Below the pieces are notes generated by a model. It did not search any database, was not told the DNA's origin, and worked only from the letters and a program-made list of their open reading frames with translations. A stretch of DNA of 44,742 nt from Thermoanaerobaculia bacterium. GTDB lineage: Bacteria > Acidobacteriota > Thermoanaerobaculia > Gp7-AA8. A program made the position numbers and the translations under genes. Location of the stretch: the NCBI GenBank assembly GCA_017883235.1, contig JADGNY010000048.1, positions 1-44,742 of the forward strand. The letters run 5' to 3'. Below are positions 1 to 44,742 of this stretch, piece after piece (the first letter of the stretch is position 1; each line of letters starts with the position of its first letter).

Positions 1-39
1 CCCATCGAGAAGGTGGAGATGTCGCACATCGGCGGGTAG
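1..39 (+). CDS. C-terminal end of a gene entering from the left (partial)
   Basis: Frame 1 is open from the first base and ends at a TAG at 37-39, giving the last 12 residues PIEKVEMSHIGG. The stop is the first three bases of an interspersed repeat that also supplies the TAG of the M15-like peptidase gene at the other end of the window. That coincidence is the main reason to believe a gene ends here. Too little is visible to name a product, and an open stretch of 12 codons could occur by chance. Confidence 0.3.
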   Translation, partial: PIEKVEMSHIGG

Positions 40-84
40 GCCGGCACGGCCGGCGGCGTTGGTTGCCCAAGGCTCGGCCACCAC
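37..84 (+). repeat. TAG-initiated 48-bp interspersed repeat, copy 1
   Basis: Nearly identical, on the opposite strand, to 43599-43646, and a diverged copy lies at 4302-4349. The unit opens with TAGGCCGGCACGGCCGG, which can fold into a CCGGC/GCCGG hairpin, and ends in a conserved GGTTGCCCAAGGCTCGGCC. In this copy and the 43.6-kb copy the leading TAG is used as a stop codon. Confidence 0.7.
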
Positions 85-120
85 TTCATCAAGTCTCTTT
101 CTGCCGCGAAGGCTTCTCGT

Positions 121-458
121 GTCGTGTCAAGATTGAAGTCCGGAGTTGAGCGCCTCTCAATTCACTGTCATCCTGAGGCTGCCGGAGCCGCGTCCATGGT
201 GTTGGTGATCGCGCAGATGAGAATTCGCGGCGGAGGACGCCGAAGGATCCCCCAACTACAGGCCGGAAAGGGAGGGGGATTCCTCGTCTGCGACACTCGT
301 CCACCACCCTTCCCCGCACGTAGGTTGGGGGTCCTTCGGCGTCGTTCGCCGCGACGTTTGATTTGAGCAATCACCAACACCACGGGCGCGGCTCCGGCAG
401 CCTCAGGATGACAGTGAATTGAGAGGCGCTTAACCCAGGACTTCAATCTTGACACGAC
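121..458. repeat. 338-bp imperfect palindrome (MITE-like)
   Basis: The outer 20 bases at 121-140 are exactly complementary to 439-458. Complementarity continues inward with mismatches through about 140 bases per arm, almost to the centre. It includes the TCAATTCACTGTCATCCTGAGG stretch at about 158-179 and its reverse complement at about 403-422. No credible protein is encoded; the open frames on both strands are by-products of the symmetry. A non-autonomous palindromic element is the likeliest identity. No transposase is nearby and no target-site duplication is evident. Confidence 0.7.
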
Positions 459-490
459 ATTAGTTGGCTTTCGTTCGCGACACTCCGAAG

Positions 491-740
491 CGAAATCCTG
501 ATCTTTTGTTCGAAATCCTGATCTTTCGTACGGAATCTTGAACTTTCGTACTGAATCCTGATCTTTTGTCCGAAATCGTGATCTTTCGTACGGAATCTTG
601 AACTTTCGTACGGAATCGTGATCTTTTGTCGGGAATCATGATCTTTTGTCCCGAATCATGATCTTTTGTCCTGAATCATGATCTTTTGTTCCGAATCATG
701 ATCTTTTGTCCCGAATCGTGATCTTTTGTTCGGAATCCAA
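491..740. repeat. Tandem array, 20-bp unit, about 12.5 copies
   Basis: Twelve 20-base units follow each other without spacers from 491 to 730, with a half unit to 740. The consensus is near CGAATCNTGATCTTTTGTC plus one base, with variants GATCTTTCGTA and GAACTTTCGTA. A 20-bp period shifts frame in each copy, so the array is not a protein repeat. It begins about 30 bases beyond the 3' end of the uracil-DNA glycosylase-like gene. Together with the palindrome, it fills the 730-bp gap before the first complete gene. Confidence 0.9.
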
Positions 741-769
741 ACGATTCGATCGAAATCGGCGCTCGACGT

Positions 770-1447
770 TCACCGCCGCGAGGGGAACCGCGCATGGCGC
801 GCCATCCCGGCCACGAACTTGTTCTTCCCGCCTTGCGACGGGTGCCGCACTTTCTCGTGCGGGACGCCGAGCCGGGTCAGGCTGAATGAGGCCTGATTGC
901 CGATCGCCGCGATGCGCTCGATGTCGAAGAGTCGAATGAGCCGGCTCAGGAATCGCGCACCGATTTCCAGCTCCGCCGGCGTGGGCATCCGATTCGAGAG
1001 CGGATTGCCGGCGAGGAAGGGATGGAACGGAAAGGCGTTCCAGAGCAGCGGCAGCGGATCGATGTTCCGGATCGTCCCCCACACCATCGTCGCACTCGCT
1101 TCAGTCGACATCCTCGTGGAGAGATCGGCCTTTCGGTAACCGCGGTCCGCGCCGAGGGCTCGCGCGCCATTCGCCAGCTCGACACCGCACAGCATGACCG
1201 TCTCGCTGACGAAGGGAATCCCCGTCAGCCGCCCGCCGCGATACGAGACCGCCTCGCCGACGAGGAGCAGCCGCGGCCCGATGGCGTCGAGCTCCTCGAG
1301 GTAACGGCGCAGATTGCCGCGGCGGATGGCGTTGCCGCGCACATCGTCACCGATCCGCGCGAACTGGTTGCACGCGCGCGGCGAGAGCGCTGCGCGGGAA
1401 AGGTCGTCGAGGAAGCGATCGAATCGTCGCGGCACGGCGCGGATCAT
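770..1447 (-). CDS. Uracil-DNA glycosylase superfamily protein
   Basis: A 225-residue cytoplasmic protein. It carries the signature blocks of the UDG superfamily: LLLVGEAVSYRGGRLTGIPF at about residues 60-80 (the GEAPG-like water-activating loop and the PFV segment), WNAFPFHP in the middle, and HPSQGGKNKF near the C-terminus, which corresponds to the HPS minor-groove intercalation loop. Members excise uracil or related deaminated bases to start base-excision repair. The classical four-cysteine iron-sulphur cluster of families 4 and 5 is absent, so the exact family is uncertain. The ATG at 1447 lies 22 bp from a divergent gene, so the two share a very short promoter region. Confidence 0.75.
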   Translation of the reverse strand: MIRAVPRRFDRFLDDLSRAALSPRACNQFARIGDDVRGNAIRRGNLRRYLEELDAIGPRLLLVGEAVSYRGGRLTGIPFVSETVMLCGVELANGARALGADRGYRKADLSTRMSTEASATMVWGTIRNIDPLPLLWNAFPFHPFLAGNPLSNRMPTPAELEIGARFLSRLIRLFDIERIAAIGNQASFSLTRLGVPHEKVRHPSQGGKNKFVAGMARHARFPSRR

Positions 1448-1454
1448 AACGGCC

Positions 1455-1460
1455 TACAAT
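1455..1460 (+). promoter_or_regulatory. -10 element (TACAAT), predicted leaderless transcript
   Basis: TACAAT ends 9 nt upstream of the ATG at 1470. That places the expected transcription start at or next to the start codon. No Shine-Dalgarno sequence can fit. Confidence 0.5.
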
Positions 1461-1469
1461 CCGCGCCGC

Positions 1470-1931
1470 ATGCCGCTGGTAACCCTGACGACCTTCCGCA
1501 CCACGCACGATGCCAATCTCGCCAAAGCCGTGCTCGAGGACGAAGGTGTTCCAGCATTCGTCGCCGATGAGAACGTAACGTCGATCGCCCCCTACCTGTC
1601 GCCGATGGGGGTGAAGCTGCAGGTGGCCGACGGCGATGTCGACCGCGCCGAGGGGATCCTGAACAGAATTTCCGGCCTCGACGTCGCCGAACGGACCACG
1701 GCGAGCGCGGAGCGTGCCATCCGTCATCCGGAGCAGTGTCCTCACTGCGGTTCGCCGGACGTTCGGAGCACCCGCCGTCTCCTCGGCTTTCTCATCTCGG
1801 CAGCGTTTCTCTTCGCCGTCGGTGTCGCCGTCGACCAGCTTGTGATGATGTTCTACCTCACCCTGGCCGTCTGCATCTTCTTCCTGGTCGCTTCGCCTTA
1901 CCGCTGCGCCGATTGCGGACACCGCTGGTGA
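1470..1931 (+). CDS. DUF2007-domain membrane protein with zinc ribbon
   Basis: 153 residues starting at the ATG that follows a TACAAT box by 9 nt; the frame is open further upstream, but no better start is supported. Residues 1-65 match the DUF2007 (putative prokaryotic signal-transducing) fold: FRTTHDANLAKAVLEDEGVPAFVADE. A CPHCGSPDV pair at about residue 90 and CADCGHRW at the extreme C-terminus form a split zinc ribbon around a hydrophobic hairpin (about 105-145). The function of DUF2007 proteins is not established. It sits 3 nt upstream of the CPBP protease gene, so the two are probably co-transcribed. Confidence 0.75.
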   Translation: MPLVTLTTFRTTHDANLAKAVLEDEGVPAFVADENVTSIAPYLSPMGVKLQVADGDVDRAEGILNRISGLDVAERTTASAERAIRHPEQCPHCGSPDVRSTRRLLGFLISAAFLFAVGVAVDQLVMMFYLTLAVCIFFLVASPYRCADCGHRW

Positions 1932-1934
1932 CGC

Positions 1935-2621
1935 ATGATCCGCGCGCTGATCCCTGACCACGTCAACACCCTCGGCTACCTGCTGCTGGCCTTCGCGGGC
2001 GTCTTTCTCCCGATCATCATCGTGAAGTCGGCGCGCCGCATCGGCACCCGCCCGCTGCCGATCTCCCGGTCGAACTTCTACAAGCAGACGATCATTTTTC
2101 AACTGCTGCTGGCAGCGCTCTCCGCCGGGACCGCATACACGCACGGCATTCTGTCCATGCCGATGCCCCAAAATCCGCTGCTCTCCTGGGCCGCCGCGGT
2201 ATTGATGTACCTGGTCATGCTACTCGCGCTGAAACTGCGCTGGCCTCGCCGTAGCGAGGCATCCAAACGGCGGCTCTACGAGATCCTCCCGCACAACGCG
2301 GGCGAGATGGCACCGTACGTTCTCATCTGCATCGTGGCTGGCACGGGCGAAGAATTCGTCTACCGCGGCGTGATGACGGAGCTGGTGCAGTCACTGACCG
2401 GAATCGCCCTTGTGACGGTCGTCATCCTGTCGATCAGCTTCGCCGCCGCGCACGCGATGCAGGGATTGCGCAGCATGATCGGAATCTTTGTCATTGCCCT
2501 GGCATGCCACGCCTTCGTGTGGCTGGCGCAATCACTAGTGCCGGTAATGGTGGTTCACTTCGCGTACGACCTCACTGCCGGGATTCTGATTCCGCGTTGG
2601 TTCACCAGTGTAAATAACTGA
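1935..2621 (+). CDS. CPBP family intramembrane glutamic endopeptidase
   Basis: A polytopic membrane protein of 228 residues with the motifs of the CAAX protease/bacteriocin-processing (Abi) family. These are GTGEEFVYRG (EExxxR) at about residue 136, FAAAHAMQG (conserved His) at about 175, and HFAYDLTAG near the C-terminus. The two glutamates and two histidines form the intramembrane active site in this family. The substrate cannot be told from sequence. It follows the DUF2007 gene by only 3 nt. No prenyltransferase or bacteriocin gene is close, so a role in membrane-protein turnover or signalling is only a guess. Confidence 0.85.
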   Translation: MIRALIPDHVNTLGYLLLAFAGVFLPIIIVKSARRIGTRPLPISRSNFYKQTIIFQLLLAALSAGTAYTHGILSMPMPQNPLLSWAAAVLMYLVMLLALKLRWPRRSEASKRRLYEILPHNAGEMAPYVLICIVAGTGEEFVYRGVMTELVQSLTGIALVTVVILSISFAAAHAMQGLRSMIGIFVIALACHAFVWLAQSLVPVMVVHFAYDLTAGILIPRWFTSVNN

Positions 2622-2696
2622 CTCGTGGTCGCGACTGCTCAAGTGAGACATCGCAAGTGCCTTTATCTCAAAGGGTTGCAGACAGCGAAAGAACGA

Positions 2697-2742
2697 AGGT
2701 CTGGCACCCTCGTTTTTCTAGGTCTGGCACCCTCGTTTTTCT
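2697..2742 (+). repeat. 23-bp tandem duplication
   Basis: Two adjacent, identical 23-base copies (2697-2719 and 2720-2742) beginning AGGTCTGGCACCCTCG and ending in a T-run. They lie in the non-coding gap behind the CPBP gene. Confidence 0.85.
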
Positions 2743-2748
2743 CCTCGC

Positions 2749-2992
2749 GAAGGCGCGCTCCACAATCCAGCCCCGCGCTCGGCGCAGCGCGAGCGCGGGG
2801 TACGAGGGTGTCGCCAATTTGCCGGCCGCGGAGGCGGCCGGGACAACGCCGCCCGATTCGCAACAGAAGCGCGATACGCTAGCGCCTGTGGCGGTCGCCT
2901 CCGCGGCCGCACTTCCATATCACCACCGATACCCCCGCGCTCGTGCTACGCCGAGCGCGGGGCTGAATTGTGCGTGCGCGCCTCCGCGCGCA
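2749..2992. repeat. Imperfect palindromic interspersed element, about 240 bp
   Basis: The left arm contains CAATCCAGCCCCGCGCTCGG, and the right arm contains its near-complement CCGAGCGCGGGGCTGAATTG (about 2950-2970). Flanking GC-rich blocks also pair (GGCCGCGGAGGCGGCC against GCCTCCGCGGCCGC). It occupies the non-coding gap 2622-3134 and encodes nothing convincing. Confidence 0.6.
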
Positions 2993-3084
2993 ACCGTCCT
3001 CCATGGGATGCTTACGGACGGCTTCTCGGCAACTCAAGGGCGTGGAGAAAACCTTCGCGTCGTACGCAGAAACTGCTGAGCGCA

Positions 3085-3134
3085 GAGGACACAAGCTCTC
3101 CGTGATCTCTGTGTCTCTGGTGAAATGCCTTCAT
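3085..3134 (-). repeat. Interspersed TTTCACCAGAGACACAGAGA-type repeat
   Basis: Read on the minus strand, the bases just after the sugar dehydrogenase stop run into TTTCACCAGAGACACAGAGA. This resembles a very common intergenic repeat type of large Gram-negative genomes. It begins within 8 nt of the stop codon. Confidence 0.4.
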
Positions 3135-4277
3135 TCATCGCACGGCACGCCGCCGCGTAATCCCGCGCGAGATGAACTTGTAAACAATCCCCTTCGCCAC
3201 ATCGAGCACGTACAACTCCCCCGACACATCCTCCCCGAAGCTGCTGATTCTGATCGTGGTCGTGAACAGCGCCTTTGATGTCCAGACGCCGTTTGTTTGC
3301 GTCGCCATCCAGATCGTGCCGGCGCAGTAGTCGCCGTAGAGGTAGGCGCCTTTGAGCGATGGGATCTGGCTGCCGCGGTAGCGGTAACCGCCGGTGATCG
3401 AGCAGGCGCCCTGGGCGTGCGAGTATTCGAGGATCGGCATGGTGAAGGAGGGGTCGGTGCAATTCGTCGGCGGGTTGTAGCAGTGGAAGCCCTCCATCTT
3501 TCGCCAGCCATAGTTCTCGCCGCCGATGCTCGTGGCGGGCTGGAGATCGACCTCCTCGTACGTGTCCTGGCCGACGTCGCCGATCCAGAGGTCGCCGGTC
3601 GCACGGTCGAAGCTGAAGCGCCAGGGATTGCGTAGTCCGTATGCCCAGATCTCATTCCGGGCGCTGCCGCGGCCGAAGAACGGATTCGAAGCGGGGATCG
3701 TGTAGGGCAATCCATGGTCGACGTCGAGACGAAGGAGCTTGCCGAGGAGCTGCGTCATATCCTGGGCGTGGTTGTTGGGATCGCCGGCGGAGCCGCCGTC
3801 GCCGGTGCCGATGTAGAGATAGCCGTCGGGCCCGAACTGGAGCTGGCCGCCGTTGTGATTGGCGAAGTCGGGATGCGGAATGGTCAGCAGGATCGTGCCC
3901 GAGGCAGGATCGGCGCGGTCGGGATCGTTCGCTGACACCTGGTAACGTGCGACGCTGTTGTCGCCAAGGCGGTTGGTGTAGTAGACGAAGAAGAAGCCGT
4001 TGTCGCGGTAAAGCGGGTGGAAGGCGACGCTGAGCAGGCCGCGCTCACCGCCGCTGAGAACGAGCGAGCGGATGTCGAGAAACGGCGTGGCCCGCAGGCC
4101 GAGGACGTCGTAAATCTGGATCATGCCCACCTGCTGCGTGATGAAGAGCCGCGTGTCGCCGGCGTGCGTCAGCGCCACCGGCTGACTGAGGCCCGAGGCG
4201 ATCGGCAGAAGCGCGACGTCCTGCGCCGACGCGGTTGTCACCAGAAGCAGGAGGATGAGAGGGAGGGTGCGAGACAT
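3135..4277 (-). CDS. PQQ-dependent sugar dehydrogenase (GSDH/sorbosone dehydrogenase family)
   Basis: 380 residues from the ATG at 4277, which begins a clear signal peptide (MSRTLPLILLLLVTTASAQ). The ORF could extend 20 codons upstream, but that would put charged residues before the signal and run into a repeat. The body is the six-bladed propeller of the glucose/sorbosone dehydrogenase family: GGERGLLSVAFHP, NHNGGQLQFGPDGYLYIGTGDGG, YGLRNPWRFSFD, GENYGWRKMEG and GDYCAGTIW. The His in NHNGG and the Arg in LRNPWR belong to the PQQ pocket in this family. Such periplasmic enzymes oxidise aldose sugars and pass electrons to the respiratory chain. The substrate is unknown and no PQQ synthesis gene is in view. 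Confidence 0.88.
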   Translation of the reverse strand: MSRTLPLILLLLVTTASAQDVALLPIASGLSQPVALTHAGDTRLFITQQVGMIQIYDVLGLRATPFLDIRSLVLSGGERGLLSVAFHPLYRDNGFFFVYYTNRLGDNSVARYQVSANDPDRADPASGTILLTIPHPDFANHNGGQLQFGPDGYLYIGTGDGGSAGDPNNHAQDMTQLLGKLLRLDVDHGLPYTIPASNPFFGRGSARNEIWAYGLRNPWRFSFDRATGDLWIGDVGQDTYEEVDLQPATSIGGENYGWRKMEGFHCYNPPTNCTDPSFTMPILEYSHAQGACSITGGYRYRGSQIPSLKGAYLYGDYCAGTIWMATQTNGVWTSKALFTTTIRISSFGEDVSGELYVLDVAKGIVYKFISRGITRRRAVR

Positions 4278-4301
4278 ACCCGAACCAGATGCAATCGGTT
4301 C

Positions 4302-4349
4302 GCCTAGCCGGCACGGCCGGCGGCGTTCGTTGCCCAAGGCCCAGCCGCC
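4302..4349 (+). repeat. TAG-initiated interspersed repeat, copy 2 (diverged)
   Basis: TAGCCGGCACGGCCGG followed by a TTGCCCAAGGC block matches copies 1 and 3. Unlike those, this copy lies in the upstream region of the sugar dehydrogenase gene and does not supply a stop codon. Confidence 0.65.
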
Positions 4350-4393
4350 GTTTGCGCTTTGACGTATCTACCGCGCAGACTCACAGGAAGCCT

Positions 4394-4735
4394 TCATACC
4401 GAGTGCGGGATGGCCCGCTCCGCGCCGCAGCATCGTTCGACCTCGGCATCCATGCGTCCGGCCATCATGAGAAACAGCATCCGGTAGTCGGCAGCCAACG
4501 AGAAGAAAGGGTGCCCGAAGGTGGCCGGCTTGTTGTGCTCGACGAAAAAGTGGGCATACCAGGCGAAGGCGTAGCCGACGACCGGCACGGCGATGAGGAA
4601 CCAGAGGTTGATGGCGAAGGACAGCCCCAGCATGACGATCGAGAGCACCGACCCGATGGCGTGCAGGACGCGCGTCCGCGCGTCCGCGTGGGCGCGCACG
4701 TAGTCCGGCCAGAAATCGGCAAAGCGGTGAATCAT
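4394..4735 (-). CDS. DUF962/Mpo1-like membrane protein
   Basis: 113 residues from the ATG at 4735; an in-frame ATG 11 codons upstream would add a basic leader not typical of the family. MIHRFADFWPDYVRAHADA followed by two hydrophobic segments and the block WYAHFFVEHNKPATFGHP is the pattern of the Mpo1-like (DUF962) family. Its yeast member is an iron-dependent dioxygenase of 2-hydroxy fatty acids. The histidines in AHFFVEHNKP and FGHP are the probable metal ligands. Bacterial members have no assigned substrate. It is divergent from the coiled-coil gene at 4796, with 60 bp between them. Confidence 0.8.
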   Translation of the reverse strand: MIHRFADFWPDYVRAHADARTRVLHAIGSVLSIVMLGLSFAINLWFLIAVPVVGYAFAWYAHFFVEHNKPATFGHPFFSLAADYRMLFLMMAGRMDAEVERCCGAERAIPHSV

Positions 4736-4795
4736 GGAATGCCGGCGGATTCTCCCACGACTTTCCATGGCACTTCAATTGCTCGGGTTCTGTCC

Positions 4796-5017
4796 ATGCC
4801 GAACGATTTCGAACAACTGCTGAAAGACATCTTTGGTGAGCCTCTCCACAAGCTCAGCCAGTTCTCCTCCGAACAGTCACAGCGTCTCCAGACGCGCCTC
4901 CATGAGTTTGCCCGCGATGCGGTGAAAGACGAGCTGGCGAAACTTCATGCCGAGGTGGGGGATCTTCGCGCGCGCGTCGCGGAGCTGGAGAAGGAACGGG
5001 TGGAGGAGCCTTTGTAG
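4796..5017 (+). CDS. Small coiled-coil protein, unknown function
   Basis: 73 residues beginning MPNDFEQLLKDIFGEP. Residues 25-68 are strongly charged with a heptad pattern (LAKLHAEVGDLRARVAELEK), indicating a C-terminal coiled coil. There is no signal or membrane segment. I do not recognise a named family; a scaffold or oligomerisation factor is possible. The TAG stop is followed at once by the first base of a palindromic repeat (5018). Confidence 0.65.
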   Translation: MPNDFEQLLKDIFGEPLHKLSQFSSEQSQRLQTRLHEFARDAVKDELAKLHAEVGDLRARVAELEKERVEEPL

Positions 5018-5196
5018 TTCATCCTGACGGCGAGCGTAGCGAGCCTGTCAGGATCTCCGGTGAATGCGCGCAGCCGTGCGTTTTTGGCCGGTGTCTCGCG
5101 GCGCACGTGAATTCGTGAATCCGTACGTTTCAGCCAGTCCCGCGCGGTGCCACCGGAGATCCTGACAGGTTCGCTGCGCTCGCCGTCAGGATGAAC
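5017..5196. repeat. Palindromic interspersed element, copy 1 (180 bp)
   Basis: Perfect 20-bp terminal inverted repeats (5017-5036 and 5177-5196) with core TCCTGACGGCGAGCG. Inner matches flank a central block containing CGTGAATTCGTGAATCCG. It starts directly at the stop codon of the coiled-coil gene. Each terminus also contains a short self-complementary TCCTGAC/GTCAGGA hairpin. Confidence 0.85.
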
Positions 5197-5210
5197 TGCT
5201 GGCCGACTAA

Positions 5211-5384
5211 TCCTGCGGTTCGCGCAGCGAACCGTCAGGATCTCCGGTGAATTCGCGCATCTGTGTGTTTTTGGCCGGCGTCCCGCGGCGCTCGTGAATT
5301 CGTGCATCCGTGCGTTTCAGCCAGTCAAGCGCAACGCCACCGGAGATCCTGACAGGCTCGCTGCGCTCGCCGTCAGGATTCAGC
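5211..5384. repeat. Palindromic interspersed element, copy 2
   Basis: Same organisation and core as copy 1 (GTGAATTCGTGCATCCGTGC in the centre). The left end has changed to a CGGTTCGC/GCGAACCG hairpin, and the right end is TCCTGACGGCGAGCG on the minus strand. That right end starts 2 nt beyond the stop codon of the TamB-Omp85 gene. Together the two copies fill the 5018-5384 gap between convergent genes. Confidence 0.85.
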
Positions 5385-8300
5385 TCAGAACGCGTACCCC
5401 AACGTAATGAAGTACGCGAACGGCCGCTCGAAGACCGGTTTTCCGGTGTCGTCGTAGCGCAGGATCTGGCGCTTGAGCTTGTAGCCGAAGTCGAAGCGCA
5501 CCGGACCGACGGGTGAGAGGTAGCGCAGACCGGTGCCGACGCCGTATTTCAGATCGCCGAAGCGGATGTTCGTCTCCGCGTAGGTGTTTCCCGCATCGAC
5601 GAAGAGCTGGGCACCGATCGGACCGGCGATCGGGAATCGGTACTCGGCGTTGAAGATGAAGAGCGAACGTCCGCCGAGCGGCGCCGTCGTGTGGCGGCCA
5701 TTCGAATCGACGATATCGATGAGTGTTGGACGGCAGCCCTCATCGATCGACGCCTTCGTCGGGCAGGCCGTGCCGAGGAGATCGAGCGCGTAGGCGCGGT
5801 TCGACGTGTCGCCGCCGGAGGTGAAGCGCTCGGACAGCGGCACGCCGCTCGTCGGAATCAGAGCGCCGGTTGCCGGATCGATGGTGGTTCCGGCGCCGAG
5901 GTCCTGGATCAGGCCGACGCGGCCCGACATCGCGAACGTGCTGTTGTCAGTGACCGGCAGGTACCACGACGTCTGCGTGAACTCTTTGAGAAAGCGTGCG
6001 TCGGCGGCGAGGAAACGGAACGCGTACTCCACCGAGGCCGTGGTGAAGAAGCCGCGGTGCGGGTTGAGCGAGTCGTCGCGCTTGTCCCAGAAGAATGTCG
6101 GGGTGAGACTGGAGATGGAGACGTTCGTGGCGTTGCGGTCAAGGCCGGGCAGGATGACGCTTTGCGCCAGCGCGCAGAGATCGCCGCTCTTGTGCTGGAT
6201 GATGCATTCAGCGATGCGGTATTCGTAGCGCAGCGACCAGCGCGTCTGGAAGCGGGCAATGCGCGAGGCCTCGATGAATCCGCCGCGCTGACGGATGTGC
6301 GTGGTAGGACGGAAGTCGTCATTCTGGAACGCCGTGACTTCCACGGGAAGGTCCCACCTGCCGATGAAGGGCTCGCGGTAGGTGAGGAAGACATCCTGCC
6401 GGTTCGGCCGGGCGTAGATCAGCTCCAGGCCGAGGTAACGGCCGGTGCCGAAGAGATTGCGCTGAGCGATCGACGCAGACGCCAGGGGTGCGACGCGGCT
6501 CGCACCGGTGTCGGGGATGAACGGCGCGGTGGCACCGAGGGCGCCCGCGAGGGTGAGGTCCTTCCCCTCGGCGACAGAGATCGTGACATTGCGCTCGGCG
6601 ACGTCGGTGGATGCCTGGGCCGGTTGAATGTCGACGCGCTGGAAGATGCCGAGGCGGTAGAGCCGCTGCTGCGCTTCGAGGATCGAGGTGTAGCTGAAGG
6701 GCTGCCCTTTCTCCAGCTCCGCCGTGTGGAGAACGACGTTGCTGTTCGTGTAGGTGTTGCCGCGCACGACGACGTTGCCCAACACGATCTTCGGTCCTTC
6801 AGCGATTGTGTAGACCACGCGCGCCGAGACTTTGTCCGCGCTCACTTCTTCACGCACATGAACCTGCACCTCGGCGTTGCCACGGTCGGAGTAGAACGTT
6901 TGCAGCGCGATGACGTCGTTGCGCTCGAGCGTCGGGTTCAATGCATCGCCGGTTCTCAGCGTGGGTGCCGGCAGGTCTTTCGTCGCTACCTGCTCGTTTC
7001 CTTCGATAGCGACCGATGCCACCATCGTCTGCGGTCCCTCGGTGACCGGGAAGTCGATCGTCATCGCATCCGTGGCGACGTTCGTGTTGACCACCGGCGT
7101 GCCGGCGGTAGCGGCGAGGAAGCCATGAAGCCGGTAGTACGACTCGAGCGTGGCCCGGTCGGCGGCGATCTGCTCGCGTGTGACGCCCTGCGGACGACGA
7201 AACAGCGAGGCAAAGATTCCCTTGATGCCTCCGCTCGGAGACGTGGCGACGACACCCTGCAGTGTCTTGGCGCTCAGTTTGTCACTGCCGGTAAACGTGA
7301 CCGCGGTCAAGTGGAACTGCTGCCCGGGATTGACGTGGAACGTCGATGTCCAGACGTTGCCGGTCAACGACTCCTCGGTATCGACGGCGGCGTTGTAGAA
7401 GCCACGCTGCTGCAACGCGGTGATGATATCCGCCGCCGCGCGGTCGACGACGTCTTCGCTGTACGGCTGGTTGCGACGGTATGGCAGAAGTCCGCGCAGG
7501 GATCCGCGGGAGATGCCGGTGACTTCGACCTTTACGAGCGGGCCTGTCGTCGCCGTGTATCGCAGGGCCACTTTGTGCGTAGCCTTGTCGTAGGTGTTGC
7601 TTTCGTAGCGGACGCTCGCCTTCCGATACTCCTGACGCAGGAGCCACTGGCGCATCCGGTCGGCGTCGAGGCGTGCCTCGTCGAGATCGAATGACTTGCC
7701 CGGGCCGTGCTTCATCCGGTCGATGAGCTGCTGCGCGTTGAACGGCGCGGTCTCGCCATTGATGGCGACCGTGCCGACAGTTGCGTGGAGACCTCGGGTG
7801 ACGTGAAAGATGACGGCGGCGCGGCTCTGCTGCCGCAGGAACGACGTCTCGGGATCGACGGTGGCGTCGAGATAGCCGGATCGCTTGAGCAGATCCTGAA
7901 CAGCGTCTGCGCCATGGTCGACGGCGTTCAGCGAAAGGATGTCGCCGAGGTGGAAGGCCAGGATGCGGAGTGCTCGGTCGCGGTCGGCGCCGTTCAGTCC
8001 ATCGAAGTCGATCGAGGCGATGCGGAAGTTCGTGTAGAGTGCGAAGACGACGGCCACGCCGTTTCCTGACGGCGCGGAGTCGACCCGGATGTCGCGGAAG
8101 TTGCCGGTGGCGAAGAGGCTCTTGACCGATGACTGCACGTTGCGAATCGACAGCGGCTGGCCGACTTTGACGGTGACGTAATGGTTGAACGTGGAGGTAT
8201 CGACGCCGGAGTCGGCGTGGAAGCCGACGCTCTTCACGATCGCGCCTGTCGGTGTGGCAACGGTAGTCGTGGGGATCGTGATCGGCGGCGCCGCCGGAAC

Positions 8301-11300
8301 GCCGGCCGTCGACGCACTGGCCGACGTGTTGAACGACGTCAGCATCGCCAGCGGGTTGTGGCCGTTCATCCCCCAGTTCCAGTGGCCTTCGTAGCGCCGC
8401 CGGAAACGCGCCTCGATGTCGTATTCGTTGGAGAGCGCATCGCGCGTGAATTGCAGCACCCAGTCAGGGGTGACCTGCCACTCCAGCGAAACGCGGTTCC
8501 TCGAGTCGCGCGTGTTGTAGAGGACCAGGATGCGGACGTCGTTCGAGATCCGTTTCTCGAACGACACTTTGGTCCCCGGATCGCCGGTCTTGTCGAGGTC
8601 AGCGGCGTCGGAGGAGATGGCGAAGGAGTCGATGAACGAGAGCGCGCTGGAGTTCAGCAGGCGGCTCAATGACTGGAAGAGAAGAGTGCGGCCGGTGTTG
8701 GCGGCCGTGGGTGACGCGTTCGGGTTGGTGTTGCGCGTCAGCGCGCCGAAGCCGAGAAGCGAGAAGAGGGTGATGTCGCTGGCCGGGGGATCGCTGGTGA
8801 TCGACGGAGTCAACCGGTCGAGCGTTCCGGTGAGCGTCACCGTGACGTCGAGAGGTCCCGACTCCACCTCGGAGATGCCGCCGCTCACGCGCGCCTCGAG
8901 GGCGACGTCGAAGTAGGGATCGATGCGGAACGGATTCTGGAAATTGATCGAGCCGCGCACAACCCGATAGTCGATGTCCTGAAAGCGGATCTTGCCGCCC
9001 TCGTTGAGCGTGACCAAGCCGAGGATCACCGGATTGCCGAGCGTGCCGGTGACTTCGATGTCGGCGCTGCCGGCGAAGTCGGCGATGTTGTTGCGCACGG
9101 CCAGCGTGTTGTCGCTCGTCAGGTGCAAACGCAGCCCGATACGGTCCTGCCACGACGCGCTGATGATGGGCGTGACACCACGGCGGGCAAGAACCGCGTT
9201 GAGCAGCGCGGTGCCGATGTCGATGTCGCGGAAGTAGAGCGCGCGGTTGACGGTAACGTCACCGGTGAGGACGGCCCGATCGAGATCGCCGCTGAGGAGC
9301 AGCGAGAAGTTGCCTTCGACCGTGAGCCCTTCGTAGTAGCGAATGGCGACCTCGGTGCCCTGCAGCGTGACACGAACGCTCTTTGGCGTCGTGCCGTCGA
9401 GCACGACCGAGCCGCCGAGAACGATCTGGCCGCCGCCGAGATGGGCGCGAATAGAATCGATGTCGATCCGGTCCTCGCGGAAGACGAGCGTGCCGGTGAT
9501 GGCGTCGATCACCTGCGGGAATCCGGGGATGCGCACCGAGGCGCCCTGGAACTCGGCGGTGCCGTTGAAACGCGGCTCGGTCAGAGTGCCGGTGAGCGCG
9601 CCGGCGACGGCGATGTGGCCGTCGGCACGCAGGTCAGGGACGAAAAGCTGCAGCAGCGCCGCTTCGAGCGCGCCGTGCAGATCGACGTTGAGCCGCTTCG
9701 CGCCGGTCAGCTCCGCGAAGCCGCCGACGGTGAAGGCCGTGGAGCCGGTCTGGCTGAGCGACAACTGGAAATCATCGAAAACGATGCGGCCGTCGTGCAG
9801 GCTGAGGCGCATCGGCCGCGCGGGAACGAAGGCGTGCTCGGACACGCGGACGTTGAATTCGGGGAAGGTGGCATCGATGCGCAGCGCCTCGATCGAAGTG
9901 AGCTTGCCGCCGAGCTGCAGGTTCGCGGTCAGGTTGCCTGCGGCTGGAAGTGACGCGGTCTTCGGCGACAGCGCCAGCGCTTTGGCAATGTCGGTCACCT
10001 TCACCTGCACGAGGCCGGAAAGCGTGCCGTCTTCGGCAACGCTGCCGTTGCCGTCGATGGTCAGCACTCCCGCGGCCGAGCCGTGCACGATGAGCTGACC
10101 GTTGCGGGTGGTGATGGAGAGCGTCGGCGGCGGTGCGTCCGGCGGCAGGTTGAGACCGCGCAGCGAGGCTTGATTGAGCGTCGCTTCCAGCACGAGCTCG
10201 GGTTGCGTCAACGTTCCCGCGCCGGTGGAGCTGAGCGTGATGTTGCCGCCGAGGATGCCCGCCAGCGACGAGAGCAGTTTGACTTTCGACAGATCGATCG
10301 ACGACGACTTGATCGAGTACGAGAACTGGTTGGTGCCGAAATCGATCTGCGCTTCGCCGGTGATCGTACCGGCGGGTGCCACGACCGTGACGTTCGTCGC
10401 CTTCAACGCCCCTTGCGTGAATTTGATGTCGGCCTTCGCGCTCGTCATCGGCTCGCCGTAGATCGAGCCGTTGGAGATGGTGACCAGACCCGATCCTTCC
10501 AGCTTCGCTTTCGGACCGCTGAGGTGCAGCCGGCCGCTGATGTCGCCGGTGACCGGCTGCTTGCCGAGATCGAGGAAGGTGATGATCTCGGCGACCGGGA
10601 ACGAGGTGGTGTTGATGTCGAGGTCGAACGATGTGTTTCCCTTGCCCGGCAGCCAGGCCACGGTGCCGTTGAGCCGCAGGTCGCCCCTGTTCAGACTAAC
10701 GCCCAGACTAACGCCCAGACTAACGCCCTGATGAACCTGGAAGTTGGCGAAGGTGACTTTGCCTTCGTCAGGCGTGCCGGTGACGACGAGCTTGCCGGTA
10801 CCGGTGCCTTTGATGGCCAGCTTGAGATCGACGGCCTTAATGGCCCGGTCGACGTTGTAGTTCACGGCATCGAGTGCGAGATCGAATTGCGGCGAGGGTC
10901 CTTTGTCGGGGAAGGTCAGCGTGCCGGTCATCGACAACCGCGCGGCACCGTCGCGGAAGGTGGCGCGCTCGAAGGTCATCACGCTCTTCGCGCCGTCGTA
11001 GCGAAGGTCGATCTCGGAGTCGCCGAGGAGGATGTTGTTGTACTTCGTTCCACTGCCGGCGATCCGCGCCACGACCTCGGGTGATTTGATCTTGCCGCGT
11101 ACGTTGCCGGTGACGTCGCCGCTCCCGCCGAGGCCGAGCAGCGTGTAGCTCTTCTTTCCGGCCGAGTGCGCGAAGTTGTAGCCGATGCGATCGAGCTCGC
11201 CGAAATCGCCGCTGTGAATTTTCATCAGCAGGTCGGTCCAGGCGTCTTCGATGCGGAACTTGCCGGTGAAGTCGATCGTCGATGCTTCCGTGGTGAGCTG

Positions 11301-12698
11301 CGCGCGCCGGAAGGTGACCACGCCGTTGTCGAGCGCGAAGTCGGTCGAGCCGCCGAGGGGGATCGGGTACGCGGCGTCCGAGAATGCCTGCGCATGCCTG
11401 GCCAGCGTGGCGTTTCCCTCGCCGGCGCCGGCCAGTATCCGATCCTTGTTCCAGTGATAAACGAGATGCCCGGTAGCGCCGCCGCGCAGACCGTTGTCTT
11501 TGATGCCCCAGTCGCTGAACAATTTTTCGAGCGAGACCCCGCTGTAGCGAAGGTCGGCCTTCATCGGGTACGGCTCGACGTACCGCGGCAGGTCGTAGTG
11601 CCCGGCAATCGTGCCGCCGCCGTACGATGCGCGCTGGATGTCGACGATGGTACGGTCGCCGGTGATGTTCATCGTGCCTCGGACGTTGGCCAGGTCGTAA
11701 ACGTCGGCGCTGATTTTCGGCGCCAGCCAGCCGCCTGTGATCGAGACCGCGCCCCCTTTGCCGCGCAGCACGCCATCGACATCGACCAGACCGTCGAGCA
11801 CGTTGTTGACTTTGAAGGTGTCGCGGACGCGATTGAGCCCGACCTGCGCTGTGAGATGAAGGTTGTAGACGGCGTCGCTGAGCGGCGCGGCCTTCCCGTT
11901 CAGGAAGATGCGCAGATCCGGCCCGCCCTCGAGCGCGACAGACTGGATGTCGAGATTGTCGGGCGTGAATCGGAACTGGCCGCGCAGCGCTGTTCGGATC
12001 GGCAAGGCATCCGGAAGATTGACCGCGAATTGAGGGCTGGTGATCACACCGGCGTAGAGGTCTTCCTTCGGCGTGACGTTGATGGTTGAAGTGATGTCGC
12101 CGGCGGTCGCAGTGATCGAGTGGCGGCGGTCGAGAAACTCGAAGGCGCCGCGCGTGACGTACAGGTTGCCGAGGTCCAGGTGATAGATCTCGTAACGCGA
12201 CGGCGGTCCGCTATTCCAATGCGGGAAGTTGTGCGCGAGCTTGGAGCCGGCCGGGTAGATCTCGAAGTTGAGATGCGGCTCGACGATGTCGATGCGTCCG
12301 ACGCGAATCTTGCGTCCCCAGAACGAGTCGATCCCGCCGGTGAGGATGAGTTGTCTGACGGTAGCGAAGTAGGGGTGGAGCGCGCCCGGCGCGTTGGCGA
12401 TGCGCAGGTCATTGATGATGATGCGGCTCTGCCGTCCGCCCTCGATCTGCACCGATCCGACGTCGACGTTGCGGCCGAGTCGCGCTTCGAGCGTCTTTTC
12501 GATGCGCAGCCGCACCAGCCCGGCGAAGCTCGACGACCCGAGGTACCACCAGCCGCCGCCGATGACCAGCGCAAGGAGCACGAAGAGGCCGATGGTGGAA
12601 CACCCCACCCACTTGAGGCAGCCCCACATGGGGCCTCTCCTCTGCCTCTCTCGCGCGGAGCGGTGATGGTGCTCCTCGGCTACTGGTTCGATCGTCAT
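5385..12698 (-). CDS. TamB-Omp85 (TamA/BamA-like) fusion protein, 2437 aa
   Basis: One uninterrupted reading frame. Residues 1-30 are basic and cytoplasmic, and 31-53 are a single TM anchor. About 60-1445 is an AsmA/TamB-like beta-rich module, ending in the DUF490-type region (GKIRFQDIDYRVVRGSINFQ, then VSFEKRISNDVRILVLYNTR and DWVLQFTRD). A Ser/Thr/Pro/Ala linker (about 1448-1482) follows. Residues 1483-2042 read as seven POTRA-like repeats of about 80 residues, each with an [ILV]xxGN-type start and a YxxxGF-type helix. Residues 2043-2437 are an Omp85 barrel ending in YFITLGYAF with the C-terminal Phe recognised by BAM. The barrel half has no signal peptide of its own, so export depends on the TamB anchor. 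In other bacteria TamB and TamA are separate partners that link the inner and outer membranes. The conserved (V/I)RG(F/Y) motif of Omp85 barrels is here NRAY (Asn2300-Tyr2303). The gene lies 23 nt behind the glycerate kinase gene. Confidence 0.9.
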   Translation of the reverse strand: MTIEPVAEEHHHRSARERQRRGPMWGCLKWVGCSTIGLFVLLALVIGGGWWYLGSSSFAGLVRLRIEKTLEARLGRNVDVGSVQIEGGRQSRIIINDLRIANAPGALHPYFATVRQLILTGGIDSFWGRKIRVGRIDIVEPHLNFEIYPAGSKLAHNFPHWNSGPPSRYEIYHLDLGNLYVTRGAFEFLDRRHSITATAGDITSTINVTPKEDLYAGVITSPQFAVNLPDALPIRTALRGQFRFTPDNLDIQSVALEGGPDLRIFLNGKAAPLSDAVYNLHLTAQVGLNRVRDTFKVNNVLDGLVDVDGVLRGKGGAVSITGGWLAPKISADVYDLANVRGTMNITGDRTIVDIQRASYGGGTIAGHYDLPRYVEPYPMKADLRYSGVSLEKLFSDWGIKDNGLRGGATGHLVYHWNKDRILAGAGEGNATLARHAQAFSDAAYPIPLGGSTDFALDNGVVTFRRAQLTTEASTIDFTGKFRIEDAWTDLLMKIHSGDFGELDRIGYNFAHSAGKKSYTLLGLGGSGDVTGNVRGKIKSPEVVARIAGSGTKYNNILLGDSEIDLRYDGAKSVMTFERATFRDGAARLSMTGTLTFPDKGPSPQFDLALDAVNYNVDRAIKAVDLKLAIKGTGTGKLVVTGTPDEGKVTFANFQVHQGVSLGVSLGVSLNRGDLRLNGTVAWLPGKGNTSFDLDINTTSFPVAEIITFLDLGKQPVTGDISGRLHLSGPKAKLEGSGLVTISNGSIYGEPMTSAKADIKFTQGALKATNVTVVAPAGTITGEAQIDFGTNQFSYSIKSSSIDLSKVKLLSSLAGILGGNITLSSTGAGTLTQPELVLEATLNQASLRGLNLPPDAPPPTLSITTRNGQLIVHGSAAGVLTIDGNGSVAEDGTLSGLVQVKVTDIAKALALSPKTASLPAAGNLTANLQLGGKLTSIEALRIDATFPEFNVRVSEHAFVPARPMRLSLHDGRIVFDDFQLSLSQTGSTAFTVGGFAELTGAKRLNVDLHGALEAALLQLFVPDLRADGHIAVAGALTGTLTEPRFNGTAEFQGASVRIPGFPQVIDAITGTLVFREDRIDIDSIRAHLGGGQIVLGGSVVLDGTTPKSVRVTLQGTEVAIRYYEGLTVEGNFSLLLSGDLDRAVLTGDVTVNRALYFRDIDIGTALLNAVLARRGVTPIISASWQDRIGLRLHLTSDNTLAVRNNIADFAGSADIEVTGTLGNPVILGLVTLNEGGKIRFQDIDYRVVRGSINFQNPFRIDPYFDVALEARVSGGISEVESGPLDVTVTLTGTLDRLTPSITSDPPASDITLFSLLGFGALTRNTNPNASPTAANTGRTLLFQSLSRLLNSSALSFIDSFAISSDAADLDKTGDPGTKVSFEKRISNDVRILVLYNTRDSRNRVSLEWQVTPDWVLQFTRDALSNEYDIEARFRRRYEGHWNWGMNGHNPLAMLTSFNTSASASTAGVPAAPPITIPTTTVATPTGAIVKSVGFHADSGVDTSTFNHYVTVKVGQPLSIRNVQSSVKSLFATGNFRDIRVDSAPSGNGVAVVFALYTNFRIASIDFDGLNGADRDRALRILAFHLGDILSLNAVDHGADAVQDLLKRSGYLDATVDPETSFLRQQSRAAVIFHVTRGLHATVGTVAINGETAPFNAQQLIDRMKHGPGKSFDLDEARLDADRMRQWLLRQEYRKASVRYESNTYDKATHKVALRYTATTGPLVKVEVTGISRGSLRGLLPYRRNQPYSEDVVDRAAADIITALQQRGFYNAAVDTEESLTGNVWTSTFHVNPGQQFHLTAVTFTGSDKLSAKTLQGVVATSPSGGIKGIFASLFRRPQGVTREQIAADRATLESYYRLHGFLAATAGTPVVNTNVATDAMTIDFPVTEGPQTMVASVAIEGNEQVATKDLPAPTLRTGDALNPTLERNDVIALQTFYSDRGNAEVQVHVREEVSADKVSARVVYTIAEGPKIVLGNVVVRGNTYTNSNVVLHTAELEKGQPFSYTSILEAQQRLYRLGIFQRVDIQPAQASTDVAERNVTISVAEGKDLTLAGALGATAPFIPDTGASRVAPLASASIAQRNLFGTGRYLGLELIYARPNRQDVFLTYREPFIGRWDLPVEVTAFQNDDFRPTTHIRQRGGFIEASRIARFQTRWSLRYEYRIAECIIQHKSGDLCALAQSVILPGLDRNATNVSISSLTPTFFWDKRDDSLNPHRGFFTTASVEYAFRFLAADARFLKEFTQTSWYLPVTDNSTFAMSGRVGLIQDLGAGTTIDPATGALIPTSGVPLSERFTSGGDTSNRAYALDLLGTACPTKASIDEGCRPTLIDIVDSNGRHTTAPLGGRSLFIFNAEYRFPIAGPIGAQLFVDAGNTYAETNIRFGDLKYGVGTGLRYLSPVGPVRFDFGYKLKRQILRYDDTGKPVFERPFAYFITLGYAF
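10692..10727 (-). repeat. In-frame 12-bp triplication inside the TamB module
   Basis: Three exact copies of CAGACTAACGCC (plus strand) encode GVSL three times in a row. The insertion preserves frame and lies in the repetitive beta region, consistent with recent slippage. Confidence 0.85.
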
Positions 12699-12721
12699 TT
12701 CGTCGAGGCCGACAACCCCTG

Positions 12722-13885
12722 CTAACTGCGAGCCAAAAGATAGAGATCACGGAGGTTATTGCCGGCGGGGGGAATCATAATCGTCTCCCCGATCACTTCG
12801 GCGACGGCGAGGCTGTTGGAGCGGGCCAGCTCCCGCTTCGCGAATGCACGATCGATCTTCGCGGGAAGGGAGATGGCGACGGCGGCGACTCCGCTATTCC
12901 CGTCGATGCCATCGGAGGTGCCGAGAAGGGCGTCGATATTCATATTCTCCCGCGCCAGCGCCATCCGTACCGCGAGCTCGACGCATCGTCCTCCCTTCCC
13001 GTTTCCTTGCCTCACCACCGTCGGTTCTCCTCCCGCGATCAGCACTTCGCCGCTCCGCAACAATTCGGCCATCTCCAGTAACTCGTGCGCGGCGTCGCTG
13101 ACGTCCGATTCGATCTGCTGTTCGACCACGACCGGTGAAAGGCCGAGTGATGTCGCGATCTCCGCCGCCGCGGCGACGAGCGTGGAGTTGTCGGCGATGA
13201 GTGACACGCGGGAGTCATCGATCTCTTTGACGGTGTCGGGGCAGCCGTCGTCGCGAAGTCGGGCAACGATTCGGTCACATCCGCCGAGCTTTTGCAGAAT
13301 CGCGATGGCGTCGTTCTTTGTCGTCTTGTCCGGAAGCGTCGGTCCGGACGCGACATCGGCCAGCGCACCGGTGGAGACATCGGAGTAGACCAGCGTGACA
13401 CTGCGCTTCACCCGCGCCGCCAGCCGCCCCCCCTTGATCGCCGAGAGATGTTTGCGGACGCAGTTGATCTCGGCGATCTTCAACCCAGATGCCACGAGCT
13501 TCTCGTTGACCTCGATGAGATCGCGATCGCTGAACCAAGGAGCAAGCGGCTGCTCGATGCATGCGGATCCGCCGCCGGAGATGAGGAAGAGGATCTCGTC
13601 GTGTGCTGCAACGAAGTCGAGCAGTTGTCTGCCGGCTGCGAAGCTGGCCGCGGTGATGTTTGGATGGCCACCTTCGACGACATGCGCGCGTTTTGCCGGC
13701 CTTCGATAGCCGGCCGGGATTGCAACGAAGGCATCGACATCGTCGTCAAGCCCGTCGCGCAACGCTCCCGCGCACTTGCCGATGGCGACGACGTTGCGCG
13801 GCATGTCGGGCGTCGTACGAATGAGACGCTCAGGCGCGCAGGCGTCGAGAGCACGGAGATAGATGGATCTGAGTTGGTCGCGCAA
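12722..13885 (-). CDS. D-glycerate 2-kinase (MOFRL family)
   Basis: 387 residues from a TTG at 13885, chosen because a TAAGAT box lies 9 nt upstream as at many other starts here. The sequence follows the MOFRL-type glycerate kinase throughout: VVAIGKCAGAL near residue 31, LISGGGSACIEQPL (nucleotide-binding loop), CVRKHLSAIKGGRLA, YSDVSTGALADVASGPTLPD, and the C-terminal MOFRL domain with IAGGEPTVVRQGNGKGGRCVELA and LGTSDGIDGN. The enzyme phosphorylates D-glycerate to 2-phosphoglycerate in the cytosol. It precedes the TamB-Omp85 gene by 23 nt on the same strand, so the two are probably co-transcribed without an obvious functional link. Confidence 0.88.
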   Translation of the reverse strand: MRDQLRSIYLRALDACAPERLIRTTPDMPRNVVAIGKCAGALRDGLDDDVDAFVAIPAGYRRPAKRAHVVEGGHPNITAASFAAGRQLLDFVAAHDEILFLISGGGSACIEQPLAPWFSDRDLIEVNEKLVASGLKIAEINCVRKHLSAIKGGRLAARVKRSVTLVYSDVSTGALADVASGPTLPDKTTKNDAIAILQKLGGCDRIVARLRDDGCPDTVKEIDDSRVSLIADNSTLVAAAAEIATSLGLSPVVVEQQIESDVSDAAHELLEMAELLRSGEVLIAGGEPTVVRQGNGKGGRCVELAVRMALARENMNIDALLGTSDGIDGNSGVAAVAISLPAKIDRAFAKRELARSNSLAVAEVIGETIMIPPAGNNLRDLYLLARS

Positions 13886-13894
13886 GTAGCCGTG

Positions 13895-13900
13895 ATCTTA
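13895..13900 (-). promoter_or_regulatory. -10 element (TAAGAT) of the glycerate kinase gene, leaderless
   Basis: Read on the minus strand, TAAGAT ends 9 nt before the TTG start at 13885. Confidence 0.5.
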
Positions 13901-13951
13901 CGGGGATTCTGCCCAGCGCAATCCAAAGGTTGGCATCTCGCGCACGTCGAG

Positions 13952-13957
13952 TAAGCT
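13952..13957 (+). promoter_or_regulatory. -10 element (TAAGCT) of the three-TM protein gene, leaderless
   Basis: TAAGCT ends 6 nt before the GTG at 13964. An ATG in between (13959) is followed at once by TGA in its own frame and cannot be the start. Confidence 0.45.
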
Positions 13958-13963
13958 AATGGC

Positions 13964-14650
13964 GTGAGCGAGAAAGATGTCGCGGCGTCTGTCGGGCCAG
14001 ATGGCCGTACGTACCAGCAGTATCTTGATGAGCGCAAACTTCTCGTCGACAGCGAAAGTGCTGCGGGTGAAGGATTTGACAAGACTCTTCTCACGCTCTC
14101 CGCGGGTGCGATCGCGCTTTCCGTAACGTTTGTCGAGAAGGTTGGGTCTGCAGGAACGTTCAAACCGCTGCTCTACACCTCGTGGGGCATTCTTGCGTTT
14201 GGTCTTCTATTGAACGTTCGAGCCTTCATGCTTCTTCAAAACTCCTACAACCGTCTCCTGGACATGAATGACGAGACCTTTGAAACTGGAAGAACTGATC
14301 TCACAAACCCGTTTCGGAAACGGGTTGGCGATTTCAATCAGTATTCGTTTTGGTGTTTTGTCATCGGTATCGCTCTCCTGCTGATATTCGCGGGTGTAAA
14401 CTACCAAGCGTCGTCGAAGGAATCGCCGCAGCCGGAAAGGATGGTCATCACGGTGGAAGACAACAAGGGCATCATCACGAGGATCTTCGAGGGCAGCTTC
14501 GCGAGAACTCCCGGTGGCCCGAACTCCGTAAAGCTTCCGCATGGGTCAAAGACACCGACGAGTGGCGGAAGCCAGTCCACGAATACCGGAACCGGTAGTC
14601 AGCCCGACAGCGGTACGTCTGGCACGCCGACCGGCACGAACAAACATTGA
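13964..14650 (+). CDS. Three-TM membrane protein, unknown function
   Basis: 228 residues from a GTG. An amphipathic N-terminus (YLDERKLLVDSESAAGEGFD) precedes TM segments at about 42-60, 67-88 and 128-148. A soluble C-terminal domain follows and ends in a low-complexity Gly/Ser/Thr/Pro tail (about 185-228). The base composition is clearly less GC-rich than the neighbours, which hints at acquisition from elsewhere. I do not recognise the family. It stands alone, divergent from glycerate kinase and convergent with uvrA. Confidence 0.7.
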   Translation: MSEKDVAASVGPDGRTYQQYLDERKLLVDSESAAGEGFDKTLLTLSAGAIALSVTFVEKVGSAGTFKPLLYTSWGILAFGLLLNVRAFMLLQNSYNRLLDMNDETFETGRTDLTNPFRKRVGDFNQYSFWCFVIGIALLLIFAGVNYQASSKESPQPERMVITVEDNKGIITRIFEGSFARTPGGPNSVKLPHGSKTPTSGGSQSTNTGTGSQPDSGTSGTPTGTNKH

Positions 14651-14823
14651 ACTCGCCGAAAAGCCAGAACGGCCGGCAGGGAGCAACATCCCATTTTTCT
14701 CCGCTTGGCCCGGGATCTGTAAGGATGCAATCCGACATCAACCCCAAACAGCGCCGAACCTCCGGCTTCCTCCGAAAGAGCGCTGAAAGAGACCCGGCCT
14801 AATCATTTGGCAGCGCAGACCGG

Positions 14824-17652
<2,829 letters not shown>

Positions 17653-17769
17653 GTGTGTGGGTTGCTTGACCGCAACTCTAACTCCACTCCACCAAACGCT
17701 CTTCCCGCTCTACTGTATGTAGCAAACTTGACGTTCCTTTGAGGTTCGCTGATCGCCGCGATCTTCCCG

Positions 17770-18087
17770 TCAGCGCGACGTCGATTCCAGAAGCCAGGCC
17801 CCGTACGCCTCTGACACCGAGGCGACCGGCAGCACCACAAACTCCGGCACGTCGTATGGATGGCGCGCGAAGAGCGCATCGCGAAGGGCGTCAACGTTGG
17901 CGTCGACGGTTTTGATGACGAGCAGTTGTTCCCCCTCTTCGTCGACGCGTCCCTGCCATCGATAGATCGACGTCACACCCGGAACGATGTTGACGCACGC
18001 GGCCAGCCGTTGCTCGACCAGCTCGCGGGCGATCGGGCGCGCATCGAATCCGGCGCCGACTGTGGACAGGACGATCATGGGTGTCAT
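17770..18087 (-). CDS. cutA: CutA1 family protein
   Basis: 105 residues matching CutA1 end to end: IVLSTVGAGFDARPIARELVEQRLAACVNIVPGVTSIYRWQG, then the VIKT strand and the HPYDVPEFVVLPV block near residue 80. CutA1 is a ferredoxin-like trimer. The name comes from divalent-cation tolerance in E. coli, but its molecular role is unsettled. It is divergent from mtgA with 27 bp between the start codons, and the two -10 elements overlap. Confidence 0.92.
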   Translation of the reverse strand: MTPMIVLSTVGAGFDARPIARELVEQRLAACVNIVPGVTSIYRWQGRVDEEGEQLLVIKTVDANVDALRDALFARHPYDVPEFVVLPVASVSEAYGAWLLESTSR

Positions 18088-18095
18088 AGCCCGTC

Positions 18096-18105
18096 ATCAT
18101 AGAAT
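18096..18105. promoter_or_regulatory. Overlapping divergent -10 elements, cutA/mtgA
   Basis: On the minus strand TATGAT (18101-18096) ends 8 nt before the cutA ATG. On the plus strand TAGAAT (18100-18105) ends 9 nt before the mtgA GTG. The two hexamers share bases 18100-18101, so a single melted region could serve both genes. Neither gene has room for a ribosome-binding site. Confidence 0.55.
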
Positions 18106-18114
18106 CCCGGCTCT

Positions 18115-19011
18115 GTGTTCCGCCGCCTCTTCCTCATCGTAGTCATCGCCATCGTGCTGGCCATCGTGCTGTTAATCGGGTACGAGTGGATCACTTTCCC
18201 CGACGTATCCGCGCTGGCGGCGAATCCGCCTGCGACGACGGCGTTCATGGAACAGCGCAAAGCCGAGCTGCGCGCCGCCGGAAAGAGCGACGCCATCGAC
18301 TATCGCTGGGTGCCGTACGCGCGCATCTCGCCCTACCTGCGGCGCGCGGTGCTCGTGGCCGAGGACGATGCGTTTTACGAGCACGGCGGGGTCGATGTCG
18401 ATGCGCTCCAGGAAGCGATCCGCAAAGACTGGGCGCACAAGAAGATGACCCACGGCGGCTCGACGATCACACAGCAACTGGCCAAGAACCTCTACCTCTC
18501 GCCGTCGCGAAACCCGTTGCGGAAAGTGAAGGAGTACTTCATCGCCCGTTCGCTGGAGAGCCACCTGTCGAAGAAGCGGATCCTCGAGCTCTACCTCAAC
18601 GTCGTCGAGATGGGGGAGCGGGTGTATGGCGCCGAGGCGGCCTCGCAGGCGTATTTTCATTCGTCCGCGTCGGCGCTTTCACCATCGCAGGCGGCGCTGC
18701 TCGCGGGCTGTCTGCCGAACCCGCGTGTCATGAACCCTGCCGCGCCGAACAAACGCCTGCGCTTTCGCCAGCGCATGGTCCTCTCGCGCATGAAACGCTG
18801 GGGCTACCTCTTCGAGAAGGAAGTGCTGACGGAGAAGAAGCCGGAGCCCGCCGCTCCGGCGACGGAGACGACAGCCACCATCGACACGGCGTTGCAACAG
18901 ACACCGCCGACGGACACCGCGACGCCGGAGCCGGCGCCGGAACCAACATCGACGGATACAGCGCCACCGGCAACGGAGACTGTGCCGCCACCGGAGACGA
19001 CAACTACGTAG
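18115..19011 (+). CDS. mtgA: Monofunctional peptidoglycan glycosyltransferase (GT51)
   Basis: 298 residues from a GTG; N-terminal TM anchor at 5-24. The GT51 motifs are in order: VLVAEDDAFYEHGGVD with catalytic Glu at 83, GGSTITQQLAKNLYLS, RKVKEYFIARSLE, and KKRILELYLNVVEMGERVYGAE (about 156-177). The enzyme polymerises lipid II glycan strands at the outer face of the inner membrane. There is no transpeptidase domain. Residues about 243-298 are an unusual Pro/Thr/Glu/Ala-rich tail absent from standard MtgA, probably extended in the periplasm. The TAG stop is followed after 4 nt by a palindromic repeat. Confidence 0.92.
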   Translation: MFRRLFLIVVIAIVLAIVLLIGYEWITFPDVSALAANPPATTAFMEQRKAELRAAGKSDAIDYRWVPYARISPYLRRAVLVAEDDAFYEHGGVDVDALQEAIRKDWAHKKMTHGGSTITQQLAKNLYLSPSRNPLRKVKEYFIARSLESHLSKKRILELYLNVVEMGERVYGAEAASQAYFHSSASALSPSQAALLAGCLPNPRVMNPAAPNKRLRFRQRMVLSRMKRWGYLFEKEVLTEKKPEPAAPATETTATIDTALQQTPPTDTATPEPAPEPTSTDTAPPATETVPPPETTTT

Positions 19012-19015
19012 CCCG

Positions 19016-19103
19016 CCTGGGACCGCGCGCGTCTCGCGCGCGTTTGATGCTCGGCAGCCTGCCGCTCGCTTGTAAGCGCGGGCGAGACGCCCGCGGTCCC
19101 AGG
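19016..19103. repeat. Palindromic element with nested hairpins
   Basis: Ends CCTGGGACCG (19016-19025) and CGGTCCCAGG (19094-19103) are perfectly complementary. Within each arm there is a further hairpin: GCGCGC around GTCTC on the left and GCGGGC around GAGAC on the right. The stem sequences differ but both pair, i.e. compensatory change. It starts 4 nt after the mtgA stop. Confidence 0.75.
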
Positions 19104-19165
19104 GCTGCGCCACATCCAAACGTTGAGGTACGGCGAGACGCGAGCGCTCCGACGCAGCTCCCCGC

Positions 19166-19171
19166 TATGAT
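19166..19171 (+). promoter_or_regulatory. -10 element (TATGAT) of the LPS operon, leaderless
   Basis: TATGAT ends 7 nt before the ATG at 19179. It overlaps the alternative upstream ATGs at 19167 and 19170, which argues for 19179 as the true start. Confidence 0.5.
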
Positions 19172-19178
19172 GCCGGCC

Positions 19179-20426
19179 ATGTTCGTCCTCTACGAGGTGC
19201 TGCTTTACCTCGTGCTGATTCTGGCGCTGCCGTACTTTCTCTTCGCGGGTGTGCTGCGCGGAAAGTACCTCGCCAATTTTTCGGAGCGGATGGGCTTTTA
19301 TCGGACGCCGGCGGCGGCGCACGACCTCTGGATTCACGCGGTTTCGGTCGGGGAAACGCTGGCCGCGCGGCCCGTGGTCGACGAGATCCTGCGGCAGCGT
19401 CCGTCGACCACGATCGTTTTCACCACCACGACCATCACCGGCCAGGCGCAGGCGCGGCGGCTGTTTCCCGAGGCAACCGTGACCTATTTCCCGTTCGATT
19501 TCGCCGCGAGCGTGAAGCGCTTTCTGGAGCATCATCATCCGCGCGTATTCGCCACGATGGAGACCGAGATCTGGCCGAACGCCACCCGGCTCTCCCGCGC
19601 GCGAGGCCTTCGCCTGCTGCTGGCAAACGGGCGGATCTCCGACCGCTCGTTTCCACGCTATCGATTGCTGCGGCCATTCGTCGCGCCGGTGCTCCGGCAA
19701 TACGACCGCATCCTGGCGCGGGAGGAGACCGACCGCGAGCGCTTCATCGCCATCGGCGCGCCGCCGGCGATCGTCGAGACGAGCGGCAACGTGAAGTTCG
19801 ATTACCTGCCCGATGACCGGCCGCTGGAGATCGCCCCACGGTTGGAAACGCTCATCGCCGGCCGCAAGGTCCTCGTCCTCGGCTCGACGATGGAGGGGGA
19901 GGATGAGCCGCTGATTGCGGAGTTGGGAGGCTTCATCGCTTCCCACAATGCGTTCGTCATCATCGCGCCGCGCAAGCCCGAGCGCTTCGAGATCGTCGCG
20001 GGGCTGCTGGCAGCGGCGAAGATCCGTTACGCACGCCGCACCGATTGGAGCGACGGGCCGGCCAATGTGCTGCTACTCGATACCTTCGGCGAGCTTGCCA
20101 AGATCTATCACTTCGCCACCGCGGCGTTCATCGGCGGCAGTCTGGTGCGGACCGGCGGCCACAATCCGATCGAGCCGGCGGCGGCCGGGGTGCCGGTCTG
20201 CTTCGGCCCGCACATGTCCAACTTCCGCGAGATCGCCAGGGTCTTCCTACGCGACGGCGGCGCGGTCGAGGCACGCGATGCCGCCGCCGTCTTTATCTTC
20301 GCCGAACGGATGCTCGACGACGAAGCGGCCCAACGTGCCATGAGCGATCGCGCTCGGAGGACGGTCGAACAAAACCGCGGGGCGGCGGCGCGCACCGGCT
20401 CGCGCATCGTCGAGTTGCTGGCGTGA
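19179..20426 (+). CDS. waaA: 3-deoxy-D-manno-octulosonic acid (Kdo) transferase
   Basis: 415 residues from the ATG at 19179 (up to four codons longer if 19167 is used). An N-terminal membrane anchor (FVLYEVLLYLVLILALPYFL) leads into GKYLANFSERMGFY; the Glu in ERMGFY is in the position of the catalytic base of WaaA. Then come WIHAVSVGETLAARP, FTTTTITGQAQAR, PFDF, METEIWPN, LLLANGRISDRSF, SGNVKFD, LGSTMEGEDE and the C-terminal donor site GGSLVRTGGHNPIEPAAAGVP at about 318. It adds Kdo from CMP-Kdo to the lipid A precursor at the inner membrane. Its stop overlaps the GTG of lpxK (GTGA), the first of three tight couplings in the operon. Confidence 0.95.
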   Translation: MFVLYEVLLYLVLILALPYFLFAGVLRGKYLANFSERMGFYRTPAAAHDLWIHAVSVGETLAARPVVDEILRQRPSTTIVFTTTTITGQAQARRLFPEATVTYFPFDFAASVKRFLEHHHPRVFATMETEIWPNATRLSRARGLRLLLANGRISDRSFPRYRLLRPFVAPVLRQYDRILAREETDRERFIAIGAPPAIVETSGNVKFDYLPDDRPLEIAPRLETLIAGRKVLVLGSTMEGEDEPLIAELGGFIASHNAFVIIAPRKPERFEIVAGLLAAAKIRYARRTDWSDGPANVLLLDTFGELAKIYHFATAAFIGGSLVRTGGHNPIEPAAAGVPVCFGPHMSNFREIARVFLRDGGAVEARDAAAVFIFAERMLDDEAAQRAMSDRARRTVEQNRGAAARTGSRIVELLA

Positions 20427-21268
20427 CCACCCTCCTCAAACCGTTCGAGCTTCTCTGGCGCGGCGTGAACCGGCTGCGCCGCGTGCTCTACCGCCGCGGC
20501 CTCTTCAAGAGCAAGCGCCTTCCGCGTCCGGTGGTCTCGGTCGGCAACCTCGCCGCCGGCGGCGCCGGGAAGACGCCGGCCGTCATCACCATCGCCCGCT
20601 ATCTGGCAAAGCGCGGCTTCCGCGTGGCCGTGCTCACGCGGGGCTATGGCCGTAACGACAAGGCCTCCGGCATCGTCACATCACTGGACGCCGCCCGCTT
20701 CGGCGATGAGCCGGTGCTGATGAAAAGCAAGCTGAAAAATGTTGATGTAATCGTCGGATCAAATCGATACAACAATGCGCTACAGTTTCTCAATCAGAAC
20801 GATTGCGACTTATTCGTGCTAGACGACGGCTTCCAGCACCTGCAGCTCGCACGCGACGTCGACGTCGTCATCGACACCGCGGGCGGCGTGATGCGTGAAG
20901 GGCGCTCGGCTCTGGCGGATGCGGACTTCGTCATTCGACGCAACCTCCGTATCGCCCTACCGGAGGGATTGACCTCGAAGCGCCTCTTTGCCTTCGCCGG
21001 ACTTGCCAATAACGATCAGTTCTTCGAGTCGCTGCGCGGTCTGGGACTGAACGTCATCGCCACGAAGAGCTTCCGCGACCACTATCGCTACACGCCGGCG
21101 GACGTCGCCGCGTTGAAGGACGCCGCCCGGGATGCTGGTGCCGAGGCCGTCGTCACGACGGAAAAAGACGCGGTCAAGATCGACGACCGTGACATCATCC
21201 CCATCGCCGCGGAGATGATCGTCGAGACCGAAGTACTCGAGGCGATCGCCGCCCGCATTTCCCGATGA
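20423..21268 (+). CDS. lpxK: Tetraacyldisaccharide 4'-kinase
   Basis: 281 residues from a GTG that overlaps the waaA stop by 4 nt. The Walker A loop is GNLAAGGAGKT at 41-51, followed by VLTRGYGR, GDEPVLM, DLFVLDDGFQHLQLARDVDVV and the C-terminal VVTTEKDAVKI. The enzyme phosphorylates the 4'-position of the lipid A disaccharide at the cytoplasmic membrane face. At 281 residues it is shorter than the usual 320-350, mainly in the linker between the two domains, but all motifs are present. It is coupled by an ATGA overlap to the following acyltransferase. Confidence 0.95.
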   Translation: MTTLLKPFELLWRGVNRLRRVLYRRGLFKSKRLPRPVVSVGNLAAGGAGKTPAVITIARYLAKRGFRVAVLTRGYGRNDKASGIVTSLDAARFGDEPVLMKSKLKNVDVIVGSNRYNNALQFLNQNDCDLFVLDDGFQHLQLARDVDVVIDTAGGVMREGRSALADADFVIRRNLRIALPEGLTSKRLFAFAGLANNDQFFESLRGLGLNVIATKSFRDHYRYTPADVAALKDAARDAGAEAVVTTEKDAVKIDDRDIIPIAAEMIVETEVLEAIAARISR

Positions 21269-22197
21269 GCCGCCGCCGCAAGAACGCGCTCCTGCAGCGT
21301 GTCGAATACGTTTTGTATCGCGCCGTTGTCCGCGCCGTCCGCTCGCGGTCCGACGAATCACTGCGTCGATGGGGAACACGTCTCGGCAGCTTGGGGCGCC
21401 GCGTCCTGCGCGGGCGCGACCGTCTGGCCATGCGCAACCTCGCCGCGGCGTTCCCCGGGAAGAGCGAGCCCGAGCGCCGCCGGATCGCCGACGAATGCTG
21501 GCGCCACTTCGGCCGGGAGGCGCTGGCCACCATCCGTATGCAGCACGTGCCAATCGAGGAGGTCCCGTCGCATTGCCGCTTTGTCAACGCACGGATCTTC
21601 GAAGAGGCCCAGGCCCGAGGCCGCGGCGTCGTTCTCCTCAGCGCGCATTACGGCGCGTGGGAGATTGCCGGGCTGGCCATCATGGCGCTGGTGAGGAACG
21701 TCAGCACCGTGGCCCGGCCGCTCGATAACGAGCTTTTGGAGGGCGACCTCGCTCGTTTGCGTGCCCGTACGGGCGCGGAAGTGGTCGACCGCAAGCGTGC
21801 AGCGCGCGTGTTGCTCAAGACACTCTCGCAGAATGGCGTCATCATCCTGCTTCCTGACCAGGCCGTGCAGCCGCGCGAAGGGGTTCTCGTCCCCTTCCTC
21901 GGGCGTCCGGCGTGGACGACGGACGCACCCGCAAAAATGGCTTTGCGTCAGGAGTCGGAGATTGTGTTCGCTTTTTGCATTCCGGACGCAACCGGGCACC
22001 ACCTCGAATTTGAGGAACCGATCACGATCGATCAGTTGGGCGAGGACGAAAAGAACGCCGAAGCGCTGACCATGCGCATCAATGACGTTATTTCCCGACG
22101 CATCGCGGAGCGTCCGGAGTTATGGTTGTGGATGCACGACCGCTGGAAGGGGAACGCGTCGGGTGAGATCGAAGACGAAACAACAGATGCCCTGTGA
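21265..22197 (+). CDS. lpxL: Lipid A acyltransferase (LpxL/HtrB family)
   Basis: 310 residues; the ATG overlaps the lpxK stop (ATGA). The catalytic HX4E motif is His128-Glu133 in LLSAHYGAWE. The family blocks RLRARTGAEVVDRKRAA, ILLPDQAVQPREGVLVPFLGRPAWT and the C-terminal PELWLWMHDRWKG are also present. Members transfer a secondary acyl chain to Kdo-lipid A, and the position between lpxK and waaF supports this role. An N-terminal hydrophobic anchor is weak or missing, unlike E. coli LpxL. The name is used by family and context; LpxM-type specificity cannot be excluded. Confidence 0.88.
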   Translation: MSRRRKNALLQRVEYVLYRAVVRAVRSRSDESLRRWGTRLGSLGRRVLRGRDRLAMRNLAAAFPGKSEPERRRIADECWRHFGREALATIRMQHVPIEEVPSHCRFVNARIFEEAQARGRGVVLLSAHYGAWEIAGLAIMALVRNVSTVARPLDNELLEGDLARLRARTGAEVVDRKRAARVLLKTLSQNGVIILLPDQAVQPREGVLVPFLGRPAWTTDAPAKMALRQESEIVFAFCIPDATGHHLEFEEPITIDQLGEDEKNAEALTMRINDVISRRIAERPELWLWMHDRWKGNASGEIEDETTDAL

Positions 22198-23233
22198 AAC
22201 AGTCGTAGTCGGCCTCAATTGGGTCGGGGACAACGTCCTCGCCCTGCCCACCTACCGGGCGCTCTATCACCGCTTCCGGAGCGAAGGGGGGATCACCGTG
22301 GCCGCTCCCCGTCACATCGCGTCGCTGCTCGCCTCGGCCGGCATCTTTCGCAATGTCATCTCCTGGAACGGCGATACGCGCGAGCGCATCCGCCTGCTGA
22401 AGGCCGGCCGTTTCCGCCGCGCGGTGATCCTCCCCAATTCGTTCCGCGCAGCCATGGTCGCCTTCGCGGCCGGCATCGGCGAGCGCTGGGGGTATGCGAC
22501 CGACGCGCGCGGCATGTTGCTGACGCACGGCGTGCGCCGCGATCCGTCACGGGGCCACCAGCTCGACGACTACACGACGCTGCTCGCGGCGATGAATGCC
22601 CCGCGCGTCGTCGACGAGATCCCGACCATGACCATTCCGCCGCATGTGCGGGAGCGGGCGGGGCGCCTCCTTCGCGATGCCGGAGTCCGGCTCGACGAGC
22701 CGCTGTTCGGCCTGCACGCCGGCGGCCTTTACGGGCGCGCCAAGCATTGGGGCGACGACCGCTACGGCGAGCTGGCTGAGCGGCTGCGCGGTGCCGGCTT
22801 CCCGGTCGTGTTGCTGACCAGTCCCGGAGAGAGACATCAGGCCGACACCATCTCCGCGGCGATCGGCGGGATACCGATCATCGGCGACGACGGCGACGTG
22901 CTGCATCTTGCCGCCGCGATCTCGCACTGCTCGGTGGTGGTCACGAACGACAGCGGACCGCTGCATCTGGCCACGGCGCTGGCCGTCCCGTCCGTCTCGA
23001 TCTTCGGTCCGACCGATCCCGACCGCACGGTGATTCCCGGCGCATCGCGCGTCGTCCGCAAACCGTTCGCCTGCCAGCCTTGCTACAAACGCGAGTGTCC
23101 GCTGATGCACCACGGCTGCATGAACGAGATCACCGTCGACGATGTCTTCGCCGCCGCGGTGGGACTGTTCAACGAGATCGACGGGAAAATCGAGACCGAC
23201 GGTGCGGGGGCTGTGGCGTTCGGTAGTGAATAG
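22187..23233 (+). CDS. waaF: ADP-heptose:LPS heptosyltransferase
   Basis: 348 residues from the ATG at 22187, overlapping the acyltransferase gene by 11 nt. GT9 motifs are VVVGLNWVGDNVLALPTYRAL at the N-terminus, GLHAGGLYGRAKHWGDDRYGELA for the start of the C-domain, and VVTNDSGPLHLATALAVPSVSIFGPTDPDRT for the ADP-heptose site. Then come CQPCYKRECPLMHHGCMNEI, a Cys-rich segment typical of WaaF. It adds L-glycero-D-manno-heptose to the inner core. The WVGD motif and Cys-rich loop favour heptosyltransferase II, although it is the only one in the operon. Immediately after its TAG stop a hairpin repeat begins. Confidence 0.92.
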   Translation: MPCETVVVGLNWVGDNVLALPTYRALYHRFRSEGGITVAAPRHIASLLASAGIFRNVISWNGDTRERIRLLKAGRFRRAVILPNSFRAAMVAFAAGIGERWGYATDARGMLLTHGVRRDPSRGHQLDDYTTLLAAMNAPRVVDEIPTMTIPPHVRERAGRLLRDAGVRLDEPLFGLHAGGLYGRAKHWGDDRYGELAERLRGAGFPVVLLTSPGERHQADTISAAIGGIPIIGDDGDVLHLAAAISHCSVVVTNDSGPLHLATALAVPSVSIFGPTDPDRTVIPGASRVVRKPFACQPCYKRECPLMHHGCMNEITVDDVFAAAVGLFNEIDGKIETDGAGAVAFGSE

Positions 23234-23330
23234 CTGGCGCTTCGCGCGTTGTCGGTTGTCGGTTATCAGTTGTCGGTTGATTCCGCGAGCGGCGCCTCAC
23301 AACCGATAACCGACAACCGACAACGCGGCG
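23234..23330. repeat. GTTGTC hairpin array, copy 1 with 22-bp inverted repeat
   Basis: CTGGCGCTTCGCGCGTTGTC starts directly after the waaF stop codon. Bases 23245-23266 and 23306-23327 are a perfect 22-bp inverted repeat (CGCGTTGTCGGTTGTCGGTT...) enclosing a 39-nt loop. It belongs to the same family as 23726-23945 and 29008-29068. Confidence 0.85.
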
Positions 23331-23349
23331 AAGCCGCTGGCAGGCGACC

Positions 23350-23355
23350 TATAAT
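23350..23355 (+). promoter_or_regulatory. Consensus -10 (TATAAT) of the MerR-type gene, leaderless
   Basis: A perfect TATAAT ends 7 nt before the ATG at 23363, the clearest case of the leaderless arrangement in this window. Confidence 0.6.
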
Positions 23356-23362
23356 CGCCGTC

Positions 23363-23725
23363 ATGCCTGCTGACGACGAAGGCCGGTTGTACAAGATCGG
23401 CGAGGTCTGCAAGATCGCCGAGGTGCAACCATACGTGCTGCGGTATTGGGAGACGGAGTTTCCGCCGCTGGCGCCGAACAAGAGCGGCGGCGGACAGCGT
23501 CTCTACACCCGCCGCGAGATCGACGTCATCCTTCGCATCAAGCAACTGCTCTACTCCGAGGGCTTCACCATCGCCGGGGCAAAGAAGAGGCTCGACATCG
23601 AGATCGCCTCACCGGGCGGCGGTGAGGTTGCCGCGCCGGCCGCGCCGCCGTCGAAAGGCGTCACCAAAGCGCTCGGGGATGTGAAGCGGGAGCTGACGGC
23701 GATCCTGCGTCTTCTCGATTCGTAA
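23363..23725 (+). CDS. MerR family transcriptional regulator (short type)
   Basis: 120 residues. Residues 8-75 form the winged-helix MerR domain: LYKIGEVCKIAEVQPYVLRYWETEFP, the wing GGQRLYTRREIDVILRIKQL, and EGFTIAGAKKRL. There is a short Pro/Ala linker and then a C-terminal helix (KALGDVKRELTAILRLL) that would dimerise the protein. No metal-binding cysteines or drug-binding domain are present, so no effector can be proposed. This short class is widespread and often lies near DNA-architecture or division genes. The TAA stop is directly followed by a hairpin repeat. Confidence 0.85.
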   Translation: MPADDEGRLYKIGEVCKIAEVQPYVLRYWETEFPPLAPNKSGGGQRLYTRREIDVILRIKQLLYSEGFTIAGAKKRLDIEIASPGGGEVAAPAAPPSKGVTKALGDVKRELTAILRLLDS

Positions 23726-23945
23726 CTGCGCTTCGCGCGTTGTCTGCGGCTTCGCCGCGTTGTCGGTTGTCTGCGCGCTGCGGCGCGCGTGGTCAGCGGG
23801 CCGCATATTGGTTGATCGGGCTGCTTTACGTGGGTTGAGCCAATCAGAATCCGTCGCGTCAACCGACAACCGAACACGACAACGCGGCGATAGCCGCAGA
23901 CAACCGACAACGCGCCGAAGGCGCAGACAACGCGCAAAGCGCAGT
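23726..23945. repeat. GTTGTC hairpin array, copy 2, filling a convergent 3' junction
   Basis: From the left, CTGCGCTTCGCGCGTTGTC begins right after the MerR stop. From the right, read on the minus strand, ACTGCGCTTTGCGCGTTGTC begins right after the stop of the 355-aa membrane protein. Modules include GCGGC-TTC-GCCGC, GCGCC-TTC-GGCGC and GCGGC-TATC-GCCGC, each followed by GTTGTC. The stems differ but always pair. The centre (about 23785-23860) holds a degenerate stretch with no gene. Confidence 0.85.
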
Positions 23946-25013
23946 TTACGCAGGCGGCTTCTCCTTCTCCGGCTCCGGGAGGTCTCCCGCCGGCACGTCG
24001 CTTCCTTTCTTCTCGGGAACTTTGAAGCCGAGGTAGGTACCGGAGCTGATACCCATCAGGCCGAGCAACGTGGCGCTGAATTCAGGCATCTCCAGGTTCT
24101 TGTACACATTCCCGCAGAAGATCACTCCCAGCACGATGGTCCAGACGAACATCTGGAAACGATGGAGGCTTATGCCGGTCGGATCGCTCATGACATCGTT
24201 CAGAAATCCTTTCGTTGTTCCGCCTGGCTCGTCCGGCTGCGGAGTGTCCTTTTTCTGATCGATCAAAGTTGCGGCCAGCGCGGTTCCCGCGCCGATCCCG
24301 ATGAGAGCGAGCACGGACGCGGTGATGGTGTCCAGCTCGTCGGTGATCAGCCACATGAAGATGTAGGCCGCGACGACAAGGAAGAACCAGAACGACATCT
24401 GGAAAAGCGACAGCGAATAGGGCCGCTGACTCGGCACGGGATGGTTCCCGCCGCGGATGAGGCTCGTGGAGCGGCAGAGATAAATGAAGATGCCAAGCGC
24501 CAGTGCGATCAGGCCGATGAACACCACGAATTGAGGCTTGGGAATGATCTCGAGATTGAGGCTGGCCGAGCTCGGGATCGAGAACTGCAGATCCGATCCG
24601 ACGCTCACGGTCACGTTCTTGGTGAAACCTCTCGGGCTGCCGAGCAGCGTATGCCAGGCCACTTCGTCATCCTTTTCATCCTTATCCCGCAGAAGGCGAT
24701 AGCGGACGTGCCCCCTCTCCTTGTCGCAAGACTCCGCCTTGTCCGCTTTGATCGGCATGCCGTCGAGGAAGAGCACGATGCCTTTGCAGTTGCCGTTTGC
24801 CTGCTTCAGCAACGTACTGAAATTCCGGACATGCACGGAGATCCGATCGTCGAGCCCTGCCTTGTCCACCGTGTTGAAGTACGAATGGACGTAGTACACC
24901 CTCGGGGCGCCGCCGGTGTCGGGAGGGTCAGGTGGCGCATCCGGCGGCTCCCACTGGGCCAGAACAGCCGTGGCCATGAACAGGGAGAGAACCGCGACGA
25001 GCGTCGATCGCAT
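23946..25013 (-). CDS. Signal-peptide membrane protein with a conserved C-terminal TM domain, unknown function
   Basis: 355 residues. The signal peptide MRSTLVAVLSLFMATAVLA is followed by a Pro/Asp-rich stretch, then an extracytoplasmic domain (about 35-160). TM segments are at about 163-182, 209-228, 232-252 and 288-310, with a final hydrophobic stretch at about 315-330. The last part, LHRFQMFVWTIVLGVIFCGN followed by MPEFSATLLGLMGISSGTYLGFKVPE, looks like a recurrent uncharacterised domain in which a TM pair follows a soluble region. The ATG is preceded by a GAGG Shine-Dalgarno at 8 nt, so this gene has a conventional leader. A TTAGAAT box lies on the minus strand about 40 bases upstream. 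No function can be assigned. Confidence 0.75.
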   Translation of the reverse strand: MRSTLVAVLSLFMATAVLAQWEPPDAPPDPPDTGGAPRVYYVHSYFNTVDKAGLDDRISVHVRNFSTLLKQANGNCKGIVLFLDGMPIKADKAESCDKERGHVRYRLLRDKDEKDDEVAWHTLLGSPRGFTKNVTVSVGSDLQFSIPSSASLNLEIIPKPQFVVFIGLIALALGIFIYLCRSTSLIRGGNHPVPSQRPYSLSLFQMSFWFFLVVAAYIFMWLITDELDTITASVLALIGIGAGTALAATLIDQKKDTPQPDEPGGTTKGFLNDVMSDPTGISLHRFQMFVWTIVLGVIFCGNVYKNLEMPEFSATLLGLMGISSGTYLGFKVPEKKGSDVPAGDLPEPEKEKPPA

Positions 25014-25113
25014 ACGTACCTCGTTTCTGCTGGAGTTGTGGACTGCAACGATTCTAAGACAAAGAGCCCACTACCGTTTCAACAGATTGCAACCGGCGGC
25101 GTAGGTGGGAAAC

Positions 25114-25701
25114 ATGAAGCACATGCGAATCGCTCAAGCTCTCCTCCTCTCGCTGGTCACACTCACCTTAGTCACCTGCACATCCGATTCGGACGACACC
25201 GATCGCCGCCCGCGGAGCTATCCCGGCGGCGCGGACGGCGGCCGGACCGGCGTCGCCGCGCGTGCCAGCGCGGGCGACGGGTTGGACATGATGCCGCCCG
25301 GCGACTGGTGGCGCGACCCGCAGATCAGCGTCGCCGTCACGCTGACCCCCGATCAGCTCGCGTCACTCGACAAGATCGGCCACGAGCAGAGCGAGGAGAT
25401 CGCCAAGCTCGAACGCGACAGCATGGTCGCCGCGCGCGACCTGCGGACCGTGGTCGACTCGAGCCAGCCGACAGCGGAAGACATCACCGGCGCCGGCCAG
25501 CGCCTCCGCGGCGTCCGCGACGCGCTGTTCGATCACCGCATTCAGATGTTCGCCGCCGAGCGCACGCTGCTCACCCAGACGCAGTGGAGCGCGCTGCAAC
25601 AGGCTCTGGCCTCGCGCAACCGCCCGGACCGCGACAATCGCGACGGCTACGGAAGGCGCGGCCGGGGCGGGATGGGCGGCCGGGGACGGTTCCCGGGGTA
25701 A
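25114..25701 (+). CDS. LTxxQ-like (Spy/CpxP-type) periplasmic lipoprotein candidate
   Basis: 195 residues from the ATG at 25114, with GGTGGG upstream. The N-terminal export signal LLLSLVTLTLVTC ends in a possible lipobox with Cys22 (Thr at -1 is unusual). The helical middle contains VTLTPDQLASLDKI and LTQTQWSALQQAL about 80 residues apart, the spaced LTxxQ pattern of periplasmic Spy/CpxP/ZraP-like proteins. These act as chaperones or metal/stress sensors. The last 25 residues are Arg/Gly/Asp-rich (GRRGRGGMGGRGRF), which is atypical. It stands alone; no two-component system is adjacent. Confidence 0.65.
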   Translation: MKHMRIAQALLLSLVTLTLVTCTSDSDDTDRRPRSYPGGADGGRTGVAARASAGDGLDMMPPGDWWRDPQISVAVTLTPDQLASLDKIGHEQSEEIAKLERDSMVAARDLRTVVDSSQPTAEDITGAGQRLRGVRDALFDHRIQMFAAERTLLTQTQWSALQQALASRNRPDRDNRDGYGRRGRGGMGGRGRFPG

Positions 25702-25754
25702 GCCTCGCATATCCCGGCTTCGCGATGTTGCACGAGCGGTTGGCATCGTTCCAT

Positions 25755-26036
25755 TTTCAATCGATTTCAATCGACTCTTGATCGACGTTGATCGAGTTTT
25801 GATCGACGTCAATCGACTCTTGATCGACGTCAATCGACCTTTGATCGACGTCAATCAACTCTTGATCGACGTCAATCGACCTTTGATCGACGTCAATCAA
25901 CTCTTGATCGACGTCAATCGACCTTTGATCGACGTCAATCAACTTTTGATCGAAAGGGATCGATTTTTGATCCCCATCGATCAACTCCTGATCGAAAGGG
26001 ATCAATTTTTGATCCCCATCGATCAACCTTCGATTG
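25755..26036. repeat. Composite tandem array, 21-bp unit with 42-bp higher-order period
   Basis: The first part repeats GATCGACGTCAATCGACCTTT and a sister unit GATCGACGTCAATCAACTCTT alternately, giving a 42-bp dimer. From about 25943 the unit changes to a different 42-bp dimer built on GATCGAAAGGGATC and GATCCCCATCGATC. Because 21 is a multiple of 3, both strands stay open and would encode heptads such as LIDVNRP; this is a by-product. The array occupies most of the 25702-26211 gap. The rest of the gap (26037-26211) shows nothing recognisable. Confidence 0.9.
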
Positions 26037-26211
26037 AACGGCGAGCGATGAGCCGTCGAGCAAAGGCCGCCATTCAGGGCCGCCGACGATTCGGGCGTGC
26101 AACATGTAGTCTCCCTAACGCCGAATCCAAGCTGCACGCGGCTGCGCGAAAAAAGTACCGGAAGAGGACACGGGCGTCGAGAATCCAGACGTCGATGTCG
26201 AGGTCAGCGTT

Positions 26212-27252
26212 TCAAGCCTTGACCGTTGCGATGTACCAGTGGTTCTCGAACGGGTCGATGACGAACGCCCCACGCTCACCGTACGGCGCATCGGCAGGCG
26301 GCCTGACCGACCGCGCGCCCGCGCGGAGGGCGCGGTCGTAGGTGGCGTCGACGTCCGGCACGTAGATGTGGATGGCGGCAGCCATCGGCTGCGCGTCGTC
26401 GTGAGCCTCGCCCAGCTCGATCATCGAATCGCCGATGCGCACTCCCGCGTGCGCGACCTCGCGGCCGGCCATCTCGGTCACATGCTCCACCATGGCCCCG
26501 AACGCGTTCTCCAGGAACGAGATGAGCGCCCTCGCCCCTTTCGCATGCAGGAACGGGGTGATGGTGTGATACCCCGCGGGACGCGGACCGACGCCCGGCT
26601 CTTTGCGCGGCTTGCTGCCGCTGCCAGCGAACCGCCGCTGCAACTCCTCCTCGGTCACGTTCTCCTGATGAGTTGCCAGGTACCAGACGTTGCCCCAGCG
26701 ATCCTTCACCCCCCCTTCGCGATCGCCGTACGGCTGGTCGGTCAGCGGTTGCATGGCGGTGGCGCCGGCGGCAAGGGCGCGGGCGTACGCGCCGTCGACG
26801 TCGTCGACATAGACGTGCAGCGCCATCGGGAACGGCTTGAATTCGCCTTCGACATCGCCCATCTCGATCATCGAGTCGCCGACACGCACTTCCGCGTGCA
26901 TGACCCTGCGGCCGTCCGGTGCCGGGTAGCGCGCCTTCAGCTCGGCTCCGAGGGTCTCCTGCAGAAAGGCGATCACGCCGTCGGCGTTTTCGGCGTTCAG
27001 ATATGGCGTGACGGTGTGGAATCCGCTCTTCGTTGCTTCGGCAGTCATCGTAGTCATGTCATTCTCCAGTGCGGGCATCAGCTCCGCTTTCAGTTTCGAT
27101 CGGAAATTCGGGTCGGGCAGATCGCGCAGATCGCCCGCGACGACGAGCAACGTCGCCAGCTCCGGCTCGGCCAACGCCAGTCCATCCCGCCGGCCGGCCA
27201 GGATGGCCTCGACCGCGTCGTCGAGCCGTTCGATCAGATCGCGCTCAGCCAT
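26212..27252 (-). CDS. Anti-sigma-like N-terminus fused to two VOC (glyoxalase/PhnB-like) domains
   Basis: 346 residues. Residues 1-65 (LDDAVEAILAGRR, then ELATLLVVAGDLRDLPDPNF and KLKAEL) resemble the helical leader found on proteins encoded next to ECF sigma factors. Two VOC domains follow at about 75-190 and 225-345, each with a TPYL/TPFL strand, a GDSMIE[ML]G strand and a VYVDDVD/IYVPDVD strand. They resemble PhnB-type bleomycin-resistance/glyoxalase proteins without an assigned substrate. The ATG overlaps the sigma factor gene by 8 nt, so they are translationally coupled. Inference: a soluble sigma-factor partner whose VOC domains sense a ligand. An independent enzyme is the alternative. 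Confidence 0.75.
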   Translation of the reverse strand: MAERDLIERLDDAVEAILAGRRDGLALAEPELATLLVVAGDLRDLPDPNFRSKLKAELMPALENDMTTMTAEATKSGFHTVTPYLNAENADGVIAFLQETLGAELKARYPAPDGRRVMHAEVRVGDSMIEMGDVEGEFKPFPMALHVYVDDVDGAYARALAAGATAMQPLTDQPYGDREGGVKDRWGNVWYLATHQENVTEEELQRRFAGSGSKPRKEPGVGPRPAGYHTITPFLHAKGARALISFLENAFGAMVEHVTEMAGREVAHAGVRIGDSMIELGEAHDDAQPMAAAIHIYVPDVDATYDRALRAGARSVRPPADAPYGERGAFVIDPFENHWYIATVKA

Positions 27253-27781
27253 GGTTCTCGACCATCTTTGCCCGCAACGTCTGCAGGCCCCTCCATTGAA
27301 GTTGCTTGACCGCTCCCTCGCTCCGGCCGATTGCCGAGGCGATCTCGCGGATGCTCCGCTCCTCCCCGAACCGCATCACCAGCACGCGCCGTTGGTCGCC
27401 CGGAAGCCGGTCGACGAACCGGAAGAGCGATGCGCGGCGCTCGATGTCCTCGATCTCGTGCGGCGCCACGGTGCTGGCAGTTTCCCCGCTCTTCTGCTCC
27501 CTCGCCGTCCGCGCGAAGTGATCGGCGATTGCGTTTGCGGCGATGCGATAGAGCCAGGCCGCGAACGGCATGCCGCGCCACTCGAACTTCTTCATATTCG
27601 CCAGCGCCTGATGAAAAACTTCCGAGGTCACATCCTGCGCGATGGAACGATCGCGAACGCGGCGGATCACGAACGCCCACACCCTCCCGAAGTTCTCCTC
27701 GTACAGCTCCGCGAACCGGCTCGGGTCCTGCTGTGCCGCCTCGATCAGCAGCCGCTCGTGATGTTCGTCCGCGGGATTCAT
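27245..27781 (-). CDS. ECF-type RNA polymerase sigma factor
   Basis: 178 residues from the ATG at 27781; the ORF is open 26 codons further, but those residues are not family-like. Region 2 is ENFGRVWAFVIRRVRD...QDVTSEVFHQAL and WLYRIAANAIADHFAR. Region 4 is LPGDQRRVLVMRFGEERSIREIA and GRSEGAVKQLQWRGLQTLR. The linker between them is short, as usual for ECF factors, and there is no region 1 or 3. It is coupled to the VOC-domain gene. No typical zinc-binding anti-sigma gene is present, which makes the VOC protein the natural candidate for that role. Confidence 0.9.
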   Translation of the reverse strand: MNPADEHHERLLIEAAQQDPSRFAELYEENFGRVWAFVIRRVRDRSIAQDVTSEVFHQALANMKKFEWRGMPFAAWLYRIAANAIADHFARTAREQKSGETASTVAPHEIEDIERRASLFRFVDRLPGDQRRVLVMRFGEERSIREIASAIGRSEGAVKQLQWRGLQTLRAKMVENHG

Positions 27782-27829
27782 GAATCGCTCATTAAACCGC
27801 CGAGCGGGCGAAAAGTTACGGTCCGCGGT

Positions 27830-27835
27830 AATAAT
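27830..27835 (+). promoter_or_regulatory. -10-like AATAAT, leaderless
   Basis: AATAAT (within TAATAAT) ends 8 nt before the ATG at 27844. Confidence 0.4.
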
Positions 27836-27843
27836 CGCCACCC

Positions 27844-28998
27844 ATGAAGGCCCGGACATGGATCGGCTCGCCGTTTGTCCCGGCGATCGTCATCGCCATC
27901 TGCTACATCGCCTTCTTCGTTCAACTGCTCGACACCCGCCACGGTGACGTTTCCCTCTTCGTGATCGCCGGGGGCGCGAATGTCGACGCCTCGAAGGTGC
28001 CGGCCGGACTGACGGTGATTCCGAACATCGGCGGCTACGACGGCCTGACGTTTTATCGTCTGGCGCTCAACCCCTTCACGCGCGTCCGGACGGCGCATGG
28101 GATCAGGCTCGACAATCCCTCGTATCGGCAGCAACGGATCGGCTATCCGTTCATCGTCTGGATGTTGTCGCTCGGCCATGCTGCGAGGGTCCCGGCGCTG
28201 TTGGTCGCGGTGAACATCATCGCCGCCGCGGCGATGGCGGCGTTCGCGGGAGCATTCGCGAAGAAGTTCGGGCTGCACGCGCTGTGGGGCGTGATCGTGC
28301 CGCTCTACCCCGGCTTCGTGCTGACCTTCTCACGCGATCTGGCCGAGATCGTCGCGGCGTCGTTCGCCATGGGGGCCATCTGGGCGATCGCCTCGCGGCG
28401 CAGCACGACGGCGGCCGTGCTGCTGGCGTGCGCCGTGCTGACGCGGGAGACGACGCTGCTGCTGGCCGTCGCGCTGGCCGCGGCATGGCTGATCGAGCGG
28501 CTGTTGCACCGCGAGCGCCGCATCGGCGCGATCGCGTTCGCGCTGCCGATCGCCGTCTATGTTTTCTGGCAGATCGTGCTGGCCGTGCAATGGGGTGTAA
28601 CCCCCTTGCGCGCCGGAGCGCCGGGCCGCTCTGCGCCGTTCGTCGAGTTCGCGCGCTTCCTCGCCGCTGCCTCCGCGCGACGGGACCATCAGCAGCGTCT
28701 CTACTTCCTCGAGAGCCTCTTTCTGGCCGCCGTCGTCATCACCATCGTGCTGGTGTGGCGCCGCTCGCGCGCGCCGCTGGAGTGGCGGCTGGCCTGGCTC
28801 GGCTATCTGGCCATGTTCGCCATCCTGCCGCACACGATCTGGCTGGAGGACTTCGGCTTCCTGCGCATCTTCGCCGACCTCTTCCTCGTCAGCGCCGCCC
28901 TGATCATCCCCTCGTCTGCCCCCGCGCGTTGGTTCACGCTGTTCGTGACGGCCAACCTCTGGTACTACCTGGCCAAACACGTGGTGATGGCGTGGTGA
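27844..28998 (+). CDS. Polytopic membrane protein, probable GT-C-type glycosyltransferase
   Basis: 384 residues with about 9-10 hydrophobic segments. After TM1 the first extracytoplasmic loop contains GGYDGLTFYRLALNPF and LDNPSYRQQRIGYP. This YDG-Y-A-P...YR-RI-YP pattern is shared by polyprenol-dependent membrane glycosyltransferase-like proteins. An acidic FSRDLAEIVA motif and LTRETTLLLAVALA follow in the membrane core. Such proteins usually transfer sugars from lipid carriers outside the cytoplasm. The assignment rests on topology and loop pattern, not on a defined active site. It is convergent with the zinc-ribbon gene; a hairpin array lies between them. Confidence 0.6.
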   Translation: MKARTWIGSPFVPAIVIAICYIAFFVQLLDTRHGDVSLFVIAGGANVDASKVPAGLTVIPNIGGYDGLTFYRLALNPFTRVRTAHGIRLDNPSYRQQRIGYPFIVWMLSLGHAARVPALLVAVNIIAAAAMAAFAGAFAKKFGLHALWGVIVPLYPGFVLTFSRDLAEIVAASFAMGAIWAIASRRSTTAAVLLACAVLTRETTLLLAVALAAAWLIERLLHRERRIGAIAFALPIAVYVFWQIVLAVQWGVTPLRAGAPGRSAPFVEFARFLAAASARRDHQQRLYFLESLFLAAVVITIVLVWRRSRAPLEWRLAWLGYLAMFAILPHTIWLEDFGFLRIFADLFLVSAALIIPSSAPARWFTLFVTANLWYYLAKHVVMAW

Positions 28999-29007
28999 CG
29001 AACCCAA

Positions 29008-29068
29008 CCGACAACGCGCGCCAGCGCAGACAACGCGGCGATAGCCGCAGACAACGCGCGAAGCGCAG
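29008..29068 (-). repeat. GTTGTC hairpin array, copy 3
   Basis: On the minus strand CTGCGCTTCGCGCGTTGTC begins directly after the TAA of the zinc-ribbon gene. It is followed by GCGGC-TATC-GCCGC-GTTGTC and GCGC-TG-GCGC modules and ends in GGTTG. Same family as 23234-23330 and 23726-23945. Confidence 0.85.
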
Positions 29069-29428
29069 TTATCGATACTGCTCTTTCAGCGCCTCGAGCT
29101 CGGCCACCGCTTTCCTGAGGATGTGAACGACCTTGTGGACCTCGTTGCCGTAGAGTTTCAGCTCGGCATCGCAGTCGGACATGGCGTAGAGCGCTTCGTC
29201 CTTTTCGAGGCGCTCGCGCTCGAAGCGAAGGCGCTCGATCAGCTCTTCGATCTCGGAGATGAGGATGAAGTTGAGATCCTTCTCGCCGAGGTAGCGCTTG
29301 CACTGCGGACAGTAGATCGAGCGGTCGTCGGTATTCTCGACGAGCTCGAAGACAAACTGCCGCTGGCACTGCGGACACTCGAAAACTTCGGGTAACACGA
29401 TCTCATCCTCGCCCGCCGATTGTCGCAC
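29069..29428 (-). CDS. Zinc-ribbon protein with C-terminal coiled coil, unknown function
   Basis: 119 residues. FECPQCQRQFVFEL at about 16 and IYCPQCKRYLG at about 38 give a four-cysteine zinc ribbon. The rest is highly charged helix (LISEIEELIERLRFERERLE and NEVHKVVHILRKAVAELEAL). There is no membrane segment. I do not recognise a named family. It lies between the membrane protein and a tRNA gene, and may act as a nucleic-acid or protein-binding adaptor. Its TAA stop touches hairpin array copy 3. Confidence 0.65.
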   Translation of the reverse strand: MRQSAGEDEIVLPEVFECPQCQRQFVFELVENTDDRSIYCPQCKRYLGEKDLNFILISEIEELIERLRFERERLEKDEALYAMSDCDAELKLYGNEVHKVVHILRKAVAELEALKEQYR

Positions 29429-29519
29429 GAAACGGCGGGAAGGCCGGGCGGCGGCGGGCGGAATGAGGATGTTGACCGATGCGTTTCGCGCCGTGTAGCA
29501 TCCACGCCCTGCCGCATCC

Positions 29520-29593
29520 TGGGAGATCGTTCAATGGTAGGACAAGCGGCTCTGAACCGCTCAATCGGGGTTCGACTCCCTGTCTCCCAGCCA
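29520..29593 (+). tRNA. tRNA-Gln (CTG anticodon)
   Basis: Acceptor TGGGAGA pairs with TCTCCCA. The anticodon stem AGCGG/CCGCT encloses loop CTCTGAA, giving anticodon CTG (codon CAG). The T arm CGGGG-TTCGACT-CCCTG is standard. A G discriminator and an encoded CCA complete the gene at 29593. Confidence 0.93.
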
Positions 29594-29622
29594 GCGGTTT
29601 TTGACTAAGCAGAATCTATGAC

Positions 29623-30153
29623 CTAGGGGTCGAGACTCGCGGGTATTTCAAACTTGAGCCTTGCTACCTTCCCGTCAATCCGCAAGTCGTACGATTCTGA
29701 TCCACGAGCATGAAGCGATATCAGTCTGATCGTGCCGCCCGCAAGCGAGTCGAGGGCCTTCTCGGCCGAGTCCCATTCGCAGAGTAACTCGCCGACGCGC
29801 TCGTGGGCTGGCGTGAGGACGAGAGTTTAGTTGTCTCACTCACGGGCGAAAGCAGGTGGATCGATCTCTTTTACCAGCACTTGCACGTCTACTTCGCCAC
29901 GCTCCGCGACGTGTATCGCTTCTTGGCTGCGTTTGAGTTTCACGCGGGCGTCTTTCGTCAAGGCGGAAGTTTTGAAGTAAACATCGTTGATCTTTTTGTG
30001 CTCGAGATTCTTAGTATGTTCGAACCACAGCAGGACGGACGCATTCAACGCTTCCTGGTTCGGCTCGAGTACGAGAAGGACCGTATCCCGCTCGATCCCT
30101 TCGACGCTGAGCCGTGAAGTGGTTCTCGATACTGGCAGCGCGCAACGGCGCAC
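29623..30153 (-). pseudogene. Decayed gene with two in-frame stops, unknown family
   Basis: Minus-strand translation gives protein-like sequence from about 30118: IERDTVLLVLEPNQEALNAS, then NDVYFKTSALTKDARVKL, ending PPAFARE. It then hits TGA, two codons, and TAA, and continues in the same frame as LVLTPAHERVGELLCEWDS, then GGTIRLISLHARGSESYDLR, to a TAG at 29623-29625. Both halves have natural composition and the same frame, so this looks like one gene of about 165 codons with two nonsense codons near 29831 and 29837. The plus-strand ORF here reads worse. It lies just downstream of tRNA-Gln, a common integration site, and is less GC-rich than neighbouring genes. The remaining bases to 30331 show no gene. 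Confidence 0.45.
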
Positions 30154-30319
30154 TCCCCCCGGTTGAGCTCGATATTAACGCCGCCTCTCCATTCGTCTGG
30201 CACGCCATATGAATACCGCCGAGTCTCGCATCTGATTCATCGAGCGCTCGTGCCCCGGTCGCCGGCAGTCCAGTGAAGTTTCCACGTGTGCAAGTGCTGG
30301 TCGTAGACGTCAACCCTTG

Positions 30320-30327
30320 AAGGAGGT
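30320..30327 (+). promoter_or_regulatory. Strong Shine-Dalgarno AAGGAGGT
   Basis: AAGGAGGT precedes the GTG at 30332 by 4 nt. It fixes that start over the in-frame TTG at 30317, which lies upstream of the ribosome-binding site itself. This operon therefore uses leadered translation. Confidence 0.7.
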
Positions 30328-30331
30328 CTGT

Positions 30332-31723
30332 GTGAAATTGCGCATTACAGCGGTCCTTACCCTCAGTCTCTTGTTGTTTGTGTCCCAGGCGTTCTCCCAG
30401 TCCGATCCCGGCATTCGGGGTGGTCCGCCCGGAGCGGGCGGCCCGCTCCCCTCGGTCGCGGCGGACAATCCCCTCACGATTCTGAAGTTCTTCAACGACG
30501 GACAGAGCCGTTTCCAGGAGGTCGACTCCGTGAAGGGGACGATCGCCGGCGAGGCCGGCAAGGGGCTCGGCCCTCGTTTCAATGCAATGGGCTGCGCCCG
30601 CTGCCACGCGTTCCCCGCTGTTGGCGGCACCAGCCCCTCGGTCAATCCTCAGATCGTCGACGCGGGGGCGGATGGCGCGATCAATTTGCCGCCTTCGTTT
30701 GTCACTCTCAGCGGCCCCGTCCGCGAGGCGCGCTTCGTCTTTTTTACCGATCCGGCCGGCAATCCCATCACCAGCCAGCCCAACGGCGGAGTCGAGGATC
30801 TCTTCATCATCGCCGGGCGCAGTGACGCCGGTCCCTGCACGACGTCCGTGATCTCCCAGCCCGACTTTGCCTCGGCCGTCGCGCACAACAACGTCATCTT
30901 CCGCATTCCGACGCCGTTATTCGGAGGCGGTCTCGTAGAGAACATCGAGGAGACCGACCTTCTGTCGTACCAGGCGTCAGTAGCCGGCAATTCGTTTGGC
31001 ATCGCCGGGACGTTCAACCACAACGGCAACGACGGCACGATCGCCCGCTTCGGCTGGAAGGCGCAGAACAAGTCGTTGGAGATCTTTGCCGGTGAGGCCT
31101 ACAACGTCGAGCAGGGCGTGTCCAACGAGCTCTTCACGCAAGAGCATCCCACGCCCGAGGAGGAGAGGTCCCTGGGACTTCCCAATCCGTGCAAGCTCAA
31201 TGCGACACCGGAGGACCATACGAACTTCAACGTCGGCTCCATCGCGACGCTGAGCGACGCCGTGCAGTTCGCCATGTTCATGCGTCTCCTGGCTCCGCCA
31301 GACAGATCGCCGGACACACCGGGTGGGTCAGCGTCGATCGGCAGAGGGGAGGAGTTCTTCAACAAGATCGGATGCGAGACCTGCCATCACAACCGGTTCC
31401 CGTCGTTCTCGTCGTCGATCACGCCAAGCCTTGACACCCAGAAGGTGAACCTGTACAGCGACCTCGAGATTCATCACATGGGCTCGACGCTGGCAGACAA
31501 CGTCTCGCAAGGAGCGGCGGGAGGAGACCAGTTCCGAACGGCGCCGCTGTGGGGACTGGGGAAGCGGATCTTTCTCCTGCACGATGGCCGGACCCCCGAC
31601 CTTCTCAAGGCCATCGATCAGCATTCCTCGCCCAGCTCCGAGGCCAATACCGCGGTGCTCAACTTCAATTCTCTATTGAGTACGCAGAAGCAGGACATCC
31701 TGAACTTCCTGCGCTCTCTGTAA
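30332..31723 (+). CDS. Di-haem oxidoreductase, DUF1111 (cytochrome c peroxidase-like)
   Basis: 463 residues. Signal peptide VKLRITAVLTLSLLLFVSQAFS. Two c-type haem motifs, CARCH at 88-92 and CETCH at 348-352, mark a di-haem DUF1111 protein distantly related to MauG/cytochrome c peroxidase. Supporting blocks are GKGLGPRFNAMGC before haem 1 and DQFRTAPLWGLGKRIFLLHDG near residue 410. Members are periplasmic and their reactions are mostly unknown. Thirteen nt separate it from the following gene, which has its own AAGGAG site, so the pair forms an operon. Confidence 0.88.
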   Translation: MKLRITAVLTLSLLLFVSQAFSQSDPGIRGGPPGAGGPLPSVAADNPLTILKFFNDGQSRFQEVDSVKGTIAGEAGKGLGPRFNAMGCARCHAFPAVGGTSPSVNPQIVDAGADGAINLPPSFVTLSGPVREARFVFFTDPAGNPITSQPNGGVEDLFIIAGRSDAGPCTTSVISQPDFASAVAHNNVIFRIPTPLFGGGLVENIEETDLLSYQASVAGNSFGIAGTFNHNGNDGTIARFGWKAQNKSLEIFAGEAYNVEQGVSNELFTQEHPTPEEERSLGLPNPCKLNATPEDHTNFNVGSIATLSDAVQFAMFMRLLAPPDRSPDTPGGSASIGRGEEFFNKIGCETCHHNRFPSFSSSITPSLDTQKVNLYSDLEIHHMGSTLADNVSQGAAGGDQFRTAPLWGLGKRIFLLHDGRTPDLLKAIDQHSSPSSEANTAVLNFNSLLSTQKQDILNFLRSL

Positions 31724-31736
31724 GTAAGGAGAACCC

Positions 31737-32687
31737 ATGTGGCGACTCATCAGGCACTCTCTCTCCTCCCTGTTCGCGGTCTGCATCGGTCTGTCCGCCG
31801 ATGCGGGAACGGCACCGGCGGTGGTTCCAAACGGCGTGATCCTCGTCAAAGGGGCGGCGCCGCGCTCGAGCGACTCGGTGACGCCGCTGCCCGAGGAGGG
31901 GAAGGTGGCCGATGGCCGCTACAGCAACGCGTATTTCAGCCTCTCGTATCCAATCCCCGCCGGCTGGACGGAACAGCCGGCGGGGCCTCCGCCGTCCGAG
32001 GGCGGCAGCTACGTCCTGACGCAATTCGCCTTCTGGGACCGCGAGCAGCAGAGAGTGAGAGCACAGGTGCTGGTGACGGCGCAGGACCTCTTCTTCAGCG
32101 CGTCTTCTGCCCCTTCGGCCAGGGAGCTGATGGCTTCCCTTCGCCGAGGAGTCGTGCCGCAGTACGAGATCGAGCGTGGAGCGGAGGAGGTGACGATCGC
32201 CGGCCGGACGTTTTATCGGGTCGCATACGGATCGCCGCTTGTCGGACTCCATTGGCGCGTACTTTCAACGGACGCCCGATGCCACGCCTTGACGTTCACT
32301 CTCACCGGCGGCGACAAGGCGGCGCTCGACGCGGCCGAGCGGGCGATGGGCGGCATCTCCCTGCCGAAGGAAAGCGATGCGCCGCTCTGCGTGAAGGGTT
32401 ACGCACACGACGACAACATCGTGGAGAAGACCGAACCCTATCTCGCCACGCGCCGCTTCAATACGATCCCGGTCCGGGTGACCATCGACGGCGAAGGACG
32501 GGTGAAGCATGTCCATGTCCTCAGCGCCTTCCCCGATCAGTCCGACGCCATCATCGCTGCTCTTCGCGCGTGGCGCCTCAAACCATACCTGGTCGACGGC
32601 AAGCCGGCCGAGATCGAGACAGGCCTCGTGTTCGGAACGCTTCGGGCAGCCGCGCGTGGAAGTGCGGCTGGCTCAGGGCGGCTTTGA
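31737..32687 (+). CDS. Exported protein with TonB-C-like C-terminal domain
   Basis: 316 residues. The N-terminal signal (LIRHSLSSLFAVCIGLSADAG) is followed by an uncharacterised domain (about 55-205). The C-terminus, FNTIPVRVTIDGEGRVKHVH then AIIAALRAWRLKPYLVDGKP, has the beta-alpha-beta pattern of the TonB C-terminal domain. It lacks the TM anchor and proline-rich spacer of true TonB, and it is not accompanied by ExbB/ExbD. It is therefore a periplasmic TonB-C-like protein rather than an energy transducer. AAGGAG precedes the ATG. It is paired with the di-haem gene; a joint role is plausible but unproven. Confidence 0.7.
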   Translation: MWRLIRHSLSSLFAVCIGLSADAGTAPAVVPNGVILVKGAAPRSSDSVTPLPEEGKVADGRYSNAYFSLSYPIPAGWTEQPAGPPPSEGGSYVLTQFAFWDREQQRVRAQVLVTAQDLFFSASSAPSARELMASLRRGVVPQYEIERGAEEVTIAGRTFYRVAYGSPLVGLHWRVLSTDARCHALTFTLTGGDKAALDAAERAMGGISLPKESDAPLCVKGYAHDDNIVEKTEPYLATRRFNTIPVRVTIDGEGRVKHVHVLSAFPDQSDAIIAALRAWRLKPYLVDGKPAEIETGLVFGTLRAAARGSAAGSGRL

Positions 32688-32717
32688 AGGATCAAAACTT
32701 CGAGACTGTCACCGGGT

Positions 32718-32900
32718 GGGCGGCTGGTACCCCGCAACGGCGCTCCGCGCGCTGCGATCGACATGCTCCTCGATGCCTGGTCCGCCACGGCCGGCTTGCC
32801 CGCCTACGTCACCACCACCGTCGCCGAGGTCACGGGTACCCCGGCGCGAACGTCCGCGGAGTGGGTGAAGAGCAACAAACAGGCATTTGTTCGCGCCTGA
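32718..32900 (+). pseudogene. C-terminal remnant of an NmrA-like/NAD(P)-binding oxidoreductase
   Basis: The frame ending at TGA 32898-32900 reads MLLDAWSATAGLPAYVTTTV, then TGTPARTSAEWVKSNKQAF. This is the typical tail of NmrA-like NAD(P)-binding proteins, where a conserved catalytic-site-distal helix ends the domain. No start or Rossmann segment exists upstream, because the TonB-C-like gene ends 30 bases earlier. It is a truncated fragment. Confidence 0.5.
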
Positions 32901-32944
32901 GGTGCGCCGATCAATGTCGCGTCGCTCGATCCCGATCGGCCGGC

Positions 32945-33075
32945 CTCCCGGAGTGGGCTAACTGACTCCGGGAGTGTGTTAACTGACTCCGGGAGTGTAT
33001 TAACTGACTCCGGGAGTGTATTAACTGACTCCGGGAGTGTATTAACTGGCTCCGGGAGTGGGCTAACTAATTCAA
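32945..33075. repeat. Tandem array, 21-bp unit, about 5.5 copies
   Basis: Unit TAACTGACTCCGGGAGTGTAT (one base over 20 if the last T is counted) repeats head to tail from 32959. It ends in TAACTAATTCAATTAGTTAG, a self-complementary stretch. Its sequence is unrelated to the other arrays but the period is the same. Confidence 0.9.
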
Positions 33076-33200
33076 TTAGTTAGAGTTAGCGCATGGCGCA
33101 CTCTGGAGAACCATCGGCTATCGGGGAACTCCGAGGAATCCTCGGGAGAGCGCGGGGGTGAGGCCATCTCGGAGTCTATCGATGCGGCCGACGCCCGGTA

Positions 33201-33260
33201 TCAACGCTCGGGCAGCGCCTCGCGCTCGGCGTCCCGCTCCTCGGAGGTCTTCACCCGCAC
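33201..33260 (-). pseudogene. N-terminal fragment of a duplicated methyltransferase gene
   Basis: The minus strand reads VKTSEERDAEREALPER and then TGA. It aligns without gaps to the start of the methyltransferase at 35039 (VKTSAEWNCERDALLDA). The homology extends across the divergent promoter: bases about 33236-33290 match about 35023-35078, including the TATGCT region, which is mutated to TTTGCT here. It is a decayed copy of a divergent promoter with both gene starts. The rest of 33076-33502 shows nothing else recognisable. Confidence 0.6.
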
Positions 33261-33502
33261 GCTGCTTTGCTGAACCCGCGACGGCCTTCTGAACACCGTC
33301 GCTGGTGACTCACCGAGGGCCGTCCCCAACGTCAAACAGATGATGACTGCACATCATCGGTTCTTCGGAGAAGTGGTCCGGCGCCGCTCCGTCACCCTCG
33401 ACTGGAGAGAAGCCGGGAGGTTCCGGCGACGATCTTCTCGATCGCCTTGATGTCACGAGGCAAGCGGCACTCGCCGCGTTCATGCAGCAAGAGCCGCGGA
33501 CT

Positions 33503-34177
33503 CTACGTCCCGCTCTTCCACCCGGCCACGCGCTTCTCGAACGCCGTCGTGTCAACGCTATCGGCTTTGCCTTTGGCGATTGCCTGATCGGCGGCGGCAA
33601 GCGCTTCCTCCTTTCTGTCCGCGTTCCGCAGGATGTTGGCTTTGGCAGAAAGATTTCGAAACGTCGGCTTGGTCTTGATCGACTGATCGACGTACTTCAG
33701 CGCCTCGTCCCAATTCTTGTCGTTGGCGTACGTATTCGCCGCCTGGAGGGGAAAGACTTCGTTCGCCGGATTTGCAGCGATCAGCGCGTCGGTCCTGGCG
33801 CGCCACACCGCTTTCACCTCTTTCACTTCGACGGTGAACGGCACGCTCACCTTCTCCCAGCGCAAATTGACCGTGGCCGTATTCGCCGTCACCGGATCGA
33901 AGTTGTACGCCAGCAACTCCTGGCTCTCCTGAACCGGTTTCGGCTTCGCCTTCACGCGGAGCGCGTCCTTTTTCGGGTCATACGTGAACGCGCCCCACTG
34001 TCCGGAATCGTTGTTAAAAATGATCGTCCAGTCGTCCTTCCCGGGGATCGCTTCCAGGCTGTAGGTGCCGGCCTTCAGCGGTTGACCGTTGATCAGGACG
34101 TCGTCGGTGACCTGAAACACCGTCGCGTCATTCGCGCCGGCGCGCCAGACATGGTTGTACGGAACGATCTCATGAAC
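33503..34177 (-). pseudogene. DUF2911 protein lacking its N-terminus
   Basis: From about 34177 the minus strand matches DUF2911 closely: VPYNHVWRAGANDATVFQV, INGQPLKAGTYSLEAIPGKD, WTIIFNNDSGQWGAFTYDP and VNLRWEKVSVPFTVEV. A TPR-like tail follows (NKNWDEALKYVDQSIK region, about residues 215-270 of the open frame). The normal signal peptide and first about 60 residues are missing. The open frame continues upstream to 34348, but those residues are Arg/Asp/Cys-rich nonsense antisense to a DUF2182 fragment. The gene was cut at about 34175. Expression from a new start is possible but not supported. Confidence 0.65.
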
Positions 34178-34303
34178 CTCGCCGTGATGGCCTTTGTCTC
34201 CGCGGCCATTACGATCGAGCGTGTCGCCCCGCATCCCGAGATCGTTGCACGCGCAATCGGCATCGCAGTCATCGCCGCTGGTGCGATCGTGGCGTTCGTT
34301 TGA
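34172..34303 (+). pseudogene. C-terminal fragment of a DUF2182 metal-binding membrane protein
   Basis: From 34172 the plus strand reads MNLAVMAFVSAAITIERVAP, then IVARAIGIAVIAAG, to TGA at 34301-34303. This matches the last TM helices of DUF2182 proteins (MNL-MA...E+..P...ar..G..l...G). The rest of the gene is absent. Its truncated 5' side meets the truncated 5' side of the DUF2911 gene, a rearrangement junction. Confidence 0.5.
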
Positions 34304-34322
34304 AGTGGCACGGCCGCGATTT

Positions 34323-35039
34323 CTACCGCAGCCGCACGTACGTGACATACGAGTGCCAATTGCGGTCGCGATAGATGTCGCGGAGCTCCCGCTCGACGGG
34401 AAAGCCCATCCCGGCTTCCTTCAGGTGAAGATCGCCGTATCGGAAGTCCACCGGCCAGAGAGCAGGAAACGTCTCGTACGTCTCGATCTCGCCGTCCAGC
34501 AGCGCCGGATCGGCCGCACGCTCGTGCTCGAGCGTTCGATGCGTGTATGGCGCCGACATATTGTCGTCGAACACGACTTGCTTGATGCCCGAAGCCTTGC
34601 ACTGCAGAAGCCGGGGAAGCTTGTTCTGATGGTCATCGAAGAACGCAAGCGCGCCGGCGCGCCCGGCCAGGAGCTCGCGAATCGGAGCGCATGAGAAGTC
34701 CTCGATCGAGTAGCGAGCTCGCGGCGAGCGATAGGTCTTTCCGATCCTCCTCCTGGGGATGAGATGCTGGAGCATGAACAGCGGATCGAAGCAGTGAATC
34801 TCGGCTGAGGGCGCGGCTTGTTCGATCAGCCAGGTGCTGAATCCCCGCCACACGCCGACCTCGAACACCACGCTCGGTGCGGTTTTCCGAACGAACCAGT
34901 ACAACGCAAAGGCACTGACGCCCCGCAGCCCCTGCTCGTTGTCGAAAGGGCGGCGTTTCATCACTCGGGCAAAGTCCCGCAGCGCATCGAGCAGCGCGTC
35001 ACGTTCGCAGTTCCACTCCGCGGAGGTCTTCACCTTCAC
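34323..35039 (-). CDS. Class I SAM-dependent methyltransferase-like protein
   Basis: 238 residues from a GTG at 35039, with TAGCAT ending 6 nt upstream. VFEVGVWRGFSTWLIEQAAP at about 58 is a class I SAM-binding motif with G-x-x-x-G-x-S/T, followed by IHCFDP. ALAFFDDHQNK and QVVFDDNMSAPYTHRT supply acidic residues typical of the cephalosporin-hydroxylase/macrocin-type methyltransferases. Since it is divergent from a GT4 glycosyltransferase and close to amino-sugar genes, methylation of a surface glycan is the likely job. The substrate is not visible. Confidence 0.72.
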   Translation of the reverse strand: MKVKTSAEWNCERDALLDALRDFARVMKRRPFDNEQGLRGVSAFALYWFVRKTAPSVVFEVGVWRGFSTWLIEQAAPSAEIHCFDPLFMLQHLIPRRRIGKTYRSPRARYSIEDFSCAPIRELLAGRAGALAFFDDHQNKLPRLLQCKASGIKQVVFDDNMSAPYTHRTLEHERAADPALLDGEIETYETFPALWPVDFRYGDLHLKEAGMGFPVERELRDIYRDRNWHSYVTYVRLR

Positions 35040-35044
35040 GCTGC

Positions 35045-35051
35045 TATGCTA
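35045..35051. promoter_or_regulatory. Overlapping divergent -10 elements, methyltransferase/GT4
   Basis: The heptamer TATGCTA contains TATGCT (plus, 35045-35050, 9 nt before the ATG at 35060) and TAGCAT (minus, 35051-35046, 6 nt before the GTG at 35039). The two start codons are only 20 bp apart, so both mRNAs must be leaderless or nearly so. Confidence 0.6.
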
Positions 35052-35059
35052 AGCCAGCG

Positions 35060-36463
35060 ATGGCCTCTGCTCAGCCGCTGAAGATCGTACATGTGGCGGC
35101 GACGGCCACGGGGGCGCCTTGGATGATTGCGCTGATGCGCGAGCAGAAGCGGCTCGGGCACGACGTCGCGGCGATCATTCCTGCGCGCGACGGTGGAATC
35201 GGATCACAGCTCGATGCCCTCGGCATTCCGTGTTACGTGGCGGGCGTCGATGTCCTTTTCGCGCTTCCGGCCGTGACTCGAAAGATCGCCACGCTCCTCC
35301 GGCTGGCGCGCCTGCTGCGGCGGTTGCGTCCCGACGTCGTGCACAGCCACATCGTCAACTCCGTAGTGACGGCGCGCCTGGCCTCGTGGATCGCGGATGT
35401 TCCCATGCACCTCGGCGCCAATGCGCATCCGTATTCGATGGAATCCGACGTACTGCGTCCAATCGAGGTGGGCACCTCCTTCTGCGACACCGCCACGATC
35501 GCGTCATGCAACTACACCCACGACCTGATGCTCCGGCATGGCATCCCGAAGGAACAACTCGAGCTCATTTACTACGCCGTCGATCAGAGCCGCTACGATC
35601 CGGCCCTCGCTGACGGCTCGCGCGTGCGCGAGGAGCTGGGGATCGCGGCCGGCGCTCCCGTCATCGGAAAAATCGCCTACTTCTACCCCCCCGCGAATAC
35701 GGCGGGACTCCTCCCGCCACGCCTGCTGGGACGCGGAATCAAAGGACACGAGGTCCTGATTCGCGCGGTCCCGCACGTGTTGCAGAGCTTCCCCGACGCC
35801 AGGTTCATCCTGGTGGGCCGCGGCTGGGGCCCCGGCGGACCGAAGTACGAGCAGAACCTGAAAGACCTCGCACACAGTCTTGGCGTCAGCCACGCCATCC
35901 TCTTCCCCGGAGAGAGAAGCGATATCCCCGACGTTCTGGCGGCGTTCGATATCTCCGTGCACTGTTCGTTGAGCGACAACCTCGCCGGAACGGTCGAGAC
36001 GCTGCTGATGGGGAAGCCGCTCGTCGTATCGGACATCCGCGGATTTGCCGACACTGTTCTTCACGAAGAGACAGGCGTGGTCGTGCCGGTCGACGATCCG
36101 CCCGCGCTGGCCGAGGCGATCGCGCGCCTGCTTCGTGACCGCGCTCTTGGCCGGCGCCTCGGCGAAAACGGCCGCCGCCGCATGCTGGAGCGATTCACGC
36201 TCGCGAGAGTGGTTGCGGATACCGAGGAGCTCCTGGCGGCCAGACGCCGGACCGCGAATGGCCACTACAGAATCGCGGTGAGCGTCGCCCGAACGATCGC
36301 TCTGCCGCTCCGTCTGCTCCCGATGACCCTCGCCATCTATCGCGGCCTGCGGCGCCACGGTTTCTCGCTTTCCCGTTACATTCTGCGACGGATCTGGCAC
36401 AAAGTCTGCCGTTGCATCGCGGTCGTGCGCAAGCGGCCCGTTACGGCTTCCGGTCCGGCCTGA
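35060..36463 (+). CDS. Glycosyltransferase family 4 protein
   Basis: 467 residues. The GT-B fold is recognisable: KIVHVAATATGAPWMIALMREQKRLGHDV for the N-terminal acceptor domain, RPDVVHSHIVNSVVTAR, then GKIAYFYPP, RFILVGRGWGPGGPKYEQNL and FPGERSDIPDVLAAFDISVH. The donor-binding EX7E-like stretch NLAGTVETLLMGKPLVVSDI precedes GVVVPVDDPPALAEAIARLL. A basic C-terminal extension (about 395-467) with FSLSRYILRRIWHKVCR may bind the membrane. It builds a surface polysaccharide from a nucleotide sugar. Its 3' end overlaps the convergent acetyltransferase gene by 23 bp. Confidence 0.85.
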   Translation: MASAQPLKIVHVAATATGAPWMIALMREQKRLGHDVAAIIPARDGGIGSQLDALGIPCYVAGVDVLFALPAVTRKIATLLRLARLLRRLRPDVVHSHIVNSVVTARLASWIADVPMHLGANAHPYSMESDVLRPIEVGTSFCDTATIASCNYTHDLMLRHGIPKEQLELIYYAVDQSRYDPALADGSRVREELGIAAGAPVIGKIAYFYPPANTAGLLPPRLLGRGIKGHEVLIRAVPHVLQSFPDARFILVGRGWGPGGPKYEQNLKDLAHSLGVSHAILFPGERSDIPDVLAAFDISVHCSLSDNLAGTVETLLMGKPLVVSDIRGFADTVLHEETGVVVPVDDPPALAEAIARLLRDRALGRRLGENGRRRMLERFTLARVVADTEELLAARRRTANGHYRIAVSVARTIALPLRLLPMTLAIYRGLRRHGFSLSRYILRRIWHKVCRCIAVVRKRPVTASGPA

Positions 36464-37112
36464 TCCGGGCCGGGACACCGAAGGCGACGACGCCGGCCGG
36501 AATGTGAGCCACCACCACGGCACCGCTGCCGATGATCGTCCGCGCGCCGACCGTCATCATCGAAGCGACCGTTGCGCCGATGGCGATGAGCGCCTCCGCG
36601 CCGATATGACACCGCGCGCCGACCGTGGCGCCGGCAGAAACATGAGCAAAATCGCCGACGATGCTGTCGTGATCGACGGAGGCACTCGTGTTGAGGATGA
36701 CGCCGCGTCCGATGGCCGCGCGCGGCGTAACGATGGCGCCGGCGGAGATCATCGATCCTTCGCCGATGCTTGCGCTCGGCGCAATGCACGCGCACGGATG
36801 AATCGCCGTGGCCAGCCGCTCTCCGGAGGCGAGCAGCCGCTCCGTCATCTCGCTCCGGGCCTGATTGTCGCCAAGCGCCACGATCACCGCGTCGTGATCG
36901 ATGTCCCCGAGCTCGGAGATCGGAGCGAGCACGTTGAGGCCGAGCACCGCGGTTCCGGCGAGGCCGGGCGTATCATCGACGAAACCGACGGGCACGGCAT
37001 CCGAGCCCGCCTCGCGCGCGCTCTGCAGAATGTCGGCGACGACGGCTCCCTGGCCTCCGGCGCAAACGATGACGATTCTCGTGATGTCCGAGCCACCCGA
37101 TCCCATCAGCAC
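36441..37112 (-). CDS. PglD/NeuD-like sugar O/N-acetyltransferase
   Basis: 223 residues from a GTG at 37112, preferred because TACGAT ends 7 nt upstream (ATG at 37106 is the alternative). The N-terminal Rossmann part is RIVIVCAGGQGAVVADIL...VGFVDD. From about residue 110 it is a left-handed beta-helix of hexapeptides (IAPSASIGEGSMISAGAIVT, GRGVILNTSASVDHDSIVGD) with the catalytic His in SVDHDS. PglD uses acetyl-CoA to acetylate UDP-4-amino sugars; NeuD acts on sialic acid. The neighbouring DegT aminotransferase favours the PglD-type reaction. Confidence 0.85.
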   Translation of the reverse strand: MLMGSGGSDITRIVIVCAGGQGAVVADILQSAREAGSDAVPVGFVDDTPGLAGTAVLGLNVLAPISELGDIDHDAVIVALGDNQARSEMTERLLASGERLATAIHPCACIAPSASIGEGSMISAGAIVTPRAAIGRGVILNTSASVDHDSIVGDFAHVSAGATVGARCHIGAEALIAIGATVASMMTVGARTIIGSGAVVVAHIPAGVVAFGVPARIRPDRKP

Positions 37113-37114
37113 TT

Positions 37115-37130
37115 GCGCTATCGTAGCGCA
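37115..37130. promoter_or_regulatory. Palindromic divergent promoter with overlapping -10 elements
   Basis: TGCGCTA-TCG-TAGCGCA (37114-37130) is a perfect dyad. It contains TATCGT (plus, 37119-37124, 6 nt before GTG 37131) and TACGAT (minus, 37125-37120, 7 nt before GTG 37112). The dyad could also be an operator. Confidence 0.55.
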
Positions 37131-38309
37131 GTGATTCCACTCTCTTCTCCTGACATCAACGAGGACGATATCCGCCTCGTCAACGATGTCCTTCGTTCGG
37201 GCTATCTCGCCTCGGGGCCGATGACGGAACAGTTCGAGAAAGAATTCGCCGAGCGCTTTGGAGCCCGCCATGCGGTGGCGGTGTCGAGCGGCACCGCGGC
37301 GCTTCACCTCGCCATCATCGCCGCGGGCGTGAGCGACGGCGACTTCGTCATCACCTCGCCCTATTCGTTCGTCGCCTCGGCGAACGCCATTCTGTACGAA
37401 CGCGGCATTCCCGTCTTCATCGACATCGATCCCGAGACTCTGACGATCGATCCGGGGAAAACCATCGAAGCCCTTCGCGATCTCGCCCAGCGGCGCAGCG
37501 GCTGGCGGACGTTGCTCCCCCGTTCCGCCCGCGATTCCTCGGGCGTGTTGCGAGCCGTCCTGCCGGTTCATCTTTTCGGCCGTACGGCGGAGATCCGCGA
37601 AGTCATGGATGCTGCGCGCGAGGAGGGAATCGCCGTCATCGAAGACGCGTGCGAGGCGATCGGAGCGAGCTCGGACGGCGTCTACGCGGGGCGCTGGGGC
37701 GACGCGGCAGCATTCGGCTTCTATCCGAACAAACAGATCACAACGGGCGAAGGGGGCATGCTTCTCACGGATCGCGACGGGTGGGCGGACCTCTTTGCCT
37801 GTCTCCGCAACCAGGGGCGGAGCCGCCACAACGAGAAGCTACGGTACGAGCGGCTCGGCTTCAACTACCGAATCGACGAGATGAGCGCGGCTCTCGGCCT
37901 GGCGCAATTCCGCCGCCTCGACGCGCTGCTGCTCAAGAGAAAAAGGGTGGCCGATCGTTACACGGCGTTGTTGTCAGCAGTGGACGGCGTGACGCCACTT
38001 CCCGATGCGCCGGCCGGACGAACCCGCACGTGGTTCCTCTACACCATCCGGCTGGCGCCGGAGATCGACCGCGACGCGGTCATGGACGGTCTGGCGGCGC
38101 GCGGCATCATGACTCGCCCGTACTTCTGGCCGATCCATCTGCAGCCGTTTTACGCCGAACGATACGGCTTCGTGGAAAACGACTTCCCCGCTGCCGAAGC
38201 AGCAGGCCGCACCATGCTGGCGCTGCCGATGTCTCCGAACCTCTCCGACAGCGAGATCGAGTACGTCTGCGCCGCCGTGGCCGAGCAAGTCTCCGCCTAC
38301 GCCGCCTGA
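37131..38309 (+). CDS. DegT/DnrJ/EryC1/StrS aminotransferase
   Basis: 392 residues from a GTG. PLP-dependent sugar aminotransferase: PLSSPDINEDDIRLVNDVLRSG at the start, VAVSSGTAALHLAIIAAGV, VITSPYSFVASANAI, VIEDACEAIGA with the PLP-ring Asp, and FYPNKQITTGEGG with the Schiff-base Lys201. NQGRSRHNEKLRYERLGFNYRI and MSPNLSDSEIEYV complete the fold. Such enzymes aminate UDP-4-keto-6-deoxy sugars. With the divergent PglD-like acetyltransferase it could make an N-acetylated 4-amino sugar of bacillosamine type; the required dehydratase is not in the window. Confidence 0.9.
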   Translation: MIPLSSPDINEDDIRLVNDVLRSGYLASGPMTEQFEKEFAERFGARHAVAVSSGTAALHLAIIAAGVSDGDFVITSPYSFVASANAILYERGIPVFIDIDPETLTIDPGKTIEALRDLAQRRSGWRTLLPRSARDSSGVLRAVLPVHLFGRTAEIREVMDAAREEGIAVIEDACEAIGASSDGVYAGRWGDAAAFGFYPNKQITTGEGGMLLTDRDGWADLFACLRNQGRSRHNEKLRYERLGFNYRIDEMSAALGLAQFRRLDALLLKRKRVADRYTALLSAVDGVTPLPDAPAGRTRTWFLYTIRLAPEIDRDAVMDGLAARGIMTRPYFWPIHLQPFYAERYGFVENDFPAAEAAGRTMLALPMSPNLSDSEIEYVCAAVAEQVSAYAA

Positions 38310-38330
38310 CAATTCCGCGCTCCCAATGCC

Positions 38331-39161
38331 TCACACCTTCTTTCGCAAACTGCGCTGGAGTGCTTTTGCCTGGCGCAGCCAGGCGCGGTCGCGACGCTTC
38401 TGGTAGGCCGGCATCGTCGCGCCTCGCATGGCGATCCCGCTGGCGATCTCGAGAGCGTCGGCCGGCCGGCCGTGGCCAGCGAAGAACTGCGCTGCGCTGA
38501 CCAGCGGCTCGGCGCCGGTTGCACTCTGCGCGATCCTGTCGAACACGGCCATCGCCTCTTCGGTGCGACCCAGTCTCCCCAACGCCTGACCCAGCAGACA
38601 GGCCGCCCTGGAGAAGTCGTATTTCCAGTCGGCGGCTGTCACGCGGCGGAGATCGGCGACCGCGGCTTCGTCATCGCGCAGCTCGAATTCCGCAATGCCG
38701 CGGCGGTAGAAGGGATCGATCGAGTCTGTGCGCACTGCCAGAGCCCGGTCGAAAGCGTCCTTTGCTTCGCGGTACCGCTTCTCCTCGAGCAGCAACTCTC
38801 CGAGCTCCTCGTAGTTTCCTGCCGACGGATTCTCGATCACCAGGGCTCGCAGAACGTGAACCCGTTTCCGGCGTCCGGGGCCGCGCAGGGTCCTCTGAAC
38901 ATTGCGAAAATCAGGCAGTCCTTCGATGAGAAAGTAGGCCAGCGCTCCGATGATGCCTCCGATGATGATGATGAAAAGCCAGAACGCCTCAGGGCGTTTG
39001 CGCGACCAGTGAATGACCGCCGCCACCTGGAAGATGAAGCCGTAGCCAAACAGGTGCCCGATCGATGACCCGATCCACGACCCGTGCGATACTCCCTGCT
39101 GCCCGAAGGCGGCGAGCGTGGAGCATAGAAACAGCAAGCCGAGAGCGCTGCGGAGTTTCAT
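38331..39161 (-). CDS. Membrane-anchored TPR protein
   Basis: 276 residues. Signal-like N-terminus (LRSALGLLFLCSTLAAFG), then a Gly-rich segment and hydrophobic stretches at about 36-50 and 58-80 (FWLFIIIIGGIIGALAYFLI). The rest holds TPR-type helix pairs: NYEELGELLLEEKRYREAKD, DPFYRRGIAEFELRDDEAA and AACLLGQALGRLGRTEEAM. It resembles uncharacterised phospholipase-D-nuclease-N-terminal-like membrane segments joined to TPRs. Role probably scaffold; partner unknown. It is convergent with the aminotransferase gene (21 bp apart). The gap 39162-39427 holds no gene. Confidence 0.7.
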   Translation of the reverse strand: MKLRSALGLLFLCSTLAAFGQQGVSHGSWIGSSIGHLFGYGFIFQVAAVIHWSRKRPEAFWLFIIIIGGIIGALAYFLIEGLPDFRNVQRTLRGPGRRKRVHVLRALVIENPSAGNYEELGELLLEEKRYREAKDAFDRALAVRTDSIDPFYRRGIAEFELRDDEAAVADLRRVTAADWKYDFSRAACLLGQALGRLGRTEEAMAVFDRIAQSATGAEPLVSAAQFFAGHGRPADALEIASGIAMRGATMPAYQKRRDRAWLRQAKALQRSLRKKV

Positions 39162-39427
39162 GATTCAGATCGCCGCCGCGGAGCGCGGACACTTCCTTTT
39201 CAAGTGATGATTTTGCCGGATCAGGATACGCCGGACGGCACGGCTGGCCCAACGTGCGTTTGCAGATTGAGTACATGGCGGGTCAGACTACCCCACCGGT
39301 CGTGCGGTGATCGATCCAGGCACCGGAACACCTACGGACGTGTCGGGCTTCGAGCCCGCATTTCTTCGGAACTTTCAGCGAGATCAGCGAGAGACGGTAA
39401 GATCCGGCGGGATTGCAACCGCGACCG

Positions 39428-40066
39428 ATGAACGAATATCAACTGAAGCAGGCCATCGTGCGCGTCGCTCGGCGTCTCGATCAGAAGGGAATCCTCACCT
39501 CCACGGACGGCAACCTTTCGGCCCGGCTCGATGACGGAGGGACACTGATTACGCCGAGCGGTTCGTGCAAGGGCGAGCTCGAGCCGGAGAAGATCGTGCG
39601 CCTGTTTCGGGATGGCACTCCGCGGCACGGGCGTCCTTCCTCGGAGATCGCCCTGCACCGGATGATCTACGAACGCCGGCCCGATGTCCGGGCCATCGTC
39701 CACGCGCATCCGCCCTACGCGACGGCGTATGCGGTCGCGGGCATGGCCCTGGATCAGCCGATTCTTTCGGAGGCGATCCTCACGCTGGGGCGGGTGCCGG
39801 TGGCGTCGTACGCGATGCCGACGGCCGAGGAGCTGGCGCGCAGCGTCGAGCCGCTGGTCGCGCAGCACGATGCCGTGCTGCTCCGATTTCACGGCGCGGT
39901 CTGCTTTGCGCGAGACATCGAGCAGGCTGGCTATCTCATGGAGACGCTCGAGCACGTTGCCAGGATCGACTTCATCCGGCGATCCCTCGGCTCGAACGAG
40001 GTGATCCCGCAGCACGAAGTGGCACGCCTCGAAGACCTGCGCGCCGCGATGCGCGCCTCGCGCTGA
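39428..40066 (+). CDS. Class II aldolase/adducin family protein
   Basis: 212 residues from the ATG at 39428. STDGNLSARL and LITPSGSCKGEL form the phosphate pocket. SSEIALHRMIYERRPDVRAI, then VHAHPPYATAYAVAG, supplies the two zinc histidines, and LLRFHGAVCFA the third. This matches fuculose/ribulose-phosphate aldolase-like enzymes that cleave sugar phosphates to a triose (or C2) fragment; the substrate is not determinable. A TAAGAT box (39398-39403) lies 9 nt before an in-frame TTG at 39413, so a start five codons upstream is possible under the leaderless rule. Confidence 0.85.
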   Translation: MNEYQLKQAIVRVARRLDQKGILTSTDGNLSARLDDGGTLITPSGSCKGELEPEKIVRLFRDGTPRHGRPSSEIALHRMIYERRPDVRAIVHAHPPYATAYAVAGMALDQPILSEAILTLGRVPVASYAMPTAEELARSVEPLVAQHDAVLLRFHGAVCFARDIEQAGYLMETLEHVARIDFIRRSLGSNEVIPQHEVARLEDLRAAMRASR

Positions 40067-40076
40067 GGGCCGCTGC

Positions 40077-42017
40077 TCAGTCGATGCTCAAATACGTCTG
40101 ATCCTTCAGACCGCGTTCGAACTCCTGCAGCAGGCGCATCCCTTCGTTCGGGCGGACGATGTCCTGTTTGATGGCGGCGTCGATCTGGGCCTTCATGCGC
40201 TTCTCGAGGTCGCGCCAGTCGTACTGCGTCATGGCCAGAACCTCGCCGATGGTCTGGCCGGGGATCTCTTCCTCGATGTAGAAGCCACTCTCCTCATCGG
40301 CGTCGAGGAAGACATGCACCTCGTTCACGCGGCCGAAGAGATTGTGGATGTCGCCCATGATGTCCTGGTAGGCGCCGGTCAGGAAGATGCCGAGGTAGTA
40401 AGGGGCGCCGTCGCGGAGCTCGTGGAGGGGGAGGGTCTCGCGCACGTCATTGCGGTCGATGTACTTCGAGACCTTGCCGTCCGAATCGCAGGTGATGTCG
40501 ACCAGCGTCGACTCCAGCTGCGGCTTTTCGTTGAGGCGGTGGATGGGCACGATCGGAAAGAGCTGCCCGAGCGCCCAATGATCGAGCAGCGACTGGAACA
40601 CGGAGAAGTTGCAGATGTGCTGATCTGCGAGCTCGATGTTCAGCGTGCGCAGATCCTCGGGGACTTCGTCGGGATCCATATGGCCGATGATGTTCTGCAG
40701 CTTCTCGGCGATCTCCCAGTAGAGCGTCTCGATGCGCGCCTTCACATCGAGCGGCAGCAGACCCAGCTCGAACATCTGCTGCGACTGCTCCTTGATCTGC
40801 TGCAGGTCATGCCAGGACTCGTTGATGTTCTCGTCGCTCAGGCCCTGATCGATGTCGAGAATCTCCCGCGTCAGCTTGTGATCGCTGGCGCGGACCGAGC
40901 GCGGCTCGATCGGCGTCTTCTCGATCGCGCCGAAGGCCTGCACTACCAGCACGGAGTGATGGGCGACGATGGCGCGGCCCGACTCCGAGACGATGTTCGG
41001 ATGCGGCACTTTCTCGTCGTCGCAGACATCCATGATGTTGTAGACGATGTCGCTCGCGTACTCCTCGAGCGTGTAGTTCATCGACGAGTGGAACTCCGAG
41101 CGGGAGCCGTCGTAATCGATGGCCAGACCGCCGCCGACGTCGAGGTATTCGAGCGGATGGCCGAGCTTGTGGAGCTTGGCGTAGTACATGGCCGCCTCAC
41201 GGACGGCGCGCTTGATGGTGAGGATGTCGGGGATCTGCGAGCCGATGTGGAAATGGAGCAGCTTGAACGCCGACTCCATCTTCGCCTCGCGCAGGATCTC
41301 GATGGCCTCGAGGATCTCGGATGTCGAGAGACCGAACTTGGCGTGTTCGCCGCCCGAGGTGGCCCACTTCCCCTTGCCCTTGGAAAGTAGACGGACGCGC
41401 ATCCCGATCCATGGCTCGACCCCCATCTCCGCGGCGATGCGGGTGATGGCGCGGACTTCCGAGAGCTTCTCCGCGACGAGGATGACCTTCTTGCCGAGCT
41501 TGCGGCCGAGAAGCGCCATCCGAATGAAGGTGGTGTCTTTGTATCCGTTGCAGACGATCAGCGCTTCGGGGTCGTTGTGGATAGCCAGGCCGGCGAACAT
41601 CTCCGGTTTCGAGCCGACTTCGAGGCCGTAGTTGAACGGCCGGCCGGCATCGAGAATCTCTTCGACGACCTCGCGAAGCTGATTGACCTTGATCGGAAAG
41701 ACTCCCCGGTAACTACCACGATAGCTGTGCTCGGCGATGGCGCCATTGAAGGCGTTGTTGAGCGTCTCGACACGATGCCGCAGAAGATCCTGAAAGCGGA
41801 TGAGGATCGGCGCGGCGAGATTGAGCGCCTGCGCCTCGTGAAGTACGTCGATGATCGGCACGGCGATGCCGCCTTCCTGCAACGGCGCCACCGTCAGGTC
41901 GCCGGCCGCGTTCACGTCGAAGTAGCCGGTCCCCCAGCGGTCGATCATGTAGAGCGACGACGAATCGTCCACGGTCCACGGCGGCTGTTCGTCGAACTGT
42001 TCGGGTCGCGCTTCCAT
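40077..42017 (-). CDS. speA: Biosynthetic arginine decarboxylase
   Basis: 646 residues, the usual SpeA length. DRWGTGYFDVNAAGDLTV at the start, then YRGVFPIKVNQ with PLP Lys110, GLEVGSKPEM, LLHFHIGSQIPDI, LDVGGGLAIDYDGS, PNIVSESGRAIVAHHSVLV, and near the C-terminus YLGIFLTGAYQDIMGDIHNL with the decarboxylase-type GAYQ. It is a fold-III PLP enzyme that converts arginine to agmatine, the first step of the arginine route to putrescine. A TATTCT box ends 10 nt before the ATG. No speB homologue is adjacent. Confidence 0.96.
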   Translation of the reverse strand: MEARPEQFDEQPPWTVDDSSSLYMIDRWGTGYFDVNAAGDLTVAPLQEGGIAVPIIDVLHEAQALNLAAPILIRFQDLLRHRVETLNNAFNGAIAEHSYRGSYRGVFPIKVNQLREVVEEILDAGRPFNYGLEVGSKPEMFAGLAIHNDPEALIVCNGYKDTTFIRMALLGRKLGKKVILVAEKLSEVRAITRIAAEMGVEPWIGMRVRLLSKGKGKWATSGGEHAKFGLSTSEILEAIEILREAKMESAFKLLHFHIGSQIPDILTIKRAVREAAMYYAKLHKLGHPLEYLDVGGGLAIDYDGSRSEFHSSMNYTLEEYASDIVYNIMDVCDDEKVPHPNIVSESGRAIVAHHSVLVVQAFGAIEKTPIEPRSVRASDHKLTREILDIDQGLSDENINESWHDLQQIKEQSQQMFELGLLPLDVKARIETLYWEIAEKLQNIIGHMDPDEVPEDLRTLNIELADQHICNFSVFQSLLDHWALGQLFPIVPIHRLNEKPQLESTLVDITCDSDGKVSKYIDRNDVRETLPLHELRDGAPYYLGIFLTGAYQDIMGDIHNLFGRVNEVHVFLDADEESGFYIEEEIPGQTIGEVLAMTQYDWRDLEKRMKAQIDAAIKQDIVRPNEGMRLLQEFERGLKDQTYLSID

Positions 42018-42027
42018 CAGCTTGGGA

Positions 42028-42033
42028 AGAATA
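42028..42033 (-). promoter_or_regulatory. -10 element (TATTCT) of speA, leaderless
   Basis: On the minus strand TATTCT ends 10 nt before the speA ATG at 42017. Confidence 0.4.
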
Positions 42034-42086
42034 GAACAACGAAGGGCCGGCGGTATTGCCGCCTTTTGTCATCGTGACGATCGGGA

Positions 42087-42428
42087 TCAGTGACGGTCGC
42101 TCTTCGCATCCGCTTTCTTCACGTCTTCTTCAGCCTTCTTCCCGGCTTTCTGCAGTCCGGCGCCGGCTTTCTGCGCGGCTTGGCCGAGGCCTTCTTTCAC
42201 ACCGCGGCCGAGCTCGATGGAGCCGTTCTTGATCTTCTGGGCCGCGTCCGACTTGCCGATATCGTCGGTGGTCTTCTTGATCTGATCGCCGGTCTTGACG
42301 GCATCGTCATGGGCTTTCTTTGCAGCATCCGACGTGGCGGTGTCGGTGACGCGGTAGGAGCCGTCGGGTTGTTTCTGCATGCAGGCGAACGCCAGAAGGA
42401 CGATTGCGCAGGTGGTGAGCCGTTTCAT
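42087..42428 (-). CDS. Small helical lipoprotein
   Basis: 113 residues. Signal MKRLTTCAIVLLAFAC with lipobox AFAC and Cys16 as the lipidated residue. The mature part is Ala/Lys/Asp-rich amphipathic helix (AKKAHDDAVKTGDQIKKTTD, LGQAAQKAGAGLQKAGKKAE) without cysteines or aromatic core, resembling small late-embryogenesis- or stress-like envelope proteins. The ATG has a good GGAGG Shine-Dalgarno 4 nt upstream. Function unknown. Divergent from the FabH-like gene with 56 bp between starts. Confidence 0.75.
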   Translation of the reverse strand: MKRLTTCAIVLLAFACMQKQPDGSYRVTDTATSDAAKKAHDDAVKTGDQIKKTTDDIGKSDAAQKIKNGSIELGRGVKEGLGQAAQKAGAGLQKAGKKAEEDVKKADAKSDRH

Positions 42429-42469
42429 GTTTCCTCCGATCCTGTCGGAGTAGCAAGCTGCGAGCCGTG

Positions 42470-42475
42470 TATGCT
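42470..42475 (+). promoter_or_regulatory. -10 element (TATGCT) of the FabH-like gene, leaderless
   Basis: TATGCT ends 9 nt before the ATG at 42485. Confidence 0.5.
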
Positions 42476-42484
42476 TCAGCGCAG

Positions 42485-42508
42485 ATGAAAAGCGTGATGA
42501 AAAGCGTG
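42485..42508 (+). repeat. 12-bp duplication over the start codon
   Basis: ATGAAAAGCGTG occurs twice in direct succession, duplicating the start codon and three residues (MKSV MKSV). Confidence 0.9.
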
Positions 42509-43558
42509 ATTACCGGCAGCGGAATCGGCATCCCGAAGAACGTCGTAACGAACGACAAGCTCGCGCGCATCATGGATACCAGCGACGAGTGGATCCGGGC
42601 GCGTAGCGGCATCGAGCAGAGGTACTACGCCGACCCCGGCCAGTCGTCGTCGGACCTCGGCGTCATCGCCGCCGAGGGAGCGCTCCAGGCCGCGGGGCGG
42701 ACGCACGACGACATCGACGCACTGATCTTTGCCACGATGTCTCCCGACTACTTCTTCCCCGGCAACGGACCGGTTGTCCAGGCCAAGATGGGCTTTCGGG
42801 AGGCGTTGCCGACGTTCGACATCCGCCAGCAATGCTCCGGATTCCTCTACGGCCTCGACCTCGCCGACTCGCTCATCCGCAGCGGCAAATACGCGCGAGT
42901 CCTGCTCATCGGCGGCGATGTACACACCCCGTTCATGCCGTGGAAGAACGGCTGGGACACGACCATCGGACTCGAGGATCGCGAGGTCACGGACGAAGAG
43001 CGCGAGCGAAACACCAACATCCGCGACCGCGTCGTGCTCTTTGGCGACGGAGCGGGCGCCGTGGTTGTCGAGGCGATGAACGACGGCGATCGAGGGTTTC
43101 TCACCTCGAAGCTCTACACCAACGGCTCGGGCATTGAAGCGCTTTACACACGCGGCGTCGGCTTTCGGCTTCGTCCGTTCGTCACGCATCAGCAGATCGA
43201 CGATGGCGACATCATCCCGGACATGGACGGGCGCGAGGTTTTCCGCCAGGCTCTCTCGAAGATGCCCGAGGCAGTACGAACCGTCTGCGCGTCGGCAGGG
43301 CTGAGCGTGCCGGACATCGATGTACTGCTCATCCACCAGGCAAATATGCGAATCATCGACGGCGTCGCGAAACAGCTCGGCCTCGGGCCGGACCGCGTGC
43401 CGCACAATATCGAGCGATACGCCAACACGACCGCCGGCACGCTGCCGATTCTCTATCACGAGTGCGTGACCGATGGCCGGATCAAACCCGGAATGCTGGT
43501 CTGCTTCACGGCCCTGGGATCGGGGCTTCACTGGGGCGCGGCGCTGTATCGCGCGTGA
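42485..43558 (+). CDS. 3-oxoacyl-ACP synthase III family protein (FabH-like)
   Basis: 357 residues. Thiolase-fold Cys-His-Asn triad: Cys117 in RQQCSGFLYG, His284 in LLIHQANMRIIDGVAKQLG, Asn314 in RYANTTAGTLP. Other blocks are SGIEQRYYADPGQSSSDLG and VVLFGDGAGAVVVEA. It would condense an acyl-CoA with malonyl-ACP to start fatty-acid or polyketide chains. At 357 residues it is longer than FabH (about 317), with an insert around residues 147-180 (KNGWDTTIGLEDREVTDEER), so it may have a special substrate. The first 12 codons contain a duplicated 12-bp unit giving two in-frame ATGs (42485 and 42497). No fab genes are adjacent. Confidence 0.88.
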   Translation: MKSVMKSVITGSGIGIPKNVVTNDKLARIMDTSDEWIRARSGIEQRYYADPGQSSSDLGVIAAEGALQAAGRTHDDIDALIFATMSPDYFFPGNGPVVQAKMGFREALPTFDIRQQCSGFLYGLDLADSLIRSGKYARVLLIGGDVHTPFMPWKNGWDTTIGLEDREVTDEERERNTNIRDRVVLFGDGAGAVVVEAMNDGDRGFLTSKLYTNGSGIEALYTRGVGFRLRPFVTHQQIDDGDIIPDMDGREVFRQALSKMPEAVRTVCASAGLSVPDIDVLLIHQANMRIIDGVAKQLGLGPDRVPHNIERYANTTAGTLPILYHECVTDGRIKPGMLVCFTALGSGLHWGAALYRA

Positions 43559-43598
43559 TCGTTCATGGGAGTCTGCGCGGCAAAATGATGGAACGAAG

Positions 43599-43646
43599 GT
43601 GGTGGCCGAGCCTTGGGCAACCAGCGCAGCCGGCCGTGCCGGCCTA
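43599..43646 (-). repeat. TAG-initiated 48-bp interspersed repeat, copy 3
   Basis: Reverse complement of copy 1 with a few changes. Its leading TAG (43646-43644) is the stop codon of the M15-like peptidase gene. Confidence 0.8.
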
Positions 43647-44141
43647 CGCTTGCGGCTGCGGGATCTCGAAGTGCAGTCCGGGGTCGTTGGGCGGCGTCAG
43701 AAACTTGGACACACGCGCGTCCGCCTTCGCCGCCTTCTGGAACGCATCGACGTCGGCAACGGATGATGGTGCGACGTCGAAGACATTGAGCAGCTTCGGG
43801 TCGGCGGCGTGATGCGAGACGTTCATCGGTCCAAGCTCGACGATCTTCGCCGTCATGTCGGCCTTGATCGCGTCCGGCGTTTTGCCGGCGGCCTTGCCCG
43901 ATTCGTAGACGTCGATGACCGCCTGGCCCGGCGGCTTGTACAACCTCCGCTGCGCGGCAACGCCCTGCGTCTCGAGGTTGTTGAACATGACCCGGGCCTG
44001 ATCGGCCGGACTTCTCTGGGTGCTGGAGATGGTCACGCTGGCGACATTCGCCGCGGCCATCACGTCCCGCAACACGCCGAGGGAGTACGGCGTCACATCC
44101 GAGGACTTTGCGTTGGGACCAAAGACAATGTCGTCCGGCAT
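43644..44141 (-). CDS. M15-like (D-Ala-D-Ala carboxypeptidase-fold) peptidase without signal peptide
   Basis: 165 residues. SSTQRSPADQARVMFNNLE, then SHHAADPKLLNVFDVAPSS and LHFEIPQ correspond to the R/Q strand, the H...D zinc ligands and the HFE/HxE third ligand of M15 peptidases and L-Ala-D-Glu endolysins. There is no signal peptide or TM segment, so the product is cytoplasmic unless released by lysis or by a dedicated system. A phage-type endolysin, a secreted effector or a recycling enzyme are all possible; no phage genes surround it. The stop codon is provided by the interspersed repeat. Confidence 0.6.
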   Translation of the reverse strand: MPDDIVFGPNAKSSDVTPYSLGVLRDVMAAANVASVTISSTQRSPADQARVMFNNLETQGVAAQRRLYKPPGQAVIDVYESGKAAGKTPDAIKADMTAKIVELGPMNVSHHAADPKLLNVFDVAPSSVADVDAFQKAAKADARVSKFLTPPNDPGLHFEIPQPQA

Positions 44142-44333
44142 GGCGGAAGTTTATCCCGAATCATCCGTTCCATGCGTCGCGAACGGCGGCCGTGTCTTCA
44201 AATGACCGGAACCGAGCGATCCCTCCCGCCACTTACGATGACCAGCGCGACGATCGGCCGCCAGCGCTATCCGGCCTCGAAGTCAAACTACCGCCAGCCT
44301 CCGATGGAGGGTAAGCCGGAAAGCCGCCGGCGT

Positions 44334-44481
44334 CGATGATTCCGCGCGGCAGCAGGGGGCAGGCCCGACCTCACGAGCGACCAGCTATTCATTCCCGCTA
44401 GAGCAGTCGATGATTCCGCCCGGCACCAGGGCAGGTCCGGTCTCACCGAACGACAGCCATTTATGCCCGCGATAGCAGTCC
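44334..44481 (+). repeat. 74-bp tandem duplication
   Basis: Two adjacent copies (44334-44407, 44408-44481), each starting CGATGATTCCG and containing GGCA-CAGG blocks, about 80 per cent alike. Non-coding. The flanking bases 44142-44333 and 44482-44592 show no gene. Confidence 0.75.
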
Positions 44482-44592
44482 TTCGGCTCATCGCAGAACC
44501 AACAGCCTGTTCTCGATACCAGTTCCTCTGCTCTCCCGAGCTAACATCATGATTCTGCGAACAAAACGCTTGTTCCGCGTATCAAAACTATT

Positions 44593-44742
44593 GATCTGAT
44601 GGATCAAACCTGTTGATCTGTCGCATCAAACTTTCGATCTGACGGATCAAACCTGTTGATCTGTCGCATCAAACTTTCGATCTGGTGGATCAAACCTGTT
44701 GATCTGTCGCATCAAACTTTCGATCTGACGGATCAAACCTGT
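44593..44742. repeat. Tandem array, 43-bp dimer of 22+21 bp, running off the window
   Basis: GATCTGACGGATCAAACC-type 22-mers alternate with GATCTGTCGCATCAAAC-type 21-mers. Unit starts are at 44593, 44615, 44636, 44658, 44679, 44701 and 44722. The array is cut by the window end. Confidence 0.9.

Follow-up and report, generated by a model that had tools for sequence, protein, structure and literature searches.

Described pairs of TamB and Omp85 proteins

In chloroplasts, the two envelope membranes are bridged by TIC236 and TOC75, a TamB-like and an Omp85 protein that are encoded by separate genes. In TamAB from E. coli (9xdc/9xdd), a TamB groove with an N-terminal anchor and a C-terminal domain is associated with an Omp85 partner bearing POTRA domains, a layout also seen in the protein described here, where the anchor is a predicted one. 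However, TamAB consists of two chains, TamA has three POTRAs and the TamB end is free, its last strand pairing with strand 1 of the TamA barrel (PMC12800296), whereas the present protein is one chain with seven POTRAs and an internal TamB end. Another pair of an Omp85 protein with TamB, TamL-TamB, is found in Bacteroidota, where TamL is a lipoprotein (PMC12045153). In the BAM-TAM of Borrelia burgdorferi, TamB works with a BamA-type protein, whose barrel it has been modelled as completing; unlike the fusion, the two are encoded by separate genes and the BamA-type protein has five POTRAs (PMC13382580). Regarding Omp85 proteins joined to an assembly partner, the Omp85 WD40-like proteins have been described as reminiscent of a BamA-BamB fusion, but their partner is BamB-like and not an inner-membrane-anchored TamB (PMC4104836).

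The nearest precedent is provided by the duplicated BamAs of Acidobacteria and Aquificae, some of which have seven POTRAs and which were proposed as the origin of TamA (Heinz et al., 2015; PMC4494059). As in the present case, a second, TamB-linked BamA with seven POTRAs occurs besides a canonical BamA. The gene order reported for Acidobacteria is BamA-TamB and a few very long TamBs are noted, but the genes are separate and the words fused and fusion are absent from that text (Heinz et al., 2015). Those words are likewise absent from four TAM papers (PMC12800296, PMC12045153, PMC11014939, PMC13382580), and no description of a TamB-Omp85 fusion was found in the literature searched, which included few subscription papers and preprints.

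A single frame for TamB and a BamA-type Omp85

The window, i.e., the whole stretch of 44,742 nucleotides that was analysed, comes from a soil-type acidobacterium in which two parts of an envelope machine, separate elsewhere, are encoded as one very long protein. The features of the locus are as follows.

5385..12698, minus strand: fused tamB-omp85 gene of 2437 codons and a stop codon, starting with ATG; a single frame is found in 14 of the 18 genomes of the family
12540..12608, minus strand: predicted inner-membrane signal anchor, residues 31-53 (from sequence), preceded by a basic N-terminal tail
8379..12539, minus strand: AsmA/TamB-type beta groove, residues 54-1440 (Pfam, structure model, Foldseek)
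8433..9452, minus strand: TamB (DUF490) Pfam domain, residues 1083-1422 (PF04357, profile 3-368 of 381)
8379..8408, minus strand: last TamB strand, residues 1431-1440, the counterpart of the C-terminus of separate TamB in the three nearest split relatives
8241..8378, minus strand: hypervariable linker, residues 1441-1486, of low identity and without a signal-peptide-like segment
6564..8240, minus strand: seven POTRA domains, residues 1487-2045 (six Pfam stretches; seven units in the model)
5388..6557, minus strand: Omp85 beta barrel, residues 2048-2437, with terminal Phe (PF01103; BamA/TamA matches by sequence and fold)
12725..13885, minus strand: glycerate 2-kinase-like (DUF4147/MOFRL) gene, directly upstream on the same strand, used as a locus marker

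The 2437-codon frame of the original prediction is real, has no internal stop and runs from 12698 to 5385 on the minus strand, which had not been stated; by Pfam it contains both TamB and Omp85, and 14 of the 18 family genomes have them in one frame. PF04357 matches with 140.3 bits (cut-off 22.4; whole-protein E 1.3e-40), and as this match extends over profile positions 3-368 of 381, the TamB part reaches almost to its C-terminal DUF490 end, as had been proposed. It is followed by six Pfam stretches of POTRA (E 6.4e-48) and by Omp85 (PF01103, residues 2081-2411, E 1.3e-45), the frame ending in ...GYAF, consistent with the barrel and terminal Phe claimed earlier. The anchor predicted at residues 31-53 coincides with a hydrophobic segment, whose top 19-residue window reaches a GRAVY of 2.14 in a hydrophobicity scan. 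Just before this anchor, residues 19-28 (12615-12644, minus strand), with an invariant Cys, show an identity of 0.909 and are among the most conserved ten-residue windows of the fusion; a Cys is seen by eye near the same place in the three nearest split relatives.

Two AlphaFold2 models, both of poor overall quality, were generated from alignments of 13 and 12 sequences. Model 1 (residues 1255-2437, mean pLDDT 62.1) displays six clear beta-alpha-alpha-beta-beta units of the POTRA type, a seventh unit of low confidence located at Pfam's best POTRA stretch (1973-2045), and a barrel of about 16 strands by our own count; the seven POTRAs announced from the sequence are thereby recovered as six Pfam stretches and as six clear units plus a less certain one. 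In Foldseek, this model matches BamA (4k3b, E 1.7e-38) and TamA (8us2, E 9.8e-28). Model 2 (residues 620-1640, mean pLDDT 65.5) is nearly continuous antiparallel beta over residues 620-1155, where most residues have a pLDDT of 70-90; its Foldseek hits include TamB in the TamAB structures 9xdd and 9xdc (E 2.6e-5). Since pLDDT lies below 50 in both models over nearly all of residues 1238-1484, i.e., the TamB end and the linker, the docking of the TamB end is not predicted by them.

As to the kind of Omp85 protein, the C-terminal half scores 335.1 bits on the NCBIfam BamA profile TIGR03303, above the cut-off of 297. On the profile of TamA (NF047950) the fused protein scores 72.8 bits, below the cut-off of 625, and it has seven POTRAs where TamA has three. 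On that of TamL (NF052279), a lipoprotein, it scores 85.2 bits, below the cut-off of 400, and none of the 14 fusions has a Cys in the linker. The score on the TamB equivalog ATportTamB (NF047952), 23.4 bits, is also below its cut-off (825). The fused protein departs from the canonical form of BamA, which has five POTRAs and its own signal peptide; with seven POTRAs, a link to tamB and a canonical BamA elsewhere in the genome, it corresponds to the acidobacterial second BamA.

The TamB end strand and the linker

A mark of TamB is an aromatic-ended beta strand at the very C-terminus, and 51 of 68 separate TamB frames end in F, Y or W; in the fusion this strand is kept but internal. In the three nearest split relatives (L042, L051, L054), the separate TamB ends in ...FRRR(F/Y)xGxW, and the fusions continue from the same place. 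The corresponding residues 1431-1440 show 82% mean pairwise identity over 13 fused rows and rank 64th of 2428 ten-residue windows, the 97.3rd percentile, over the ten complete fusions. Conservation of the strand after fusion suggests that it may still dock, whether in cis or in trans. Across 10 rows, the groove retains a mean pairwise identity of 56-66% and is almost free of gaps.

The linker, rich in Pro, Thr and Ala, shows only 20% mean pairwise identity over residues 1441-1489, and its five 10-residue windows range from 0.11 to 0.31. It had been given as 35 residues long; with the boundaries set here, counting from the final strand of TamB to the first of the POTRAs, it comes to about 46. 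A working signal peptide still lying inside the linker was considered and ruled out, as the maximal 12-residue GRAVY in the linkers of the 14 fusions is 0.35-1.60, compared with 2.51-3.18 in the signal peptides of the three split Omp85s (L042, L051, L054). The earlier reading that the barrel half lacks a signal peptide of its own agrees with this. GC at third positions is 0.89 in the linker and 0.87 and 0.84 in its flanks, a weak comparison over 45-49 codons of a gappy stretch.

Fused and split forms in the family of the window

In the genome of the window, an assembly of 246 contigs, PF04357 is found only in the fused frame (two stretches), while PF01103 is found at four places besides it, among them a separate canonical BamA (L003) that scores 469 bits on TIGR03303 over the 831 aa seen. 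The window also holds, at 18186-23230 on the plus strand, a run of LPS genes encoding a Kdo transferase, LpxK, a lipid A acyltransferase and a glycosyltransferase of family 9, from which an outer membrane with LPS is expected.

Of the 18 family genomes covered, 14, including that of the window, read through the junction in a single frame; in four of them the frame is truncated by a contig end, yet the junction lies within it. Fourteen related named loci were found, all from MAGs of several isolate series, assigned to Thermoanaerobaculia, Acidobacteria (some gp7) or Acidobacteriota, and the nearest relatives of the fused protein are L039 (78% identity over the whole protein) and L037 (85% over 630 columns of the Omp85 half). 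Two genomes, both of genus g4, are split; in G017 a contig end falls within TamB, and G015 gave no match. A sister-family genome (G018) is also split. In L042, L051 and L054, the three nearest split relatives, there is an overlap between the tamB stop and the start of omp85, which is TTG in L054 and ATG in the other two, and the second gene of the two split family genomes and of the sister-family genome encodes a signal peptide. The survey that the original prediction called for thus shows both forms. It had named as a refuting case closely related genomes in which the genes are separate and the second one encodes a signal peptide. Such genomes do exist, but the split arrangement is read as the ancestral state, on the grounds that the fusion is found in 14 of the 18 family genomes and that its clade lies inside split rows in the trees.

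The glycerate kinase gene is directly upstream in 9 of the 13 fused loci besides the window, the other 4 being cut at the 5' end, and it has the same position at L053, a cut locus, and in each of the three nearest split relatives. It was found in none of 22 other class loci, L064 being cut there so that it cannot be judged. This common neighbour indicates that the fused and the nearest split forms represent the same locus. Of the class genomes with matches outside the family, a subset was covered; in its 22 loci L054-L075, tamB is followed by omp85 on one strand, overlapping or close, with the exceptions of L072 (a gap of 1241 bases) and L061 (cut). A fusion of another kind is found at L076, likewise in the class but outside the family. 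In family f7, ten genomes of genus g19 (G025, G028, G031, G034, G037, G043, G046, G049, G052 and G055) gave no PF04357 match at E 0.001, unlike most of the class.

Fusions across Acidobacteriota

The phylum survey covered 149 genomes of Acidobacteriota, and of this phylum alone, with a completeness of at least 90%. At least 37 carry a fusion, namely 33 genomes with 34 loci together with G000, G010 and G012 from the window's family and G040. The 34 loci come from 35 PF04357 frames of 1835 aa or more among the matches listed, other than those already in hand: TamB and POTRAs are in one frame in all but one (L133, split), and a barrel match is found in 33 of the 34, the barrel of L111 falling in an N stretch. 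The 6.0 Mb genome G108 consists of a single contig, which carries the fused frame. These loci rule out that the fusion is confined to the family of the window. The original prediction held that TamB and Omp85 are normally separate genes; split forms do exist, but it had not seen that fusions are widespread in Acidobacteriota. At eight loci (L134, L139, L148, L153, L155, L158, L169 and L171), the best Omp85 match is upstream of tamB on the same strand, which is the BamA-TamB order of Heinz et al. (PMC4494059).

The labels F_A, F_B and F_C were coined in this analysis. F_C comprises 29 of the 34 loci, in which the POTRA match starts near the third POTRA of the window (profile positions 103-113) and an end strand resembling that of the window's lineage is recognisable by eye. 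Given this late start, and a spacing of only 14-52 residues between the profile matches of TamB and POTRA in the 34, most of them have about five POTRAs. F_B comprises nine class loci (L076-L084) with TamB, POTRA and barrel in one frame of 1849-2251 aa. Its TamB C-terminus has diverged: the Pfam match stops at 203-222 of 381 in all nine, and with our own profile the main match ends at 283-290 of 446, with weak extra matches (8-16 bits) to about 415 in four of the nine. A loss of the C-terminal docking strands in F_B was considered and withdrawn, as 126-175 residues remain before the POTRA match, compared with 170-190 in a set of twelve F_C loci, and by eye the sequence still shows a beta-like strand end; the end is therefore taken as diverged rather than lost. 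A second PF04357 frame, shorter than the fused one, is present in eight of the nine F_B genomes; at the three such loci examined (L058, L073, L074), it proved to be a separate tamB next to omp85. L101 stands apart from the remaining fusions, nested among split relatives in a genome (G068) that also has a separate tamB-omp85 pair (L157). With mechanically called starts, 6 of 52 fused frames lack a segment with a GRAVY of 1.6 or more in their first 130 residues, so an anchor is not shown for every fusion.

Number of fusion events

The Omp85 tree of 116 rows was built without the cut loci L048, L038, L053 and L061, the short L154 (a 1361-aa frame that rang as fused with our own profiles) and all loci without a match to TamB or to the barrel, such as L111; odd composition was flagged for 36 of its rows. 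The 13 usable fusions of the window's family form one clade (100) inside split relatives, the nine F_B loci form another (99), and L101 falls inside another split clade (99). Four fused/split changes are needed, the split L070 and L074 lying on long branches beside the deep fused group. In a tree of 58 rows picked by hand from the 116, with L070 and L074 not among them, three changes are needed (bootstrap range 3-3); the window's family is recovered (100/99) within a nine-row set including the three nearest split loci (100/100), and L101 groups with the split L165 and L172 (100/98).

The TamB tree (55 rows, three short F_B rows left out) likewise requires three changes, with a bootstrap range of 3-4; here too the window's family falls into a single clade (100/100), and L101 is again placed with a split row (96/93). 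Long branches were flagged in the trees for L072, and for L123 in the TamB tree. The trees of both halves require at least three fused/split changes. As the window's family and L101 are nested in split sets, they would most simply represent two separate gains. In these unrooted trees, the deep fused lineage may be either gained or ancestral.

Possible modes of action of the fused protein

The reading that we favour, and hold to be rather probable, is that the fused protein is a single-chain TAM active in phospholipid transfer and/or OMP assembly. It would derive from an operon of tamB followed by an overlapping gene for the acidobacterial second BamA, through loss of the tamB stop and of the second gene's signal peptide. 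The whole chain would be exported behind the TamB signal anchor and its barrel inserted by the separate BamA; by analogy with TAM, a fixed groove from the inner membrane to the barrel could then serve phospholipid transfer and/or OMP assembly. The contact between TamB and its partner would thus be made permanent, as originally proposed, in a covalent bridge from the inner to the outer membrane. The BamA score of 335 bits (cut-off 297), set against 73 of 625 for TamA, makes OMP assembly without lipid transport possible. More tentatively, with somewhat less than even confidence, it can be proposed that in Acidobacteriota at least two independent events, and possibly three, turned the TAM into one polypeptide, giving a covalent chain integral to both membranes, with a BAM-folded barrel, an N-terminus anchored in the inner membrane and an internal TamB strand completing the barrel in cis or in a neighbour.

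Several other explanations, which overlap in part, have to be weighed against the single-chain TAM. The protein could be exported whole and cut in the linker by a periplasmic protease, its halves working as a two-chain TAM, in which case fusion would serve equal dosage and a shared export signal. A Pro/Thr/Ala-rich linker of about 46 residues, of 20% identity and very low model confidence, would be compatible with this, as would a last TamB strand conserved as if it were still a docking end. However, no conserved linker segment suits a specific cleavage site (windows of 0.11-0.31), and in the other large fused set the gap between TamB and POTRA is only 14-52 residues; such processing is considered unlikely. 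The last TamB strand could also augment the barrel of another molecule or of a separate BamA, the fusion being then a lattice or a BAM-TAM adaptor and not a self-contained bridge. This would be in line with the strand pairing in the solved TamAB (PMC12800296) and with the Borrelia TamB modelled completing BamA (PMC13382580), with a strand conserved in the window's lineage and a similar end seen by eye in F_C, and with the distances involved, since several POTRAs lie between the last TamB strand and its own barrel and only 14-52 residues join TamB to the first POTRA match in F_C. POTRA chains are nevertheless able to curl so that the first POTRA nears the barrel. Such curling, with the first POTRA near the barrel, was modelled in Borrelia (PMC13382580), and docking in trans is regarded as distinctly improbable.

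Slightly lower still is the probability given to a second BamA for which the TamB part would be a mere tether, positioning OMP assembly without lipid transport. While the Omp85 half scores above the BamA equivalog cut-off and lipid transport by TamB is attributed on the basis of its family only, a groove kept almost gapless at 56-66% identity (10 rows) argues against a simple tether. As to an assembly artefact, or a stop codon lost in one strain, which an assembly of 246 contigs might bring to mind, it was rejected and retains practically no probability: it is contradicted by the survey, with 14 of 18 family genomes fused and at least 34 fused TamB-POTRA loci in other families of the phylum, including the one on the sole contig of G108.

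Implications

The short distance of only 14-52 residues between the TamB and POTRA matches in one large fused set limits the models that can be drawn for docking of the TamB end into a barrel. The fusion also raises a folding question, as the barrel has to be handed to BAM with the N-terminus still fixed in the inner membrane. One family has both the fused and the split form of this locus, which would allow a direct test of what the covalent link changes. Repeated fusion of TamB and Omp85 constitutes natural evidence that the pair acts one to one: similar joins appear to have arisen repeatedly among related bacteria, and this suggests that both parts operate as a fixed pair between the two membranes.
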